Source: Candidatus Gastranaerophilales bacterium (lineage in GTDB: Bacteria; Cyanobacteriota; Vampirovibrionia; Gastranaerophilales; Gastranaerophilaceae). From it: DNA of 64,000 bases. Position numbers and translations under genes: made by a program. This document shows positions 1 to 64,000 of this stretch, one piece after another. The notes under the pieces were generated by a model, which saw nothing but the letters and a program-made list of their open reading frames with translations, did not search any database and was not told where the DNA came from. The stretch lies in contig CANQMP010000004.1 in the NCBI GenBank assembly GCA_947624975.1, positions 1-64,000 of the forward strand, given 5' to 3'. Every line of letters starts with the position of its first letter. Positions within the stretch are counted from its first letter, which is position 1.

Positions 1-107
1 TGGGTGAAAGAATTTTCATTTTACCCATCAATTATCTAAAATATAGTGAAAAGCGAATTGCGAGCGAATGCCTCAGCCTTTTAATTTGCACGAAGTGCCG
101 TAATCTT
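1..107. repeat. Non-coding edge with dispersed repeat fragments
   Basis: I see no gene here. Bases 1-27 can fold into a hairpin (TGGGTGAAA pairing with TTTTACCCA, one G-T pair), lying beyond the 3' end of the nagA operon on the minus strand. Bases 63-77 are the reverse complement of 39977-39991, and GCACGAAGTGCCG at 88-100 recurs at 40259-40271. These short matches link this edge to the repeat-rich block near 40 kb. Confidence 0.5.
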
Positions 108-998
108 TTACACACGCGGTAATAGAAATTCCCAGTCAATTTTACCTTCAACATCTATTCCATGGTAATTGTAAGGATTTGTGATAAATTCAGGGTTAAA
201 AAGATTTACTTTCATAAGCCGTTTAATAATAGAAGGCAGTAAAAGTGCACTTCCAGCTAATGTTCCGTCTTTTGAAACGGCTTTTTTCCCGTCATAATAT
301 ATCTTTTCACCTGCAAAAATACTTTCTTTTTTATTACTTTCCGTAATCGGCAGACTATCACTTATCAAAATGACTTTGTCAGCAGGTTTTGTCTTAAACA
401 CAAGCCGTAAGGCATCATCAGACACATGCACTCCGTCAGCAATAATCTCCGTATAAATATCGTCATTAACCAATGCGGACAAAGCCGTTGAAGAATTTCT
501 GTGCGTAATTCCCGACATCGCATTAAATAAATGTGTTGCCCCGTTACAATTCGATAAATCACCGCCAATACAATGCCCTGCTTGAATTTTTATATCTTTA
601 TACGTTAAATAATCTATCAGGTCAACATCAAGTTCGGGGGCAAGCGTTACAATTTTTATAAAATCATCCTCGATAAGTCTGAAATTATCCGCCGTTAAAG
701 GCAAAAAAAGCTTATCATCATGAATTCCTTTTTTTTCGGGGTTAAGAAAAATACCTTCCAAATGTATTCCGAAAATCTTCGCCATTTCAGGTGTTTGTAT
801 AGTTGATGCCCGTTTTATAACAGATATTGCACGCTTTGTGTTTTCAACAGTGTCGGTAACTATCGTCGGAAAAATCCCGCCAATACCGTATTTTTTTATC
901 TCTTTGGACAGAAATAAAATATCGTTTATGTCAGCCTTGTTAAAATCAACGCCGAACGCTCCGTGGAAATGTTGTTCGATTAATGGTTTTGTTTTCAT
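108..998 (-). CDS. nagA: N-acetylglucosamine-6-phosphate deacetylase
   Basis: Predicted to remove the acetyl group from GlcNAc-6-phosphate in the cytoplasm, feeding amino-sugar or peptidoglycan recycling. Amidohydrolase motifs are visible: metal-binding HFH at residues 10-12, GIHLEGIFLNPEKKG around 77-91 with the metal-ligand Glu at 81, a His in AGHC near 142, GATHLFNAM near 153-161, ADGVHVS near 188, and the catalytic Asp in ISDS near 214. At 296 residues it is shorter than usual (about 380), because it begins almost directly at the HxH motif and lacks the N-terminal beta-sandwich strand. Its ATG overlaps the murE stop by one base (TAATG), so it is probably translationally coupled in the ftsI-murE-nagA operon. 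The association with murE suits wall recycling. Confidence 0.88.
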   Translation of the reverse strand: MKTKPLIEQHFHGAFGVDFNKADINDILFLSKEIKKYGIGGIFPTIVTDTVENTKRAISVIKRASTIQTPEMAKIFGIHLEGIFLNPEKKGIHDDKLFLPLTADNFRLIEDDFIKIVTLAPELDVDLIDYLTYKDIKIQAGHCIGGDLSNCNGATHLFNAMSGITHRNSSTALSALVNDDIYTEIIADGVHVSDDALRLVFKTKPADKVILISDSLPITESNKKESIFAGEKIYYDGKKAVSKDGTLAGSALLLPSIIKRLMKVNLFNPEFITNPYNYHGIDVEGKIDWEFLLPRV

Positions 999-2473
999 TA
1001 AATTACACTGCCCTCAAACACTTTTCTTGCTTCTTCTCTGTCGTCAAAATGAATTGTTTTATCTTTAAGGATTTGATAATCTTCATGCCCTTTTCCCGCA
1101 ATTACAACGACATCGTTATTGTTTGCAACCCCTCTTAACAGTGAAATTGCAGCTCCTCTGTCGGGTTCAACGATAACATTTTCCGTATCAACCGATAGAA
1201 GTCCCGCAATAATATCGGTTATAATGACCTGCGGATCCTCTGAACGAGGATTATCGCTTGTTATAATGATTTTATCCGCAAGTTTTTGAGCTATTGCTCC
1301 CATTTTCGGACGTTTTGTGGCATCTCTGTCGCCTCCGCAGCCGAAAATGCAGATAAGTTTTCCGTCAGCAGGCGTTATCTCACGTGCGGACTTTAACACA
1401 TTTTCCAAACCGTCGGGGGTATGTGCGTAATCCACGATTACAAGCGGCTTTTTAACGACAACCTCAAACCTTCCCGCAACTCCTTTGACATTTTGCAAAG
1501 CTTTAAGCGAAATTTCAATATCAATTCCGAGTGCAAGCGATGCCGTAACAGCCGCAAGCACATTGTAAACGCTGAACATGCCGTTCAAGTGCAGGTTTAC
1601 TTTATGTTCTCTGCCGTTTTCACACAAGGTAAATTCCGCACCGTTTAACGAAAAATTGATGTCTTTTGCCATAACATCCGCATGAGTTTTTACGCCGTAA
1701 GTGTATTTTTTAACGCCATCGGGAACGGTATTTAAAAATCTTTCCCCGTATTTGTCATCGGAATTTATCACGGCAAAAGCACCTTGCGGAAGGTTTTTGA
1801 ACAAAATCGCCTTTGCATCAAAATAATTATCCATTGTAATATGGTAATCAAGGTGATCTTGAGTCAAATTGGTTAAAACAGCCCCGTTAAACTCGCATCC
1901 GCCCGTTCTGTTTTGTTCCAAAGCGTGTGAACTAACCTCCATTACAACATTATCAATTTTTTCAACATCTTTAATCATCCTGAGCGTTGCCTGAAGTTCG
2001 GGAGCTTGCGGGGTTGTGTGTTTAGCGTCCCTGTATTCGCCGTTTGAGGACAATTTATAACCCAAAGTCCCTATCAATGCACATTTTTGATTATTTTCTT
2101 CAAAAATTTTCTGGATTAAGTGCGTAACCGTTGTTTTTCCGTTCGTTCCCGTAATTCCGATAAGGTTAATACCTTTTGACGGACTTGAATAAAATCTGTC
2201 GGCAATATCAGCGATTTTACGGCGTGTAGAAGATACTATCACCTGCGGAACGTTGACGTTATCGAGTTTTCTTTCCGTAAGTAATGCAACGGCACCGTTT
2301 TCTAAGGCACTTTGAACAAATTCATGCCCGTCAGTATGTTCGCCGACTAAACAAACAAAAATATCACCGTTTTTTGTTGTTTTAGAATTATAAGAAATTC
2401 CCGTAATATTTATGTTTTTAAAATTAACTAAGTCTTTATAGTCTAAATGTTCAATAAGTTCATCAAGTTTCAT
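998..2473 (-). CDS. murE: UDP-MurNAc-L-Ala-D-Glu:meso-diaminopimelate ligase
   Basis: Cytoplasmic Mur ligase that adds the third amino acid to the peptidoglycan stem peptide, using ATP. The ATP-binding loop GITGTNGKTT lies at residues 106-115. DNPR at 407-410 is the motif that in known MurE enzymes selects meso-diaminopimelate over lysine. A Lys in the FDAKAI segment is the likely carbamylated residue. The length (491 residues) is normal for the family. The ATG directly follows the TAA of the upstream ftsI gene, and a GGAG-type ribosome site lies inside the end of ftsI, so the genes form one operon. The combination of DAP-type wall and lpxA elsewhere in the window fits a Gram-negative cell. 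Confidence 0.96.
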   Translation of the reverse strand: MKLDELIEHLDYKDLVNFKNINITGISYNSKTTKNGDIFVCLVGEHTDGHEFVQSALENGAVALLTERKLDNVNVPQVIVSSTRRKIADIADRFYSSPSKGINLIGITGTNGKTTVTHLIQKIFEENNQKCALIGTLGYKLSSNGEYRDAKHTTPQAPELQATLRMIKDVEKIDNVVMEVSSHALEQNRTGGCEFNGAVLTNLTQDHLDYHITMDNYFDAKAILFKNLPQGAFAVINSDDKYGERFLNTVPDGVKKYTYGVKTHADVMAKDINFSLNGAEFTLCENGREHKVNLHLNGMFSVYNVLAAVTASLALGIDIEISLKALQNVKGVAGRFEVVVKKPLVIVDYAHTPDGLENVLKSAREITPADGKLICIFGCGGDRDATKRPKMGAIAQKLADKIIITSDNPRSEDPQVIITDIIAGLLSVDTENVIVEPDRGAAISLLRGVANNNDVVVIAGKGHEDYQILKDKTIHFDDREEARKVFEGSVI

Positions 2474-4219
2474 TTATATCTCCTTCTTTTTCTGCGGAAC
2501 TTTGTCGGGTTTTAGGTTTAAAATTCTTGCCACCTGTGAGGCAACTTCATGGAAAACCGGCCCTGCAACTGTGTTACCCCAAATTGCACCTGATTTTGCA
2601 CTGTCAACCATTACATAAATCAGGATTTGCGGGTCGGAAGCAGGCAGATAACCTATTGTTGAAGTATACATAAAAGGCGTATATCCGGCGGAATTTTCTT
2701 TGGGTTTTCTTGAAGTACCTGTTTTTGCCGCAACATTGTATTTATCCATTTTTATAACCGAACGACCGTTATTTATTGCTGCCGCAAGTAATCGTGTAAT
2801 TGCCTGAGCGGTTTCGGGTTTTATTACCTGCGTATAGTGAATTTTTTGGTCATATTCTTCCTGCGAATACTTTATTATATGCGGAGTAATTCTGACTCCG
2901 TTATTTGCAATAGCCTGAACTGCCGAAATCATCTGAATTGCGGTGACGGAAGTTCCATAACCGTAAGCCATTGTAGCGTGAATTCCCTGATCCCAGTGAG
3001 CCCAGTACGGCAAAAGTCCGACGGATTCTCCGGGTAAATCAATTCCCGTTTTGCTTCCGAAGCCGAATTTCTTTAACACACCGTAAAATTCCGCAGGTGA
3101 CATTGTTCTTGCAACATTTATCGAACCGATGTTGCTTGAGTGTTCAAAAAGGTATTCAAGAGAAATGTTTCCGGGGTACGGGCGAATGTCGTAATCGTAA
3201 TTTTTAATTTCCCATTTACCGATGGTTGTTTTACCCGTGTCAAGAACGGTTGAATTTTCGTTAATTTTGCCTAAATCCATTGCACTGGCAACGGTTATGG
3301 TTTTGAAAGTTGACCCCGGCGGGAAAACATCCGTTAATGTCCAATTTTTGAGCTGCTGCGGTGTCGCGGTTTTGTAATTGTTCGGGTCAAATGTCGGATA
3401 AACCGCATAGGCTAAAATTTCGCCGTTTTTGGGATTCATTACGATAACAGTACCTCTTTCGGCATTTTTTTCCTGAACCATTTTTTCAATTTCTTTTTCG
3501 CAAACGTGCTGAATCGCCGCATCAATAGTCAGGGTGATATTTTCCCCCTTAGGATTTGTCGTTGTCGCAACAGGGTCGGTCAAAAAGTCGTATATAATCT
3601 TTCCGTCACGGGTTTTTTGGAATTTTACGGTGTTTATAACATGTTCAAGTCTGTCTTTTGCCGTGTATTCAACACCGTTTGCAATATCGGCATCAAAATT
3701 GTAGTACCCTAAAACATGTGCGGCAAGCGTTCCTTGCGGATATTCACGTGTATTTTTCTTGCCGAGGCTGATTTCTCGAAGGTGTAACTTAGCAACTTCT
3801 TTTGCGGTATTTCTGTCAATATCTTTTGCAAGAGTGATTACAGGCCCCGGTTTTTTAAGTTTTACAAGAAGTTTATCTTTAGGAATTTTTAAAATCGGTG
3901 AGAGAATTTTGGCAAGTTCTTCGGGAGTATTGTCGTAATCAGCAGGATGAGCGTAAACATCCGAAAAAACCTTATCTGTTGCGAGTTTTATTCCGTTTCT
4001 GTCAAAAATATCGCCACGCATCGAAAAAATTCTTCCGACACGCTGACTTCTCGCTCTGGCACGGTATTTACCCACATCTATTACCTGAACTACAAACAGG
4101 TAAATGATTAGTAACACCATAAATCCTATAAAAAACATGTGCAGAAAACCGAGTGTTTTCTCAAAAGTTCTGTTTCTTTTTTCAACTTCGTTTGCGGGTT
4201 CTTTTAATCTTCTTTGCAC
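2474..4219 (-). CDS. ftsI: Penicillin-binding protein, FtsI-type transpeptidase
   Basis: Class B PBP predicted to cross-link septal peptidoglycan in the periplasm. One membrane segment near residues 23-45 is followed by a dimerisation domain and a transpeptidase domain with all three active-site motifs: STFK at about 303-306 (nucleophile Ser), SSN at 361-363 and KTGT at 499-502. I chose the GTG at 4219 because it has GAGGG seven bases upstream. An in-frame ATG at 4264 would add 15 residues but has no ribosome site. First gene of the ftsI-murE-nagA operon, the usual order of a dcw-type cluster, although the other dcw genes are not in this window. Confidence 0.92.
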   Translation of the reverse strand: MQRRLKEPANEVEKRNRTFEKTLGFLHMFFIGFMVLLIIYLFVVQVIDVGKYRARARSQRVGRIFSMRGDIFDRNGIKLATDKVFSDVYAHPADYDNTPEELAKILSPILKIPKDKLLVKLKKPGPVITLAKDIDRNTAKEVAKLHLREISLGKKNTREYPQGTLAAHVLGYYNFDADIANGVEYTAKDRLEHVINTVKFQKTRDGKIIYDFLTDPVATTTNPKGENITLTIDAAIQHVCEKEIEKMVQEKNAERGTVIVMNPKNGEILAYAVYPTFDPNNYKTATPQQLKNWTLTDVFPPGSTFKTITVASAMDLGKINENSTVLDTGKTTIGKWEIKNYDYDIRPYPGNISLEYLFEHSSNIGSINVARTMSPAEFYGVLKKFGFGSKTGIDLPGESVGLLPYWAHWDQGIHATMAYGYGTSVTAIQMISAVQAIANNGVRITPHIIKYSQEEYDQKIHYTQVIKPETAQAITRLLAAAINNGRSVIKMDKYNVAAKTGTSRKPKENSAGYTPFMYTSTIGYLPASDPQILIYVMVDSAKSGAIWGNTVAGPVFHEVASQVARILNLKPDKVPQKKKEI

Positions 4220-4294
4220 AACTAATCCCTCATATAACTTTATTTTATCACGAGTTATGCACAAAGATAAAAATATTAATTAATATTACGGAAA

Positions 4295-5008
4295 TCAATA
4301 ATTTGGGATAATTTTAGCATCAACCTGTTTATAGCAATTAACACTGTTATTTAGACTTTGAACCAATTCTGCGGCGGTTTGTGCGTTATAAAATTTTCCG
4401 CTTGTAACGAGTGATGTGCATTCAAGCTGGGATAAATCGTCCTCATCATCTATGTTGAATGCTATAACGTCAATTTTTACATCTCTCCTGACTTTGATAA
4501 GCTCCATAACGTATTTGCAAGGACTTTCGTCGCAATTTTCTCCGCCGTCAGTCAACAAAATTATATGTTTTTTTCCGCTAAAGCCGATAAAATCGTTTTT
4601 GATGGCTTGTTTCAGTGAATATGTAATCGGTGTCATCCCTCTGGGTTTTATTGATAATAATTCATTCCCTATGTTTGCCGAATTATTTCTGCGGATAGGG
4701 CTTACAAGTTTTGACGCTCTGCATGCCTCCATCGGAGTAAATCCCATTCTTTGCCCGTAAACCCTTAACCCGACTGAAATATTAGGGTTTAAATTCGGTA
4801 AAAGTGCTTTCATTGTGTCTGTCATTAGTTCAAATTTTCGTTTCCCGTCAAGATATTCGCCCATGCTGTTTGAAAAATCCAAAATAAATAATACCCGTTC
4901 TTCATCGTCAATGTTGTTCACAGAATAGTTATCAGGACGATAAAGGTTATATTCTTGAGCAGTTACGGGCAAAATAAGCAGGCATAAAATTAAAATCAAC
5001 TTCTTCAT
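4295..5008 (-). CDS. Secreted von Willebrand factor A domain protein
   Basis: 237 residues with a signal peptide (cleavage likely after VTA, residue 17) and one vWA domain. The MIDAS metal site is visible: DFSNS at 44-48, a Thr in RGMTP near 127, and the Asp in LLTDGGEN near 155. Such domains bind metal and protein ligands. The many Cys residues in the second half (for example ENCDESPC) suggest disulfides in the periplasm or outside the cell. It lies upstream of ftsI on the same strand but with a gap that may hold its own signals. The ligand is unknown. Confidence 0.8.
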   Translation of the reverse strand: MKKLILILCLLILPVTAQEYNLYRPDNYSVNNIDDEERVLFILDFSNSMGEYLDGKRKFELMTDTMKALLPNLNPNISVGLRVYGQRMGFTPMEACRASKLVSPIRRNNSANIGNELLSIKPRGMTPITYSLKQAIKNDFIGFSGKKHIILLTDGGENCDESPCKYVMELIKVRRDVKIDVIAFNIDDEDDLSQLECTSLVTSGKFYNAQTAAELVQSLNNSVNCYKQVDAKIIPNY

Positions 5009-5103
5009 GATATCCGAATTTTAAAACGGGTATAAAGCTTTTGTCAGCAGGCGTTTAACTATCCGATTTGACGATTATAATTTATTGAAATATTATAATA
5101 ACT

Positions 5104-6348
5104 ATGGAAGCAAAAGATTTTATAAAACAGACCGAAAAAAGTTTGGCTGAGGAATTTGAATATATAGATGAGGTTCGTGACTTCAATCAGAAAAAAGTTC
5201 TTGATGCTTTTATCAGAAATAAAGTCGCACCTGAGCATTTTTATACCGTTTCGGGTTATGGGCATGACGATTTGGGCAGAGAAGTTTTGGATAAAGTTTT
5301 TGCCGATGTTTTTCAAACAGAAAAAGCATTGGTTAGAATTCATTTTGCCTCGGGAACTCATACTCTTTGCTGTTGTCTTTTCGGTAATCTTCGACCGAAT
5401 GACAAGCTTATCAGTGCTGTAGGTTCGCCTTATGACACGATGAGAGAAGTTATAGGAACTGAAGGGGATGAACAAACCAGAGAAGATTCGCTGATTTCTC
5501 ACGGAATTTTGTACGAAGAAATTCCGCTGAAAAATAATTCCGTTGACCTTGAGGCTTTACATAACGCAGTTGATGAGAATACTAAAATGGTTTTAATCCA
5601 GCGTTCAAAAGGTTATTCTACCAGAAAATCACTCACAATAAAAGAAATCGGCGAGATTTGCAAAACAGTTAAAAATAAAAATCCGAATTGTATTTGTTTC
5701 GTAGACAACTGTTACGGTGAATTCTGCGAAAAACTTGAACCGACAGAAGTCGGAGCGGATTTAATTGCAGGTTCTTTAATAAAAAATCCAGGAGGCGGAA
5801 TTGTTGAAGCGGGCGGATACATTGCAGGCAAAGCAAAATACGTTGACAAAGCGGCAAATCGCCTTACAGCTCCGGGAATCGGCTGTGAAGGCGGAGCAAT
5901 GTTTAATCAGCACAGATTAATTTTTCAGGGACTTTTTATTGCACCTTCGGTTGTATCTGATGCGGTTAAGGGGGCTGTTTTGGCTGCAAAAATCTTTGAT
6001 GAAATCGGTTTTGACAGCTCTCCGAAATATTTCGAAAAACGTACGGATATAATTCAAAACATTATTTTCGGCTCACCAGAACCTTTAATTGAATTTTGTA
6101 AAACAATTCAGTCGCTTTCACCCGTAAACGGTTATGTAACGCCTATTCCCGAAAATATTCCGGGATATGAGGATAAAGTTATCATGGCGGGCGGAACATT
6201 TATTGAAGGCTCAACTATTGAATTGTCGGCTGACGGGCCTCTCAGAGAACCTTACGTCGCTTACATGCAGGGCGGTTTGAATTACGCACATGTAAAAATA
6301 GCTCTTACTGAAATTCTTAATAAAGTTTGGAAAAATACAAAATATTAA
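5104..6348 (+). CDS. Methionine gamma-lyase family PLP enzyme (aluminium resistance protein type)
   Basis: 414-residue fold-type I PLP enzyme of the family annotated as methionine gamma-lyase or aluminium resistance protein. The likely Schiff-base Lys is K227 in the segment GSLIKNPGGG. Other family features are SGYGHDD near residue 50, HFASGTHT near 78 and the Gly-rich C-terminal half. It probably cleaves C-S bonds of sulphur amino acids, but the true substrate of this family is poorly defined. There is no clear Shine-Dalgarno sequence before the ATG. A TATAAT box sits at 5076-5081 and another at 5094-5099, so the leader is very short in either case. Confidence 0.85.
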   Translation: MEAKDFIKQTEKSLAEEFEYIDEVRDFNQKKVLDAFIRNKVAPEHFYTVSGYGHDDLGREVLDKVFADVFQTEKALVRIHFASGTHTLCCCLFGNLRPNDKLISAVGSPYDTMREVIGTEGDEQTREDSLISHGILYEEIPLKNNSVDLEALHNAVDENTKMVLIQRSKGYSTRKSLTIKEIGEICKTVKNKNPNCICFVDNCYGEFCEKLEPTEVGADLIAGSLIKNPGGGIVEAGGYIAGKAKYVDKAANRLTAPGIGCEGGAMFNQHRLIFQGLFIAPSVVSDAVKGAVLAAKIFDEIGFDSSPKYFEKRTDIIQNIIFGSPEPLIEFCKTIQSLSPVNGYVTPIPENIPGYEDKVIMAGGTFIEGSTIELSADGPLREPYVAYMQGGLNYAHVKIALTEILNKVWKNTKY

Positions 6349-6496
6349 GTTTAGTAAAGTTCAAAATAACCATATATAACTAATTCTATAGAATTAGTTG
6401 TAAATTATTTTGTAAATCTGTTGACTGTTTATTTTTTATGGTAAACTGTTCATGTGTCCCTATCGGGATAGTATTAAAAATAAGAGGAAGGTTTGT

Positions 6497-8188
6497 ATGT
6501 CATTACCAAATGTTGCATATTTTTCAATGGAAATCGCTATGGATCAGTCTTTAAAGACTTATTCGGGCGGATTAGGATTTTTGGCAGGATCACACATGCT
6601 ATCTGCAGGCTATCTTCAAATGCCGATGGTGGGTGTTACAATACTGTGGTCATACGGTTATTATGACCAAAGAATTGCCCATGACGGTCAGGTCGAGGTA
6701 GCATATATCAGAAAATATTACGATTTTCTTAAAGATATTAACGTTTCAACCGAAGTTGATATCTTTGGCGAAAAAGTTAAAGTAAAAGCTTATTTAGTAG
6801 AACCCGAATTGTTCGGAACTTGCCCCGTTTATTTGCTTACAACCGATATTGACGGTAACAGCGATTGGGCAAGAAGTATCTCCCATAAGCTTTACGACGG
6901 AAATCAAAAGATTAGAATTGCACAGGAAACCGTTCTTGGTATTGCGGGTGTTAGAATTCTTCAACAAATCGGATATAAATTCGATGTTATCCACATGAAC
7001 GAAGGTCATGCACTTCCTGCAGCTTTTGAACTTTTAAGGCAGTATAACGGAAATCTTGATGAAGTTAAGAAAAAGACCGTATTTACAACTCACACTCCCG
7101 TTGCCGCAGGTAACGAAGTTCACTGGGTTGATACACTTTTGGAAGGCGGATTTTTTGCAGGCTGCTCAAGAGAAACGGCAGTTCAACTCGGCGGAGAAAA
7201 CTTCTCGCTTACGGTTGCGGCACTCAGAATGTCAAGACTCGCAAATGCCGTATCACAACTTCATGGACTTGTTTCAAACAAAATGTGGGAATGGGTTGAC
7301 GGCAGATGCCCGATTAGAGCTATCACAAACGCCGTAAATCTTCACTACTGGCAGGATGTGCGTATTAAAAACGCTCTTACACCGCAAGACTTGCTTGATG
7401 TTAAGCGTGAAATGAAAGCGGAACTCTTTGAATACGTTGCAAATGTTGCAGGTAAAAGATTTGACCCTGATGTTTTGACAATTACATGGGCAAGAAGATT
7501 TGCCGATTACAAACGTGCTTGGCTTATCCTTATGGATAATGAAAGAATTACAAAACTGCTTGATGATAACAAAATTCAAATCATTTTCGCAGGAAAATTC
7601 CACCCCGACGATGTTATGGGCAAAGAAATGTTTAACAAACTTCTTAGCCGCTCTCACAGCTTGAAAAATGTTGTCGTACTCCCCGGATACGAACTTGAGC
7701 TTTCGGCAAGATTAAAACGCGGTTCCGATATTTGGCTTAACACACCGCTCAGACCGTTTGAGGCATCTGGAACTTCAGGAATGTCGGCTAATATGAACGG
7801 TGCATTACACTTGTCAATTTACGACGGCTGGACTGTTGAAGGTACGTTTAACGGAATTAACGGTTATACCGTTGAATATCCCGGACTCGACGATGAAATG
7901 CCATGGGAAGAACGCCATTGGAAAGACCATGAATGCGTTATGAATATTATCGAAAATGAGATTATTCCTACATACTATGAAAATAAACAGGAATGGGCAC
8001 GCTTGATGCGTCAGGCTATAAGAACCTCCGAGGCTTACTTCAACTCCGACAGAATGGTTATAGAATACTATAACAGACTCTATAAACCTATAGCACACAG
8101 CGATTCCACTTCAGGAGAAGAAAAGAAAGAAATGAAAATCTCGGAAACTCCGACATTCGATGCGTGGACATTCTCAAATATTAAATAA
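6497..8188 (+). CDS. glgP: Alpha-glucan phosphorylase family protein (GT35, short form)
   Basis: Predicted to work on glycogen-like alpha-glucans, releasing glucose-1-phosphate. Family signatures include VAYFSMEIA at the N-terminus, YSGGLGFLAG, HMNEGHA, TTHTPVAAGNE, RRFADYKRA and RPFEASGTSGM near the C-terminus. The ATG at 6497 follows GAGGAAG; an in-frame ATG at 6452 has no ribosome site. One oddity: in classical phosphorylases the motif continues G-N-M-K and that Lys binds PLP, whereas here the aligned residue is Ser (about S430, GMSANMNG). The protein may therefore be a PLP-free homologue, or this may be normal for its subclade. Terminated by the hairpin at 8191-8217. Confidence 0.82.
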   Translation: MSLPNVAYFSMEIAMDQSLKTYSGGLGFLAGSHMLSAGYLQMPMVGVTILWSYGYYDQRIAHDGQVEVAYIRKYYDFLKDINVSTEVDIFGEKVKVKAYLVEPELFGTCPVYLLTTDIDGNSDWARSISHKLYDGNQKIRIAQETVLGIAGVRILQQIGYKFDVIHMNEGHALPAAFELLRQYNGNLDEVKKKTVFTTHTPVAAGNEVHWVDTLLEGGFFAGCSRETAVQLGGENFSLTVAALRMSRLANAVSQLHGLVSNKMWEWVDGRCPIRAITNAVNLHYWQDVRIKNALTPQDLLDVKREMKAELFEYVANVAGKRFDPDVLTITWARRFADYKRAWLILMDNERITKLLDDNKIQIIFAGKFHPDDVMGKEMFNKLLSRSHSLKNVVVLPGYELELSARLKRGSDIWLNTPLRPFEASGTSGMSANMNGALHLSIYDGWTVEGTFNGINGYTVEYPGLDDEMPWEERHWKDHECVMNIIENEIIPTYYENKQEWARLMRQAIRTSEAYFNSDRMVIEYYNRLYKPIAHSDSTSGEEKKEMKISETPTFDAWTFSNIK

Positions 8189-8190
8189 GA

Positions 8191-8217
8191 AAAGAGGCTA
8201 TATGCCTCTTTTTTTTA
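8191..8217. terminator. Bidirectional rho-independent terminator
   Basis: Stem AAAGAGGC / GCCTCTTT with a five-base loop followed by T8 on the plus strand. It ends glgP and also contains the TAG stop of the convergent FAD oxidoreductase gene. Confidence 0.85.
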
Positions 8218-9487
8218 GGTATTTTACAAGCCCTTCGCCCATGGAAAAGCAGCTTGCCTGAACACGTAACGCCCCTTGTGCCTGCAAATCCGCAGAAATA
8301 CACCTGCCTGCGATAAACAAATTGTCTACATCCGCTGACATTAAGCTTTCAACGGGCAGTTCGTAATCCTGTACCGCCTCTAAGGTTGATGAATTTTTCT
8401 TTGCGGAATGAACATCCACGGGATAGTTTGACCTTAAAACGGGGTTGGCAAACTCTTTACCCGATTTTAAATCATCTATAGTGTAAATATATTTACCTTT
8501 TAGACGTCTTGAAACCCTTATTCCGAGCATATCGGCGATATTCGAAATGTAACAGTTTTCAAACCCTTTAAGATACTTTCTGCAAAAATCCGTGAGTCTG
8601 AAAATACTCATTCTTGCCTCTATGAGAGCGTTTGAGAGGTTTATCTCATTATTTATCGGTTCAATAATACGAGGGCAGTTAAAAGCCACGCATGAAGGCA
8701 TTCCCGCTACTGTAAATATCTGAAAATAGTTTCTGTCAGAGTCTTTTAATACACCTTTATCCACGGCATCATCAAACAACGGCTTTAATGCCCAGTGTCC
8801 GTCCCATGTGTAAGCCGTAGAAAAATGTGTAACATCATCTATAACCTCTACAGTAGTTACATTTCGGTCTTTATCAAAGTCCGAAATCCAATTCGCAAAA
8901 CGTTTTGTATCAACTCCGCCCATAATAAACCGCAGACTTGCAGGCTGAACTTCTTCATTATTTTCCAAAAACTCACAACCGCAAAGTTTTGCGACTTCGC
9001 AATTTCCTGTTGCGTCAATTACGTATCTCGTTTCGATAGATACTGATAACAATTTATCGGATGTTTGTGACGAAACGTTATATACTGATAACATATCGGA
9101 TGAGAGTTCAACAGAACGTATTAACCTGCAATTAAGGTTTACAGACTTGATAAATGTGTTAAAAAGCACAACCGTATTGGCTTTTTTCATCAGGTTGTCG
9201 AGTGCGATTTTGCACAGCTCGGGATTAAACCAGCCTTGATTATCCTGATAAGTAACCTGACCGCCCAGAGTCTTTAATTCAGCCGTCAAATCATTATAAA
9301 AATCAGTGTTGATTTGATTTTCGCCTGATTTCATAACCGGCAAAACAAGTCCCGAAGTAATCATACCGCCAAGATGAAGATTTTTTTCAACCAGAAGTGT
9401 TTTAAAACCTAGCTTTCCTGCCGTATAGGCAGCCGCACAGCCTGCTGTACCGCCGCCGATAACTATTATGTCATATTTTTTGTCCAT
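8198..9487 (-). CDS. FAD-dependent oxidoreductase (FAD_oxidored family)
   Basis: N-terminal dinucleotide-binding motif IIVIGGGTAGCAAAY, the E-K-N-L-H-L-G-G-M segment that follows in this family, and a second FAD contact region, YVIDATGNCEVAK near residue 165. The C-terminal LFIAGRCISADLQAQG segment is also typical of FAD-binding oxidoreductases with unknown substrates. The ATG at 9487 is preferred; an in-frame GTG at 9493 overlaps the gap after the -10 box. A TATAAT box ends six bases before this ATG and there is no ribosome site, so the mRNA is probably leaderless. Confidence 0.82.
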   Translation of the reverse strand: MDKKYDIIVIGGGTAGCAAAYTAGKLGFKTLLVEKNLHLGGMITSGLVLPVMKSGENQINTDFYNDLTAELKTLGGQVTYQDNQGWFNPELCKIALDNLMKKANTVVLFNTFIKSVNLNCRLIRSVELSSDMLSVYNVSSQTSDKLLSVSIETRYVIDATGNCEVAKLCGCEFLENNEEVQPASLRFIMGGVDTKRFANWISDFDKDRNVTTVEVIDDVTHFSTAYTWDGHWALKPLFDDAVDKGVLKDSDRNYFQIFTVAGMPSCVAFNCPRIIEPINNEINLSNALIEARMSIFRLTDFCRKYLKGFENCYISNIADMLGIRVSRRLKGKYIYTIDDLKSGKEFANPVLRSNYPVDVHSAKKNSSTLEAVQDYELPVESLMSADVDNLFIAGRCISADLQAQGALRVQASCFSMGEGLVKYLKKRGI

Positions 9488-9493
9488 AAGCAC

Positions 9494-9521
9494 ATTATAT
9501 ATTGCTTTTCAAATAATTCAA
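9494..9521 (-). promoter_or_regulatory. Promoter of the FAD oxidoreductase gene, leaderless type
   Basis: On the minus strand: TTGAAT (9516-9521), 16-base spacer, TATAAT (9494-9499). Only six bases separate the -10 box from the ATG at 9487, so transcription would start at or next to the start codon. Confidence 0.65.
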
Positions 9522-9543
9522 AATAGTTAAACAATATTAATAA

Positions 9544-10263
9544 TTACCACGGATAATCGTCTTTTATTTCCCAATTATCGTACATTATTAATCCTGAACA
9601 GAACACCCCATCCCTTTTTAAATTGCATGCGTAGAGATCCTCAGGATTTGTTAATGCTTTTTTGTCTAAATCATTATAGACTTCGGTTGGGATACCTCCG
9701 CCTTTGTAACCGTAAGGATATAATTTGCCGAATTTAGGTTCTATAGCATAAATAAAAATGTCTTTGCCGACGACATTGGGTTTATTATATCCGTTAACAT
9801 CAGAAACAAAAATTTTATGACTTAAACCCGGAGAGGCGACTAATCCTAATATTACGCCGTCCGAAAGAGAAACGAAAATACCGTTTTTTTGACTACACCA
9901 TACATATGCATCGCACGAACTCCCGTTTAACATTGTCATGGTATAATCAGATAAAAACTCAGACTGATTTTGTTCTGTATTTATTTTGATATAATCTCTT
10001 ATGTATTTATCAAAAAAAGTAATACCATCCAAGCTGTAGTCCCAATTTTTGGAAGTTCCGTTTTCAATTTCAGAGAGAGTTATAGCTTGATTCATGCTTG
10101 AATAAAATTTTTTTAAACGAGTTTCAACGACTTTTTTTTGATATTTGGTAACAAGTGTCGGTATAGTCAGCGCTGCAACAATACCGATTACTCCCAGAGT
10201 AATCAAAACTTCCGCAAGTGTAAAAGCATGCTTATCCGAATGTGCATTTAAAAATTTTTTCAT
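9544..10263 (-). CDS. Prepilin-type protein with N-methylation motif
   Basis: 239 residues. A leader of about 12 residues precedes the prepilin signature AFTLAEVLITLGVIG, in which the Glu at position +5 after the cleavage site is kept, and the hydrophobic helix continues to ALTIPTLV. The C-terminal globular part contains several Cys residues that could form disulfides. It would be processed by a prepilin peptidase and assembled into a type IV pilus or type II secretion pseudopilus; no assembly genes are in this window. It resembles the prepilin at 38978-39700 in its N-terminal 60 residues only, so the two are paralogues with different surface domains. Confidence 0.82.
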   Translation of the reverse strand: MKKFLNAHSDKHAFTLAEVLITLGVIGIVAALTIPTLVTKYQKKVVETRLKKFYSSMNQAITLSEIENGTSKNWDYSLDGITFFDKYIRDYIKINTEQNQSEFLSDYTMTMLNGSSCDAYVWCSQKNGIFVSLSDGVILGLVASPGLSHKIFVSDVNGYNKPNVVGKDIFIYAIEPKFGKLYPYGYKGGGIPTEVYNDLDKKALTNPEDLYACNLKRDGVFCSGLIMYDNWEIKDDYPW

Positions 10264-10405
10264 AATACCTCCCGTCTGTAAAGTTATACTAATAAATTAT
10301 TGTTCCATTTATCTATATATTGATAAATATATCATTTATTATAACAGTTATTCTTTTAATTGTCAATACTGTCAATAATTAGTAAAATAGTTCAGGAGGA
10401 AGATT

Positions 10406-10621
10406 GTGTCCGGACGAGAATTTGTTAAAATATTGCTGGCAAAAGAATGCATAACCCTTAAAGAACTTGCACGTGTTGCAACGGAAAAAGGGAATAAAAA
10501 ATTTACGCTCGACGGACTGTCGCATAAAATGCGTTTAGGCACGATACGATTTGACGATATCGAATTTTTTGCAAAACTTTACGGATACGAGATCGTTTTA
10601 AGAAAAATCGCTGAGGACTAG
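10406..10621 (+). CDS. Small helix-turn-helix-like protein
   Basis: 71 residues with an N-terminal pattern resembling a small XRE-like DNA-binding domain (ITLKELARVATEKGN, then DGLSHKMRLGT, then IEFFAKLYGYEIVL). It starts with GTG behind a strong AGGAGGA ribosome site at 10394-10400. The last four bases overlap the stop of the convergent MnmC-like gene (CTAG, 10618-10621). Likely a regulator, but the helix-turn-helix assignment is by pattern only. Confidence 0.6.
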   Translation: MSGREFVKILLAKECITLKELARVATEKGNKKFTLDGLSHKMRLGTIRFDDIEFFAKLYGYEIVLRKIAED

Positions 10622-11808
10622 GATTTTGAAAATTCCTTTATAAATTTGGAACTTGATTTCAAATGTGAGTTTTCAACTTCGATTTTGTGAGCGGCGATTA
10701 TTGAGTCATTAAGAGCGTTTAAATTTTCGTCACGATAAAATATACCCGCTTTAGTTTTTAAAAGTCCTAAATCGAATTCTGAAAGCTCATTTTTGATAAG
10801 TGATTTATTTTTTACGGCAACAGTTCCGTTTGATTTTCCGTTGAAAGAATTTTTACCGATAAAAAAGCCTGCTTCTTGGAATGCGTTTCTTATTGATGCG
10901 GAATTTGAGTAGGTTAAAATCATGCCGTTATCATCAAGTCGGTGATAAAGTTGTTTAAAAAAGTCAAGCGTCCAAAGACAGGGGCATTTTGCGGGAGTAA
11001 AAGCGTCTAAAAAGATGTAGTTATAAGTGTTTTTATCATCAAGAATAATTTGTCTAGCATCGCCTATTGAAAGCCTAAAATCAAAATCAAATAATTTAAG
11101 GCATTTCATAGCCTTTTTATTACATGTAGATATATGGAGATAATATATATTATGTAAGAAGGCGCTTAAATTCCTTAGGGGGTGTTTCTGTATCCTCTCG
11201 TACTTAAAAAACTCGTAATATCGCTTCATAAAGCTGTCAAAAAATTCTGAATATTCTTTCGAAAAAATTACATCCTCCGTATCTTTTTGAATCTTCTCCG
11301 CTAATTTTTTTAATAGCAAAATGTTTACTTCCTTTTTTAATTTATAATTTATTTTAGTTTTTCCGCTCAACATTTTTTCTATTTTCGCATTTTTAAATCC
11401 GCAGCGATTTTTATTTGAAATTTTTTTATCGGTTACAATAAATGGTGACATGCATGCCAAATTTTTATCTTTGTCTACAGCATGTATAGAAATTTTATAC
11501 TTTTTGTTATCGGTAACTATCTTTTCGATACATTTATTTTTATCGAAACTATTATTGGTATGTATCGTTTCGTTATAGAGAAAATCAAGAAAATAATTTA
11601 GAAAACTTTTTGTGTTATATCCGATTCCAAAACACAAATCCAAAATTTGTATTTCCGAATTATTTTTGAAATCAAATTCGGCGGGCAGAATAAATTTTTC
11701 GTATGCTTCTGTTAAAGCACCGAAAGCCGAGTGATAAATATCATCATCTTCAGGCGAGTAAAGCCCTGTTGAACCGTCGTTTGTAAAGTAGGGATAAAAC
11801 TCATACAT
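10618..11808 (-). CDS. MnmC-like (DUF752) SAM-dependent methyltransferase
   Basis: Resembles the methyltransferase domain of MnmC, which finishes mnm5s2U at the tRNA wobble base. SAM-binding motif LDLCFGIGYNT lies at residues 55-65, followed much later by IGDARQ and FLDAFTPAKCPCLWT, both characteristic of this family. The stretch between motif I and IGDARQ is long (about 180 residues) and rich in Lys and Phe, so the protein (396 residues) is larger than a bare DUF752 domain. There is no FAD oxidase domain, so it is not a full bifunctional MnmC. The tRNA substrate is inferred from family membership. Confidence 0.72.
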   Translation of the reverse strand: MYEFYPYFTNDGSTGLYSPEDDDIYHSAFGALTEAYEKFILPAEFDFKNNSEIQILDLCFGIGYNTKSFLNYFLDFLYNETIHTNNSFDKNKCIEKIVTDNKKYKISIHAVDKDKNLACMSPFIVTDKKISNKNRCGFKNAKIEKMLSGKTKINYKLKKEVNILLLKKLAEKIQKDTEDVIFSKEYSEFFDSFMKRYYEFFKYERIQKHPLRNLSAFLHNIYYLHISTCNKKAMKCLKLFDFDFRLSIGDARQIILDDKNTYNYIFLDAFTPAKCPCLWTLDFFKQLYHRLDDNGMILTYSNSASIRNAFQEAGFFIGKNSFNGKSNGTVAVKNKSLIKNELSEFDLGLLKTKAGIFYRDENLNALNDSIIAAHKIEVENSHLKSSSKFIKEFSKS

Positions 11809-11865
11809 ACATTCATTATAACCCTAATAGAACCATATTCAAAATTGTAAAATTAGTTTAAGAAT

Positions 11866-11893
11866 TTGTTTAAATAATATTTTGTGTTAGAAT
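11866..11893 (+). promoter_or_regulatory. Promoter of thrB
   Basis: TTGTTT (11866-11871), 16-base spacer, extended -10 TGT-TAGAAT (11888-11893), giving a leader of about 15 bases before the thrB ATG. Confidence 0.5.
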
Positions 11894-11914
11894 TACATTA
11901 CTGGGAAACAGCGT

Positions 11915-12856
11915 ATGAAAATAAGTGTAAAAGTACCCGCAACATCGGCAAATTTAGGCCCCGGCTTTGACTGCATGGGCATGGCATTGCCTATATATAA
12001 CACAATAACTCTTGAAGAAACCGTCCTTCCGGGCACGGGCGTTGAGATTAATGCTATAAATGATGAAGAAAATGTTGAAAATCTTATAGCCGAGCAAGCC
12101 CCGATGGATGAAAACAGTCTTATATACAAGGCTGTAGAGCTTTTATATAATTCCATCGGACAGACACCTTCGGAGCTGAAAATTACCGTTCAGACAGGAA
12201 TTCCGATAGCAAGAGGTTTGGGAAGCAGTGCTTCGGTTATTGTAGGCGGTCTGCTTGCCGCAAATGAGCTTTTGGGACATCCTGCGGATGAACAGGCGAT
12301 TTTGTCGCTTGCAACCGAACTTGAAGGTCATCCCGATAACGTTACACCTGCTATAGTCGGCGGTTTGGTTTTGTCGTCACTGGAAGACGACGGCAGAGTC
12401 GTTTATACAAAACTTAATTGGCCTGAGGAGTGGTGCATTAGCGTTTGTGTTCCTGATTATGAGCTTTCAACGGATATTGCACGTTCGGTTTTACCCAAAG
12501 AAGTTCCTATGGCGGATGCGGTGTTTAATCTTAAACATTTGGGAATGTTTATTCAAGCAGTTAACAACCGTGACCCCGAATTAATGAAACTTGCGCTAAA
12601 AGACAGATTACATCAGCCTTACAGAATGAAATTCGTTACGGGGTTAGACAGAATTGTCGAAAACTTAAAGCATGAAGAAAATGTTTTAGGCTGTGTTTTA
12701 AGCGGTGCCGGTTCAGCCGTTATAATATTTTCACTCAAGAATGACATTGAACGTATCAAATCGGTTGTCAAAGAAACTTGGGCGGAAATGAATGTAAAAG
12801 TTAATGTTATGACCCTGCCTGTTGAACAACAGGGGGCATACATTATTGCAGATTAG
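11915..12856 (+). CDS. thrB: Homoserine kinase
   Basis: GHMP-family kinase that phosphorylates homoserine in threonine synthesis. N-terminal PATSANLGPGFDCMGMAL is typical of ThrB, and the ATP-binding glycine loop GIPIARGLGSSAS lies near residue 97. HPDNVTPAIVGG near 138 and the C-terminal GAGSAVI motif complete the family pattern. The length (313 residues) is normal. Transcribed alone, flanked by its own promoter and the terminator at 12903-12925. Confidence 0.93.
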   Translation: MKISVKVPATSANLGPGFDCMGMALPIYNTITLEETVLPGTGVEINAINDEENVENLIAEQAPMDENSLIYKAVELLYNSIGQTPSELKITVQTGIPIARGLGSSASVIVGGLLAANELLGHPADEQAILSLATELEGHPDNVTPAIVGGLVLSSLEDDGRVVYTKLNWPEEWCISVCVPDYELSTDIARSVLPKEVPMADAVFNLKHLGMFIQAVNNRDPELMKLALKDRLHQPYRMKFVTGLDRIVENLKHEENVLGCVLSGAGSAVIIFSLKNDIERIKSVVKETWAEMNVKVNVMTLPVEQQGAYIIAD

Positions 12857-12872
12857 TTGTTTTTTTCATACT

Positions 12873-12925
12873 TAAGTGCCGTAGTACGCACTTAGACTCC
12901 TAGCCCGTTATTCGGGCATTTTTTT
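12873..12925 (+). terminator. thrB terminator, preceded by a second hairpin
   Basis: GCCCG-ttatt-CGGGC followed by A and T7 (12903-12925) is a clear intrinsic terminator. A 7-bp stem TAAGTGC/GCACTTA lies just upstream at 12873-12894. Confidence 0.8.
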
Positions 12926-14924
12926 ATGCATACATTTTAAAGACACGTTCTACGTTTTTATTTATCGCTTCTTTTATAGAATCGTATTCGGTTTGAAGTG
13001 AATTGTGTTCGGTGTCGATATTTTTCAATTCAAGGTCGTATTGTTTATCTTTATTTTCAATTTTGTTCATTGCGGCTTTGTATTCGGCTTCAGCTTTTGT
13101 AACTGCTTTATCTTTGGTTTCTTCGCGAATATCGCTGCAATTAGTGTAAGAAAGTGAATTCCAAGCGTTTAAGGCATCAATTTGTTCCATTGTAACAATT
13201 CCGTTTTCAAAAGCGAACTTAATCCAGTCCGCACTAGATGCAAGTCCGTCTAAAAGTACGGCATAACCTTTTGTCATACGGCTAAACAGGTTTTGATACC
13301 ATTGAGCTTTTTTCTCGGCGTTTTCGTTGTAAGAATCCGTACGGCTTGATGTATCAATCCACGAGTAATTAGGTTCACCGTATGTGTTCATAATCGCATC
13401 TAAAAGAATTGCCTGAAATACCGAGTTCATTGTTTCGGTAAATCCCGGCCCGTCATTGTACATTTTACTAACATCACCCAAATCTTCAATTTTCGGACTG
13501 TCACCTGAATAATTATCACCAAACATGAATTTACCCAATTCGATTGCCGATGCTTTGAAATCAGCATAAGCATCTTTTGCAGCATCGGTTGTTTGCCATG
13601 TAGGATTCATCGCATCCCAAACCGTATATATACCTTGTTGCAAGTTTTTAAATGCACCCTCAGCAACATTTTTCATATTTTCTAATGAATTTTTATAAGT
13701 ATATGTGAAATCACCAAATGTGCCTGAACATTCATAAAGAGTTAAATCTTTGGCCCAATTAGGCAGATCTTTCAGAGCTTCAGAACCATTTTTCTTGCTA
13801 CAATTCTCCATATTCAAATTTTTTAAACCGGTCACTTCTACATAATTTCCATCTTCGTCTTCTTCGGTGAACTGTTTTTTACTTTTATCATATTTAAATA
13901 AAAGTTCATCTATCTTACCCTTACTTTTTCCAACAATATAATAATTATCGCTAGCATCAGTCAAAACCGTATATTCATCCGCATTATAAGTATAAGTAAC
14001 GGTGTCTTCGGCATTAGCTTTGAGTGTTTTTTCCCAATCCGAGAAAAATTGATTTGCTTCATCGTAGTTCGTGCCGTCTTTATACATGTATTCTCTTGAA
14101 GAACCTGGCACTGCAGCTAATTTTAGCAATATTTCTTTCATCTTTTTTTCATCTTCGGTAGTTTGAATAAGATTTGTAACCTCAGTCACGCCTTTTCCGT
14201 CAAATATTTTTTTGACAATTTCTTCAAAGACTTCATCCATGGCAAGTGTTACAAATTCCAAATACCTGTCAAATTTTGTATTATATGTATCGAGCAAAGC
14301 CTGATAATCGTAATAATTACCTTCCTGCAAAATCTGATCATAACCGCGGTTTTCAATTTTTGAACCGTCACGCATTGTCGTTTCGCCGATACCTCTGTAC
14401 ATTCTTTCTAATTCTGCTGCCGTAAATCCAGACGGTTGATCAACAAGAACATTACCGTTCTCATCCGTTTCACCTGTTGAATAATATACCATTGCCGATG
14501 AATTATATCCGACAGGTTCGCCGTTTTGTCCGAGCAAGTTATCAAAGTATGTTGTTGTGTATTCAAGTCCGTAAGCTTTTAAAAATCTGTTTACATCTCC
14601 GCCAGCCATTTTAAAATTCTGAGAATCTCTTTCGGAAACGAGTATGTTACCCGCAGAGTTAATAAGTGCGTACTGGTTATTATACGGATTGAATGCGGTT
14701 AATGCGTTAAAGGTTAAATTTTGATATGAAGCGTTATTATCCGCATCATAACTTGTAAACATTAATTCTGATTCATTCAAAGCGGCAACATAGTTTTCGC
14801 TTACACGTGAACTTTCGGCAGCAAGACGCATTTTATCATTGTTGATAATTTGAGCTCTTAACTCGTTATCAGACATTCTCGTCGTTATTGATAGTAATCT
14901 TGCCTGTCCGGCCGCCATTCCCAT
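12924..14924 (-). CDS. Unrecognised 666-residue protein with coiled-coil C-terminus
   Basis: I do not recognise a named family. The N-terminus (MGMAAGQARLLSITTRMSDN, then repeated polar helices) has the look of the N-terminal helical segment of flagellin or hook-like proteins, which also start with short helix-forming motifs, but this is only a resemblance. The middle is rich in Asp, Asn, Tyr and Thr, typical of a surface or secreted protein. The last 80 residues are strongly charged and heptad-like, suggesting a coiled coil. There is no signal peptide or membrane segment. It lies just downstream of another unrecognised gene (15096-15632) whose N-terminus is also of the MG-x-x-x-G type. The two are separated by a terminator. 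Confidence 0.6.
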   Translation of the reverse strand: MGMAAGQARLLSITTRMSDNELRAQIINNDKMRLAAESSRVSENYVAALNESELMFTSYDADNNASYQNLTFNALTAFNPYNNQYALINSAGNILVSERDSQNFKMAGGDVNRFLKAYGLEYTTTYFDNLLGQNGEPVGYNSSAMVYYSTGETDENGNVLVDQPSGFTAAELERMYRGIGETTMRDGSKIENRGYDQILQEGNYYDYQALLDTYNTKFDRYLEFVTLAMDEVFEEIVKKIFDGKGVTEVTNLIQTTEDEKKMKEILLKLAAVPGSSREYMYKDGTNYDEANQFFSDWEKTLKANAEDTVTYTYNADEYTVLTDASDNYYIVGKSKGKIDELLFKYDKSKKQFTEEDEDGNYVEVTGLKNLNMENCSKKNGSEALKDLPNWAKDLTLYECSGTFGDFTYTYKNSLENMKNVAEGAFKNLQQGIYTVWDAMNPTWQTTDAAKDAYADFKASAIELGKFMFGDNYSGDSPKIEDLGDVSKMYNDGPGFTETMNSVFQAILLDAIMNTYGEPNYSWIDTSSRTDSYNENAEKKAQWYQNLFSRMTKGYAVLLDGLASSADWIKFAFENGIVTMEQIDALNAWNSLSYTNCSDIREETKDKAVTKAEAEYKAAMNKIENKDKQYDLELKNIDTEHNSLQTEYDSIKEAINKNVERVFKMYA

Positions 14925-15055
14925 AACGGATTTTACCTTTCAGTTTTCCTTAGTAACTTTCACTATGGTATAACGGCTTATTATTCAAAAAACTTTAATA
15001 ATTTAGTAATTTTTGTAACAAAATGTAAATTAAAAATTTAATAATAAAAAACGCT

Positions 15056-15083
15056 AAAAAAAAGAGGTTCTGAATGAACCTCT
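15056..15083 (-). terminator. Terminator of the 15096-15632 gene
   Basis: On the minus strand, stem AGAGGTTC / GAACCTCT with a five-base loop followed by T8. It separates the two unrecognised genes into different transcripts. Confidence 0.8.
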
Positions 15084-15095
15084 GGATTTTTTATA

Positions 15096-15632
15096 TTAAG
15101 AACCTGTGTAATTTGGTTTAAGATTTTGTGCTCCGTCTTTTTCTTCTTCTTTCTTCGCCTCGTAATCCTGTTTTGCGAGTTGTATTTGTGATTCCAAACT
15201 ATCTTTTCTTGTTGATAAACTTGATTCCAAATCTTTTAACGGTTCAAGCTGTGCTTCTTTTTGCAATTCAAATACGTTCTGCCACATATTCAAAGATTGA
15301 GAAAACAACTGTTGTGCTTTTGCATTAGCCATGTTCCATATACTTATATCCTCAGGACTGAATCCGCCATCCAGATTTGCTGCGGAAGGATTTGCATTCA
15401 TAAGTGAACCGTAAAGCCTGCCGCCACCTGTTTGCTGCATTATGTATTCCTGCATTTGACCTTGCAGTCTTGTTTTAAGATTTCTTTCTTGGGTTTCAAA
15501 CATTTTTTCCATGTTCGCAATTTGCTTGGTTACACGCGTATGACGCTGCGTAACCAAGGTCAGCTGGTACTGTAAGTTTCGATAGTACTTACCGGCCTGC
15601 AATTTTCCAAATGCGCCCATTAAGAAACCCAT
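15096..15632 (-). CDS. Unrecognised 178-residue coiled-coil protein
   Basis: No family recognised. It opens with MGFLMGAFGKLQAGKYYRN and continues with long charged helices: residues 25-70 (heptad-like, with repeated Gln, Arg and Met) and 130-170 (Glu/Lys/Gln-rich). There is no signal peptide or clear membrane segment, and no Cys. The gene has a GAGGATG ribosome site and its own downstream terminator. Its position next to the 666-residue protein on the same strand and the shared helical character suggest, without proving, that the two products work together in a cell-surface or export structure. Confidence 0.6.
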   Translation of the reverse strand: MGFLMGAFGKLQAGKYYRNLQYQLTLVTQRHTRVTKQIANMEKMFETQERNLKTRLQGQMQEYIMQQTGGGRLYGSLMNANPSAANLDGGFSPEDISIWNMANAKAQQLFSQSLNMWQNVFELQKEAQLEPLKDLESSLSTRKDSLESQIQLAKQDYEAKKEEEKDGAQNLKPNYTGS

Positions 15633-15812
15633 GTTATCATCCTCATGTTTTTTGTTCTCTAAATATATAAAGTAATATATACTATATAAAATTGCGTATC
15701 TGATAATAAATGTTTACAAATCGTTACAAAAAAATTTATTAAAAAATATTGTTTTCCATGCTTATTAACTTATTTTGTTCTTTATGTTAAAATTCATCAA
15801 GGAGAAAAAAAT

Positions 15813-16850
15813 ATGAGTTACAAAAGATTATTTACGACAAAAAACATTATTTTTTCCGCACTGGTTATTGCGTTGCTGTTTTTACTTCCGAAAATTTCGG
15901 GAATTTTGATGTTGTTTTTCGGAGCTTACGTAATTGCTTGTGCCTTAAATCCTTACGTAACAGAGCTTACAAAAAGAATGAAAAGAGGAGCTGCATCAAC
16001 TATTGTCGTTTTGACAAGTATTCTCGCACTAATTGCACTCTTTGTCCCGATATTTTTTGTGGCGTTTAAGGAAATAAGAACTTTTATGATAACTTTACCC
16101 CAGAAAACCACCGATGCCATAACTTTTCTGACAAATTCTCAGGTTTACGGCTATAAATTTACGGATTTTATCGATTTTGAAAATATTTTGGGAAATTCGG
16201 CTATGTTCGCACAAAATCTCGTTAATAAATCACTTAATTTTACCGTCGGACTGTTCCAGCTTTTGGTAATTCTGGTTGCTCTTACAATGATAGTTTATTA
16301 TATACTTCTTGATAAAACTTATCTAAAAAATAAATTTATACAATTTTTCCCGCCCGATTTAAAAAATAAAGCATCTGAAATCCTTACGGCAATAAGCAGT
16401 AAGGTCGGTGCATACGTCAGAGCACAACTGCTTTCAATGACTGCTGTTGCAATAATGGTTATGATAGTTATGTTAGTGCTAAAAATTGATTATGCAACAC
16501 TTTTGGGCTTAATATCAGGTGTACTTGATATTATACCGATTTTAGGGCCTTCAATAGCACTTTGCGTTATTTTACTTGTCGCTTATCCTCTCGGAATAAC
16601 TAAAATAATTCTCGTTATTGCAGGATTTCTACTCGTACAGCAAATGTCAAATTATGTCGTTAGACCCGTACTTTTTGGCAAAATGATGTCTTTACATCCT
16701 TTGATGATATTTCTTTCGTTGTTTTTATGCGACCAATTTTTAGGTTTTTGGGGCGTAATTTTATCCCCCGCTATTGCCGCAACAGTATGCGTGCTTGTTG
16801 ATGAATTGTATCTCGATCAGATTAATGTGAAAGCGAATAATGAAACCTGA
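15813..16850 (+). CDS. AI-2E family transporter
   Basis: 345-residue inner-membrane permease with about eight hydrophobic segments and the AI-2E (PF01594-type) family pattern, including the C-terminal segment GLISGVLDIIPILGPSIA and the QQMSNYVVRPVLFGK motif. Members export autoinducer-2 or act as Na+/H+ antiporters, so the substrate cannot be told from the sequence. An AAGGAG ribosome site precedes the ATG, and TTAACT-17-TAAAAT upstream is a plausible promoter. The end overlaps the next gene by 11 bases, indicating an operon. Confidence 0.85.
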   Translation: MSYKRLFTTKNIIFSALVIALLFLLPKISGILMLFFGAYVIACALNPYVTELTKRMKRGAASTIVVLTSILALIALFVPIFFVAFKEIRTFMITLPQKTTDAITFLTNSQVYGYKFTDFIDFENILGNSAMFAQNLVNKSLNFTVGLFQLLVILVALTMIVYYILLDKTYLKNKFIQFFPPDLKNKASEILTAISSKVGAYVRAQLLSMTAVAIMVMIVMLVLKIDYATLLGLISGVLDIIPILGPSIALCVILLVAYPLGITKIILVIAGFLLVQQMSNYVVRPVLFGKMMSLHPLMIFLSLFLCDQFLGFWGVILSPAIAATVCVLVDELYLDQINVKANNET

Positions 16851-18372
16851 AGAAATATTTTTATATAAAAAGAATACTCAGTTATCCGATTTTGTTGTTT
16901 GGATGGGCTTTCCGGCTATTTATTCTTTTTCCATGTCCTCTTTGGGGTATTTGTGGATGTGCAAAAACATTGATGAAACCTGCGAAGTTGCACTTGAAAG
17001 AATTTGTTCGGATACCGAAAAAACACACTATGACATAAAAGACGTTAAAATGTTCGGATTTTCGTTTTCTTTTGATTTGGATTTTTTAACGATATTTTCC
17101 ATGCTGGATAAATATAAAATTCCGCTTCGAGCAGACGAAAGAGAAGGATTTCCGTTAATTTTTGCAGGCGGCCCCGTTGTAAGTGCAAACCCCGAACCTT
17201 ATAAAAAATTCTTTGACTTTTTTATAATCGGTGACGGTGAAGATACAAACATAAAAGCCGTAAATATCTGTAAAAAGAACAGAGAGTTGCACAAAAATGA
17301 AATTTTGCGATTACTGTCGGAAGTTGAGGGGATTTATGTTCCCTCCGTAAGCGGTAAAATCGTTAAAAAGGTTTCTGAAAAGCTTGATGAATGTATTTAT
17401 ACACCGATTTTGAGCGAAAATTCATTTTTCAAAAATACTTTTATTATTGAAATGGCACGCGGCTGCTCTAATTGCTGTGGTTTTTGCCTCGCATCATACC
17501 TGAATTTACCGCTCAGATGCGTTCCTTATGAAAAATTAATTGAAACCATTGATTTGGGGCTTAAATATACTGACAGAATTGCGTTATTAGGTGCGCAAAT
17601 CAGTGCTCACCCGCATTTTCACGATGTTTGCGATTATATATATTCCAAAATAAAATCGGGAAAGAATATTGAAATCAGTGTTTCTTCGCTTCGTGTGGAC
17701 GCAATTAATCCTGACGTCGTTAAAACCCTCGTAGCAGGCGGTCAAAAAAATTCAACGCTTGCTATAGAAGCAGGCAGTGAACGTTTAAGAAAAGTTATTA
17801 ACAAGCATTTATCGGAAGAACAGATTTTTAATGCCGTAAAAATTGCGCGTGAAAACGGACTGAAAGGTTTGAAATTCTACGGAATGATTGGACTTCCGAC
17901 TGAAACAACCGAAGATTTAGAGGAAATGCTAAGGCTTGCAAAACGTATTAAATCTGAAAATAAAGGATTTGATATATCTTTCGGTTTTTCAAGTTTTGTC
18001 CCCAAGCCTCACACGCCGTTTCAATGGTTCGGACGTGAAAATACCGCGTCACTGGAAGAAAAAAGCAATTTTCTCCAAAAAGAACTTCACAAAATCGGTA
18101 TTTCTTCACGTATTTCAAGTGTTAAATGGGATTACTGGCAGGCAGTTCTTTCTCGGGGCGATGAAAATTTGTGCGATTTTGTAGAAGAAACTTACAGAGC
18201 AGGCGGAAAACTCGGTGCTTTTAAATCTTCAGCAAAAAAACTTAACATAAACACTGATTACTACGCACTTGAAAACTATGATTTTGATAAAGAACTTCCG
18301 TGGGATTTTATCGAAATACCGCCCGGAAAAGAGTTTTTAATAAAAGAGAACAAAAGATTAATAAACAAATAA
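16840..18372 (+). CDS. B12-binding-type radical SAM protein
   Basis: 510 residues. The N-terminal half resembles a cobalamin-binding (Rossmann-like) domain: FGFSFSFDLDF, FAGGPVVSANPEPY and the IGDGED segment. The radical SAM core follows with the iron-sulphur motif CxxxCxxC at C209, C213 and C216 (ARGCSNCCGFC), then the typical SLRVDAINPD and IEAGSERLRKVINK segments. The reaction is unknown; related proteins carry out methylations or other C-C and C-S chemistry. It overlaps the upstream permease gene, and the two are probably co-transcribed and end at the terminator at 18372-18397. Confidence 0.84.
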   Translation: MKPEEIFLYKKNTQLSDFVVWMGFPAIYSFSMSSLGYLWMCKNIDETCEVALERICSDTEKTHYDIKDVKMFGFSFSFDLDFLTIFSMLDKYKIPLRADEREGFPLIFAGGPVVSANPEPYKKFFDFFIIGDGEDTNIKAVNICKKNRELHKNEILRLLSEVEGIYVPSVSGKIVKKVSEKLDECIYTPILSENSFFKNTFIIEMARGCSNCCGFCLASYLNLPLRCVPYEKLIETIDLGLKYTDRIALLGAQISAHPHFHDVCDYIYSKIKSGKNIEISVSSLRVDAINPDVVKTLVAGGQKNSTLAIEAGSERLRKVINKHLSEEQIFNAVKIARENGLKGLKFYGMIGLPTETTEDLEEMLRLAKRIKSENKGFDISFGFSSFVPKPHTPFQWFGRENTASLEEKSNFLQKELHKIGISSRISSVKWDYWQAVLSRGDENLCDFVEETYRAGGKLGAFKSSAKKLNINTDYYALENYDFDKELPWDFIEIPPGKEFLIKENKRLINK

Positions 18373-18397
18373 AAAAAGCTCCTTTCGGAGCTTTTTT
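18372..18397. terminator. Bidirectional terminator between radical SAM gene and rpsG
   Basis: Perfect stem AAAAAAGCTCC / GGAGCTTTTTT with a TTTC loop. It can terminate both the plus-strand operon and the rpsL-rpsG operon on the minus strand. Confidence 0.88.
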
Positions 18398-18868
18398 CTA
18401 ATATCTGTAATGAGCAAAAGCTTTATTCGCCTCAGCCATTTTATGAGTATCCTCACGCTTCTTGCAAGCAGCACCCGAACCGTTTGACGCATCTAAAAGT
18501 TCGCTTGTTAACTTATCAATAAATGACTTACCGTTGCGTTTTTTAGCCGCTTCAATAATCCATGAAGAAGCGAGAGCGAAACCTCTGTCGGCTTTAACTT
18601 CAATAGGCACCTGATAAGTTGAACCGCCAATACGTCTCGCTTTAACTTCCAAAAGCGGAGTTGCATTGGTAACAGCCTTTTGGAAAATTTCAAGAGCTTT
18701 TTCACCTGATTTTTCCTCAATTCTTGTTAAGGTTGCGTAAAATATTTTTTCGGCAAGCGATTTTTTACCTCGTCGCATAATTCTGTTGATAAATTTCGAG
18801 ATATCAACGCTGTTATACACGGGATCTGCTAACGGGATACGTTTAGCCGGTTTAGAACGTCTTGACAT
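18398..18868 (-). CDS. rpsG: Ribosomal protein S7
   Basis: Primary 16S rRNA-binding protein of the 30S head. 156 residues, normal length, with the family segments [34 protein letters not shown] and HKMAEANKAFAHYRY. Its ATG overlaps the rpsL stop by one base (TAATG). Unlike the usual str operon, no fusA or tuf gene follows; the operon ends immediately in the terminator at 18372-18397. Confidence 0.97.
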   Translation of the reverse strand: MSRRSKPAKRIPLADPVYNSVDISKFINRIMRRGKKSLAEKIFYATLTRIEEKSGEKALEIFQKAVTNATPLLEVKARRIGGSTYQVPIEVKADRGFALASSWIIEAAKKRNGKSFIDKLTSELLDASNGSGAACKKREDTHKMAEANKAFAHYRY

Positions 18869-19254
18869 TACTTCTTACCTCCTTTAGCATCTTTCTTAGC
18901 ACCATATTTAGATCTGCTCTGTGCACGGTTTGCAACGCCTGCAGTATCCAATGTACCTCTTACAATGTGGTACCTTACACCCGGAAGATCTTTAACCCTT
19001 CCGCCTCTGATTAGAACGACACTGTGTTCCTGTAAATTGTGACCGATACCGGGGATATATGAAGTTACTTCAAATCCGTTGGTTAATCTGACTCTGGCAA
19101 CTTTTCTGAGTGCAGAGTTCGGTTTTTTCGGGGTTGTAGTGTAAACCCTTGTGCATACTCCGCGTCTTTGCGGGCAATCCATCAAAGCCGGAGATTTCGT
19201 TTTGTCTGTCAGCTTTTTACGTTCTCTGCGAACAAGCTGGTTAATTGTAGGCAT
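18868..19254 (-). CDS. rpsL: Ribosomal protein S12
   Basis: 128 residues with the decoding-centre loops [16 protein letters not shown] and the [17 protein letters not shown] segment. The Lys positions linked to streptomycin sensitivity (KKPNSA and GRVKDLPG) are in the ordinary state. The leader holds a promoter at 19361-19389 and a small CACACA/TGTGTG hairpin at 19333-19351. First gene of a two-gene rpsL-rpsG operon. Confidence 0.97.
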
Positions 19255-19360
19255 TTGTTTTTCTCCTTTTTAAAATAGTAACATTATTCCACTTTTTATT
19301 CCTGAAACCCTTACGCATTCCGGAAAGTGAATCACACAATTCGGCTGTGTGTATGTCTTA

Positions 19361-19389
19361 ATTTAACTACACCCAAAATCTTTTGTCAA
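19361..19389 (-). promoter_or_regulatory. Promoter of rpsL-rpsG
   Basis: On the minus strand: perfect TTGACA (19384-19389), 17-base spacer, TTAAAT (19361-19366). It leaves a leader of about 100 bases that contains a CACACA/TGTGTG hairpin, a possible site for ribosomal-protein feedback. Confidence 0.7.
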
Positions 19390-19441
19390 GAAATTGCACT
19401 TTTTTTTGAATTATTGTATACTAATTTAAAGGGAGGTTGTT

Positions 19442-20077
19442 ATGAATATTGACATGCTTATAGAAAAGTTTAAGGATTTTGTTAAATTTTTGGTTTTTAT
19501 TGCCATATTACTAGGAATTGCATACTGGTCGGGGTATCTGAAAGGTTTTACGCCAAACGATTTTAAAAATGCTTATTATACCCTGTTTCCTTCGGCATCA
19601 AACGGTACTTCAACAAGATACAACGGCTATCTGCCCTCGGTAATTCCAAAAGAGGTCAAAAAAAGTGCTTTTGAAAACAGACTTTTCGTAAATGTACTTT
19701 CCTCCAATAAAAAAACTATATTTTATGCTTACGGAAACTCAGCTAATCACCTTTTTACAAGAAGTTTTCATGAAGAATTACAAAAATATATTAACGATAA
19801 ATCTCTTACAGCATACTACGATGTTTACGCAATGTCGTACAATTCTTACAAATACATGAGAGCAGGAAGCAGAGCCCCGTCAAACATTTGCAACAGCCTT
19901 GAAGAATGCAAAGCCCAAAGAGATCATGCTGCAAACTACGCATCTTTGCAGGCATTTTTTGAAAAATGCGCGAATTCAATGTGCATATTTAACCCGACAA
20001 AAAATCAATACGTAATTCTCAGAAAAAAAGACCCGCAAGGCGTTGTTGACATGATTAGGGATTTAAAAAACTGGTAG
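19442..20077 (+). CDS. Membrane-anchored protein of unknown function, possibly thioredoxin-like
   Basis: 211 residues with one membrane segment near residues 15-32 (LVFIAILLGIAYWSGYL) and an extracytoplasmic domain of about 175 residues. The domain starts with a beta-strand followed by a helix (LFVNVLSSNKKTIFYAYG, then HLFTRSFHEELQKYI), an arrangement like a thioredoxin fold but without a CxxC. It has three spaced Cys residues near the middle and end that could form a disulfide. A GGGAGG ribosome site lies upstream. No family is recognised and the fold guess is weak. Confidence 0.65.
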   Translation: MNIDMLIEKFKDFVKFLVFIAILLGIAYWSGYLKGFTPNDFKNAYYTLFPSASNGTSTRYNGYLPSVIPKEVKKSAFENRLFVNVLSSNKKTIFYAYGNSANHLFTRSFHEELQKYINDKSLTAYYDVYAMSYNSYKYMRAGSRAPSNICNSLEECKAQRDHAANYASLQAFFEKCANSMCIFNPTKNQYVILRKKDPQGVVDMIRDLKNW

Positions 20078-20078
20078 T

Positions 20079-20573
20079 TTAATTGAGCTTAAAATCGCCG
20101 TTCTTCTTGATATGTTCGACAAGTCCGCCATCTTGGAGCATTTTTATCATAACGGACGGCAAAGGCTCAATTTGTACTATTGTGCCGTTGGTGAGATTTT
20201 TCAAAATCCCGTTTTCAATATCCAAATCAAGCTCATCACCCGCATTAATTGATGATGTGTCGCATTCGATAGCCAAAAGCCCGATATTAATTGCATTTCT
20301 GTAAAAAATTCTGGCAAAAGATTTTGCAATAACAGCCCCCACACCCGCAATTTTTATAATTTGAGGTGCATGCTCGCGCGATGAACCCAACCCGAAATTT
20401 GAACCCGCTACAACAAAATCTCCCTTCTTAACCGAGGAGGCAAAATCAGGGTCGGCATCTTCCAGAACATGCTTTGCAAACTCCGTTAGATTTGAACGTA
20501 AATGAAATAAACGACCCGGTGCAATATGGTCTGTAGATATGTTATCGCCGAATTTGAAAGCTTTCCCTTGCAT
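20079..20573 (-). CDS. leuD: 3-isopropylmalate dehydratase small subunit
   Basis: Aconitase-family swivel subunit for leucine synthesis. Motifs: FGDNISTDHIAPGR near residues 7-20, VAGSNFGLGSSREHAPQ near 53-68, and RIFYRNAINIGL. 164 residues is typical of the short archaeal/bacterial LeuD or homoaconitase-type small subunit, so homoaconitate or citraconate hydratase activity is possible. No large subunit (leuC) lies beside it in this window. A good AAGGAG ribosome site precedes the ATG. Confidence 0.87.
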   Translation of the reverse strand: MQGKAFKFGDNISTDHIAPGRLFHLRSNLTEFAKHVLEDADPDFASSVKKGDFVVAGSNFGLGSSREHAPQIIKIAGVGAVIAKSFARIFYRNAINIGLLAIECDTSSINAGDELDLDIENGILKNLTNGTIVQIEPLPSVMIKMLQDGGLVEHIKKNGDFKLN

Positions 20574-20590
20574 AATTTTTCTCCTTTGAT

Positions 20591-20619
20591 TTGATTATAC
20601 AACAAAATTATGTTATAAT
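20591..20619 (+). promoter_or_regulatory. Promoter of the histidine-phosphatase-like gene, leaderless type
   Basis: TTGATT (20591-20596), 17-base spacer, extended -10 TGT-TATAAT (20614-20619). The ATG at 20629 is only nine bases further on and has no ribosome site. Confidence 0.7.
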
Positions 20620-20628
20620 AAAAATGTA

Positions 20629-21252
20629 ATGTATTTTGATAGAAAGTGTAAAATAACTTTTATATGCAACGGCGAAACTATTTTTAGCGAGGATGGCAGA
20701 TTCACGGATACCGAAAACTATCCTCCTTTGAGTGATGCAGGTCAAGAGGAAATTGAAAAAATATGTAATTTCCTCAAAGTCAGAGGTGTTAAAAACGATA
20801 AAATTTATACTTCTCCGGCACTTCGTTCGGTTCAATCCGCCTCAATGATAGCAAAACTTTTTAAACAGGATTTTGAAATTATAAATGATTTACATCCGCG
20901 CAAATGCGGAGATTTTAACGGACTGACTTTTGAGCAGGTTGACGCAAAATATCCCGATGCACTTGATAAACTCATTAATAATCCTGATATTCCTACACCT
21001 GATAATGCAGAATCAGTGTCCTCCTTCATCAATCGTGTCAAATTCGTTATTAATGATATTGTTGACGCAAACATAGGAAACAGAATTATTATTGTTACGC
21101 ACCGTGATGTTATAAAAGCGTCAATCTGTTCGGCTCTTAATCTTCCGGACAGTTCAATGAACAGAATTTATATAAAATCAGGCAGTGCAACCCAGATAAG
21201 CTATTTTGAGCGTTGGGCAAGCCTTGTGTATTGTGATTATACACCTATATAG
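20629..21252 (+). CDS. Histidine phosphatase family protein with degenerate catalytic motif
   Basis: 207 residues of the phosphoglycerate-mutase-like fold. The second catalytic His is present (IVTHRDVIKA near 163), as are the LSDAGQEE and YTSPALRSVQSA segments that follow the first motif in this family. But the N-terminal signature, normally RHGET with the phospho-accepting His, reads FICNGET here: Arg is replaced by Cys and the nucleophilic His by Asn. The protein is therefore probably not a normal phosphatase and may be a binding or regulatory relative. It overlaps a convergent XRE gene by eight bases. Confidence 0.78.
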   Translation: MYFDRKCKITFICNGETIFSEDGRFTDTENYPPLSDAGQEEIEKICNFLKVRGVKNDKIYTSPALRSVQSASMIAKLFKQDFEIINDLHPRKCGDFNGLTFEQVDAKYPDALDKLINNPDIPTPDNAESVSSFINRVKFVINDIVDANIGNRIIIVTHRDVIKASICSALNLPDSSMNRIYIKSGSATQISYFERWASLVYCDYTPI

Positions 21253-21469
21253 CACTGAATTCCAGTAAGTTCTCAATGTTAGTGTCAAGCGCAGTCGCAA
21301 GTTCAAGAATTTTCCCGAGCGACATGTTCTGTCTGCCGCACTCAATACAGGCAATATAATTTTGACTTACACCCATTACTTCGGATAACTGCTCCTGTGT
21401 TAAGTCCCGCTTAATTCTTTCCAGTTTGACATTTTTACCAAATTTTTTAAGTAATTCTTGCTTCCTCAT
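21245..21469 (-). CDS. XRE-family transcriptional regulator
   Basis: 74 residues, essentially one Cro/CI helix-turn-helix (LTQEQLSEVMGVSQNYIACIECGRQNMSLGKI near residues 23-54). The same architecture is found at 38326-38538 and 38644-38859. There is no effector domain. The 3' end overlaps the histidine-phosphatase-like gene, and the target operator is unknown. Confidence 0.85.
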   Translation of the reverse strand: MRKQELLKKFGKNVKLERIKRDLTQEQLSEVMGVSQNYIACIECGRQNMSLGKILELATALDTNIENLLEFSAI

Positions 21470-21603
21470 AAGTTATTATTATATAAACTATCAGATATAA
21501 CCTGAATAAAGTTATAATTCCTATTATAAAACTTATAACTTATATTAATTTACATAAATGCAATTTCTGGAATGTTTTAAATTTTTGTGATAAAAAATTA
21601 AAT

Positions 21604-22560
21604 ATGAGCGTTTACTTTTTTTACGGTGAAGAAGACTACGACATTGAGCTGGAAATAGAAAAGCTTAAAAAAGGGCTTGATAAAAATTTTTTTGAAATGA
21701 GTTACAAAACTTATGACTGTCCTAAATTTGCCGAACTTATATCAATTTTGCGCTCGCAGCCCATGATGTTCGGGAAAATGCTCATTGTGATTAATTGTCT
21801 TGATTATTTTTCAAAACAGTTTGATGATAATGAGATTAAACAAATTGAAAATGCACTCAATGACGTTAATGAAAACCTCGATATTGTCTTTTTGGCTCAA
21901 ATTGACAGAAATGACAGCAAAAAAATCGACGGTAGAAAAAAACTTTTTAAAATTCTGAAAAATTACAATGCGAAAGAGTTTCCGCTAATTCCGACTTATC
22001 GTACGGCGGAAATTGAAAAAAAACTTTCAAAAATGGCGAAATCAAAAGGTATTAAGCTTGATACGAAAGCCGTTAATGCGATAATAACGCAGATAGGGAA
22101 TAATTTCCGCCAAATTGACAAAGAGCTTGACAAGCTAAAACTTTACGCTTACCCGAAAGACATTATAACGGAAGACATGGTCAAAAATATCTGCATATCG
22201 AACGAGGATTTGTTTGCGTTTTCGGATTACATAATGCTTAATAACAAAGGTAAAGCGCTTCTTGAGTTCAGAAAACTACTGGACATCAGATACCCTCTGG
22301 AAATTTTGTCAATATTGCAGACTATGCTTAGAAAATGGATAATTTTAAAGGCAAAATCTAAGGAATTATCTTCCTTTGAGCTTAGCAAATTAACCGGCAT
22401 GCATGAGTATGTCATAACGTTATCACTTAAAAAATTAAAAGATACTCCGCTGACACAGCTTGTCCGCTTAAAACAAAATCTCACGGAAGCAGAATTCAAA
22501 ATCAAGTCAGGACAGTGTTTGGATATTGAAATGGAGGTTGAAAATGCAATATTCAGATAA
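21604..22560 (+). CDS. holA: DNA polymerase III, delta subunit
   Basis: Clamp-loader subunit that opens the sliding clamp. 318 residues with the family N-terminus FFYGEEDYDIELEI, the KMLIVINCLDYF beta-strand and a helical C-terminal part. It starts without a visible ribosome site, close to an AT-rich stretch. It overlaps holB by 17 bases, which makes a clamp-loader gene pair. Confidence 0.88.
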   Translation: MSVYFFYGEEDYDIELEIEKLKKGLDKNFFEMSYKTYDCPKFAELISILRSQPMMFGKMLIVINCLDYFSKQFDDNEIKQIENALNDVNENLDIVFLAQIDRNDSKKIDGRKKLFKILKNYNAKEFPLIPTYRTAEIEKKLSKMAKSKGIKLDTKAVNAIITQIGNNFRQIDKELDKLKLYAYPKDIITEDMVKNICISNEDLFAFSDYIMLNNKGKALLEFRKLLDIRYPLEILSILQTMLRKWIILKAKSKELSSFELSKLTGMHEYVITLSLKKLKDTPLTQLVRLKQNLTEAEFKIKSGQCLDIEMEVENAIFR

Positions 22561-23407
22561 TGCATTAAATTCCTATCCGTTTCTGGAAAATTATTTCAAA
22601 ACTGCAGTTTTGAAAGATAATCTTGCACACTGCATACTTTTTTACGGCTCGGATATAAGTTCGCAGTACAATATTGCTCTTGAAATAGCAAGAATGCTAA
22701 ACTGCAGAGGAACGCATAATAGCGATTGCACCTGCTTAAACTGTAATTGGATACGTGAAAACAAGCACCCCGCCGTAATGACTATATCAAGAGTCGATAA
22801 TAAACCTTCAAACGATAATTCCAAAACGGTTATATCCATTGAGCAGGCAAGGATGATTAAAAATGATTTGCTTGTAACTTCCGATTATCACAGGGTTTAC
22901 ATCTTTTGCGACAGAGATAAAAACGAAGAAATATGCGGGCTTAATCAACTGAACTTTCAGGACGAAGCGGCAAATGCTTTATTGAAAACATTTGAAGAAC
23001 CTCCTGCAAATACGACTTTTTTCTTTTTGACAAAAGATGTTACGGATATGATTAACACAATAGTTTCACGTGCACAGAGTTTTTATGTGCCGTCTTTAAA
23101 AGTCACACAGAGAGATATTTCTCTTGTAAAAGAATTTATGGACGGTTATTTGGAGCTTGAAAAAAACGAAGTTCTTGATTTTATCGACAAAATCAATTCA
23201 GCTTTGAAAGATGAGGATGCGGAAAATATTTTTAACCAAATGCAAAATTATATAAACGGTTTATTAAGGACAAATTCGGACAATTCCGCTTTACAGGCTA
23301 AATTAATATCGGATTTTAAGGCGGTTGAAACGGCAAAAAAAGAAAATCGACTGAATATTAATACTCAGTCGATAGTTGAAACTTTAAGTTTTAAAATTAT
23401 ACTTTAA
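22544..23407 (+). CDS. holB: DNA polymerase III, delta' subunit
   Basis: Clamp-loader subunit of the AAA+ type. It has the zinc-binding Cys pattern of the delta'/tau family (CRGTHNSDCTCLNC near residues 48-61) and the segment NALLKTFEEPPANTTFF near 144. A Walker A loop is not conserved, as usual for delta'. I chose the ATG at 22544, which follows GGAGG; an in-frame ATG at 22526 has no ribosome site. Overlaps holA at the start and the convergent lpxA gene by four bases at the end. Confidence 0.85.
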   Translation: MQYSDNALNSYPFLENYFKTAVLKDNLAHCILFYGSDISSQYNIALEIARMLNCRGTHNSDCTCLNCNWIRENKHPAVMTISRVDNKPSNDNSKTVISIEQARMIKNDLLVTSDYHRVYIFCDRDKNEEICGLNQLNFQDEAANALLKTFEEPPANTTFFFLTKDVTDMINTIVSRAQSFYVPSLKVTQRDISLVKEFMDGYLELEKNEVLDFIDKINSALKDEDAENIFNQMQNYINGLLRTNSDNSALQAKLISDFKAVETAKKENRLNINTQSIVETLSFKIIL

Positions 23408-24207
23408 TCTTCAAGTGATTCGTGACCGCTTTTGTGAGTTTTCAAAAGAACTCCGCGTTTTGAAGATTTGATGAATTCTATCATTTTTTCAATATATTCA
23501 TTCATCGGGATTTCCGCTTTAATTTTTTCGATAGCCTGAGAAGTGTTCAAATCCTCGCTAATAAGAAGTTTAAATGCCTCATTTGCAGCCGTTCTGATTT
23601 CTTGCGAAACACCTCTGCGTTTCATTGCAATAACGTTCAAACCTCTCGGAACTGGTGGTCTGCCTTCGCCTTTTGAGTAAGGTAAAATATCCTGACGAGA
23701 AGCTGAAAATCCGCTTATTATCGCCATATCTCCTATTCTGATATTTTGATGGAATACGCTCATACCGCCGACAAACGCACCGAATCCGACATGAACATGG
23801 CCGCCTAAAGTTACGAGGTTTGCCAAAATTACTTCATCTTCAAGCACGCAGTTATGAGCCACGTGACAACCGACCATAAGTAAACATTTTTTACCGACTC
23901 TGGTCGTAAAATCACCGCAAGCAGCGCCTCTGTGTACCGTAACATTTTCTTTTATAATTGTTCCGTCACCTATAACGACTTTTGTCGGTTCGCCTTTGTA
24001 GCCCAAATCCTGAGGTTCCGAACCGATAGTCGTAAACGGGGAAATCGTACAGTCATCTCCGATTTCTGCAAACTCAATGTGAGCGTTTGATATAACACGT
24101 GTTCTGTGTCCGATTATAACATTTTCTCCGATAACCGTATAAGGCCCGATTATCGCATCATCAGCTATTTTTGCGGACGGATGTATAATTGCTGTTTTAT
24201 CTATCAT
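23404..24207 (-). CDS. lpxA: UDP-N-acetylglucosamine acyltransferase
   Basis: First step of lipid A synthesis, moving a 3-hydroxyacyl chain from ACP to UDP-GlcNAc. A left-handed beta-helix of hexapeptide repeats (IHPSAKIADDAIIGP and onward) covers residues 5-190, with the catalytic His in VGCHVAHNC near 125. The C-terminal helices match the family (RGLNVIAMKRRGVS). I chose the ATG at 24207, which has GAGAGG eight bases upstream; the first in-frame ATG at 24231 does not. Its presence shows that the cell makes lipopolysaccharide. Confidence 0.93.
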   Translation of the reverse strand: MIDKTAIIHPSAKIADDAIIGPYTVIGENVIIGHRTRVISNAHIEFAEIGDDCTISPFTTIGSEPQDLGYKGEPTKVVIGDGTIIKENVTVHRGAACGDFTTRVGKKCLLMVGCHVAHNCVLEDEVILANLVTLGGHVHVGFGAFVGGMSVFHQNIRIGDMAIISGFSASRQDILPYSKGEGRPPVPRGLNVIAMKRRGVSQEIRTAANEAFKLLISEDLNTSQAIEKIKAEIPMNEYIEKMIEFIKSSKRGVLLKTHKSGHESLED

Positions 24208-24316
24208 ATATCTTACCTCTCTCTTTTTCAATTATATTACAAATATTAAATTTGCTCTATATGTTTATATTATTTTAATATCAGGCATTAAACAGGGGGA
24301 TTAATTAAAATAAGGG

Positions 24317-24345
24317 TTGATTTATTTTTGTCGGGGTGTTATTAT
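24317..24345 (+). promoter_or_regulatory. Promoter of pyrF, leaderless type
   Basis: TTGATT (24317-24322), 17-base spacer, extended -10 TGT-TATTAT (24340-24345). The ATG at 24354 lies eight bases after the -10 box and has no ribosome site. An upstream in-frame GTG at 24336 sits inside this promoter and so is unlikely to be the start. Confidence 0.7.
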
Positions 24346-24353
24346 TTCTCGGT

Positions 24354-25115
24354 ATGATAAACAAACCTGAAAAAGCAAAAGACAGAATTATTCTTGCATT
24401 GGATGTTGATGATTTAAAAGAAGCGGAAGAACTTGTAAAAGAATTAAAAGATTACGTCGGATACTTCAAAATAGGTTTACCGCTTATAGTTAATTACGGT
24501 TATGAGGCATTCAGGCTTTTAAAAGAACATGGAGCGAAGTGTTATTTTGACTGCAAGTTTCATGACATTCCGCATTCCGTTCAAAAAGCATGCATAAATT
24601 TGGTTAAAAACGGAATTGATTTCTTTAACGTACATATTCAAGGCGGTTCAAAAATGACTTCTGCCGTTGTAAAAGCATCTCATGCAGCGGCTAAATCATA
24701 CGGGTTTGATGCTCCGACGATTTTAGGCGTAACACTGCTTTCAAGTTTCGGACAAAAGACTCTGACGACCGAACTTTGCGTTGATAAAAATATTGAAGAT
24801 TTTGTGTTACAGCTTGCAAAAGTCGCAAAGGATACGGGGTTGGACGGTGTTATTGCAAGTGCCGAAGAAGCAAAAAGGATTAGAAAAGAACTGGGGAACG
24901 ATTTTATAATTCTGTGTCCCGCTACACGTCCGACATGGGCTTCGGTGAACGATCAGGTAAGAGTAGACACTCCGCGTGATGCGATTTTATCGGGCGTTGA
25001 TTTTATGGTTATTGGCAGACCGATTACAACCGCAGACGACAGAGTCGTTGCAGCAAAACTCGTTATTGACGAAATTGAAACCGCACTGCACGACAAAGCT
25101 AATGTATTGATTTAA
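24354..25115 (+). CDS. pyrF: Orotidine 5'-phosphate decarboxylase
   Basis: Last step of UMP synthesis. Family motifs include ILALDVDD near residues 15-22, the active-site D-x-K-x-x-D segment CYFDCKFHDIP near 62-72, and CPATRPTWAS plus VMIGRPIT-like residues near the C-terminus. The fold is a TIM barrel and the length (253 residues from the chosen start) is normal. It overlaps the convergent comEC gene by 17 bases. Confidence 0.94.
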   Translation: MINKPEKAKDRIILALDVDDLKEAEELVKELKDYVGYFKIGLPLIVNYGYEAFRLLKEHGAKCYFDCKFHDIPHSVQKACINLVKNGIDFFNVHIQGGSKMTSAVVKASHAAAKSYGFDAPTILGVTLLSSFGQKTLTTELCVDKNIEDFVLQLAKVAKDTGLDGVIASAEEAKRIRKELGNDFIILCPATRPTWASVNDQVRVDTPRDAILSGVDFMVIGRPITTADDRVVAAKLVIDEIETALHDKANVLI

Positions 25116-27492
25116 AATTCTTTGATAAAAGATATTTATGTTTGTCGGGTTTATATAAATACACATCGTAATTTAATCCGTCAGAATTTATTCTTATTGA
25201 ATTATGTCTGTCGGTTCGATAAACTTCCGTTTTCCGCAGAACATCAAGTGTTCCCTTTGTCGGATGTCCGAACGCATTCGGGCCGGTTGAAATAATCGAA
25301 ACGGAATTATTCAAATGAGCAAGCATTTTTGAATTCACGACATTAGAACCGCCGTGATGACCGACTTTCAAAACTTCCACATTATGCGGAATATAAGATT
25401 TTAAATTATCAAACGCCTGAATTCCCGCATCACCCGTAAACAACATATCAAAATCCCCGTAACTCAAAAGAGTTATGATAGATTTTTCGTTGTCTTTGTC
25501 AAGATTAGTCATATAAGTTTTCAGGCTTAAATCATTTTCCGAATAAATTTCATCGTTATTCTTGGGAATTTTAGCCTCTAAATTCAATTTCCTGACTGTT
25601 TTGTATATTGATTTGGAGGTATTTGAATCGTCATCAAACGAATTAACGTAAACCGTTTTGACTTTTACGTTTTTCATAATATCGACTGCACCGCCCGAGT
25701 GGTCGTTATCAAAGTGAGTTATTATCATTCCCTCAATATTTTTAATGCCTTTGTCTTTCAGGTATTTGATTATGATAGAATTTGCCTGTGCTTTACCGCC
25801 TCTGAAAGCAGCTCTGCCTGTATCTATAATAAAATATTTATTTTGTGGCGTCTTTATAAGAAAACAGTCTGCATTTTGCACATCAAAAGTTATAATTTCC
25901 AAATCTTTTGACGGAATACTTATCATGGATAAAAGAAGTATTGCACTAAGTGTTATGAAATAAGTTTTAACCTGTTTTGTAAAACCCGACTTTACGCTGT
26001 ATGTCAAAATCAAAATCAGCGAGTAATAAATAATAATTTGAATTACATTGGGATGAGTGCAGGTTATCAGTGAAAAAGGAAGTTCGGAAAAGAAATTCGA
26101 CACGTAAACAATTACGTTTAAAACGATATTCAAAACATAATCCAAAACCATACAGATTTTGTTTGTAAATGGTACGAAAATAGCTAAAATTGAACTCAAA
26201 AATCCGACAAAACTTACTACACTTAAAAACGGCATGCTCAATATATTTGCAAACACCGAAAACGCACTTATCGTATTAAAATAAAACATCTGAACGGGTA
26301 TGACCCAAACTTGTGCAACAACGGGAATAAGTACGGCAGTTGCAAGCCAATTAGGAACTTTCATTTCGGAAACGGTTTTACTCAGCACGTTAGCTGTCGT
26401 TAACAGACCGAAAGTTACGATGAATGAAAGCTGAAATCCTACATCATTTATAAATGCCGGATTATAAATAAGCATAAGCATTGCAACAAGTGCAAGTAAA
26501 GAAACACTGTGTGCATCCCTGTCTATAAGTTTTCCGAAAAGAATTAAAAGAAGCATTAATGCTGCACGGATTATTGACGGCCCTAAACCTGTCATCAAAG
26601 TGTAAAGAATAACCAAAACCATACCTGATATAACGGAAAACTTAAATGGAGCTTTTATTCTTCGCATAAAAAATACCCAAAATCCGTAAATGAAAGCAAC
26701 GTTCATCCCCGAAGCCGCAAGAATATGCAGTAAACCAGAATTTTTAAAAGAATTTTTGATATAATCAGGCGGAGCAACGGCATCGTCACCAAAAACTATA
26801 CCGCCGAGAATTTCCAAATTAGGAGATTTTATATACTTTGAATGCTCTTTTAATATCTTATCCCTCAGCATATTCAAATTTTTTAAGAAACGGCGTTTTA
26901 CGGTAAGTTTTTCCTGCAAGCGTTTGCAATCCTGTTTTTGGGAGTAAAATACCGTAAATGTATCAAAATTTTTTAAATATTTCCCGTAATCGAATTGTGA
27001 CGGATTTCCTGCTTTAAAGGGCGTTTTTAAAGTGCCTTTCATTTCATAAGAGTCGCCTATTTGAAAATTATTAAAATCACCGTTATCATCATTTATCGTA
27101 ACAAAGGTTTTTCCGTGAACACTTTTGCCGTCAAGATTTTTAACCTCAAAGAAAAATTTTGTTTTGATATTATCGGAAGAATTCGGTATTGATACTATTT
27201 CACCGCTAAGAGTTACTTTTTTACCCGCCTCCTGCACAAGCATATCAGTCATATTAATTCTGAAATATGCGTTAAAAAATCCCAGATAAAATATTACCAC
27301 CCATAACAAAATATATTTTAACGGAATAGTGTTTTTTATGATAAAAATAATGGATAAAACAGTAAAAATAACCGCACACAAAAAAGCCGTATCATGAAAA
27401 TACGCCAAAATACCGCACATAAAAAGCACAGCAGTAATGAACATAACAACATTTTTATTTTGTAGTGCTGAATTTACAATATCCCTTAACAT
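25099..27492 (-). CDS. comEC: ComEC/Rec2-type DNA uptake channel protein
   Basis: 797 residues. An N-terminal OB-like (DUF4131) part is followed by about ten membrane segments including the ComEC signature LLHILAASGMNVAFIYG near residue 250. The C-terminal metallo-beta-lactamase domain carries HFDNDHSGG and KVGHHGGS, with the metal-binding His residues and Asp residues intact. Expected to carry single-stranded DNA across the inner membrane. Together with the prepilins in this window it suggests natural competence, though no other com genes are seen. A TAAAAT box ends six bases before the ATG (27492), so the mRNA is likely leaderless. Confidence 0.9.
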   Translation of the reverse strand: MLRDIVNSALQNKNVVMFITAVLFMCGILAYFHDTAFLCAVIFTVLSIIFIIKNTIPLKYILLWVVIFYLGFFNAYFRINMTDMLVQEAGKKVTLSGEIVSIPNSSDNIKTKFFFEVKNLDGKSVHGKTFVTINDDNGDFNNFQIGDSYEMKGTLKTPFKAGNPSQFDYGKYLKNFDTFTVFYSQKQDCKRLQEKLTVKRRFLKNLNMLRDKILKEHSKYIKSPNLEILGGIVFGDDAVAPPDYIKNSFKNSGLLHILAASGMNVAFIYGFWVFFMRRIKAPFKFSVISGMVLVILYTLMTGLGPSIIRAALMLLLILFGKLIDRDAHSVSLLALVAMLMLIYNPAFINDVGFQLSFIVTFGLLTTANVLSKTVSEMKVPNWLATAVLIPVVAQVWVIPVQMFYFNTISAFSVFANILSMPFLSVVSFVGFLSSILAIFVPFTNKICMVLDYVLNIVLNVIVYVSNFFSELPFSLITCTHPNVIQIIIYYSLILILTYSVKSGFTKQVKTYFITLSAILLLSMISIPSKDLEIITFDVQNADCFLIKTPQNKYFIIDTGRAAFRGGKAQANSIIIKYLKDKGIKNIEGMIITHFDNDHSGGAVDIMKNVKVKTVYVNSFDDDSNTSKSIYKTVRKLNLEAKIPKNNDEIYSENDLSLKTYMTNLDKDNEKSIITLLSYGDFDMLFTGDAGIQAFDNLKSYIPHNVEVLKVGHHGGSNVVNSKMLAHLNNSVSIISTGPNAFGHPTKGTLDVLRKTEVYRTDRHNSIRINSDGLNYDVYLYKPDKHKYLLSKNFKSIH

Positions 27493-27498
27493 AAATCA

Positions 27499-27527
27499 AT
27501 TTTATTTCAAACAAATTTTAATTACAA
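27499..27527 (-). promoter_or_regulatory. Promoter of comEC, leaderless type
   Basis: On the minus strand: TTGTAA (27522-27527), 17-base spacer, TAAAAT (27499-27504), and six bases to the ATG at 27492. Confidence 0.6.
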
Positions 27528-27587
27528 AATATTTGAATTTGTAAAATTTTATATTTATGTTAACATGGAATGTGCGAGGAAGTTTTT

Positions 27588-28592
27588 ATGTATATAAACA
27601 AAGAACAACTTGTAAGCTATATAAAAAGATTAAACGAGCCGAAAATACTTGTCATAGGGGATTTAGCACTTGATGAGATGATATACGGAGATGCCGAAAG
27701 AATTTCAAGAGAGGCACCCGTTTTAATTTTAAGACACTCGTGTACAAAGTTAATTCTCGGAGCAGCATCAAACGCAGCCCATAACGTTTCGACGCTAAAC
27801 AACGGAAAAGTCAGCGTAATCGGTGTTTGCGGGGATGATTATCAAGCCGGACAATTAAGAGAAACCTTTGAAAATGCAAACGTAAATTGCTCAAGACTTG
27901 TGGTAGATCCGACAAGAAAAACCACCACAAAAACGAGAATTTCAGGCTCTATAACTACTTCCATAACCCAGCAAATAGTCAGAATTGACAGACAGACAAA
28001 CGGGTTTTTGTCACCCGAAATTGAAGCAGAAGTTCTTAAACAAATTGAAAGAGCTATCCCTGAAAATGATGCGGTGATTCTTTCCAATTACCATATCGGA
28101 ACGCTTACGGACAACATAATTCAAAAAACAATAGAACTTGCAAACAAAAATAACAAAATAATTGTCGTTGACGCTCAAAAAGACCTTGAAATATATAAAA
28201 ACGTCACATCAATGACTCCAAATCTTCCCGATACGCAAAAATCCGTCGGTTTTACCATCGAAAGCGAAGATGATTTAAAACGTGCGGGCGATAAACTTCT
28301 TGAACAGACAAATGCCAAAGAAATTTTAATAACCTGCGGTGCTGACGGAATGTTTGTTACAAGACCGAATTCAAATTATACCAAAATCCCCGTGTTTAAC
28401 AAATCTGAAGTGTTTGATGTTACAGGTGCGGGGGATACGGTCACGGCTGTTTATACTCTGGCACTTGCGGCGGGAGCTGACGCGGTTTATGCGGCAGTTA
28501 TCGGAAATATAGCGGCAAGTATTGTCGTCAGACAATTCGGCTGTGCAACAACTACGATTAACGAGCTTTTACAGGCTGTCGAAAATTTATAG
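27588..28592 (+). CDS. hldA: PfkB-type heptose-phosphate kinase (HldA/RfaE1-like)
   Basis: Ribokinase-family kinase related to the N-terminal half of HldE, which phosphorylates heptose-7-phosphate for the LPS inner core. Motifs: ILVIGDLALDEMIYGDAERIS near residues 20-40 (the ERIS-REAPV segment is typical), GAASNAAHNV near 60 and the catalytic VTGAGDTV near 281. There is no cytidylyltransferase half. I chose the ATG at 27588, which follows GAGGAAG; the in-frame ATG at 27570 is poorly placed. It fits with lpxA and the O-antigen ligase-like gene two genes downstream. The exact sugar is uncertain. Confidence 0.78.
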   Translation: MYINKEQLVSYIKRLNEPKILVIGDLALDEMIYGDAERISREAPVLILRHSCTKLILGAASNAAHNVSTLNNGKVSVIGVCGDDYQAGQLRETFENANVNCSRLVVDPTRKTTTKTRISGSITTSITQQIVRIDRQTNGFLSPEIEAEVLKQIERAIPENDAVILSNYHIGTLTDNIIQKTIELANKNNKIIVVDAQKDLEIYKNVTSMTPNLPDTQKSVGFTIESEDDLKRAGDKLLEQTNAKEILITCGADGMFVTRPNSNYTKIPVFNKSEVFDVTGAGDTVTAVYTLALAAGADAVYAAVIGNIAASIVVRQFGCATTTINELLQAVENL

Positions 28593-28604
28593 GAGAAAGA
28601 CTTT

Positions 28605-29162
28605 ATGTGTAAAGAATTTTTTAAAAAGATAAGAACAGTTGATTTAATCATTATTGCGGGTGTAATTATAGCCTTAATTGTCGGATTTTTCACTTACAAA
28701 AACTTCAGACAGACCGCATCAAACCAAATTGAAGCTGTTTCAAAGATTTCGTTTCAGGTTTTTATTCGCGGAGTAACGCTTACGGGCAATGAAATCCCTT
28801 TACAGGCAAATGAAAAGACTTTTATCAGCATAAGAAACGTTCCTTACAACGATTTAGACATACTTAACGTTAAAGCGGAACGTAAAAAAGTTGTATTACC
28901 GACATTAAACAACAAAAAAGTCGTTATTGTGGACGATGTTTCACAAGCCAATATGTACGATATAACGGTAACTTTAACTGATACCGCAAAAATTACCAAA
29001 GACGGTGCGGTAGTCGGCGGAAACAAAATAAAAATCGGCTTACCGATTACTTTAGAGGGTGAAGATTACAAATTTACGGGAACTGTTTCGGATTTAAAAG
29101 TCATGACAGAAACTGACCACGAAGAAATCCACAATTCACTGAACACTAATGACAATGTTTAA
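28605..29162 (+). CDS. DUF4330-like membrane-anchored protein
   Basis: 185 residues with one membrane segment near 17-31 (LIIIAGVIIALIVGFFTY) and an extracytoplasmic beta-rich domain ending in VVGGNKIKIGLPITLEG, which matches the DUF4330 pattern. GGAG lies upstream of the ATG. It sits between the heptose-kinase-like gene and the O-antigen ligase, and overlaps the latter by 14 bases, so an accessory role in surface glycan export or ligation is plausible but unproven. Confidence 0.7.
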   Translation: MCKEFFKKIRTVDLIIIAGVIIALIVGFFTYKNFRQTASNQIEAVSKISFQVFIRGVTLTGNEIPLQANEKTFISIRNVPYNDLDILNVKAERKKVVLPTLNNKKVVIVDDVSQANMYDITVTLTDTAKITKDGAVVGGNKIKIGLPITLEGEDYKFTGTVSDLKVMTETDHEEIHNSLNTNDNV

Positions 29163-30477
29163 TAATTCATTTCAAAAATATTTATACGAAAACAGTCTTT
29201 TTTTGCAAAATATTGACGGATTTATATTTGCATCAATAGTTTTGGTGTTTGTTTCATCGACATTTATGTCATCGGATGTAATCGGTTTTTTAGCACTAAT
29301 AACGTTTTTTCTAACTGTTTTAAAATACTTTTTTACTCCTGATAAAAAAATTCCGTTGAACAACTCCGATTTATCGCTTATAGCTTATTTTATGCTTGTT
29401 GTCATAAGTCTTGCGGGTTCAAGTTTGTTTTATCTCAGCCTGAAAGGATTTTTTAAAACATTTACATATCTTTCTTTTTACGTATCCGTTTTGCGATATT
29501 TCAGCACTAATAAGGGTAAAATACCTTATATATTCGGTGTAATCGGACTTTGTGCGGGATTTGAGGCAATAATCGGATTTATGCAGAATTTTGCACACGT
29601 TTCGGAAATTTCGACATGGCAAGATGTTTCAAATCTCAATGCGGAACAGGTTATGACAAGAGTTTACGGAAGTTTAAAACCTCTTAACCCGAATTTGCTC
29701 GGCGGATATTTCGTTTCGGCAATTCCCGCATTGTACGGTTTGAGTGCGTATCTTTTTGTTGATAAAAAGTACAATTTTTCCTTAATGGCTCTGGTTTTGG
29801 CTTTAATTTCCACGGTAACACTCTTTTTAACAGGCTGTCGAGGCTCTTACATAGGTATGTTTGTAATAGTTGCGGGAATTTTTGCCGTATCCGCAAAATA
29901 TTTATGGAAGAATTACAAAAAGATTTATTTATCGTTTACAGCTTTTGTTTTTGCGGTTTTTACGGCGGCATTGCTTACGGTGTCGTCACTTAGGGCAAGA
30001 TTTTTGTCTATTTTTGCCATGCGGCAGGATTCGTCAAACTCATTCAGATTTAACGTTTATCATTCGTCTTTGGAGATGTTCAAAGATAACTGGCTTTTGG
30101 GAATTGGCGTCGGAAACATGAATTTCCGTGAAATATACGGTTTGTATATGAAAACGGGGTTTGATGCATTGAGTGCATACAATATTTTCCTTGAAATTGC
30201 CGTTGAAAGCGGGATTTTTGCTTTAATTGCGTATCTGGGATATTTGATTACGTTAATAAAAAATTCCGTTAAGTTTATAATAAAATCTGATGACGTAAAA
30301 TCGGTTATAATAGTTTCAACGGCTTTGCTATCTGTTCTTGCGGTAAGTATACACGGATTTGTAGACACGGTATTTTTCAGACCGCAGATACAGTTTGTTT
30401 TTTGGACTATGGCTGCTGTTTTAAGGTGCAATTCAGATGAGAAACTCTGCAAGAGCAATAACTCACTCTCTCAATAA
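29149..30477 (+). CDS. O-antigen ligase or polymerase family membrane protein
   Basis: 442 residues with 10-12 membrane segments. The large extracytoplasmic loop carries the FNVYHSSLEMFKDNWLLGIGVGNMNF segment (residues about 300-325) characteristic of the Wzy/WaaL family, with GCRGSYIGM just before it. It may ligate O-antigen to lipid A core or polymerise it; cyanobacterial IctB-like proteins share this fold. Start could also be the ATG at 29155. Co-transcribed with the two genes upstream. Confidence 0.82.
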   Translation: MTMFNNSFQKYLYENSLFLQNIDGFIFASIVLVFVSSTFMSSDVIGFLALITFFLTVLKYFFTPDKKIPLNNSDLSLIAYFMLVVISLAGSSLFYLSLKGFFKTFTYLSFYVSVLRYFSTNKGKIPYIFGVIGLCAGFEAIIGFMQNFAHVSEISTWQDVSNLNAEQVMTRVYGSLKPLNPNLLGGYFVSAIPALYGLSAYLFVDKKYNFSLMALVLALISTVTLFLTGCRGSYIGMFVIVAGIFAVSAKYLWKNYKKIYLSFTAFVFAVFTAALLTVSSLRARFLSIFAMRQDSSNSFRFNVYHSSLEMFKDNWLLGIGVGNMNFREIYGLYMKTGFDALSAYNIFLEIAVESGIFALIAYLGYLITLIKNSVKFIIKSDDVKSVIIVSTALLSVLAVSIHGFVDTVFFRPQIQFVFWTMAAVLRCNSDEKLCKSNNSLSQ

Positions 30478-30549
30478 ATACCTTGTTTTAATGTTCTTGC
30501 AAAGAATAATCAGAAATTTAATAGTTATAAAGTATTGAAGAAGTATATA

Positions 30550-30578
30550 TTTACATATAAAAAATTTACAAATATAAT
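30550..30578 (+). promoter_or_regulatory. Promoter of the 30585-31226 gene, leaderless type
   Basis: TTTACA (30550-30555), 17-base spacer, TATAAT (30573-30578), then six bases to the ATG at 30585. Confidence 0.65.
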
Positions 30579-30584
30579 CAAAGT

Positions 30585-31226
30585 ATGTTTAACCTTACAG
30601 CATTGCCCAAAATAGATTACGACATAAAAACGTACCGTAATCACAGAAAATATGGAACTCCCCAACAAAAAATAAAGGATGAAGTCACAATAGGTGCAAC
30701 TGCAGGAACATTGCTGCCTCTGATTTTCTTTGCAAAAAGACAGAACAAAAACATTTTTAACATAAAATACGGACTTAAAGAAATGATTAGCGTGAGTGCA
30801 GGCGGAATTTTAGGCGGTGCGGCAGCAGGTCTTTTGTTCGACAAAAAAGAATACGGAAAACAAAAGGTTAATGAAGCCGTATTTCAGTTCATGAATGCTT
30901 CCGTGCCGTCTGTTTTTGTCGCTGGACTTTTAAAATTATCCGAAAAATTCAAATCTCTTAACAACAAAAAAGCTAAGCTGTTATTGATTATAACAGGATT
31001 ATTCGGAGGAATGCAAACGGCATCATGCCTCTCAAATAAGATAAATGACCCGTTTAACAAAGTTCCTGACCGAAAAGTCACTCTAAAAGACTCTGTGGCA
31101 AACGTTGACGATGCCATAGGCGCACTTGTACTTGCAAAAATTCCCGTTGCACAAAAAATTCATGCAGAGAAATTTTTGCCTGTTATATACGGTTGGTGCG
31201 GATATAGAGCAGGGTTAAGCAACTAA
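30585..31226 (+). CDS. Membrane protein of unknown function
   Basis: 213 residues, no family recognised. Two or three glycine-rich hydrophobic segments (ATAGTLLPLIFFA near 38-50; VSAGGILGGAAAGLLF near 67-82; LLLIITGLFGGMQ near 130-142) suggest membrane insertion; the rest is Lys-rich. The start is decided by the promoter: a TATAAT box ends six bases before this ATG. It overlaps the next, convergent gene by four bases. Confidence 0.6.
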   Translation: MFNLTALPKIDYDIKTYRNHRKYGTPQQKIKDEVTIGATAGTLLPLIFFAKRQNKNIFNIKYGLKEMISVSAGGILGGAAAGLLFDKKEYGKQKVNEAVFQFMNASVPSVFVAGLLKLSEKFKSLNNKKAKLLLIITGLFGGMQTASCLSNKINDPFNKVPDRKVTLKDSVANVDDAIGALVLAKIPVAQKIHAEKFLPVIYGWCGYRAGLSN

Positions 31227-31504
31227 TCATACAATTTTATTTTGATTTCGCCGTTCTCGTTGGTAAATTCAGGATTTTCAACAGGAAGTGCTTTTTCCGA
31301 ATGGATATCGGGAATTGAATTTTTCTTCCAATAACGTTCTTTTTCTTCTTGAACTTCTTTGTAATCGTTAATTTCTTCAATACGAAATCTCTGTTGTTGA
31401 AGTGTTTGCATATCATGAGTCGGAATTACCGCCGCATCGGGAATAAAAGCACATGCAGGTAAAACCGTTGAAAGTAAAAATGTCGATAAAATAATCTTTT
31501 TCAT
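31223..31504 (-). CDS. Small exported protein, possible lipoprotein
   Basis: 93 residues. An N-terminal signal segment MKKIILSTFLLSTVLPACA ends in L-P-A-C, which is close to a lipobox, although Pro at -2 is not typical. It could instead be cut by signal peptidase I. The rest is charged (Glu/Lys-rich) and without recognisable domain. An AGGAG ribosome site precedes the ATG, and the gene follows the SIMPL gene closely (11 bases), so it is probably in the same operon. Confidence 0.65.
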   Translation of the reverse strand: MKKIILSTFLLSTVLPACAFIPDAAVIPTHDMQTLQQQRFRIEEINDYKEVQEEKERYWKKNSIPDIHSEKALPVENPEFTNENGEIKIKLYD

Positions 31505-31515
31505 ATAAATTCTCC

Positions 31516-32235
31516 TTATTTTACATAAAATACCACATTTGCAACCGCAGTAACTTTCTTATCTATAGTTGTTGTATCGTTAATACCCATATCACTAACG
31601 TTAGTCGAATCAACCGGAGTAATTTGGAAAACGCCCATTTGAACCGACTGGATTTTACCCGTTCTGTTGTTTGTTGCTTTTAACATAGCAGAAGCACGGG
31701 CTTTTGCATCTTTTGTCGCATCCTGAAGTAATTGAACTTTTAAATCGGATAATTTTGAATAGTAATACTCCGTCATGTTCACGTTTATATCTATTCCCTG
31801 TTCAAGCAGGCTTTGAATATCCGAAGAAAGTTCTTTAATTTTTTCAACATCTTTGGATTTTACAACAACAGGCTGAGAAAGATTATAGTAAGCAATATCG
31901 TTTGTCATAACGCCGTTTGGACTGTATTTATAAGAGTTATATCCTCTTGTTGCCTGAACTTCAATATCAGTTAATCCTTTTTCTTCAAGGTATTTCTTTA
32001 CGACGGGAAGTTGAGCTTTAACCGTGTTATATGCAGTTTGCTTATCGGGCTTTCTTGCCGTAATTTCAAATTCAATACGTCCCGAATCGGATTTTACTAT
32101 ACTGTAAGCCGAACCCGTGACTGTGATTTTATCCTTTGACATTGATGTCGTTCCGATTTTTACGGCAATAAGAATTCCCAATGCCAAAATCAGTGCAAGC
32201 CAAATAAGTTGTAATTTTTCTAATTTTTCAAACAT
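31516..32235 (-). CDS. SIMPL (DUF541) domain protein
   Basis: 239 residues. One N-terminal membrane segment (residues 8-25) and a SIMPL domain: ITVTGSAYSIVKSDSGRIEFEIT near 38-60, the QPVVVKSKDVEKIKELSSDI segment near 122, and the C-terminal AVANVVFYV strand. The family is periplasmic or secreted with little known function; some members affect stress tolerance. Located four bases from the upstream gene (32240-32680), so in one operon with it. Confidence 0.85.
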   Translation of the reverse strand: MFEKLEKLQLIWLALILALGILIAVKIGTTSMSKDKITVTGSAYSIVKSDSGRIEFEITARKPDKQTAYNTVKAQLPVVKKYLEEKGLTDIEVQATRGYNSYKYSPNGVMTNDIAYYNLSQPVVVKSKDVEKIKELSSDIQSLLEQGIDINVNMTEYYYSKLSDLKVQLLQDATKDAKARASAMLKATNNRTGKIQSVQMGVFQITPVDSTNVSDMGINDTTTIDKKVTAVANVVFYVK

Positions 32236-32239
32236 AATT

Positions 32240-32680
32240 TTACTCCGTAATTCTGAATATTTCGTTCAATACATCCGCCCGACAAGCATTTGGAGATTTT
32301 TTCATGAGTTTATATTCGTTGTGAGTACAAAATTCTTTGGTAATATTAACCAAATAGTCATATTCGGCATTGTTAACATCGACCGAATAATCGGAAATGT
32401 ATTTCGGGTATTTCTCGTTATAGCCTGCCTCGTAGGAGTTAGGATACGGATAAAGAACACCGATAGCCCTTTGTCTGTCCGCTTCAAACAGAGTACATCT
32501 AGTTCTGAGATAACTCGTAAACTGTACATTCCTGCGGAAATTCGATATTAAACGGGAATAAAGCTCGTGAATGTCCGAATTGCTCTTTGCCATAACTTTG
32601 TAAGGATTTGTTTCCTCAACGGCAGAAAAAGCGGATACGGGAATTAAAAACAATAACAATACTAAAAATATATTCTTCAT
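32240..32680 (-). CDS. Secreted protein of unknown function
   Basis: 146 residues with a signal peptide (cleavage likely after FSA, near residue 19). The mature part is Tyr- and Asn-rich with three Cys residues, and is not similar to any family I know. First gene of the operon with SIMPL and the small exported protein. TATAAT at 32687-32692 ends six bases before the ATG, so the transcript is probably leaderless. Confidence 0.65.
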   Translation of the reverse strand: MKNIFLVLLLFLIPVSAFSAVEETNPYKVMAKSNSDIHELYSRLISNFRRNVQFTSYLRTRCTLFEADRQRAIGVLYPYPNSYEAGYNEKYPKYISDYSVDVNNAEYDYLVNITKEFCTHNEYKLMKKSPNACRADVLNEIFRITE

Positions 32681-32686
32681 AGCTTT

Positions 32687-32692
32687 ATTATA
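32687..32692 (-). promoter_or_regulatory. -10 box of the SIMPL operon, leaderless type
   Basis: Perfect TATAAT on the minus strand, six bases before the ATG at 32680. No good -35 hexamer is seen at 16-18 bases, so this is weaker than the other examples. Confidence 0.45.
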
Positions 32693-32714
32693 TTACAATT
32701 TTCAAATATTTGCA

Positions 32715-33548
32715 CTATTTTTTTACATTAGTTAATAGTGGAAGCGATATGTTTAAAATATACGTTTCACCTTTGCTTTTAACCTTTATACTTCCGCCGT
32801 GAGCCTTTATTATTTGTTTTGCAAGATAAAGCGAAAGCACCGTGCCGACTTTGTCCATATTATCCTTTGAATTTATTTCAAATACTTCAGGGCAAAAAGT
32901 TGTACTGCTAAAAGCAAATTCCACGGATATATCTTTTTTTGATTCCATAATCTTGCAGGAAATTTCTGTATCCTCTTGTGCTGTAGTCACGCACTGTTCA
33001 GTTATTTTTTCAAACGCTTTTTTAATCTGAATTTTATCCGCTCCCGCAGTTAAAGAGTTGTCATCAGGAAACAAATTTATTGTTAAATTTTTGCTTGAAA
33101 CTAATTGTGAACATTTTGCGAAACAACCGTCCAAAAGAGGGTAAAGACGAACACCTTCAATGTGAAGCGGCAAACGATTATCGAATTTATAAGTATCAAC
33201 AATGTTTGAAAGCATCTCATAAACGAGTTTCCCCGAATCAAGCGTAAGTTCCATCAATTCTCTCTGCACTTTATTCAAATTGCCCGTATTTTCTTCCAAA
33301 AGAAATTTTATAGCCCTAATCTGAGCCAAAACAGGAATTTTTATGTCGTGATTAATTATTGAAATATAAGTTTCACGTTGAATTTCGGAAGATTTCAAAG
33401 CTTTGCCCTTAAACAGAAAAGCGGCACACAAGAGGATGATAAACGCCAAAAGCCATGCCGTAAATCCGCTGAAAAAATTAAAAACTGCAAATACCGCTAA
33501 ACTTAAACCCAAACAACATAAAAAAATATTCAAAATTAAATCCTTCAT
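32715..33548 (-). CDS. Histidine-kinase-like protein, degenerate and without partner
   Basis: 277 residues. Two hydrophobic segments near 5-45 anchor it in the inner membrane. A dimerisation H-box is present (IINHDIKIPVLAQI, His near 69), as is a C-terminal helix and strand of the ATPase domain (LYLAKQIIKAHGGSIKVKSKG). The N-box usually contains a conserved Asn; here the segment reads IKKAFEKITEQCVTTAQ with no Asn, and the DxGxG G1 motif is missing. ATP binding is therefore doubtful. No response regulator gene is adjacent. Confidence 0.72.
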   Translation of the reverse strand: MKDLILNIFLCCLGLSLAVFAVFNFFSGFTAWLLAFIILLCAAFLFKGKALKSSEIQRETYISIINHDIKIPVLAQIRAIKFLLEENTGNLNKVQRELMELTLDSGKLVYEMLSNIVDTYKFDNRLPLHIEGVRLYPLLDGCFAKCSQLVSSKNLTINLFPDDNSLTAGADKIQIKKAFEKITEQCVTTAQEDTEISCKIMESKKDISVEFAFSSTTFCPEVFEINSKDNMDKVGTVLSLYLAKQIIKAHGGSIKVKSKGETYILNISLPLLTNVKK

Positions 33549-33599
33549 TTTATATTCAAAACCATTTTAATATAAAAAAACTTTTTTTTACATCAAATT

Positions 33600-34472
33600 T
33601 TATCTTTTATTGCAAACGGGACTTCCGAAAATCAACCTTAATCCGCCAAAAGGTTTTTTCATTGTACAATTCAGTCCCGCTGTCATTTCTTCAACATTAC
33701 ACAAAACCCGATTAACCTGCTTTATCGTACAGCCGATATTCGGTGCGGTTTCGCTGAAATCGCCCGTAATACTTTTTATATTGCCCGTAACCTCTTTGAG
33801 ATTTTTTGAAGTTTCATCAAGAATTTCTTGTGATAAAGAATTATTTATATTTTTAGTTAAATCATCGGTATTGTTTGAAATTTGAACCAATTTTTCACTG
33901 CTCTGTTTTAAATCGTCTGAAACCTGAACAACATTAGGTTTAACCTCGCTGACAACAGAATTTAAGTTTTCAAATAAATCGCCGAGAAGTTGGATAGTAA
34001 TGTTCAGATTTTTAACACTTTCCGCAATATCTGCTTTTATGGCATCTAACGAGTCAGGGTCTTGATTTGCGAGATATGATTCCAATTCGACGGTAGTTTT
34101 GCCGGCAATTTTGTCACCGTCTTTGAGGTAAAACACTGAAGGCGACGAGGGATAAATTATATCAATATAGTCAAATTTATTATCATTCCTGTCTTTTTCT
34201 TTTTTCAAATTAGCAACTACGTTCACGGGAAGCTTTATGCCGTAGGGATGAAGTTCCATCGTTACTATAGATGCCGTATAAGTTTTATTTGGTCTGACTT
34301 TTATTACTCTGCCAATTTTGTAGCCGTTTAAATATATCGGTGCTTTTGTATGAAAAGGTCTTAAATTCTTGAATTCAGCCGTTACATAGGTGTTTGAACG
34401 GTAAATCACGTACGCCGCGCCGATAATAAAAAGCATTGTTAAAATAATCAACGATTTAAACAAGTTGTTCAT
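33600..34472 (-). CDS. mlaD: MlaD/MCE-domain lipid-transport protein
   Basis: 290 residues. An N-terminal membrane helix (residues 9-26) is followed by an MCE domain: FKNLRPFHTKAPIYLNGYKIGRV near 34-56 matches the family pattern. The C-terminal half is a long helical part (ESVKNLNITIQLLGDLFENLN and onward) with heptad character, as in MlaD/PqiB/YebT-like proteins that form hexameric rings and tunnels between membranes. Predicted role: moving phospholipids between the inner and outer membrane. It is divergent from the large AsmA-like gene, an association that would suit a shared role. No mlaE/mlaF are in this window. Confidence 0.8.
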   Translation of the reverse strand: MNNLFKSLIILTMLFIIGAAYVIYRSNTYVTAEFKNLRPFHTKAPIYLNGYKIGRVIKVRPNKTYTASIVTMELHPYGIKLPVNVVANLKKEKDRNDNKFDYIDIIYPSSPSVFYLKDGDKIAGKTTVELESYLANQDPDSLDAIKADIAESVKNLNITIQLLGDLFENLNSVVSEVKPNVVQVSDDLKQSSEKLVQISNNTDDLTKNINNSLSQEILDETSKNLKEVTGNIKSITGDFSETAPNIGCTIKQVNRVLCNVEEMTAGLNCTMKKPFGGLRLIFGSPVCNKR

Positions 34473-34604
34473 ATTTGAAATTTTATTTTGTTAATGCAGA
34501 AATTACATTACCCGAAAGATTATATTAAAAAATTTAAAGATAAATGGTTATTATTTCATGTTTATCGTATATTATTAGTGTTTAGAAAATAGAAGGGATA
34601 TTAT

Positions 34605-37600
34605 ATGAAAAAGTTTTTGCTATTCACGGGGTGTACAGTTGCGGGATTAATTATTTTAGTTTATTTGGCATTTCTGTTTTATCTTCCGCGTGCGATTGAT
34701 TTAAACACGTATTTGCCTGAAGTTCAAAAAATTGCTAAAGAGCAGGCAAATATTGATATTTCCGTCGAAAACCCGAAAATTGTAACGACTTTTAACCTTC
34801 AAGCAGGTTTAAAGACCGATAAAATAAGTGTTAATCTTCCTGACGGCTCAAATTTGCTTTCGGCAGAAGGAATTCTGATTAGAATATCCCTCCCGAGGCT
34901 GCTTTTGTTAACGATAAAAGTTCCTTGTGCAGAGGTTATTTCGCCTAAAGTTAACCTTGAAATAGCAAACAATGAACAATTTAAAGTCGTTCAGCTTGTT
35001 GAAGATATTTTGAACAAACAGAAAAACGAGCCCCCGAAAATCTCTCCGGAAGAAGGTTTTACCTTCGACCCGTCAATTATAAAAATTCAAGTTCCCGGAA
35101 TAAAATTAACGAATTATATCGCCGTAATCAATGATTTAAAATCAGGTCACACGCTTACTTTGCGTGGTGAAAAGCTTTTAGCCGGCTACAACAACGGCAA
35201 AACCGCTAAAGTCAAAACTTATGCAGAACTTCTAAGCGATGATAACACAAATATTACCGCAAATATAGATATCGACACGCTTATTCCCGAACCGAAACCC
35301 GAAGATCCTGATGATGATCCCGTTGAAAAAATCGTACTTCCCTTCGTTAACCCCGTTTTAATTTACAGAGATTACGATTTAAAATCCGATATTGATACGA
35401 AAATTAAAGTAAGACTTGATAAAGAAGGCATGCCGATTTTGAAAGGTCACTTTAATGTTGACAATACAACGATTAACCTTTCAGGTTTACAGTTGCCAAA
35501 ATCGTACATAAAATCCGAATTTTTCGGTAAATCGGCAAATATTGATTCAAATCTTGTTATTAAAGACGGACAAGAAATTAATACCGTCGGAAAAATTCGT
35601 TACGACAAAAATCCAAAGCTTGATATGAATATCGTTACCGACAGAATTTATTTCAACGATATGATAATTCTTGCAAGGGCATTTTTAGACACACTTCACA
35701 TAAAAAATGACTTAAACAGCTTGAAAGCTGAAGGTTACTGGGCAGCAAACGCACAAATCAATACCGATTTCAAAAAAATCAAATCGCAAGGCTGTGCTAT
35801 CGCCCGTAACGGAAAAATTTCCAACGCTTCGGCAGGACTTCTGTTTGACAGAATTCATTCCAATTTGATTTTGCAAAACAATTCGTTCGATATTTCTGAT
35901 ACTCACATGTACATCAACGGAAATATCCTTAAAGCAGACGGACGCATTAACTCAAATTCGTATGCAAATATTACGGTCGAATCCGATAAATTGCCTCTGC
36001 CCGGATTATTCAGGGCTTTCGCACCATCAGATGTCAAGAAAAACCTCGTTATGAAATCGGGCGATATAACGATTAACGCCCACATTATGCAAGAATTGAC
36101 AAAACCGATGATTTTTGCAAATGTCGTTTTAGATAACCTCCAAATTGCAGACAAGGCAGAATCTTTCATTTTATCAAACGAAAAATTAATGACATCTGTC
36201 GTTACCGACATTGATTCGTTTGACGGCAGAATTAAAAACAAAAATTTAAGCATAAACTTACCGCAAACAAAATCGGTAATCACAAATCCGAGTTTAAATG
36301 TGGTTATGGATAAAAAAGACGTAAAACTTGATCCGCTGGATATTTTATTAAACGACACTTCAAAAATAATCGTACTCGGCAATGTGGCAAATTACACCAC
36401 AGATCCGCAAATAGATATAATTTCGGCTGGAAAACTCAACGCCGAAGGCATAAGAAAATTTGCGGGACGTGATGCAGAACCCTTTATCGCCGCACAGGGA
36501 AATATTCCTTTAAGAGCAACGATTAAAGGGGATGCAAAAAAACAATCCGTCGTGCTTCAAATCAAATCAGATGCCCAAAACTATATTACACCCGTTCATA
36601 TTCAATCTATGCAAGGAAATCAGTCTATCTTGCAGGCAAAATTTGACTACAAAGGCGACAGACTTCATATTAGAAATACAGGCTTATACACGGGTGTATC
36701 GGGATTTTCAAACGATATTGAAGCGAACATGGCTAACGCACGCCCCGTTGCGGAACTTTCAGGCACAATAGTCAACCTTGATACGGCTGACCCGTTCATA
36801 AACCTTATCAAATTTAATATTCCCAATGAAATCAGCGGAAAAATTTCCGCATTCAATAATTCATCTTTCAATGCGAACGGAAAACTTCTTGTTTTCGGCA
36901 GACTCGCTTCACCGCTTATGAGAGGGAATTTCAAAGTTCAAAACCTTTCAATACCCGAATTGATGACTAAAATGGATGAAACGGACATTAATCTTTCGGG
37001 CAAAAACATCGTTGCAGAGGTTAAAAATCTTCTGCTTAACGGTTCAGATATTAATATAACGGCAAGAACTGATATTAATCCGCACCCGATGTTTACCATA
37101 TCGGGACTTGACGTTCGTTCAAACCTAATTGACTTGGATAAATTGATGCCCGTAACGGAAGCATTGGCAAAATATCAAGCGCCGCCGCTCCCGAATGCGA
37201 AACCTGCAAAGGATATTCCCGTTGTTATCTCAAACGGAACGATTAATTTAAGAAGAATTAAGACTGGCAACATCGTTGCGACCAACACTACAGGCAGAAT
37301 TTCAATGCACAACAATAATTTCTACCTGCAAAGACTCCGAACGACTGCATTTGAAGGTATAATCAGAGGTAACATCGTCGCAAACTTAATAACAATGGCA
37401 CTTGATATTAAAACACGCGGTACAGGACTTGATTCCGAAGCTGCTTTGCTTGCTCTTGCAAATATGAAAGACACACTGACAGGGGATTTGGCATTTACAA
37501 CCGACATTCAACTTCAGGGTGTGACAATGGAAGAACAGATGAAAAGTCTTAAAGGTACGGTTAACTTTACCATGACAGACGGTCAACTCGGGCCTTTCGG

Positions 37601-38300
37601 TAAACTTGAAAACATGATTTTAGCCGAAAACATCAGAGAAAATCAGTTTTTCCAGACTGCACTGGGCGGTGTAATCAATAACCTTGCAACGGTTGATACT
37701 TCTCATTTCAGCGAAATGAAAGGCAAACTTACCTTTAAAGACGGTATTGCCCACATAAATCCTATTTCATCAACGGGTAACGTAATGTGTTTGTACATAT
37801 TCGGCGATTTTAATCTGCTTGAAAACAAAGCTGATTTGAAGGTTCGTGCAAAACTCGGTTCGGTTATCGCAAATCTTCTCGGGCCGCTTGCACAATTAAA
37901 CCCGATAAACCTTGTTCAGGCTACTCCGGGACTGAATGTTGTTATGGCGAAAATGTTCTTCCTGTTCTGTGAACAGCTTACACCGGAAGAATCTGCCGTA
38001 ATTCCCGATTTACCCGCAAAATTGGACGATAAAATGGCGACAAAATTCCAAATTGTGTTAAGAGGTGACGTTGCAAAGCCGTTAACACTTATCAAATCGT
38101 TCAAATGGCTTGCACTGGCATCGGAAATCGAACAGGCAGAAAGCTTTGTAAATTCACTTCCTGATCCTTCGCTTGTGGAAGACCCAAATAACGCTACGTT
38201 AGAAGCTGTAATGGCGGCACAAGAGGCAAAGGCAAAAGAAGATGCAAAACTTATAAACAAAGTAAAACGATTTTTCAAAAAAGAAAAAGAGTCAATTTAA
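34605..38300 (+). CDS. Large AsmA-like (TamB/YhdP type) envelope protein
   Basis: 1231 residues. One N-terminal membrane helix (residues 5-27), then a long beta-rich extracytoplasmic part. The C-terminal third has the AsmA-like segment VTMEEQMKSLKGTVNFTMTD near residues 970-990 and GDFNLLENKADLKVRAKLGS near 1066. Such proteins form elongated grooves that conduct lipids across the periplasm. The length is close to the long AsmA-like proteins of E. coli. It begins with its own promoter region in the divergent 132-base gap facing mlaD, and ends in a clear terminator. Confidence 0.78.
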   Translation: MKKFLLFTGCTVAGLIILVYLAFLFYLPRAIDLNTYLPEVQKIAKEQANIDISVENPKIVTTFNLQAGLKTDKISVNLPDGSNLLSAEGILIRISLPRLLLLTIKVPCAEVISPKVNLEIANNEQFKVVQLVEDILNKQKNEPPKISPEEGFTFDPSIIKIQVPGIKLTNYIAVINDLKSGHTLTLRGEKLLAGYNNGKTAKVKTYAELLSDDNTNITANIDIDTLIPEPKPEDPDDDPVEKIVLPFVNPVLIYRDYDLKSDIDTKIKVRLDKEGMPILKGHFNVDNTTINLSGLQLPKSYIKSEFFGKSANIDSNLVIKDGQEINTVGKIRYDKNPKLDMNIVTDRIYFNDMIILARAFLDTLHIKNDLNSLKAEGYWAANAQINTDFKKIKSQGCAIARNGKISNASAGLLFDRIHSNLILQNNSFDISDTHMYINGNILKADGRINSNSYANITVESDKLPLPGLFRAFAPSDVKKNLVMKSGDITINAHIMQELTKPMIFANVVLDNLQIADKAESFILSNEKLMTSVVTDIDSFDGRIKNKNLSINLPQTKSVITNPSLNVVMDKKDVKLDPLDILLNDTSKIIVLGNVANYTTDPQIDIISAGKLNAEGIRKFAGRDAEPFIAAQGNIPLRATIKGDAKKQSVVLQIKSDAQNYITPVHIQSMQGNQSILQAKFDYKGDRLHIRNTGLYTGVSGFSNDIEANMANARPVAELSGTIVNLDTADPFINLIKFNIPNEISGKISAFNNSSFNANGKLLVFGRLASPLMRGNFKVQNLSIPELMTKMDETDINLSGKNIVAEVKNLLLNGSDINITARTDINPHPMFTISGLDVRSNLIDLDKLMPVTEALAKYQAPPLPNAKPAKDIPVVISNGTINLRRIKTGNIVATNTTGRISMHNNNFYLQRLRTTAFEGIIRGNIVANLITMALDIKTRGTGLDSEAALLALANMKDTLTGDLAFTTDIQLQGVTMEEQMKSLKGTVNFTMTDGQLGPFGKLENMILAENIRENQFFQTALGGVINNLATVDTSHFSEMKGKLTFKDGIAHINPISSTGNVMCLYIFGDFNLLENKADLKVRAKLGSVIANLLGPLAQLNPINLVQATPGLNVVMAKMFFLFCEQLTPEESAVIPDLPAKLDDKMATKFQIVLRGDVAKPLTLIKSFKWLALASEIEQAESFVNSLPDPSLVEDPNNATLEAVMAAQEAKAKEDAKLINKVKRFFKKEKESI

Positions 38301-38324
38301 AAAACGGCGAAAGCCGTTTTTTTA
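38301..38324. terminator. Bidirectional terminator after the AsmA-like gene
   Basis: AAAACGGC-GAAA-GCCGTTTT followed by TTT. It also ends the convergent XRE gene at 38326-38538. Confidence 0.88.
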
Positions 38325-38325
38325 T

Positions 38326-38538
38326 TTAAAAATTCAACAGTTCGGAAAGTGAAATTTCAAAACCGTCGGCAATTTTTTGCAAAACTTCAAGGCTCGGATT
38401 TCTTTCGGTTCTTTCAATTCTGCCTATGTAAGTTCTGTCAATATTGCACAACAAAGCCAAATCTTCCTGAGAAAGATTTCTTTCCGTTCTCAATTTTTTT
38501 AACCTGTTTGCGAAAAGTTTTAAAATATCACTTGACAT
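38326..38538 (-). CDS. XRE-family regulator
   Basis: 70 residues, one Cro/CI helix-turn-helix (NLSQEDLALLCNIDRTYIGRIERTERNPSLE near residues 20-50). Its upstream region on the minus strand contains the pentamer TGTCA three times (at steps of 10 and 19 bases), which could be an operator for autoregulation. It lies in tandem with a second XRE gene of the same kind. Confidence 0.86.
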   Translation of the reverse strand: MSSDILKLFANRLKKLRTERNLSQEDLALLCNIDRTYIGRIERTERNPSLEVLQKIADGFEISLSELLNF

Positions 38539-38643
38539 ATAAGTAAATTTATGACATTATGTGACAATAGTCGACAGCCGATTGGCACATGGAAAACAGA
38601 TTACTAACGTGACGAAACTGGAAAAAACAGAACTTTAAAGGGA

Positions 38644-38859
38644 TTATTTTTCTTCAAGTAACGACGAATTTTTAATATTCAAAACGCTTGCGATTTTGTC
38701 GAGGGTTTTTAGGGTAACGTTTTGTCTGCCTGTTTCGATTTTGCATATATGTTTTTCGTGAACTCCGAGCAGCTCGGCAAGTTGAGCCTGTGTCAGCCCT
38801 CTTTTCATACGTTCAACTTTCAGGTTAAATCCAAATACTTTTAAAACATCGTCACTCAT
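38644..38859 (-). CDS. XRE-family regulator divergent from the prepilin gene
   Basis: 71 residues, helix-turn-helix LTQAQLAELLGVHEKHICKIETGRQNVTLKTL near residues 22-53. It is closest in type to the regulator at 21245-21469. Its position facing the prepilin gene, with direct repeats in between, makes it a candidate repressor or activator of that gene. Confidence 0.86.
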   Translation of the reverse strand: MSDDVLKVFGFNLKVERMKRGLTQAQLAELLGVHEKHICKIETGRQNVTLKTLDKIASVLNIKNSSLLEEK

Positions 38860-38872
38860 ATTATAATGGTAT

Positions 38873-38956
38873 AGTATTACAATAATTAATAAACAGTATT
38901 ATAATTATTATTAAGTAATATTATAGTATTGACAATTTAAAAAAAGCGGTTATAAT
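38873..38956. promoter_or_regulatory. Prepilin promoter with tandem operator-like repeats
   Basis: A strong promoter reads TTGACA (38929-38934), 16-base spacer, TATAAT (38951-38956). Upstream are two direct repeats of 20 bases, 38873-38892 and 38895-38914, matching at 17 of 20 positions and spaced 22 bases apart, and a related AATATTATAGTATT at 38918. They may bind the divergently encoded XRE protein. Confidence 0.6.
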
Positions 38957-38977
38957 AAGAACAGAAAGGACGAAGAT

Positions 38978-39700
38978 ATGAAAAAAGGTTTTACTCTTGC
39001 AGAAGTTTTAATTACTCTCGGCATAATCGGAGTTGTTGCAGCAATGACAATGCCTGTATTGATAAATAAATATCAGGAAATTGTAACGGTTACAAAAGTT
39101 AAAAAGTTTTATTCTTTAATATCACAAGCGCTGCAGCTTTCATTTATTGATAATGGTTATCCGGAGAATTGGGATGGAACTTCCGGTGGTATATATGAAA
39201 AGATTAAACCTTATTTGAAAACATTAGACAGTTGTTGTGAAGCATGTACTCCGGAAATATCATGTGATAAAATTAAGATACAAGCCGATTCTATGACTTA
39301 CCTCAACGGTGATAAATGGTCAGTGGAATATAATAACAAATCATATCCAAAATTAATACTTTCCGATGGTACTGCAATGTGGTTTAGAGGCGCAGGATCT
39401 CCTTCAAGGAATAATTGTGATAATGATACATCTACGAATAATCCCGAATATGGCGCTGGTAATGTTTGTGGTTTATTTTGGATTGATACTAACGGACTTG
39501 ATAAAGCTCCAAATCGGTTAGGAAAGGATATTTTTTCTTTTTACCTGAGTCGAAATGGCTTAATGCCTCATGATAATGCCAGTGTTAAGAAGAGTGAGCC
39601 GTTTAATTGCTATTTAGATAGTATGGGATGGGACTGTTCCGCTTGGATTTTAAAATATGGTAATATGAATTATCCGAAAACCAAGCCTGATAACCAATAA
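38978..39700 (+). CDS. Prepilin-type protein with N-methylation motif
   Basis: 240 residues. The signature KKGFTLAEVLITLGIIGVVAAMT starts at residue 2, so the leader is very short; cleavage would fall before FTLAE. The hydrophobic helix is followed by a Cys-rich domain (SCCEACTPEISC near 87-98) that probably forms disulfides. It resembles 9544-10263 at the N-terminus. It has its own strong promoter and an AGGAC ribosome site, and is followed by a hairpin-rich repeat block rather than by other pilus genes. Confidence 0.83.
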   Translation: MKKGFTLAEVLITLGIIGVVAAMTMPVLINKYQEIVTVTKVKKFYSLISQALQLSFIDNGYPENWDGTSGGIYEKIKPYLKTLDSCCEACTPEISCDKIKIQADSMTYLNGDKWSVEYNNKSYPKLILSDGTAMWFRGAGSPSRNNCDNDTSTNNPEYGAGNVCGLFWIDTNGLDKAPNRLGKDIFSFYLSRNGLMPHDNASVKKSEPFNCYLDSMGWDCSAWILKYGNMNYPKTKPDNQ

Positions 39701-40317
39701 AAATTTGTTGGGGTAGAAACCCCAACTTACATTTTGCCCCCTCGCATTTGCAGTTCGCTTACGCTCACACAACTGCTCCCTCTCCCGCACGAAGGTCAAT
39801 TCGACGGGGAGAAGGGATTAACCCACCCTTAGCCCATCCCTTGGAGGGGAAAAAATTTGTTCCTTCCCTTTTTAAGACTCTGCCGAGCGGAACAATCCGG
39901 TGAATTGTTCCGCGAGAGGGAAATTTCTTAATGAGCCATGCGAATTTAGAAATTTCGGTTAGGATGGGTTTTATTTGCTGAGGCATTCGCTTGCAATGAC
40001 GGACAAGTTTTGAGGTTTCATGTTGAGAATTAAACCCACCCCAACCCTCCCTTGAAAAGGGAGGGAGTTGACCCCTCACCCGCATTTGCAGCTCGCTTAC
40101 GCTCATACAACTGCTCCCTCTCCCGCAGGAGTAGAGGGAAATTTTTATGCAAGGGATGAGGAAAAATCTCACGTTAATACCATATATTGCGTGCAGACTT
40201 AGTCTGCCACTTTTTAAAAAATTTGTTGGGGTAGAAACCCCCAACTTACATTTTATCTGCACGAAGTGCCGAAATGGTCTTTTCACTTTTCACCATTTAC
40301 TTATTCTTAAAATTAAA
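39701..40317. repeat. Hairpin-rich intergenic repeat block of 617 bases
   Basis: There is no convincing gene. The block contains several repeated units. A hairpin (GTTGGGGTAGAAACCCCAAC) occurs within 39701-39735 and again, with one extra C, within 40219-40254. A 50-base unit containing CGCATTTGCAG and CTGCTCCCTCTCCCGCA occurs at 39741-39790 and 40075-40128. A perfect 10-bp stem GCGGAACAAT/ATTGTTCCGC lies near 39888-39914, and a stem of CTCCCTT/AAGGGAG near 40047-40065. GCACGAAGTGCCG at 40259 recurs at the window start, and a palindrome related to those of the glycan locus sits at 40193-40207. These look like dispersed, structured non-coding repeats. Confidence 0.75.
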
Positions 40318-40950
40318 CTACCAATTAGTTCTTGTAAGGATTTGTTTTGCGTTTTTGTCGTACATTTTGTCTTTGTACCATGCTCCGCGGAATGTTTTAT
40401 CCTCATTATACATATATTGCATATCGTGTGAGGTGAAATATATTGCACTGACTAACTTTCCGTTCGCACGATATTGTTTTGACATATAAGGGAAATTCGG
40501 GTAATTATCGGATAAAATATCGACATAACGCAGTCTTCCCAATGCATCATAATAATAAACCGTTTTCAAATCGTCTTTATATTGAATTGCGTAACTGATA
40601 AGCAGGTTTCCGCTGTAAAAACCGCACAGGTTTTCTTTATCCGTTTCGGTTACGCCGTTTCTTACAAGCATATAATGCTTTTTCGCATCCAAATCTTTTA
40701 AATAATCTTTGTACTTTGCTCGGAAATCCTTCTTTTCAAATTTATAAACCGTATCATCGGGAAACAATTCCGTCTGATACTTTAATATAACTGCATCACG
40801 GTCAATTTGTGAGATGTTAAGCCAGTCAAATATAATGTTTCCCGTCAAAACAACAGGTGCGGGAGTTTCTTCAATAATAGGTTTAACTTCCTCTGATAAT
40901 GCAGTTTTTCCTACAAGTAAAATACATAAAATTATAATTATCTTTTTCAT
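40318..40950 (-). CDS. Exported protein of unknown function
   Basis: 210 residues with an N-terminal signal segment (MKKIIIILCILLVGKTALS). The mature part is Tyr-, Asp- and Lys-rich. It includes YYYDALGRLRYVDILSD, which is similar in rhythm to YD/RHS-type repeats (YDxxGR), but there is only one copy. No family recognised. I chose the ATG at 40950; an in-frame ATG three codons upstream (40959) is also possible. A TAAAAT box ends about seven bases before the first ATG. Confidence 0.65.
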   Translation of the reverse strand: MKKIIIILCILLVGKTALSEEVKPIIEETPAPVVLTGNIIFDWLNISQIDRDAVILKYQTELFPDDTVYKFEKKDFRAKYKDYLKDLDAKKHYMLVRNGVTETDKENLCGFYSGNLLISYAIQYKDDLKTVYYYDALGRLRYVDILSDNYPNFPYMSKQYRANGKLVSAIYFTSHDMQYMYNEDKTFRGAWYKDKMYDKNAKQILTRTNW

Positions 40951-41332
40951 AAATAACATTTTAGCACAAAAAATTATTTTATATAAGAGGCTTGACAGTC
41001 TGTTTCAATGATATCAAAGCTTTTCGCCCCGTAAAATCAATACTCTAACATATTGTTACAAAAATTTAACATATTTTTTTAAGAATGGCAATTTTTTCTT
41101 GACGTCAAAAATTGATGTAATATGATAAAGGAACATGGTAAATTTAAGTTAGGTGTACTATGCCTAAATTTTAGAAATACCGAAAGTTCATTTTAACTGA
41201 AACGCAGTAAAATGAAAGGTTTACAGCCTCAAGTTAGATTTTTTAAAAATTATGTTAAAACCTTGAATATTTCAGGGATTTGATTTAATAAAAATATTTT
41301 TTTTAGTACGTACACACAAATGAGGTGAATTA
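40951..41332 (+). promoter_or_regulatory. Intergenic region and structured leader upstream of rpoB
   Basis: This stretch of 382 bases has no gene. The likely rpoB promoter is TTGACG (41099-41104), 16-base spacer, TATGAT (41121-41126). The resulting leader of about 200 bases holds a hairpin at 41187-41216: TTCATTTTAACTG pairs with CAGTAAAATGAA, 12 pairs with one bulged A and a five-base loop. A T6 run follows near 41240. GAGGTG at 41322 is the rpoB ribosome site. Confidence 0.65.
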
Positions 41333-44300
41333 ATGTCTAACACAAAATACGCAGAAAGAGTAACTCCAATGGGTATTCCTCATACTCGTTTGGATGATTT
41401 ACCCGACCTTATTGAAGTGCAGAAAAAATCCTTTGAATGGTTTTTAAAAGAAGGTTTGAAAGAAGAATTGCTTTCTTTCTCTCCGATTAAAGACTATACG
41501 GGACGTTTGGAACTGCATTTCTTACCCAACTATACTTTTGATAATGCAAAGTACACAGTTGAAGAAGCAAGAATTCATGATGCGACTTATGCAAAACAAC
41601 TTCGTGTTATGGTAAGACTTGTAAACCGTGACAGCGGTGAAATTAAAGAACAGGAAGTATATATCGGCGATATTCCGACCATGACCGACAAAGGTACATT
41701 TATCGTAAACGGTGCGGAACGTGTAATCGTTTCACAAATCGTAAGATCCCCCGGTGTATATTTCAAACGCGAAGTATCTCCCGCAGGAAAACGTTTGTAC
41801 AACGCTACAATGATTCCGAACAGAGGTGCTTGGCTTAAAATAGAAACGGATTCTAACGATTTAATCTATGTAAAAATAGATAAGAACAGAAAAATTCTGG
41901 CTACAACTCTGTTGAAAGCTATGGGTATAACCGTTTCCGAGATGGAAACTCTGTTCACTCACTTTGAATTTTTAAAGAAAACTTTAGACAAAGATACAAC
42001 GGAAACTACCGATGATGCTTTAATCGAAGTTTATAAAAAATTAAGACCCGGCGATCCCGCATCCGCTGCGGGCGGACGTTCCATTCTGGAAGCTCGTTTC
42101 TTTGATGAAAAGAAATACGACATCGGTCGTGTCGGACGTTACAAATTGAATAAAAAATTAAACTTAAATATTCCTAAAAACCAAAGAACACTTACTGTTC
42201 AAGATATCGTTGCATCAATCGAATACTTAATTAACCTGACTTACGATGAAGGTACGGTTGATGACATCGACCACTTGGGAAACAGAAGAATTCGTTCGGT
42301 TGGCGAATTGCTGCAAAACCAGTTCAGAGTCGGACTTTCAAGAATTGAAAGAATTGTTAAAGAAAGAATGACTTTGCAGGATTCGGAAACATTGACTCCG
42401 TTGAATTTGTTGAATACCAAACCTTTGGTAGCTTCTCTGAAAGAATTTTTCGGAAGTTCACAGTTATCACAGTTCATGGACCAGATTAACCCACTTGCCG
42501 AACTTACTCACAAAAGACGTATTTCGGCTTTAGGCCCCGGCGGTTTGATGAGAGAACGTGCAGGATTTGCGGTTCGTGACATTCACCCGTCACACTACGG
42601 ACGTATCTGCCCGATAGAAACTCCTGAAGGCCCGAATGCCGGTCTTATCGGTTCTTTGGCTACTCACGCAAAAGTCAATGACTACGGATTTGTTGAAGCT
42701 CCGTTCTTTGTCGTTAAAGACGGAAAAGTTACGGATGAAGTAGTTTATATGACAGCCGACGAGGACGAAGATTTCAGATGTGCTCCGGCTGACGTACAGT
42801 TGAACCCTGATAAAACATTTAAAGACGAATACGTTCCCGTTCGTTATCGTTCGGAATTTACGATGGATCAGTCAAAAAGAGTTGACTTTGTGGGTGTTTC
42901 ACCTATCCAAATCATCTCCGTTGCGACATCTTTAATTCCGTTCATTGAACACGACGACGCAAACCGTGCCTTGATGGGTTCTAACATGCAGCGTCAGTCA
43001 GTTCCTCTTTTGATTACTCAAAGACCGGTTGTCGGTACGGGTATGGAAAAAAGAGCCGCTAAAGATTCCGGCATGGTTCTCGTATCCGACTGCGACGGTG
43101 TTGTCGAAAGAGTCGTCGGCGAAGAAATTATTATCAGAGATAAAAATAATAATCCGCATATATATAACCTTATGAAATACGTAAGAAGCAACCAGGACAC
43201 TTGTATTAACCAAAAACCGCTTGTTCATGAGGGCGACAAGGTTAAAGAAGGCGATATAATTGCCGACGGTGCTTCCACAAACTGCGGAGAACTTTCACTC
43301 GGTAAAAACGTAATCGTTGCGTATATGCCGTGGGAAGGCTATAACTACGAAGATGCTATCTTACTATCCGAAAGATGCGTTCACGATGACATCTTCACAT
43401 CAGTTCACATTGAAAAATTAGAAATAGACGCACGTCAAACAAAACTCGGTCCCGAAGAAATTACCCGTGAAATTCCGAATGTATCGGAAGATGCTTTAAG
43501 ACATTTGGATGAACGCGGTATTGTTCGTATCGGTGCAAGAGTTTACGCAGACGATATTTTGGTCGGTAAAGTTACACCCAAAGGTGAATCCGAACATCCG
43601 CCGGAAGAAAAACTGCTTCGTGCAATCTTTGCCGAAAAAGCAAGAGATGTTAAAGATAACTCTTTGAGAGTTCCTCACGGAGAAGGCGGACGTGTACTCG
43701 ACGTTAAAGTATTTGACAGAGAAAAAGGCGATGAATTGCCGCCGGGTGCTAACACGGTTATAAGAGTTTATATAGCTCAAAAACGTAAAGTATCCGTGGG
43801 TGATAAATTATCAGGACGCCACGGTAACAAAGGTATCGTTTCAAGAATTTTACCGAAAGAAGATATGCCTTTCTTGCCTGACGGAACTCCTGTTGATATC
43901 GTATTAAATCCGCTCGGCGTACCTTCCCGTATGAACGTAGGTCAGACTTACGAGTTATTGTTAGGTTTGGCTGCGTATCTGACCGGAAATTACTACGAAA
44001 CTCCGTCATTTGACGAAAGATACGGCGATAATCAGTCTGAAATCGCTACAAAAGCAGAATTACTGAAAGGTATAAAAGCTTCTGGATGCGATTGGGTTAA
44101 CGAGGACGGTAAAGTCAGACTTATCGACGGAAGAACGGGCGAACCGTTTGATGAACCTGTTGCTGTCGGACTTTCATATATCCTTAAACTCGTTCACCTT
44201 GTTGATGATAAAATTCACGCACGTTCTACAGGCCCATATTCACTCGTTACACAACAGCCTTTGGGCGGTAAAGCTCAGTTCGGCGGACAAAGATTCGGTG

Positions 44301-44653
44301 AAATGGAAGTTTGGGCTTTGGAAGCTTACGGTGCAGCTTATACTCTGCAAGAAATGTTAACCATTAAATCAGATGACGTTAACGGACGTAACAGAGCGTA
44401 TGAAGCTATCGTTAAAGGTGACAACATTCCAAGACCGGGTATTCCCGAATCATTCAAGGTACTTGTAAGAGAACTTCAAAGTATCGGTTTGGATATTACG
44501 GTAGCGAAAAAAGACGGTGTAGAAGTCGATTTGATGACTGATATGGATGATTTGAGAAAATCAGCTCCAAGAAGAACATTGTCAGATATTGATTCCGAAT
44601 TGTTGAATATCAACTTCTTTGAAGCACCTACAACGTCATTTGGAGATATATAA
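41333..44653 (+). CDS. rpoB: RNA polymerase beta subunit
   Basis: 1106 residues, the length usual for cyanobacterial-lineage RpoB (shorter than E. coli, which has extra insertions). The rifampicin region reads [24 protein letters not shown] near residues 380-405, in the sensitive state (D at the FMDQ position, H at THKRR). The C-terminal [26 protein letters not shown] motif is intact. The gene starts behind a GAGGTG ribosome site and a 200-base structured leader, and leads the rpoB-rpoC1-rpoC2 operon. rplJ and rplL, often directly upstream, are not here. Confidence 0.98.
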
Positions 44654-44705
44654 AAAGGCTCAAGGGGATTTTTCCCCTGCCTTTAAAATAAAGGAGAAAA
44701 ATTAA

Positions 44706-46415
44706 ATGTCAACAAGCATAGATTATTTTGACTATATAAGAATAAGTATCGCTTCACCGGAAAGAATACTGAAATGGTCTTACGGCGAAGTTACTAAACC
44801 TGAAACTATCAACTACCGTACATTAAAACCCGAACGTGACGGCTTGTTCTGCGAAAGGATTTTCGGACCGTCAAAAGACTGGGAATGTTTCTGCGGTAAA
44901 TACAAAAGAGTAAGACACAAAGGTATTATCTGCGAACGCTGCGGCGTTGAAGTTACGGACAGTAAAGTAAGACGCCAGAGAATGGGACATATTAAACTGG
45001 CTGCTCCGGTTTCCCATATTTGGTTCTTGAAAGGTATTCCTTCATATTTGGGCTTGCTTTTGGATATGACCTTAAAAGATTTGGAACAGGTAATTTATTT
45101 TAACAATTACGTTGTTTTAAATCCGGGCGAAAGTGAATTCAGAAAATTACAACTGCTGACCGAAGAAGAATATGAAGATTACATGACCGAACACGAAGAT
45201 TCCGAACTCAAAGTAGGAATCGGTGCAGAAGCCATCAAAGAACTTTTATCGGAAGTAAACACAAAAGAACTTGCGGAAGAAATTAGAAATGAACTTGCAG
45301 GTTCGGTTAACTCCGTACAAAAGAAAAGTAAATTGATTAAACGTCTGAGATTGTTAGACAGTTTGATTTCATCGGAAACCGATCCTACATGGATGATTAT
45401 GGATGTACTTCCCGTTACACCTCCGGATTTAAGACCGATGGTACAGTTAGACGGCGGACGTTTCGCAACATCTGACTTAAACGATTTGTACAGACGTGTA
45501 ATCAACAGAAACAACCGTTTACAAAGACTTTTGGAAATGGGTGCACCCGAAATTATCGTAAGAAACGAAAAACGTATGCTTCAAGAAGCTGTTGATGCTC
45601 TAATTGATAACGGCAGACGCGGAAGAACCGTTGTCGGCCCGAACAACAGAGCATTAAAATCTTTATCTAACATAATTGAAGGTAAGCAAGGTCGTTTCCG
45701 TCAAAACTTGCTCGGTAAACGTGTTGACTACTCAGGCCGTTCGGTTATCGTTGTCGGCCCGCAGCTTAAACTTAACCAGTGCGGTCTGCCAAAAGAAATG
45801 GCTATTGAATTGTTTAAACCGTTTGTTGTTAATAAATTGATAGAAAGAGGATACGTTCAAAACATTAAATCAGCTAAAAAGAAAATCGAACGTTCCGAAG
45901 CTATCGTTTGGGATATATTGGAAGAAGTAATTGAAGGACATCCGGTATTATTAAACCGTGCCCCGACACTTCACAGATTAGGTATTCAGGCGTTTGAACC
46001 GAAACTTGTTGAAGGTCGTGCAATTCAGCTTCACCCGTTAGTATGTACGGCATTTAACGCCGACTTCGACGGGGACCAGATGGCTGTTCACGTACCTTTG
46101 TCAATAGAAGCTCAAACCGAAGCAAGAATGTTGATGTTAGCTACAAATAACATCCTTGCACCTGCAACGGGTAAACCTATCATCACTCCCACACAGGATA
46201 TGGTTTTGGGTATGTATTACCTGACAATACTTAAAAATCCCGAAATGGAGCCGAAAGGTTATTTCTACAACTTCCAGGATGCAATTTCCGCTTTGGAAGT
46301 AGGTGTTATCGACCTTCACGATAAAATCGTCGTAAGGGATGAACACGGTGAAAGACTCGAAACAACCGCAGGCAGAATTATATTTAACGAAGCTGTCAGA
46401 AATGCTTTAGTATAA
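44706..46415 (+). CDS. rpoC1: RNA polymerase gamma subunit (N-terminal part of beta')
   Basis: 569 residues covering the N-terminal half of beta'. The zinc ribbon uses Cys 61, 63, 76 and 79, and the catalytic NADFDGD lies at about 451-457, with its three Asp residues holding the active-site magnesium. The protein stops after EAVRNALV, and the rest of beta' is a separate gene, as in Cyanobacteria and chloroplasts. A 24-base gap with an AAGGAA ribosome site separates it from rpoC2. Confidence 0.97.
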
Positions 46416-46439
46416 CAATAAAATTATAAGGAATAAATA

Positions 46440-49400
46440 ATGGAAACAACTTACAATCACGGTAAAAAGACTCTTGATTTCATTAACAAGCAAATGGATA
46501 AAAAAGGATTAAACAATTTGCTTTCACAGATGTATCTTGAGTTTGGCGGTGCAAAGACCGCAGAATTGGCTAACAGCCTTAAAAACCTTGGCTATAAGTA
46601 TGCTACAAAATCCGGAACAACAATCTCTATTGCGGATTTACAAGTTCCTGAGGTTAAAAAAGAGCTGCTTAAAGATGCCGAAAAAGAAATCGAAAAATCA
46701 ACAAACAGATATTTGAAAGGTGAAATCACCGAGGTCGAAAGATATACAAAGGTCATTGACACATGGTCAGAAACGACTGCAAAATTAACAGCATCGGTTG
46801 TTGAAAATTTTGACAGATTAAATCCTGTGTATATGATGGCATTTTCAGGTGCAAGAGGTAACTTATCTCAGGTATCACAGTTAGTCGGTATGAGAGGTTT
46901 GATGGCAGACGCACAAGGTCAAATCATTGACTTGCCGATTAAATCAAACTTTAAAGAAGGCTTATCCGTTACCGAATACATCATTTCTTCATACGGTGCA
47001 AGAAAAGGGCTTGTAGATACGGCGTTGAAAACAGCCGACTCGGGTTATTTGACAAGACGTTTGGTTGACGTTGCACAGGATGTTATTATTCGTGCGGATG
47101 ATTGCCATACGACAAAATCAATTAACATGAAGTCCATAACTGACGGTGACAATGTCATTGTACCTTTAATTGACAGACTTTTAGGCAGAACTATTGCTGA
47201 AGATATCAAAGATACGGACGGAACAGTTCTTGTAAAAGCAGGAACAACAATGAACAGAGATGATGTCAAGAAAGTCGCTCACTTGAATTTACAGGAATTG
47301 AAAGTTCGTTCCGGCTTGACTTGCGGACTTGAATACGGTATTTGCCAGAAGTGCTACGGCTGGGCAATGACAACACAAAAGCTTGTAGATATCGGCGAAG
47401 CTATCGGTATTATTGCAGCGCAGTCTATCGGTGAACCCGGTACACAGCTTACAATGAGAACATTCCACACGGGCGGTGCCGTCGGCGTTAAAGATACGAT
47501 AAGAGAAGTTATTGCAAATATCTCGGGTGAAGTCGTTTCAACGGTTAAGACCAGAGAATTGAGAACTCGCCACGGTGATGTCGTAAATATTTCTAACTAC
47601 GAAACCGATATTGAAATTAAAGGTTCTAAAAAGACCGAAAAATATCATATCCCCGCAGGTTCAACCATATTCTTTACAAACGGCATGAAAGTGGATAAAG
47701 GATTTAAACTTGCTCAATATGAACCCGCATCACAGGGTTCAGGCTCACGTTTAACCGAAAAAGCCACCAAAGATATCACATCCGACTTGTCAGGTGAAGT
47801 CATGTACGAAGATTTTGTTGCCGATGAAAAGAAAGACAGACAGGGAAATGTTTCCAGAACAACAAATAAACAAGGTATTATTTGGGTTCTCGGCGGCGAT
47901 GTTTATAACCTCCCCGGCGGTTCTAAAGTTCTTGTAAAAGACGGTCAGAAAATCAATGAAGGCGAAAAACTTGCAGAAACTTTAACCATATCGGAACACG
48001 GCGGAGAAGTTCGTTTCGGTGAAGATTTGGCTATTGAAGATGTAAAATTTGAAGGCAAAAACATCAAAAAAATCGTTCAAGGTAAAGAATTGACGATAGT
48101 AATAGCTTCGTTAATGCCTGAAAATGCGTCTTTTGAACAAACCAAGAAAGAACAAATCTGGACAGTCGATAAAACAGGCGAAAAATATATCGTAAAAGCT
48201 CCCGTTGACACGACGGTTGAAAACGGCATGATTATCGCCGAATTGTTGGATGATGACTGTGCAGTTACTTCATCGGGCGAAATCAGATATATTGATGTCG
48301 AAGTTGATGATAATCAAATCATTACAAAACCCGGTTCTGTCGTATTTATTCCTGAAGAAGTTCACCAAATTAACAAAGATGTATCTTTGAAAATGGTTGA
48401 AAACGGAACTCAGGTTACGGCAGGCACGGAGGTTGTAAAAGACGTATACTGCCACATCGACGGTATCGTTGAATTCAAAGAATACAACGATGTAATTCAC
48501 GAAATTACAATTCGTCCCGGAGAAATTCACACACTCCCGAGCGTATCGGAATTGAAAGTAGACGAAGGCGAAGTCGTTAAGAAAGGTACCGTAATTGCTG
48601 ACGGTATTAAAGCAAAACAAACTTCCATCGTTACGATTATGGATTCATCTCTTGATGATTTGGATATTGACGATTTGGATGAAGAACTTGATTCATCATT
48701 GTCACTTGATGAAGATACTATTTCAAATCAGCCTATACAAATCCTTATCAGACCCGTTCAGGTATTGAAAGTTCAACAAAAGAATGTTTCGATTAAATTC
48801 AACGCATCTGATGATTTAATTGACATCGTTCCGGTTACTCAACTTCAATACAAAGACGGTGCAAGGGTTAGAAATCTTGACGGTTCGACAATTACGAGAA
48901 CAAGTCTTGTACTTCAAATGCAGGGCTATCTTTCTCACCTCAAAGGTATGGTTGAACTTGATGACAAGGGAAGTTTAAGAATTGTCGTTCTTGAAAACCT
49001 TATCGTTCGTCGTGAATTTGAAGGCAACTCAAAACTGATGTCATCGCTTCAAACCGAACTTCTTGTAAAAGACGGTCAGACTATTGAACCTAAAACACCC
49101 GTTGCAAAAACACAAGTTTTGGCTATCAATAACGGAACTGCAGCGATTAAAGAAGAAAAAGAGGATGCAAGAAGACTGTTATTGACAAGTGAAACCTATG
49201 AAACGGTTGTTTCCGTAAAAGGTAAAGCAAACGTTAAAAAAGGTGACTTTGTGAGATTAGATTCAATTATAGCTGACAGCGGCGAGAAATCAACTGTTTC
49301 AGGTATGGTAACATCTGTTACGAAAGGCAAAATTACAATCCGCAATGGACGTCCTTACTTAATCAGTCCGGGAACAATGCTTCAGGTTGAAGAAGGTGCA

Positions 49401-50306
49401 CTTGTTCTCCGCGGTGATATTATTGCAACACTTGTATTTGAAAGACAAAAAACAGGCGACATCGTTCAAGGTTTGCCTCGTGTTGAAGAACTTCTTGAAG
49501 GCAGAAAGCCGAAAGATTGTGCGATATTAGCAGAAGAAGACGGTGTTGCGGAAATTGAAACCGATGATGATCTGCCAAGACTTTATCTGGTAACGGAAAA
49601 CGGCAGAACTGAAATTAAATACGCAATAGATGCAAACATCGTTGTACAAAATAAACAGCAGATTAAGAAAGGGCAGCCTTTGACAAGCGGGCCTTTAAAT
49701 CCGCACGATGTCATCAGACTTTGCGGAGCTGAAGCTGCTCAACAGTACCTTGTAGATGAAGTACAACGTGTATATCGTTCACAGGGCGTTGAAATCGCCG
49801 ATAAGCACGTTGAAATTATCGTCAGACAGATGACTAAGAAAGTAAAAATCGTTGATGCGGGCGATACGAAGCTTCTGCCAGGTGAACTTGTTGAAATGCA
49901 GACATTTGAAAAGGAAAATCATGAAGTTGAAGAAAAAGGCGGTCAACCTGCAACTTGTGAATACATGTTATTAGGTATTACAAAAGCATCGTTGAACACG
50001 GAAAGCTTCATTTCTGCAGCTTCATTCCAAGAAACAACGAGAATACTTACGGAAGCCGCAGTTGACGGAAAGAAAGACTTATTGAGAGGTTTGAAAGAAA
50101 ACGTTATCATCGGTCGTTTAATTCCGGCAGGAACAGGTTTCCACCACCTTACAAATGCTAACGAAGAAAAAGAACGTGAAGAAAGAAAACGTGCTGTAGC
50201 CCAAAGAAATCAGGCGCGTAAACCTTCCGCAATTCTTGAAGAAATCGAAGGCATGTTTGGTGCTCCTGATTTCAGAATAGGAAATACACAGGAGAGTGAC
50301 GAATAG
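46440..50306 (+). CDS. rpoC2: RNA polymerase beta' subunit C-terminal part
   Basis: 1288 residues. The bridge helix and trigger-loop region are visible (SGARGNLSQVSQLVGMRGLM near 138-157; GTQLTMRTFHTGGA near 331-344), and the trigger loop resumes at TGDIVQGLPRVEELLEGRKP near 1004. The roughly 650 residues between them are an SI3-type insertion, as large as in photosynthetic cyanobacteria. It includes a strongly acidic patch, DSSLDDLDIDDLDEELDSS near 736-755. A zinc-type Cys set (CGLEYGICQKC) is present near 298. The operon ends at the terminator 50313-50345. Confidence 0.97.
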   Translation: METTYNHGKKTLDFINKQMDKKGLNNLLSQMYLEFGGAKTAELANSLKNLGYKYATKSGTTISIADLQVPEVKKELLKDAEKEIEKSTNRYLKGEITEVERYTKVIDTWSETTAKLTASVVENFDRLNPVYMMAFSGARGNLSQVSQLVGMRGLMADAQGQIIDLPIKSNFKEGLSVTEYIISSYGARKGLVDTALKTADSGYLTRRLVDVAQDVIIRADDCHTTKSINMKSITDGDNVIVPLIDRLLGRTIAEDIKDTDGTVLVKAGTTMNRDDVKKVAHLNLQELKVRSGLTCGLEYGICQKCYGWAMTTQKLVDIGEAIGIIAAQSIGEPGTQLTMRTFHTGGAVGVKDTIREVIANISGEVVSTVKTRELRTRHGDVVNISNYETDIEIKGSKKTEKYHIPAGSTIFFTNGMKVDKGFKLAQYEPASQGSGSRLTEKATKDITSDLSGEVMYEDFVADEKKDRQGNVSRTTNKQGIIWVLGGDVYNLPGGSKVLVKDGQKINEGEKLAETLTISEHGGEVRFGEDLAIEDVKFEGKNIKKIVQGKELTIVIASLMPENASFEQTKKEQIWTVDKTGEKYIVKAPVDTTVENGMIIAELLDDDCAVTSSGEIRYIDVEVDDNQIITKPGSVVFIPEEVHQINKDVSLKMVENGTQVTAGTEVVKDVYCHIDGIVEFKEYNDVIHEITIRPGEIHTLPSVSELKVDEGEVVKKGTVIADGIKAKQTSIVTIMDSSLDDLDIDDLDEELDSSLSLDEDTISNQPIQILIRPVQVLKVQQKNVSIKFNASDDLIDIVPVTQLQYKDGARVRNLDGSTITRTSLVLQMQGYLSHLKGMVELDDKGSLRIVVLENLIVRREFEGNSKLMSSLQTELLVKDGQTIEPKTPVAKTQVLAINNGTAAIKEEKEDARRLLLTSETYETVVSVKGKANVKKGDFVRLDSIIADSGEKSTVSGMVTSVTKGKITIRNGRPYLISPGTMLQVEEGALVLRGDIIATLVFERQKTGDIVQGLPRVEELLEGRKPKDCAILAEEDGVAEIETDDDLPRLYLVTENGRTEIKYAIDANIVVQNKQQIKKGQPLTSGPLNPHDVIRLCGAEAAQQYLVDEVQRVYRSQGVEIADKHVEIIVRQMTKKVKIVDAGDTKLLPGELVEMQTFEKENHEVEEKGGQPATCEYMLLGITKASLNTESFISAASFQETTRILTEAAVDGKKDLLRGLKENVIIGRLIPAGTGFHHLTNANEEKEREERKRAVAQRNQARKPSAILEEIEGMFGAPDFRIGNTQESDE

Positions 50307-50312
50307 TATAGT

Positions 50313-50345
50313 AAAAAGGCACTTCTTACGGAGTGCCTTTTTTAT
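50313..50345 (+). terminator. Terminator of the rpoB-rpoC1-rpoC2 operon
   Basis: Stem AAAAAGGCACT / AGTGCCTTTTT with an eight-base loop, then a T-run. Confidence 0.9.
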
Positions 50346-50363
50346 TATTAACTAACATTCGTA

Positions 50364-50392
50364 TTGACTTTTTAGCATTTCTTTTTTATTAT
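50364..50392 (+). promoter_or_regulatory. Promoter of tRNA-Cys
   Basis: TTGACT (50364-50369), 17-base spacer, TATTAT (50387-50392), with 11 bases to the first base of the tRNA. Confidence 0.75.
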
Positions 50393-50403
50393 AAAGAAAC
50401 GGT

Positions 50404-50474
50404 GGCGACATGGCCAAGTGGTAAGGCAGAAGCCTGCAAAGCTTTTATCCCCCGGTTCGAATCCGGGTGTCGCC
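50404..50474 (+). tRNA. tRNA-Cys (anticodon GCA)
   Basis: A 71-base cloverleaf. The acceptor stem is GGCGACA/TGTCGCC, perfect over seven pairs. The anticodon stem is GAAGC/GCTTT with loop CTGCAAA, giving anticodon GCA. The T arm is CCCGG-TTCGAAT-CCGGG, perfect. The 3' CCA is not encoded; a T-run follows directly. It sits between the rpo operon and the glycan locus, so it could be a junction for inserted DNA, but I saw no repeat of the tRNA 3' end nearby. Confidence 0.95.
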
Positions 50475-50625
50475 TTTTTTTATTGCTTAAATAAGACTTT
50501 TTTATCCTAATCAAATTTGTGTTTACTGTCGTTAATTGAGTAATTAAATATTTCTATATTTATTAAACATGCTCAACTTTATCTTTTAACTCTATAACTT
50601 GTATATAAATCCCCGACTTTTTATA

Positions 50626-50654
50626 TTGCATAAAAAATATATCCAAGCTATACT
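50626..50654 (+). promoter_or_regulatory. Promoter of the first glycan-locus gene
   Basis: TTGCAT (50626-50631), 17-base spacer, TATACT (50649-50654), giving a leader of about 20 bases before the ATG at 50682. Confidence 0.6.
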
Positions 50655-50681
50655 AATGAAAGATAAGAGCAGTTTAGTTTT

Positions 50682-52007
50682 ATGAAAATATTTGCTTTAA
50701 AAAAAAGTAATAATTCCTTTTATACACAATATCAAATAACTATTTTTGATATCGTTATTGCTTATAAACAATTTTCAAAAAATTATAACACCTATTTTAA
50801 ACAGTTAAAAAAATATAAGGAAAAGAAAAAAGACAATATTACCAGAAGATTATTCTTAACATCCGGAAATTTAAGTTTAATTAATGCTCTTGCGATTATC
50901 AATCAAAAGGGTTTAAATAAAAATAGCGAAAACAGCATTTTAATTTGGTCGCATATATCAAATCAGGAATTTGAAGAAGTTTCTACCCAAATCAGCCATT
51001 TAACAAAAATAAAAAAACTTTTTAAATTTTGTAATTGTACACTTGATGATTTATTTAAGTATTTCATAAATAATCATTTAGCTGAATATGATGAGATATA
51101 TCTTATAAATTGCAGGTATATGTTTTTAATAAAAGATTTTCTTTTTCCGAACATAAAGTACTATATTTTTGATGAAGGAGTTTGTGTACTCTTTAAACAC
51201 AAAGGCATTGACTATTCTGATGTCAAAAAATGTTTTTTTATAAAATATTTAGATAAAATAGATTTTTTAGGAGCTGATAATGAATTAAATGAAAAAATTG
51301 AATTTTTAGATAAAAGAGAATTCTTAAAAGTTTCTCAAAGTGCAGCAGAACTTTATCCTATTGGTTTGAATTTAAATCCTGAGGACAAAAACATAATTTT
51401 ATGCGGAACTGGCGAAGGATGTGGCTTTTGGAGTTTTGATGAAATATTTAATTATCAAAATAAAATAATAGATGATTTAAATTTACATGGCTATAATGTA
51501 TTATTTAAACCTCATCCCAGAGATAAATTTAAGTATCAGGAAAAAGAAAATTTCAGAATTATAAATACAAAGCTACCTCTTGAGTGCTACGATTTAAAAG
51601 ATAAATGTCTTGCGGTTGTTTCATTATTTTCTTCTGTTTCTGCTCAAATGTATAGTTTTCATAATATTCCCGGATTTTGTGCACATGGTTTTATAAATGA
51701 TGTTAAAGATATAGGGATAAAAATTGTAAAATATTATTCACCATCTTATGAAATGCTTCTTTCAATTGATGTTAAAACAAAAACATTTAATGAAGTTCAG
51801 AATGAAATTTTGTCTTTATATACAAACTTTTTAAATAAAAAAACATTAATGTCCCAAAATAGTGCCTTAGCCAATAACTACGCGCAATTGCCCCCCCCCC
51901 CCCCATGCATCTCTGAATCTGAAATACGGGATATTATACATATCAATGAACAAAAAAATAAAAAAACATTAGTTTTAGGAAGACTAAATCTTTTTTTGGC
52001 GGACTAA
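50682..52007 (+). CDS. Sialyltransferase-like glycosyltransferase with poly-C tract
   Basis: 441 residues. Three motifs of the bacterial sialyl/polysialyltransferase group (GT38/GT52) appear in order: DEG at 164-166, HP at 278-279 (KPHPRDK) and SS at 317-318. It likely transfers sialic acid or a related sugar onto a cell-surface glycan. A run of 14 C (51891-51904) encodes PPPPP at 404-408, and 33 residues follow. One C fewer or more would replace this tail: C15 stops after four codons, C13 gives about 23 different residues. The stop codon lies inside a palindromic repeat (52001-52012). The family call rests on short motifs only. Confidence 0.62.
   Translation: MKIFALKKSNNSFYTQYQITIFDIVIAYKQFSKNYNTYFKQLKKYKEKKKDNITRRLFLTSGNLSLINALAIINQKGLNKNSENSILIWSHISNQEFEEVSTQISHLTKIKKLFKFCNCTLDDLFKYFINNHLAEYDEIYLINCRYMFLIKDFLFPNIKYYIFDEGVCVLFKHKGIDYSDVKKCFFIKYLDKIDFLGADNELNEKIEFLDKREFLKVSQSAAELYPIGLNLNPEDKNIILCGTGEGCGFWSFDEIFNYQNKIIDDLNLHGYNVLFKPHPRDKFKYQEKENFRIINTKLPLECYDLKDKCLAVVSLFSSVSAQMYSFHNIPGFCAHGFINDVKDIGIKIVKYYSPSYEMLLSIDVKTKTFNEVQNEILSLYTNFLNKKTLMSQNSALANNYAQLPPPPPCISESEIRDIIHINEQKNKKTLVLGRLNLFLAD
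51891..51904 (+). repeat. Homopolymer C14 in coding sequence
   Basis: 14 consecutive C, near the 3' end of the sialyltransferase-like gene. Slippage would swap the C-terminal tail. Confidence 0.95.
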
Positions 52008-52012
52008 AGTCC
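52001..52012. repeat. Glycan-locus palindrome, copy 1
   Basis: GGACT-AA-AGTCC, followed by ACCCTACA. It contains the stop codon of the upstream gene and lies between two convergent genes. Confidence 0.75.
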
Positions 52013-52022
52013 ACCCTACAAA

Positions 52023-52766
52023 CTAATTTCTTAAATAATCGTGCCCGCCGTATTTCTTACTTGCTTTATCCCTTAATAAAATCCTGATATCATCTTTATA
52101 ACAGGGTATGTCCCAGCCTTCGGGGTAGCCGTATTTACAAGGTAAAATCCTATATTTTCGATTTATAATATATTTGTTTATTTGACTTTCGTCATGCCAA
52201 AGCGCTATTACATTATTCTCTAAATCATCATGGATATTTTTGCTCAATTCTTCGCATAACTTTAAATATTCTTCACTCAAACCCCCGTTAAATCCTCCCA
52301 TCACATAGCTAATACCCCCCCCCATGGGAATATATGCTTTTGACTTAGGATTTCTGTCATAAGTAAATTCTAAATTTGTTTTATCATAAAACCCCGGGTG
52401 TTGAGTTACCATAATTCCGCCATGGGCGTATTTATCAGGCAAAATATCTTCTTTAATTTCTTTTTCAAAAAGAATATTTGCATTACAAAAGAATAAATAA
52501 TCATACATTTTAAGCTCATCCTTTTGAGATAAAAACATATCAAAACGCATTAGGGTATCATAAGGCCAACCGAGTTTTTTTTGATAAATTTTTTTAACTT
52601 CTTTTTTGTTGTCGTAGTCAATGTGGTCACTATCTGTAAAAACAAAATAAGATTTTTTATGCTTTTTTAGAAAATATTTTTCACAAGATTCATAAAAATC
52701 TTTCCAAAAAACAGTATATTTTCCTGTACAAATGTAAAGAATTGCTATATTTAATTTTTTTGCCAT
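52023..52766 (-). CDS. GT6-family glycosyltransferase (ABO blood-group transferase type) with poly-G tract
   Basis: 247 residues that match GT6 throughout: LYICTGKYTVFW near 10-21, FVFTDSD near 41, the sugar-nucleotide metal motif as NAN at 95-97 (the NxN form typical of bacterial members; animal enzymes have DxD), GGFNGG near 157-162 and WHDESQINKY near 192. Bacterial GT6 enzymes add alpha-1,3-GalNAc or Gal, some to fucosylated acceptors. G9 (52315-52323) encodes Gly 149-151 in the middle of the catalytic domain, so slippage would switch the gene off. I chose the ATG at 52766 behind GGAG; 52781 is another possible start. It overlaps the GT2-GT11 gene upstream. Confidence 0.86.
   Translation of the reverse strand: MAKKLNIAILYICTGKYTVFWKDFYESCEKYFLKKHKKSYFVFTDSDHIDYDNKKEVKKIYQKKLGWPYDTLMRFDMFLSQKDELKMYDYLFFCNANILFEKEIKEDILPDKYAHGGIMVTQHPGFYDKTNLEFTYDRNPKSKAYIPMGGGISYVMGGFNGGLSEEYLKLCEELSKNIHDDLENNVIALWHDESQINKYIINRKYRILPCKYGYPEGWDIPCYKDDIRILLRDKASKKYGGHDYLRN
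52315..52323 (-). repeat. Homopolymer G9 in the GT6 gene
   Basis: Nine consecutive C on the plus strand (G on the coding strand), mid-gene, in the catalytic domain. Confidence 0.95.
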
Positions 52767-54553
52767 TTTATTTTTCTCCATTCCAAAGGTATTATTGTGC
52801 TACTGTTTTCAACAAAAGGATCAGGAGCTAAAACAACCCCTGAAGTATCTTTTCTAAGCCATGCTCCCCACCAGCTAAAAGTTGAATTTGCAATAATTGC
52901 GTGTTTGCATTGGCTCATTAAATACATATCTTTCCAATCTTCTTTGTTATTATAGTTATGATTACCAATAAATTCTACAGGCGCATCTATTTTAAATGTA
53001 TTGAAAAAATCTTCGCAATCAGTTCCAAAAACAAAGAATTCAGGGTTTTTTATATTTTTAGATATAAAATCAAGAGCCTTTTTGTAATAATCCCTATTTA
53101 ATTCCCAGCCCAAATTTAAATAATCCCCCCTTCGTATATGAATAAATACAGGGTTTTCACAAGATTTTATCTTATTTAAAATATTCAAATTATATTCATC
53201 TTGAATATCAGGAAAAGTAAAATCTTTTCTGAGAATATCTTCAATTCCTTCTAAATATTTAGAGTTTTGAAAATAACCTTCATAATATATTTTTTTTGAG
53301 AGGAATAAATTTTCATCATATTCAAAAGGATTTTTTTCTTGAATAATCTTAGTTTCATATTTTGCCACTTTGAACATTTTTCTCAAGAAACCAAAAGGCA
53401 GAGTTTTTTTCATTTTTTTAGCCTTTTGAATATATTCCAAAGAAGCAAATTTTATATCAGGATTAAAAATTCCGAGTTCATATTTTCTAGCGTACGTTCC
53501 GTTAGGCAAAACTCCGTTATGATTAATCTCATTAATTTCATCAAACCAATTTTTATCATAAAGAACTTTACAGCGGCATACTTTCCTTAATTTCACTCCG
53601 AAAGCATATTGAAACATTTGATTTCCAAGACCGCCATTTAAATTAACTATCTTTTTAATATAGCAATGGAGGGGGGGCAGTTTATCACTATTTTCAACTA
53701 TTTCCACCTTTCTTTTAAATTTAATCCCAAATATACATAAAACATTATGCACTTTATTATTTGCTGAATATTGTTTTTTTAAAGAAAAGATTTTTTCGAT
53801 AAATTTATATTTTAGTTTAGTAGTATTATTCGAATTAATACTTTCTCTTATTTTATTTTTTATTTCCTCGTTGTCGGTTAAAAAATCAAGCATATTATCC
53901 TGAACAATCATACTTGCAGTATAAATTTCAGGTTTTAGAGATAAATTGTCCCCATGCAGGCGATATTTTAAAAGAATAGTTGGAAGATTATAAAAATTTA
54001 AGTATCTTATGGCTCTTGACCAGAGTTCATAATCCTCACAGCTTAATCCTTCTTTATATCTCAAATTATATTTCTTGAAATCCTCTTTTCTGAGCATAAC
54101 TGCAGGATGTGCCATAAAGCAACCTTTTAAGAAATCAAAATATTTGGGATTTTGTGGATAACGCCAAATTGCATTTTCTGTCCCGAACACCTCAACTGCA
54201 CCTCCGACTATTGAATACTCAGGATTATTCTCCAAAAACTCAACTTGGAGTCTAAACCTATCGGGAAGAGAAATATCATCGGAATCCATCCTTGCAATAT
54301 ATTCACCCTGAGCAATATCAAAACCGTAATTAAGTGTTTTTACTATACCTTGATGTTTTAACCTGATATAAGTAACCCTACCCTGAACATCCTTATATTT
54401 GTTTATAATTGTTTCAATATTATTTGTAGAACCGTCATCCAATATTAGAAATTCAAAATCTTTATAAGTTTGATTTAAAATACTTTCAATAGCTTCTTTA
54501 AGATATTGTTCATCAGGATTGTAACAAGGCATTATAACTGAAATTCTAGGCAT
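52751..54553 (-). CDS. Fusion of GT2 glycosyltransferase and GT11 alpha-1,2-fucosyltransferase
   Basis: 600 residues from the ATG at 54553. Residues 1-210 form a GT2 (GT-A) domain: RISVIMPCYNPDEQYL, LDDGST and RMDSDDISLP. Residues about 303-600 form a GT11 domain with GGLGNQMFQYAFG, VFIHIRRGDYL and ANSTFSWWGAWL, so it likely adds Fuc alpha-1,2 to galactose. A C7 run (53671-53677) encodes PP at the junction. A stand-alone fucosyltransferase of this type usually starts M-K-K-I; here that position is ATT (I-K-K-I-V). C8 or C6 would end the product shortly after the GT2 part (KLPPPPLLY or KLPPSIAILKR). An upstream TTG at 54577 is a less likely start. Confidence 0.88.
   Translation of the reverse strand: MPRISVIMPCYNPDEQYLKEAIESILNQTYKDFEFLILDDGSTNNIETIINKYKDVQGRVTYIRLKHQGIVKTLNYGFDIAQGEYIARMDSDDISLPDRFRLQVEFLENNPEYSIVGGAVEVFGTENAIWRYPQNPKYFDFLKGCFMAHPAVMLRKEDFKKYNLRYKEGLSCEDYELWSRAIRYLNFYNLPTILLKYRLHGDNLSLKPEIYTASMIVQDNMLDFLTDNEEIKNKIRESINSNNTTKLKYKFIEKIFSLKKQYSANNKVHNVLCIFGIKFKRKVEIVENSDKLPPLHCYIKKIVNLNGGLGNQMFQYAFGVKLRKVCRCKVLYDKNWFDEINEINHNGVLPNGTYARKYELGIFNPDIKFASLEYIQKAKKMKKTLPFGFLRKMFKVAKYETKIIQEKNPFEYDENLFLSKKIYYEGYFQNSKYLEGIEDILRKDFTFPDIQDEYNLNILNKIKSCENPVFIHIRRGDYLNLGWELNRDYYKKALDFISKNIKNPEFFVFGTDCEDFFNTFKIDAPVEFIGNHNYNNKEDWKDMYLMSQCKHAIIANSTFSWWGAWLRKDTSGVVLAPDPFVENSSTIIPLEWRKIKWQKN
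53671..53677 (-). repeat. Homopolymer C7 at the GT2-GT11 domain junction
   Basis: Seven consecutive G on the plus strand (C on the coding strand), exactly between the two enzyme domains. Confidence 0.9.
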
Positions 54554-54580
54554 ACGATAACCAAAACCTTTCTTCAAAAA

Positions 54581-55618
54581 CTAATCTGACGCAGTGCCCC
54601 CCATCGATGGTTTAAGGGGAGAAACGGGTTCTTTTTTAACGGGAATACCAAATACTTTGTATATTCTTTCCTCATTTTTTATTTTTTCACGATATAAAGT
54701 TATATTAAAAACAGATATTTTTTTATCTGATTTTGAAAATTTCACAAAAATTAGATAAGGTATTTTAAAAGCAAAGAAATTAGAATAAAAATCACTGTAT
54801 TTAATTTTTTTGATAATATCTTGCGCCATTTTTTCGTCATATCTTTTTTCAATATATGAAATGGCATCGTTAAGCACGCTTTTATATTGTCTTAACCTTT
54901 CTTTTTTGTTTTCTTTTTTAGTCATATTTGAAATCAAAGAATTTTTTCTTTTTCTATACATTACAACCGGATCTTCAATGCAAGAAATTTGAGGAAAATT
55001 AGAATATATTTTAATAAAAAAGCCTTCATCTTCATGAATTAAATTTTCATCAACAAATGTAATGTTATTAGATATAAGAAAATCTTTTTTAATCAATCTG
55101 CCCCATGCTGTATGATAATTCATATCATAGAATGAATCAAAATTCTCCGGAGTTATTTTTAATTTTGCTGCCATATAGGGCTGTTGAAAAAATTCATTTG
55201 ACTGTTTAACGGAAAGCTTAAATTCCTCATCTACCTCCTGCGTGAATGACCTTACTTTTCCTTGAGCAATATCGGTGTTATCCTGCAAGATTTTTCTATA
55301 CAATTTTTCTAATATATTTTCATCAAATAAATAGTCATCAGAATCTAAAAAGAAAATATACTCGCCTGAAGAAGATTTAAGTCCCGTATTTCTTGTTACG
55401 GCTAAACCTTTATTTGATTTATGGCAAATTAACTTTATACGGTTGTCTTTTTGCATAAAACTTTTTACGATGCTTATAGAATTGTCTTTTGAACAATCAT
55501 CAACGCAAATTATTTCAAGATTTTTATAGCTTTGCGAAACAACACTTTCAAGGCATTGCGCGAGATATTCTTCTACATTATATATTGGAATAATAACGGA
55601 AATTTTTGAAGTATTCAT
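54581..55618 (-). CDS. GT2-family glycosyltransferase with short poly-G tract at the 3' end
   Basis: 345 residues. GT-A nucleotide-sugar domain of GT2: ISVIIPIYNVEEYL near 6-19, VDDCSKDN near 39-46, and FFLDSDDYLF near 94-103. The C-terminal part is Lys-rich with a hydrophobic patch. A G6 run (54597-54602) follows Ser-Met near the end. The present reading ends GGTASD; G7 would read GGHCVRLVFEERFWLSYA and run into the next gene's start, while G8 would end GGALRQISF. A GGAGG ribosome site precedes the ATG. Sugar specificity is unknown. Confidence 0.87.
   Translation of the reverse strand: MNTSKISVIIPIYNVEEYLAQCLESVVSQSYKNLEIICVDDCSKDNSISIVKSFMQKDNRIKLICHKSNKGLAVTRNTGLKSSSGEYIFFLDSDDYLFDENILEKLYRKILQDNTDIAQGKVRSFTQEVDEEFKLSVKQSNEFFQQPYMAAKLKITPENFDSFYDMNYHTAWGRLIKKDFLISNNITFVDENLIHEDEGFFIKIYSNFPQISCIEDPVVMYRKRKNSLISNMTKKENKKERLRQYKSVLNDAISYIEKRYDEKMAQDIIKKIKYSDFYSNFFAFKIPYLIFVKFSKSDKKISVFNITLYREKIKNEERIYKVFGIPVKKEPVSPLKPSMGGTASD
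54597..54602 (-). repeat. Homopolymer G6 near the stop of a GT2 gene
   Basis: Six consecutive C on the plus strand, G on the coding strand. It is the shortest tract of the set and so the least likely to slip often. Confidence 0.75.
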
Positions 55619-55761
55619 TTAGCCTCCAAAGGTGTTTGTAATTCTGCTAAACAAATATCTTTTTTATAAAATTTTATATCCGATAAATTAAGAATAATTT
55701 CTTTCACATCGGCTGTGCATTTATTAATAACAAAGAATTTAAAGCATTTTTTAGGCGACAT
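55615..55761 (-). other. Alternative-frame C-terminal extension of the GT2 gene
   Basis: An open frame of 48 codons that begins ATG-TCG-CCT right after the G10 tract and ends TGA, overlapping the ATG of the next gene (ATGA). It is read as an extension of the GT2 protein when the tract has 9 or 12 G, or could be a small separate gene. Translation starts M-S-P-K-K-C-F-K-F-F-V-I and ends L-Q-T-P-L-E-A-K. I do not recognise it. Confidence 0.55.
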
Positions 55762-56638
55762 TTTGCCCCCCCCCCATCAGGGCAAAGAATACAAAGGAGA
55801 GTAAAAAGCCGACTATTAAAACAAATTCGACAATCACCGCGATAAGAAGAATATTAAAGAGTTTTTTATATTTCTTGCTTCTTCTTTTAATTTTTTTGAA
55901 ATCAACAAAGCTTGAATCCAAAAAGGCATCTGTAAACTTTTTATTATTTAAATAAGTTTTAATGTGATGAGAAAGAATTAAAAATTTTATTAAATCAATA
56001 TTTTTATCATGAATATGAGTTCTGCAAGCTTCATCACCCAATTTGCGATAATGATATAGAACTTCATTTATTTTATAAAACTTGAATCCTTTTTCAAAAA
56101 ATGTAATCCATAATTCCCAGTCCTCACAACCGATATCATTAAGCCATTTTTTATATCCACCTATTTCTTCAAAATGTTTTTTTCTAAACATTGAGGAAGA
56201 TATTAAACAATTAAAATATAAGATTTTTTCTTCATCAAAATTACAATATATGTCATAATTTTCTGCTTGAAAATATTTAACATCACAATAGACAACAGAA
56301 TATTCCGGATTGTCATCAAGTGCGCGGACAAATTTTTCAATATAAGTTTCATCAAGGATATCATCGGCATCAAAAGGAAGAATGTACTCTCCTTTAGCCA
56401 TGTTAATTAATTTATTTCTTGCTGCACAAACTCCGATATTCTCTTTTTCATTAATATAAATAATTTCGGGATGGTCTTTTATTATTTCTTGAATAATATC
56501 CGCACTTTTATCTTCAGATGCATCGTTTAATACTAAAATCTCAATATCTTTATATGTTTGTTTAAAAACAGACTCAAGTGCTTCTTTAACATACTTCTCT
56601 TTATTATAGACAGGTATGACAACTGATACTTTAACCAT
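55751..56638 (-). CDS. GT2-family glycosyltransferase with poly-G tract before the stop
   Basis: 295 residues. GT2 domain with VSVVIPVYNKEKYV, LNDASED and LPFDADDILDE, followed by a C-terminal membrane helix (LLIAVIVEFVLIVGFLLSFVFFALM). A G10 run (55766-55775) comes directly after the helix, and the present frame stops five codons later. With G9 or G12 the frame stays open for 47 more residues and ends TGA at 55615-55617, overlapping the next gene's ATG as ATGA. The 132 bases between the two genes therefore look like coding sequence in the alternative phase. Full-length versus short form probably depends on the tract. Confidence 0.87.
   Translation of the reverse strand: MVKVSVVIPVYNKEKYVKEALESVFKQTYKDIEILVLNDASEDKSADIIQEIIKDHPEIIYINEKENIGVCAARNKLINMAKGEYILPFDADDILDETYIEKFVRALDDNPEYSVVYCDVKYFQAENYDIYCNFDEEKILYFNCLISSSMFRKKHFEEIGGYKKWLNDIGCEDWELWITFFEKGFKFYKINEVLYHYRKLGDEACRTHIHDKNIDLIKFLILSHHIKTYLNNKKFTDAFLDSSFVDFKKIKRRSKKYKKLFNILLIAVIVEFVLIVGFLLSFVFFALMGGGQNVA
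55766..55775 (-). repeat. Homopolymer G10 before the stop of a GT2 gene
   Basis: Ten consecutive C on the plus strand, checked against the reading MGGGQNVA-stop. Confidence 0.95.
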
Positions 56639-56772
56639 AGAATTATTTTACCACAAAAAAATTTATAAATGTTTTTATATATTTTAAATTGTAAATTTTT
56701 GCGGGCAGCGGGGGAGATTTTGGTCCGGATTTTTGTTTTCTCGGCGGATTTGGCGGGCTGTTTTATCCGTAG

Positions 56773-56790
56773 GGTAGACTTTAGTCTACC
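56773..56790. repeat. Glycan-locus palindrome, copy 2
   Basis: GGTAGACT-TT-AGTCTACC, in the orientation with TAGG on its left. It lies in the 218-base gap between the GT2 gene and fcl, which also holds two near copies of GGCGGATTTGGCGG (56743 and 56804). Confidence 0.8.
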
Positions 56791-56822
56791 GTTTAAACAT
56801 TCTTGGCGGATTTGGCGGACTC

Positions 56823-56840
56823 GGTGGACTGAAGTCCACC
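56823..56840. repeat. Glycan-locus palindrome, copy 3
   Basis: GGTGGACT-GA-AGTCCACC, followed by CTACAG. Relative to copy 2 both arms changed A to G and T to C, keeping the pairing. Confidence 0.8.
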
Positions 56841-56856
56841 CTACAGCTTAGGAATG

Positions 56857-57798
56857 TTAATGTGTTAAATTGTTGCAAAAATCTTCATAAACCTTTTTTA
56901 TACCCTCTTTAAGAGAAGTTTTTGCCTTAAAACCTAAAGAATTTATTTTTGAAATATCCATAACTTTTCTCATAGTGCCATCCGGCTTTGTTTTATCAAA
57001 AACTATCTTACCTTTGTAACCGACTACTTCTTTTATTAAATCAGCGAGTTCTGATATTGAAATTTCTTCCCCTGTACCGATGTTAATTATTTCCCCTATA
57101 TCTTTTGCTGTTTTATTTTCCATAAGATATACAACTGCACGCGCTAAATCACCTGCGAACATAAATTCCCTTAAAGGTTTTCCGCTTCCCCAAACCGTAA
57201 CGGATTCCGCGTTTGAAACTTTTGCATCATGAAATCTTTTCAAAAGCATTGGAAGAACGTGGGCGTTTTGTTCATGATAATTATCATTAAAACCATACAA
57301 ATTGCAAGGCATCACAGATATAAAATCAGTGCCATATTCTCTATTATAAGCATCACACAGCTTTAATCCGCCAATTTTAGCCAATGCGTACATTTCATTT
57401 GTTTTTTCAAGTTTTGAAGAAAGTAAATATTCTTCCTTTAAAGGTTGCGGAGCGTTTTTGGGATATATACAACTGGAACCCAAAAATAACAGCTTTTTAA
57501 CATTATATTTATAGGAATTTTCAATAACATTAAGCTGAATTTTCATATTTTCTGTAAAAAATTCAACAGGATATGTATTATTAGCATATATTCCCCCTAC
57601 TTTAGCCGCAGCAAGAATAACATAATCGGGTTTATTTATTGAAAAAAATTCACTAACGGCAAAAGAGTCGGATAAATCAAGTTCTTTATGACCTTTAAGA
57701 ATTAAATTGTTATAACCTTTTTCTTTTAATTCTTTTGTTATCGCAGAACCGACAAGCCCCTTATATCCCGCAACAAATATTTTATCATGTTTTTTCAT
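56857..57798 (-). CDS. fcl: GDP-L-fucose synthase
   Basis: Epimerase-reductase that makes GDP-L-fucose from GDP-4-keto-6-deoxymannose. 313 residues, with the NAD(P)-binding loop GYKGLVGSAI near 12-21, the SDR catalytic Tyr-x-x-x-Lys in MYALAKIGG near 136-144 and the family segments LGSSCIYPKNAPQPL and NLYGFNDNYHEQNAHVLP. Its ATG overlaps the stop of gmd by one base (TAATG), so the two are translated together. They supply the donor for the fucosyltransferases in this locus. Confidence 0.95.
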   Translation of the reverse strand: MKKHDKIFVAGYKGLVGSAITKELKEKGYNNLILKGHKELDLSDSFAVSEFFSINKPDYVILAAAKVGGIYANNTYPVEFFTENMKIQLNVIENSYKYNVKKLLFLGSSCIYPKNAPQPLKEEYLLSSKLEKTNEMYALAKIGGLKLCDAYNREYGTDFISVMPCNLYGFNDNYHEQNAHVLPMLLKRFHDAKVSNAESVTVWGSGKPLREFMFAGDLARAVVYLMENKTAKDIGEIINIGTGEEISISELADLIKEVVGYKGKIVFDKTKPDGTMRKVMDISKINSLGFKAKTSLKEGIKKVYEDFCNNLTH

Positions 57799-58892
57799 TA
57801 TATCTCCAAAGAATTATATACTTTGTAACCGTTTTCTTTTAACATTCTTTCTTTTTCAGCCAATTCAAAGTCATTTTCAACCATTTCATCAATTAACATA
57901 TCAAGATTATACTTTGGTTTCCAATTAAGTTCGTTTCTTGCTTTAGAACTGTCCCCTAAAAGTAAATCAACTTCTGCGGGTCTAAAATAGCGTGGGTCAA
58001 CCTCAATAACAATTTTGCCCGTTTTTTTATCTATTCCTTTTTCATCAAGCCCTGAGCCTATAAATTCCAAATCCATATCCAGACGAGCAAAAACTTTTTT
58101 ACAAAAATCTCTTATTGATGTTGTAATACCCGTTGCTAAAACGTAATTATCCGGTTTTTCGGCTTGCAATATTAAATACATTCCTTCAACATAATCTTTA
58201 GCATGCCCCCAATCTCGTTTTGCATTAAGGTTGCCTAAATATAACTTATCCTGTAGTCCCATTTTTATTTTTGAAGCTGCCATTGTTATTTTTCGTGTAA
58301 CAAAAGTTTCACCTCGTCTTGGTGATTCGTGGTTGAATAATATTCCGTTTGAAGCAAATATATTAAAACTTTCACGGTAATTAACACAAATCCAATAAGC
58401 GTATAATTTTGCAGCAGCATAAGGAGAACGCGGATAAAAAGGTGTTGTTTCTTTTTGTATCGGTTCTTGTATAAGTCCATACAACTCTGATGTTGAAGCC
58501 TGATAAAACTTTGTTTTATTTTCAAGCTTGTTAAGCCTTATTGCCTCAAGCAGCCTTAATGTGCCTAAAGCATCAATATCTGCAGTATATTCAGCACAAT
58601 CCCAAGAAACTTTTACGTGTGATTGAGCTGCCAAATTGTAGATTTCATCGGGTTCAATATCGTGTATTAATTTTATCAGATTTGATGAATCGGATAAATC
58701 TCCGTAATGAAGAATAAAATTTGAGCTGTCGTGTATATCTTGATAAATATGGTCAATTCTTTGAGTATTAAAAGAACTCGCACGTCTTTTTATACCATGC
58801 ACTTCGTAACCTTTTGAAATTAATAATTCGGAAAGATAGCTTCCGTCTTGTCCTGTTACTCCCGTTATTAAAGCTTTTTTCATATCATTCAC
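57798..58892 (-). CDS. gmd: GDP-mannose 4,6-dehydratase
   Basis: First committed step to GDP-L-fucose. 364 residues with the SDR loop [14 protein letters not shown] near 10-23, the catalytic Tyr and Lys in [12 protein letters not shown] near 161-172, and the family segments [13 protein letters not shown] and [17 protein letters not shown]. The ATG at 58892 has AGG six bases upstream; the ATG at 58883 is another possible start. Adjacent to fcl, and divergent from the GT10-type fucosyltransferase gene. Confidence 0.95.
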
Positions 58893-58982
58893 AACCTATT
58901 TTGTATTTTATCTTCATTTAAATAATAACACAAACATTTAAAATGCACATTGTGTTAAAAACTGTTTTTGGGTAGACTGTAG

Positions 58983-59000
58983 GATAGACTTTAGTCTACC
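58983..59000. repeat. Glycan-locus palindrome, copy 4
   Basis: GATAGACT-TT-AGTCTACC with one mismatch, and GGTAGACTGTAG just before it, in the 161-base divergent gap between gmd and the GT10 gene. Confidence 0.7.
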
Positions 59001-59018
59001 TCTTTAATTTTTCAAACC

Positions 59019-59047
59019 TTGTTTTCAAATCGAGATTATGTTAATAT
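59019..59047 (+). promoter_or_regulatory. Promoter of the GT10-type gene, leaderless type
   Basis: TTGTTT (59019-59024), 17-base spacer, extended -10 TGT-TAATAT (59042-59047), then six bases to the ATG at 59054 and no ribosome site. Confidence 0.65.
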
Positions 59048-59053
59048 TTTTTC

Positions 59054-60010
59054 ATGAAAATCCGAGATAAAATAACAATTAAAATAGCTTATTGCGATTT
59101 TTGGGCAAACTGTAAATTTGACGAATTACATTTTACAAAAATTTTAAATGAAAAATATAATTTAGTGTACAGCGATGAACCTGATTACCTTTTTTGTTCA
59201 TGTTTTGGAAGAGAACATTTTAAATATAAAGACTGTATTAAAATATTTTATACTGGAGAAAATTGTGTATGTGATTTTAATCTTTACGATTACGGATTGT
59301 CATCTTGTTATATGACATTTACAGACAGGCATTTAAGATTTCCTCAATGGATACCTTATGATTTAAATCTAATAAGTTTAATGGAATATGGCAGAGAAAA
59401 AAATCCTGACTTAGATAAAAAGAAATTTTGTAATTTCATATATTCAAATGCGCATTGTGCGGAACAATTCCGAGAAGTGTTTTTTGAGAAATTATCAAAA
59501 TATAAAAAAGTTGATTCAGGCGGGAGTGTTCTAAATAATTTAGGATATAAAGTTCAAAATAAATTAGATTTTATTAAAGACTATAAATTTACCATTGCTA
59601 TTGAGAATTCTTTTGTTCAAGGTTACATAACAGAAAAACTAAGCGACCCTTTAATTGCAGGTTCTATGCCTTTATATTACGGCGACCCAATGGTTGGCGA
59701 AGAATTTAATACAAATTCTTTTGTGAATTTAAGAGATTTTAAGTCAATTAACGAAGCTATTGAATATATTGTTGAGCTTGATAAAAACGATAAATTATAT
59801 TTAGAAAAATTACAAAGTCCTTGTTTTATTCATGCTAATGTTGAGAATTATTACAGAAATAAAACTATTGATTTTTTCAGTAATATTTTTGACCGCGAAA
59901 AGGAAGAAGCGAAAAGAGTAACCCGATTTGGCTGGACTAAATATTATGTAGATGCCATCGCCCCCCCCCCCCCATCGCCTTGGTTTAAAAAAATATTAAA
60001 AAAATATTAA
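59054..60010 (+). CDS. GT10-type alpha-1,3/4-fucosyltransferase with poly-C tract at the 3' end
   Basis: 318 residues with the GT10 core pattern FTIAIENSFVQGYITEKLSD near 178-197, LIAGSMPLYYGDP after it, and IFYTGENC near 74. Likely transfers fucose from GDP-fucose to GlcNAc or Glc, as in Lewis-type glycans. C13 (59961-59973) encodes PPPP, followed by the basic tail SPWFKKILKKY. C14 would end IALV and C12 would end HRLGLKKY. In related fucosyltransferases a C-terminal basic amphipathic tail attaches the enzyme to the membrane, so tract length may control this. Confidence 0.87.
   Translation: MKIRDKITIKIAYCDFWANCKFDELHFTKILNEKYNLVYSDEPDYLFCSCFGREHFKYKDCIKIFYTGENCVCDFNLYDYGLSSCYMTFTDRHLRFPQWIPYDLNLISLMEYGREKNPDLDKKKFCNFIYSNAHCAEQFREVFFEKLSKYKKVDSGGSVLNNLGYKVQNKLDFIKDYKFTIAIENSFVQGYITEKLSDPLIAGSMPLYYGDPMVGEEFNTNSFVNLRDFKSINEAIEYIVELDKNDKLYLEKLQSPCFIHANVENYYRNKTIDFFSNIFDREKEEAKRVTRFGWTKYYVDAIAPPPPSPWFKKILKKY
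59961..59973 (+). repeat. Homopolymer C13 near the 3' end of the GT10-type gene
   Basis: Thirteen consecutive C, checked against the reading A-P-P-P-P-S-P-W. Confidence 0.95.
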
Positions 60011-60016
60011 AAAAAT

Positions 60017-60034
60017 GGTAGACTAAAGTCTACC
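60017..60034. repeat. Glycan-locus palindrome, copy 5
   Basis: GGTAGACT-AA-AGTCTACC, followed by CTACAG, seven bases after the GT10 gene stop and between convergent genes. Confidence 0.85.
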
Positions 60035-60070
60035 CTACAGTCTATCTTAAAGCTAAACTCTAACAAAAAT

Positions 60071-61027
60071 TTAATTCGGTCTATCCATATCCCCATCCCC
60101 TTTAAAAAGTATTATTCCTTTCTTTGAGCTTGAATAACATATATCTATATTCCTTTGTTCAAAAGGAGAAAAATATTCCGGTATTATATTTTCGCTGTTT
60201 TGAATTTCAATAAAACCTGCATCTTCAAACAGTTTATTTGAAATGCCTGAATTATAGCAATCAATATATTCAATATTATTTTTTTTCATATATTCATCAA
60301 AATATGCTGTTATAACGGGAATTTTATTATAATTCCCTAAAATATCAACTATTCTTAAACATTTACTCGAATTACATTCTTGAAGCCTTGTTATAACAAT
60401 TAAATCATCATCAAATAAATTAACGTTATATTTAAAAACAGGGTGGTTAAAATATCTTCTTTCTATATAATCAATACTTTTTGGTATTGCGTTTGTATCA
60501 TATTTAAAACCCTTTGGTATTTCATCAACCGATTTTAATTCTTTAACAGTTACAGAGCTCCTTTTAATTTCAGGAATTAATTTATCAATAACTTTTGCAA
60601 TTTTATACTCTGCAAGTTCGTTTAATCTGAAATAATGGTTCATTTTCCCTAATTCATAATCAAAGAAAAGATAAATTTCTCCGGAAGTTTCAATATTAAC
60701 TCCGACTGTTGCAATAAGCTGTGTTTTCAATTCATTCATTAAAAATTCAAATAATTCCATGCCAATAAATGAGTCTTGAGCATTTAATGCTTTCCATAAC
60801 GCCAGTGAAATAATGCTATGGGACTTATCATAAGGGATATAACCAATTACTCCGTTTATTTTGTCTTCCTTATCTTTTGATATCGCAAAATTAACTCTGT
60901 CTTTGTCTGTTATATAAAGATATTCGAAAAATTTGCGGTTTGCTGCAAGGATATGTCCATGCTTCCAATAGTTTTCTATAAAATCCATAATATCAGCTAT
61001 ATCATTTTTTGTTGCAAATTTAATCAT
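60071..61027 (-). CDS. GNAT-like acyltransferase of unknown substrate
   Basis: 318 residues. The N-terminal half (residues 1-110) looks like a GNAT fold: IKFATKNDIADIMDFI, then INGVIGYIPYD as the central strand pair. The C-terminal half has a second GNAT-like end (YIDCYNSGISNKLFEDAGFIE). Such two-part proteins occur in surface polysaccharide loci, where they may acylate an amino sugar. It overlaps the phosphopantetheinyl transferase gene by eight bases, so the products may act together, possibly with an acyl carrier protein as donor. The substrate is not evident. Confidence 0.65.
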   Translation of the reverse strand: MIKFATKNDIADIMDFIENYWKHGHILAANRKFFEYLYITDKDRVNFAISKDKEDKINGVIGYIPYDKSHSIISLALWKALNAQDSFIGMELFEFLMNELKTQLIATVGVNIETSGEIYLFFDYELGKMNHYFRLNELAEYKIAKVIDKLIPEIKRSSVTVKELKSVDEIPKGFKYDTNAIPKSIDYIERRYFNHPVFKYNVNLFDDDLIVITRLQECNSSKCLRIVDILGNYNKIPVITAYFDEYMKKNNIEYIDCYNSGISNKLFEDAGFIEIQNSENIIPEYFSPFEQRNIDICYSSSKKGIILFKGDGDMDRPN

Positions 61028-61565
61028 AATGTTTTAATATCTCACTTTCAGTGTATCTGGTTATATTCATTTCAGTTTTTATATTCGCATAAATTGAGCA
61101 AATATAATCTTCTTCAATCCATTGTATAACATTCATATCAAAATTAAAAGCTGTTGTATCAATTTTAAAAAAATCTTCACTTAATCCTAAAGATGTATAT
61201 TTTGAATAGGCTTCTTTTAAAGTCCAGATTTTATAGAATTGTTCTTGTGTCATATTTTTGTAATATTCAAGTTCGTTTTTATGAAATACCATGTCAAAAA
61301 TATCTTTTGGAACTTCTTTTATTTCCTCAATATCAACTCCAAGGTTGTTATTTTTATCAACGCAGCATAATATCATATTATTTGAATGAGATATATTAAA
61401 ATTTATATCTCCATCTATATAGGGTTTATCATTTACCCCTTTTTGGATTTTGATAGTTTTCCAATTTTTAACTCCCTCATTTTTTAACATTACTCTTAGT
61501 AATAATTTAGAAAAAAAAGAAGTTCTATAAGGTTTTGAGATTAATTTTAAAAGTCCTGTTTGCAT
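61020..61565 (-). CDS. 4'-phosphopantetheinyl transferase (Sfp type)
   Basis: 181 residues with the three Sfp-type motifs in order: INFNISHSNN near 54-63, LGVDIEEI near 75-82 (Mg2+-binding Asp and Glu) and FYKIWTLKEAYSKYTSLGL near 111-129. It attaches the phosphopantetheine arm to carrier proteins. In a glycan locus this is unusual, and no carrier-protein gene is seen nearby. The overlap with the GNAT-like gene suggests a carrier-dependent acylation step, but it could also be the general PPTase of the cell. Confidence 0.85.
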   Translation of the reverse strand: MQTGLLKLISKPYRTSFFSKLLLRVMLKNEGVKNWKTIKIQKGVNDKPYIDGDINFNISHSNNMILCCVDKNNNLGVDIEEIKEVPKDIFDMVFHKNELEYYKNMTQEQFYKIWTLKEAYSKYTSLGLSEDFFKIDTTAFNFDMNVIQWIEEDYICSIYANIKTEMNITRYTESEILKHYD

Positions 61566-61572
61566 ATTTTAA

Positions 61573-62712
61573 TTATACATCATAGTTTTTATTAAAGTCT
61601 TTTTGGGGTGGAGTGAAGTCCACCCTACTCCTACCGTTATATATGTTCAAATAATACCTTATTATTCTATTATCATTTATAAAAGAAATATAATACATTA
61701 ATCTTAAATGAGAAAAACTCCTATAATTAGTTTTTTTCTCTAATTCAAAAAAGTTAGTATTAAAAAACTCATCTATTTTAATACTTTTACTCTTATATTT
61801 GTCTTTCATTTTTTCATAAACAAGTTTTTTCATATCTTTTAAGTGTATCCAGAAAAAACCTATAGGAAAGATTTTTTGCATTAATTTATTATCATTTTGA
61901 AATCTTTCAATTATTCTGTTATTTTCGTTATCATAAAAAGGAATATAATAAGTATCAGATGACACGGGAAAACAAACAGTATCAAAAGTCCCGTTAAATG
62001 GCGACAATAGATCAGGTGTTTCAAAACTACCCAAAGGTATTTTACCTTCAAATAAATTTATTCCGGAAAAAGAAGTTATTATTTTATCATTTTGGATTTT
62101 TTTCTTTATGTAAGAAATCAAATTCTTAATAAAAAATTTTGGGATTAAAAAATGACAACTAAAAGAATTTAGATAATTTGAATGTTTTAATATTTTTTTA
62201 TATAACTTTTGATAATATTTGAACGCAAGCTTCTCTTTTAATAAAATTTTAACCTTATCTTCTCTTTTATATAAATCCAATATTTCTTTAAATTTATCAC
62301 TGAAATAAATCTGATCATCATCAATTTTTATTGCATATTTATATTTTGCTTTAGATAGCGCAAAATTATAATAGTTACTTAATAGATGAATTGAATTTTT
62401 AGGAAGATTTAAAGCATAATCATATTCTTCTTCAGATAAATTATGAGAATATACTTTTGGCTCATAAAAATAAACTCTAATTTTATCAGGATACTGTTTT
62501 TGTTTTTCAATAATTATTTTTTCGGTATCATCAAAACTTTCCTGATAAACAATAATTAATTCATCAAGAGCATTTATACAGGAATCAATACAATCCGAAA
62601 TAAAATCTGCACCGTTTTTTGCTCTTAATAACCCGCTTATACCAATAGGACGTTCTTTTGTAAAGTCTGAAATATTCACGGCAAAAGAGCTGCCCCCCCC
62701 CCCCCCCTGCAT
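61573..62712 (-). CDS. GT2-like glycosyltransferase switched by a G15 tract at the start
   Basis: 379 residues. The N-terminus is IGISGLLRAKNGADFISDCIDSC near 20-42, then ELIIVYQESFDDT, and a DxD-type KIDDDQIYF near 123-131, which fit a GT2-like enzyme of uncertain sugar. G15 (62693-62707) lies directly after ATG-CA, encoding Q-GGGGG at residues 2-7; any change not a multiple of three takes the whole protein out of frame. No other in-frame start precedes the catalytic part. The 3' end overlaps a palindromic repeat at 61606-61625, so the last dozen residues (near NGRSRVDFTPP) are encoded by repeat sequence. Confidence 0.8.
   Translation of the reverse strand: MQGGGGGSSFAVNISDFTKERPIGISGLLRAKNGADFISDCIDSCINALDELIIVYQESFDDTEKIIIEKQKQYPDKIRVYFYEPKVYSHNLSEEEYDYALNLPKNSIHLLSNYYNFALSKAKYKYAIKIDDDQIYFSDKFKEILDLYKREDKVKILLKEKLAFKYYQKLYKKILKHSNYLNSFSCHFLIPKFFIKNLISYIKKKIQNDKIITSFSGINLFEGKIPLGSFETPDLLSPFNGTFDTVCFPVSSDTYYIPFYDNENNRIIERFQNDNKLMQKIFPIGFFWIHLKDMKKLVYEKMKDKYKSKSIKIDEFFNTNFFELEKKTNYRSFSHLRLMYYISFINDNRIIRYYLNIYNGRSRVDFTPPQKDFNKNYDV
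61606..61625. repeat. Glycan-locus palindrome, copy 6
   Basis: GGGTGGAGT-GA-AGTCCACCC with one mismatch, inside the 3' end of the GT gene 61573-62712 and followed by TACTCC. Confidence 0.75.
62693..62707 (-). repeat. Homopolymer G15 next to a start codon
   Basis: Fifteen consecutive C on the plus strand (G on the coding strand), the longest tract in the window, checked against the reading M-Q-GGGGG-SS. Confidence 0.95.
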
Positions 62713-62838
62713 TTGATTTGTTCATATTTATTATAGTATTTTTATTTGAATTTTGCATCATTTTCTTTTTTTATTATATTTATCCTTTTTTATTATACAA
62801 TAAAATTTTTATTAAGTTTATGGTAAAATTTTCTTATA

Positions 62839-63633
62839 ATGAAATTGGATATGAAAAAAATTTTTAGCATAGAAAAAGTTAAAAGCAGGGAATATAAGCA
62901 CATTTATATAACCTTATTTTTTATAAAATTTTCTTTTAAATATAAAAATAGAGATAAATATATTGAAAAGTATTTAATAGAAGATGAATCTAACAAAATC
63001 TATATTAAAGAAAACGGAATTTTAAGAGAAACTCAAGAAAAAATCCCGGGACTTGACATTGACTTAAAGGGGGCTAATAACACAATTATTATTGAATATC
63101 CTACGCATTTTATAGATTCTCGCATCGATTGTAAGGGTAATAATGGCAAAATTATTATAGAACAAACCAAAAATAAATTAATTAATTTGAAAATATATAT
63201 GTCCTCTAACGACAATGAAAAACTTCTGGAAAACAGATATGTTCATATAAAACGTAATGCATCCTCGGGAGGAGGTGGAGGCTTGAGTATTTTCTCATGG
63301 TCAGAAAACTCTAAGGTAATTATAGGCGAAGATTGCATGTTTTCATGTGGTATAAAGGTATTCTGCGGGGATGGGCACTTATTTAAAGATAAAAAAACAG
63401 GTAAATATATAAATAATTATGACGGATGTTTTGTTGAAATAGGCAACCACTGCTGGATTGGAATGAATGTCGTTGTGTGTAAAAATACAAGAATCCCCGA
63501 TGGTTGTATAATAGGGGTAAATTCTGTCGTAACAAAAAGCATTAATGAAGAAAATGTTGTACTTGCGGGCAATCCTGCAAAAATTGTAAGAAAAGATATT
63601 GAATGGGAAAGAAAAGTTAAATATTTAAATTGA
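62839..63633 (+). CDS. Hexapeptide-repeat acetyltransferase
   Basis: 264 residues. The C-terminal 110 residues are a left-handed beta-helix acyltransferase: FVEIGNHCWIGMNVVVCKNTRIPDG, then IGVNSVVTKS and VLAGNPAKIVRKD, the usual ending of sugar O- or N-acetyltransferases. Residues 1-125 are less conserved. A run of five Gly at about 144-148 is encoded with mixed codons (GGA GGA GGT GGA GGC), not a pure G tract. A TAAAAT box ends nine bases before the ATG. Likely decorates a sugar of the surface glycan. Overlaps the lipoate-ligase-like gene by 17 bases. Confidence 0.8.
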   Translation: MKLDMKKIFSIEKVKSREYKHIYITLFFIKFSFKYKNRDKYIEKYLIEDESNKIYIKENGILRETQEKIPGLDIDLKGANNTIIIEYPTHFIDSRIDCKGNNGKIIIEQTKNKLINLKIYMSSNDNEKLLENRYVHIKRNASSGGGGGLSIFSWSENSKVIIGEDCMFSCGIKVFCGDGHLFKDKKTGKYINNYDGCFVEIGNHCWIGMNVVVCKNTRIPDGCIIGVNSVVTKSINEENVVLAGNPAKIVRKDIEWERKVKYLN

Positions 63634-64000
63634 AAACTTCAAATAAACTCAAAATTTCTTCAGATGTTATTTCTTTTATATAATTTTCAAACTTGAATTT
63701 ATGCAAATTTTTAATATTTTCTCCGATTAAACTTCTTTCAAGTTCTTCTAAATCACCAAGAGCAAAAAAATCACCGCTAAATTCGATATTTTTTATTATA
63801 CAGTTTTCTATTAAACAATTAATTTCAACCGTACCAAAATCAAATCTTTTTTTGTTTGAAAAATTAAATTCAGGCATTTTGTTATAATTCCATTCTGATG
63901 TTTTATATTTACTATCCATAAGTTTTTTTATTTCGCTGCATTCATTAAAAGATACATTATATTCTTTATCAATCGGGAATTTTTTGATAATCTTACTTTT
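63617..64000 (-). CDS. Lipoate-protein ligase A-like protein, C-terminal part (5' end outside window)
   Basis: An open frame with no stop up to the window edge; 127 residues are visible, the start lies beyond base 64000. The visible part matches the C-terminal domain of LplA-type ligases: SEWNYNKMPEFNFSNKKRFD, then a beta-rich stretch and GDFFALGDLEELERSLIG. It probably attaches lipoate to 2-oxoacid dehydrogenase or glycine cleavage proteins. An internal ATG at 63919 is not the true start, because the reading frame continues upstream with typical family residues. It marks the end of the glycan locus on the right. Confidence 0.72.
   Translation of the reverse strand, partial: KSKIIKKFPIDKEYNVSFNECSEIKKLMDSKYKTSEWNYNKMPEFNFSNKKRFDFGTVEINCLIENCIIKNIEFSGDFFALGDLEELERSLIGENIKNLHKFKFENYIKEITSEEILSLFEVFNLNI

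Follow-up and report, generated by a model that had tools for sequence, protein, structure and literature searches.

Known systems of tract-controlled expression

Among the closest described systems is that of Helicobacter canadensis, in which the length of a poly-G tract at the 3' end of a gene (G13, measured lengths 11-16) sets whether the two neighbouring frames HCAN_0660 and HCAN_0661 are translated apart or as one, an arrangement that its authors considered perhaps unprecedented (PMC2823697). The locus described here may be similar, in that its frames and a candidate TTG start with a Shine-Dalgarno sequence would allow both separate and joined translation around a C7 run. HCAN_0660 and HCAN_0661 are two hypothetical proteins whose variation was measured, whereas the present C7 run belongs to recognisable enzymes and is known from one sequence. 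In the futA and futB genes of H. pylori, fucosyltransferase expression varies with the length of a poly-C tract, and a blood-group-like surface antigen varies with it (PMC2583950). These fut tracts lie inside stand-alone genes and act as on/off switches, whereas here the run lies in a fusion linker or, alternatively, in the leader of the second enzyme. H. pylori futC is also a phase-variable fucosyltransferase. Finally, the enzymes that make the blood-group-B antigen of E. coli O86 include the GT6 enzyme WbnI (PMC4202792). The likeness lies in a set of GT2, GT11 and GT6 enzymes building first H and then an A/B-type epitope; in O86 the enzymes are separate, whereas here GT2 and GT11 are fused and the GT6 gene carries a tract. 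The O86 set also includes WbnJ and WbnK, and to our knowledge the O86 enzymes are not phase variable.

Poly-C phase variation of fucosyltransferases, bacterial H/A/B epitopes with GT6 enzymes, and the idea of a tract that sets two proteins or one are already known. What is new is that they come together, and in this host lineage, with switching as the putative part of the picture. A literature search for phase variation in Melainabacteria or Gastranaerophilales found no publication, an absence that is weak evidence.

The fusion gene and its glycan locus

The window, i.e. the whole stretch of DNA analysed, comprises 64,000 nucleotides of a contig of a Candidatus Gastranaerophilales bacterium. 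Its rpoC gene comes in two pieces, at 44706-46415 and at 46440-50306, as is characteristic of Cyanobacteria and of their relatives that do not photosynthesise. The gene under study, its two halves and the tract are:

52751..54553, - strand: GT2-GT11 fusion gene (open reading frame; Pfam PF00535 and PF01531; ATG picked by homologue alignment)
53708..54553, - strand: GT2 half, GT-A fold, tail CIFGIKFK (Pfam; tblastn against free GT2 genes; model and Foldseek)
52754..53653, - strand: GT11 half, motifs GGLGNQMFQYAFG and HIRRGDY (Pfam; alignment with free GT11 genes)
53671..53677, - strand: C7 tract (G7 on the + strand), flanks ATGGA-G7-CA

The open reading frame codes for 600 aa from the ATG at 54553, or for 608 aa if a TTG further upstream (54577) is used, and stops at 52751; homologues make the ATG the more likely start. 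Pfam places GT2 at residues 13-149 and GT11 at residues 426-585. The GT11 half matches PF01531 at 78-80 bits (cut-off 23.9) and aligns with its family at the HxRRGD motif, present as HIRRGDY; it gave no match in a PDB sequence search. It is a probable alpha-1,2-fucosyltransferase, and transfer of alpha-1,2 fucose to galactose is suggested by its family and by GDP-fucose genes nearby. The GT2 half groups with GT-A enzymes such as SpsA in Foldseek, and NCBIfam gave no equivalog above its cut-off for it. An AlphaFold model of the fusion built on an 18-row alignment (mean pLDDT 82.7, pTM 0.53) consists of two well-predicted parts, the relative placement of which is unreliable given the pTM. The sole long low-confidence linker spans residues 284-297 of the 600-aa form, and the tract codes for residues 293-295. 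The C7 run therefore lies in frame within one open reading frame and codes for a disordered linker between GT2 and GT11, and the earlier note was right to place it there, with both enzymes in one protein.

The glycan locus extends over 50.6-80 kb of the contig and comprises polysialyltransferase-like genes, several GT2 genes, GT10, GT6 and GDP-fucose genes and, by our reading, neuraminate-type synthesis genes. Five other G/C tracts of 9-15 lie in the same locus as C7. The neighbours of the fusion gene are:

50682..52007, + strand: polysialyltransferase-like gene, C14 (51891-51904) near its 3' end (Pfam)
52023..52781, - strand: GT6 gene of the ABO/BoGT6a type, which overlaps the fusion gene at the latter's end (Pfam PF03414; NF041524 above cut-off; PDB 4ayj, E 1.9e-70)
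52315..52323, - strand: G9 tract inside the GT6 gene, in frame
54581..56638, - strand: two further GT2 genes with 3'-end coding-strand runs G6 (54597-54602) and G10 (55766-55775) (Pfam)
56857-57798, - strand: NAD-dependent epimerase, probably GDP-fucose synthase (Pfam)
57798-58892, - strand: GDP-mannose 4,6-dehydratase (Pfam)
59054..60010, + strand: GT10 alpha-1,3-fucosyltransferase gene, C13 (59961-59973) near its 3' end (Pfam)

The GT6 protein matches solved enzymes over its full length, both BoGT6a (the 4ayj entry listed above) and the human ABO transferase (E about 5e-27). Its tract is G9 and in frame here, G10 and out of frame in the nearest relative (G291/L119), and G11 and in frame in G091/L120. 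Read from the sequences, these differences between genomes point to phase states within this cassette.

Some other features of the locus and its surroundings may be mentioned. In the GT2 gene that has G10 at its 3' end, the 295-aa product would become 340 aa at G9 and 311 aa at G11, which resembles the C-terminal switches of H. canadensis. On contig C4 (L039), two adjoining polysialyltransferase-like genes (70169-71414 and 71490-72773) also carry tracts, one being out of frame at G12 (70784; it opens at G11) and the other in frame at G11. A repeat-like sequence CCCCTT...GGGGG occurs at 39765-40318 and 54581-54640; the GT2 gene at 54581 seems to have gained it at its 3' end (...SPLKPSMGGTASD), where it resembles a spacer ORF near 40 kb.

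Length, flanks and chance level of the C7 tract

The codons of the run are Pro-Pro-Leu, and the run is interrupted as C7-T-CC. Dinucleotide shuffles lead one to expect 0.72 exact C7/G7 runs per 64 kb window, and synonymous resampling of the fusion ORF produces one in 3.7% of trials. The genome has 95 G/C runs of 7 or more, 79 of which are of 9 or more, leaving 16 of length 7-8 against about 17 estimated by independent-base arithmetic for random sequence of its composition; runs of 9 or more are far above chance (79 against an estimate below 1). Tract length by itself is unremarkable, and it is position, flanks and neighbourhood that stand out. Judged as a contingency locus, C7 is not longer than chance; a change in its length alters the reading frame, and it lies in a surface-structure gene of a tract-rich genome.

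Long tracts in the glycan genes are mostly flanked here as [A/T]T-G(n)-C[A/G]. The sequence AT-GGA-G7-CA looks like a G10 with one G turned to A, which can be taken only as a hint. Among seven exact-7 runs read in the genome, CA follows just one, the C7 of the fusion gene. The same C7 is obtainable from TGCCTGCC of the nearest relative (L119/G291) by two substitutions, with no slippage required.

Reading frames and three possible outputs

Frames were computed for tract lengths C5-C11. The frame of the GT2 start reaches GT11 at C7 and C10, giving the fusion. At C6 and C8 it stops at 301 and 299 aa, 7-10 residues past the tract start, in agreement with an earlier prediction that the product would end within about ten residues. 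Two further elements lie upstream of the tract in the order AAAGGTGGAAATAG-TTG-AAAATAGTGATAAAC:

53695..53697, - strand: candidate TTG start for a free-standing GT11, off-frame at C7 and in frame at C8; its counterpart is the GT11 ATG in the nearest relative (L119)
53704..53709, - strand: candidate Shine-Dalgarno sequence AGGTGG for this TTG, with AGGTGA in the same place in L119

The TTG frame reaches GT11 at C5, C8 and C11. With C6 or C9, neither the GT2 start nor the TTG reads into GT11. Because the two frames enter GT11 at different tract lengths, the layout is three-state and not two-state. At C8, translation from the TTG would yield LKIVINCPPLHCY-IKKIV..., a protein of 315 aa with a 13-residue leader, equal in length to that of the 316-aa GT11 of the relative. 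The TTG has a five-base Shine-Dalgarno match, AGGTG, at a spacing of 7, the same spacing as AGGTGA before the L119 ATG. About 6% of random coding sites show a match of five or more, versus 12/28 window genes sampled; all 28 start with ATG, the sample having been picked for a first start that is ATG. TTG starts are generally weak, and conservation of the Shine-Dalgarno sequence may not reflect translation initiation, since its letters also code for part of the GT2 tail. The view that C8 or C6 alike would leave no GT11 is not supported, because at C8 the TTG with AGGTGG upstream of the tract reads into it. Of the proposal that fucosylation is toggled while GT2 is kept, the second part stands, as GT2 survives every frame, and the fusion is indeed frame-dependent; the first is weakened in that C8 could yield GT11 from the TTG. 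An internal ATG (codon 321 of the 608-aa form) was considered as a rescue start and rejected, as it would lose the first strand and the GGLGNQ loop.

Separate, fused and tract-bearing GT11 genes in relatives

Relatives were compared using one genome per species. The nearest one, G291/L119, has GT2 and GT11 (69% and 82% identical, respectively) as two genes that overlap without being fused: the last codons of its GT2 read ...KQVKS-TGA, a stop that the ATG of GT11 overlaps as ATGA. This free GT11 of 316 aa has the N-terminus MKIKFCLPAFFWYIKKIVNLNGG, its ATG lying 13 codons before IKKIV, where the codon is itself ATT. The earlier note had taken the ATT at IKKIV for a lost ATG start, an idea that we reject because ATT is normal there in this branch. 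The check that it suggested, for split versions in relatives with ATG at this point, does find separate genes, with the ATG 13 codons upstream and not at the domain start. GT2 and GT11 are also adjacent yet separate in G243, G034, G328 and G336. In a MAFFT alignment of the window and relative junctions, a two-base gap falls just before the start region; by our reading, one of these bases deletes the GT2 stop, and the other could equally fall in the tract (C8 to C7).

Fusions at the same junction that have no C/G tract occur in G091 (583 aa, A-rich junction), in G035 (560 aa) and in a roe-deer 'Alphaproteobacteria' MAG (L102), and a more distant GT2-GT11 fusion occurs in G120/L093. A repeat-driven origin of all GT2-GT11 fusions was rejected in view of the first three, and fusion cannot be said to depend on the repeat, which does not in turn refute switching here. 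Two-domain fusions with no repeat at the junction were named in the earlier note as a refuting case, and those three fit it as far as a need for the tract is concerned. The other GT2-GT11 genes of Gastranaerophilales share the domain order and have their junction straight after an FGIKFK-type GT2 tail; in G091 and G035 (fused) and in G291, G243, G034, G328 and G336 (separate) this junction has no C/G tract, unlike that of the window.

A tract immediately preceding the GT11 domain nevertheless recurs in the family. A free GT11 in G091 (C14, L114) has its own 26-residue leader with G13 in frame, and G12 or G14 would stop it at 25 or 40 aa. In G259 (C118, L106), a leader resembling the GT2 C-terminal tail (...ICILGIKIKIM...) is followed by C9 and then by a GT11-GT6 fusion; at C9 this fusion is not in frame, and C8 or C11 would give it an open frame of 570-571 aa.

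Tracts across the genome, genus and family

The number of G/C runs of 9 or more varies from 0 to 176 per genome of about 2 Mb among 33 genomes of the genus (G000-G032), and such runs were found in 31/33 genera sampled in the family. The upper end of this range is comparable with or above the numbers in classic phase-variable pathogens.

Outside the glycan locus, about 28 prepilin-type genes with an FTLAEVLITL signature harbor a tract of G8-G19 that separates this signature from a leader common to the genes (MKKITISTLNPS-GGGG-FSPSKGF...) (L126, L128, L129, L132, L136, L137, L139, L141-L144, L146, L148, L150, L154, L159, L160, L162, L170, L172-L175, L177, L181, and 79189-79943 of contig C4, L039). 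Only about 5 of them are open from a start before the tract, and the set looks, from its sequences, like a large phase-variable family that is mostly off. Tract flanks are notably uniform, being CCCATC-G(n)-ATT in the prepilin leaders and, as given above, [A/T]T-G(n)-C[A/G] in the glycan genes. Several contigs start or end in a long G/C tract (L131, L137, L143 and L174, at the ends of C5, C8, C10 and C38), as if the assembly broke at long G/C repeats.

Proposed mechanism and alternative explanations

The reading that we put forward, with a probability of roughly 0.45, is that C7 is a short contingency tract, probably slow to switch, within a surface-glycan locus, its frame setting three GT2/GT11 outcomes. 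The ancestral state would have been tandem GT2 and GT11 genes overlapping stop-to-start, from which a small deletion in this lineage would have taken out the GT2 stop, so that the GT2 frame would run into the GT11 leader, in which the C-run precedes the GT11 domain. At C7/C10 a single GT2-GT11 fusion would be made; at C8/C11 GT2 would end after a few residues and GT11 would be made separately from its own weak TTG upstream of the tract; at C6/C9 GT2 would be made alone. GT2 would add a sugar, likely beta-galactose by analogy with E. coli O86, and GT11 an alpha-1,2-fucose (H antigen) using GDP-fucose supplied by the genes at 56857-58892. GT6 would then add an ABO-type sugar, giving an A- or B-like cap, and C6/C9 would also deprive GT6, whose acceptor would depend on the GT11 step. 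This reading is supported by the computed frames, the overlapping genes of the relative, the equal leader length at C8, AGGTG before the TTG, the tracts ahead of GT11 in G091 and G259, the GT6 tract differences, the 79 runs in the genome and the disordered linker. It is weakened by the chance-level length, the T interruption, a length shorter than that of the clear tracts of the locus, the derivation by two substitutions, the general weakness of TTG starts and the double role of the Shine-Dalgarno letters as GT2 tail codons. Short homopolymer runs slip rarely, and a low switching rate would be expected at C7, which is both short and interrupted.

The strongest rival is a permanent fusion in which C7 is a chance codon choice with no meaningful switching rate, a reading that we regard as possible if doubtful. 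The 0.72 occurrences expected per window, the lack of genome-wide excess of runs of 7-8, the interrupting T and the derivation by point substitution all agree with it, as does the existence of fusions lacking a C/G tract. Against it, such a run has only about a 4% chance of arising in this ORF, it sits amid other tracts at the one place where frame matters to two enzymes, and two other GT11 genes carry real tracts at the matching place. An on/off switch of the kind first proposed, in which GT11 comes only from C7 (or C10), C6 and C8 abolish it and the TTG is unused, would fit the early stops of the GT2 frame, the damage that starting at the first ATG inside GT11 would do, and the tract with a leader-dependent GT11 in G259; it appears unlikely given a start codon with its Shine-Dalgarno sequence in the C8 frame, at the true start of the relative and with an equal leader. 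That the true length is C8, misread through an assembly or consensus error, with two separate genes as in the nearest relative, seems very improbable: C8 would exactly recreate that arrangement, but runs of 7 are normally sequenced reliably and the C7 frame joins two complete domains where three independent fusions do.

Significance

The contingency-tract reading can be carried further. A one-base change in the C-run might move an H-antigen-type enzyme pair among three states, with GT11 fused, separate or absent. Channelling or abundance would not be the same for fused as for free GT11, and this would set the acceptor supply to a phase-variable GT6; we consider this extended version rather unlikely. 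Should C7 prove to switch, recognisable enzymes would offer an example of phase variation that selects either one bifunctional fusion or two individual proteins, an idea proposed once before, for the two hypothetical proteins of Helicobacter canadensis. Moreover, these uncultured, non-photosynthetic cyanobacterial relatives from animal guts carry ABO/Lewis-type glycan genes together with long G/C tracts, of which a single genome can have about 176.

Follow-up and report, generated by a model that had tools for sequence, protein, structure and literature searches.

Does the run of guanines at the 5' end of a predicted glycosyltransferase gene act as a length-dependent switch, and if so, from which start codon is the enzyme read? 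The window (the whole 64,000-nucleotide stretch analysed) lies on contig C4 of a 1.91 Mb genome in 59 contigs that has a cyanobacterial-type split rpoC, and whose nearest named relatives, Candidatus Gastranaerophilales assemblies, bear sample names (Lapin) that suggest a rabbit gut origin. A C15 run on the forward strand, corresponding to G15 on the reverse, coding strand (62693-62707), forms the longest G/C run of the window, as an earlier note on this DNA had reported for the tract with its flanks (62690-62712). Across the window, G9 words gave 21 overlapping matches against 0.01 expected from shuffled sequences, far beyond chance. The 379-residue open reading frame also begins as that note described, with the run at codons 2-7 (ATG CAG GGG GGG GGG GGG GGC, or M-Q-G5). 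Its product matched the Glycos_transf_2 profile (PF00535) at 32.6 bits (cut-off 23.3), which was its sole family match and assigns it to family 2 rather than to the GT10 or GT11 fucosyltransferases; its predicted structure has a mean pLDDT of 36. The run is likely, in our view, to be a contingency (phase-variation) tract of the poly-G type, lying in the 5' leader of a gene for a surface-glycan glycosyltransferase. The earlier note was probably right to propose a contingency switch, in that a long, length-variable tract precedes an intact, selected GT2-type enzyme; the start codon that it chose, and its reading of the state as assembled, are probably incorrect.

Frame enumeration placed three ATG codons upstream of the tract (62761, 62758 and 62725) in one frame and a fourth, ATG 62712, in another. 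ATG 62758, which precedes the tract by 51 nt, reads into the enzyme at tract lengths (n) of 8, 11, 14 and 17 and is out of frame at the assembled G15; from ATG 62712 the enzyme can be read at 9, 12, 15 and 18, while at 10, 13 and 16 no ATG start reaches it. Changes in tract length hence put the coding sequence behind the tract in or out of frame with the start, as in contingency genes, and a change of one base moves the whole enzyme to another frame, in agreement with the loss of the enzyme frame that had been predicted. Features of the locus and of the surrounding gene cluster are collected in the table below. Because a promoter scan returned sites no more numerous than in shuffled sequences, and did not single out the TATAAT upstream of the gene, this candidate is put forward from its conservation by eye.

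Features of the tract-bearing locus and its neighbourhood (positions in the window)
Feature	Positions	Strand	Basis
Probable conserved start ATG, MQNSNKNTIINMNKSNAGGG...; preceded in frame by ATG 62761	62756..62758	-	Frame enumeration; starts of relatives
Start ATG of the earlier note, 5 nt before the tract; in frame at G15	62710..62712	-	No counterpart in relatives
Leader from conserved start to tract, 17 codons, poorly conserved	62708..62758	-	Orthologue comparison
Candidate -10 box, TATAAT	62792..62797	-	Same motif ahead of the start in L011, L013 and L014
G15 tract, proposed slippage site	62693..62707	-	Run enumeration and shuffles
GTG in the enzyme frame beyond the tract, a possible start independent of it; not conserved	62677..62679	-	Orthologue comparison
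GT2-type glycosyltransferase ORF	61573..62712	-	PF00535 at residues 31-81; invariant IDDDQIYF motif
Hexapeptide acyltransferase, divergent; neighbour kept in L011 and L012	62839..63633	+	Profile match, synteny
Sfp/ACPS-type phosphopantetheinyl transferase; neighbour kept in L011, L012 and L014	61020..61565	-	Profile match, synteny
318-aa protein without Pfam match; neighbour kept in L011, L012 and L014	60071..61027	-	Profile search, synteny
C13, 37 nt before the end of GT10 alpha-1,3-fucosyltransferase gene 59054-60010; alters C-terminal tail only	59961..59973	+	Frame test
G10, 15 nt before the end of GT2 gene 55751-56638	55766..55775	-	Frame test
G9, mid-gene in GT6 (ABO-type) glycosyltransferase gene 52023-52781; one-base change shortens 252 aa to 157-159 aa	52315..52323	-	Frame test
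C14, near the end of polysialyltransferase-like gene 50682-52007	51891..51904	+	Frame test

Four orthologues of the locus (L011-L014), all from other genera of the family, were found again as named contigs in the genome_contigs collection, which yielded only these four other species; viral_contigs contained no strain-level copies of the locus. Core identity to the window enzyme was 91% for L011, 78% for L012, 72% for L013 and 63% for L014, with the conserved core beginning at ERPIG, past the tract. Compared with 15 in the window, the tract measured 9 in L011 and 11 in both L013 and L014, and was missing from L012; it is therefore not invariant. Orthologue leaders start 77-87 nt before the core, at ATG in L011 and L013, GTG in L014 and TTG in L012 (the last at 87 nt), similar to the 85 nt of ATG 62758 in the window, and the distances from start to tract are 47 (L011), 45 (L013) and 59 nt (L014). 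The first residues are likewise similar, reading MQNSN in the window (from 62758), MQSQN in L013 and (GTG)QNSKD in L014, while those of L011 (MSKLNESTIINLN versus MQNSNKNTIINMN) resemble the window's 62758 start. Given this shared upstream start, and that none of the four orthologues has an equivalent of ATG 62712 (L011 and L013 carry other second-frame ATGs), the conserved start is most likely ATG 62758. The earlier placement of the tract directly behind its start codon thus probably reflects a misassigned start.

Read from the shared start, the alleles differ in state: the window (15), L011 (9; on at 8) and L014 (11; on at 12) are OFF, L013 (11) is ON, and L012 is open without a tract. The cores are uninterrupted over 349-366 codons in all five sequences, with dN/dS values of 0.15-0.25 indicating purifying selection, and stops in the L002/L011 match fall past residue 349, at its shorter C-terminus. 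Between species, then, tract lengths differ ahead of a downstream frame that is intact and selected, as would be expected of a contingency gene. Since the cores are intact and selected in all five, the out-of-frame copies are not decaying genes; out-of-frame starts over selected cores are expected of a switch and not of gene decay.

We propose that slipped-strand mispairing during replication would alter the number of G residues within a strain, and that ribosomes initiating at ATG 62758 (or 62761) would enter the enzyme in a frame set by this number. In place of the simplest on/off layout described earlier, the locus may involve three frames, with two sets of starts that could be used. At n = 2 mod 3 (14, 17) the gene would be fully ON, yielding the complete protein behind a short leader that is not conserved; at n = 1 mod 3 (13, 16) it would be OFF, the enzyme being read from no ATG start; and at n = 0 mod 3 (15, as assembled) a weak or alternative ON state might arise, in which the poorly placed ATG 62712 alone reads the enzyme. 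As G15 is open solely from this last codon, the assembly probably shows an OFF or weakly expressed copy, not one that is plainly on. The assembled length is itself a consensus from a metagenome and may be uncertain by one or more bases.

On the reading of the earlier note, translation starts at ATG 62712 and nowhere else, with the gene ON at G15 and OFF at 14 or 16. This would account for the 379-residue frame at the assembled length, but appears unlikely given that all four orthologues lack this codon and have a common upstream start in its place, and that three ATGs upstream of it enter the tract in another frame. Also, no Shine-Dalgarno-like sequence was found before ATG 62712; Shine-Dalgarno usage among the genes of the window is mixed, making its strength a weak arbiter between starts. 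Translation might instead begin past the tract, leaving it without control over expression. GTG 62679 in the window, which could permit translation independent of the tract, a GTG elsewhere in L011 and a TTG in L014 are each in frame, and the conserved core starts later still. We nevertheless find such a start quite unlikely, as L012 and L013 have no such codon, the positions of the others are not homologous, and no Shine-Dalgarno-like sequence lies at the usual spacing. The earlier note had named two findings that would speak against a switch, an invariant tract and a downstream in-frame start conserved in all relatives, and neither was observed among the four orthologues. Taken together, the variable tract, the intact and selected cores and the unshared downstream starts support a frame switch driven by slippage.

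Both short-read errors and contig breaks occur commonly at G runs, and 16 of the roughly 77 runs of at least nine G or C in the genome are found no more than 300 nt from a contig end. A tract length misjudged in assembly or sequencing, in a gene that is always in frame, seems very improbable all the same, since relatives that were assembled separately possess tracts of other lengths in the same place, and the contig ends are mostly accounted for by a multi-copy gene family. It is extremely improbable that run length instead acts through RNA or DNA structure, with a G-quadruplex damping translation gradually: by simple arithmetic G15 would be the shortest single run capable of a three-layer G-quadruplex with one-base loops, but 71 of the genome's 77 tracts fall below this length, and orthologue tracts of 9 and 11 are too short.

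Surface sugars subject to poly-G phase variation are known above all from a few pathogens: Helicobacter, Neisseria, Haemophilus and Campylobacter. For Melainabacteria, Vampirovibrio and Gastranaerophilales, no report of phase variation was found in the literature searched, in which one flagellin survey mentions both terms in passing. As far as this search extends, the tract is therefore ordinary in kind, a poly-G contingency gene as in Helicobacter and Neisseria, and apparently unreported in Gastranaerophilales. Helicobacter pylori futA and futB are phase-variable fucosyltransferase genes with poly-C tracts (PMC2583950). Shared with these genes are a G/C homopolymer near the 5' end of a (here putative) surface-glycan glycosyltransferase gene, a similar range of tract lengths (12-14 in futA/futB), and out-of-frame copies that are intact downstream; the GT10 gene adjoining in the window is moreover a relative of the H. 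pylori fucosyltransferase. Unlike futA and futB, the enzyme considered here is of GT2 type and not a fucosyltransferase, comes from another phylum, and is known from sequence alone. Haemophilus influenzae lic2A combines a tetranucleotide tract with initiation codons in two frames (Dixon et al. 2007, as cited in PMC3116884). Going by that citation, the present locus resembles lic2A in having starts in two frames before the tract, such that more than one length class would be translatable, but it differs in its mononucleotide tract and in a second start that is not conserved between relatives and may be due to chance. Indeed, about 8% of shuffled leaders contain starts in two frames, and the three-state reading may thus itself be fortuitous. 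Poly-G tracts also lie inside the lgt glycosyltransferase genes of Neisseria, which act on lipooligosaccharide (Yang and Gotschlich 1996, as cited in PMC5084427); compared with what is cited there, lineage and enzyme are different here, and the glycan is presumed. Of the variable repeats of strong candidate genes in Neisseria meningitidis, 19 out of 55 are surrounded by several start codons (PMC5084427).

Genes from 50682 to 63633 of the window, together with the adjoining stretch L018 (contig C4, 64001-83000), form one cluster with about ten poly-G tracts. The neighbouring gene at 59054-60010 matches GT10, its product being nearest to H. pylori FucT (E 4e-39), and the gene at 52751-54577 matches GT11; the cluster includes a GT2-GT11 fusion. 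The GT6 enzyme is nearest to Bacteroides-type GT6 structures and then to the human ABO transferase. A GDP-mannose dehydratase scored above its cut-off, and a GDP-fucose-synthase-like protein below. Beyond the window, the same contig encodes NeuB and NeuC (both above cut-offs), a CMP-sugar synthetase, a NeuD-like acetyltransferase and two further polysialyltransferase-like genes, one of which is split at its tract. In this split gene, at L018:6169-7414, G12 divides 230- and 211-residue frames, with two paralogues open, making it an apparent OFF allele. From this gene content we infer a glycan that may carry host-like fucosylated, sialylated and ABO-type sugars, and regard the cluster as a candidate host-glycan-mimicry locus. 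The tract of the GT2-type gene, described earlier as the strongest switch layout of the window, is not the sole strong one: at the mid-gene G9 of the GT6 gene, a one-base change truncates the enzyme. In G154, homologues of the GT6 and GT10 genes possess tracts at matching places, of 11 (L075, GT6) and 11 compared with 9 and 13 here.

Several tracts of the cluster (59961-59973, 51891-51904, 55766-55775 and L018:14067-14081) lie within approximately 100 nt of the 3' end of their genes, unlike the usual 5' switch, and the length of the tract in the GT10 gene decides whether its C-terminus reads PWFKKILKKY. An interrupted G-rich stretch in the divergently oriented acyltransferase gene (63268-63283; GGGAGGAGGTGGAGG, encoding SSGGGGG) is possibly a fossil tract locked in frame.

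Most of the approximately 77 tracts of the genome measure 10-14, with one of 26. About 35 gene starts possess a common leader (MKK..ISTLNPSGGG-like) that places the tract 34-35 nt downstream of the ATG; the leader sequence, ATG aag aag att ... aac cca tc, is followed by G10-16 and then by a prepilin-like frame (L017-L073; for example L045:2219, L059:65 and L058:2201). These tracts occur in all three frames; of 26 copies with a TLAE-type prepilin motif close behind, the assembly shows 5 in frame and 21 out of frame. Flanks that closely resemble one another around lengths of 10-16 provide the best evidence here for changes in tract length, and the group has the appearance of a large family of pilin-like proteins, each switchable on its own. 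Tracts close to contig ends belong mostly to this family (in G000, for example C5:1-16, C8:1-13 and C10:61720-61733), the assembly breaking at tracts of its repeated members. The single G26 (L046:2204-2229, contig C18) lies inside a 300-residue ORF and is far longer than the other tracts of the genome.

We tentatively suggest that this non-photosynthetic gut relative of cyanobacteria could operate a combinatorial system, in which about ten independent, slippage-driven poly-G switches within one 30-kb cluster vary a fucose-, sialic-acid- and ABO-type glycan (host-glycan mimicry), alongside some 35 switchable pilin-like genes, with the G15 tract as one three-state element. If such switching is true, a single gut species would carry many glycan types simultaneously, and gene callers would systematically choose wrong starts or broken genes at the tracts, as here. 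This would also place poly-G logic of the kind familiar from pathogens in a lineage of uncultured gut commensals adjacent to Cyanobacteria.

Loss of mismatch repair was considered as a cause of the many tracts, and rejected because MutS is present, in the source genome and in 32 of the 33 genomes of the genus overall, and because tract-poor genomes mostly possess MutS as well, and the one genome lacking a match is almost tract-free. The presence of MutS neither supports nor excludes slippage. Genomes of the genus contain between 0 and 176 tracts each. Counts in photosynthetic members of the phylum run from 0 to about 90, in larger genomes, and tracts as such are therefore not unique to this lineage.
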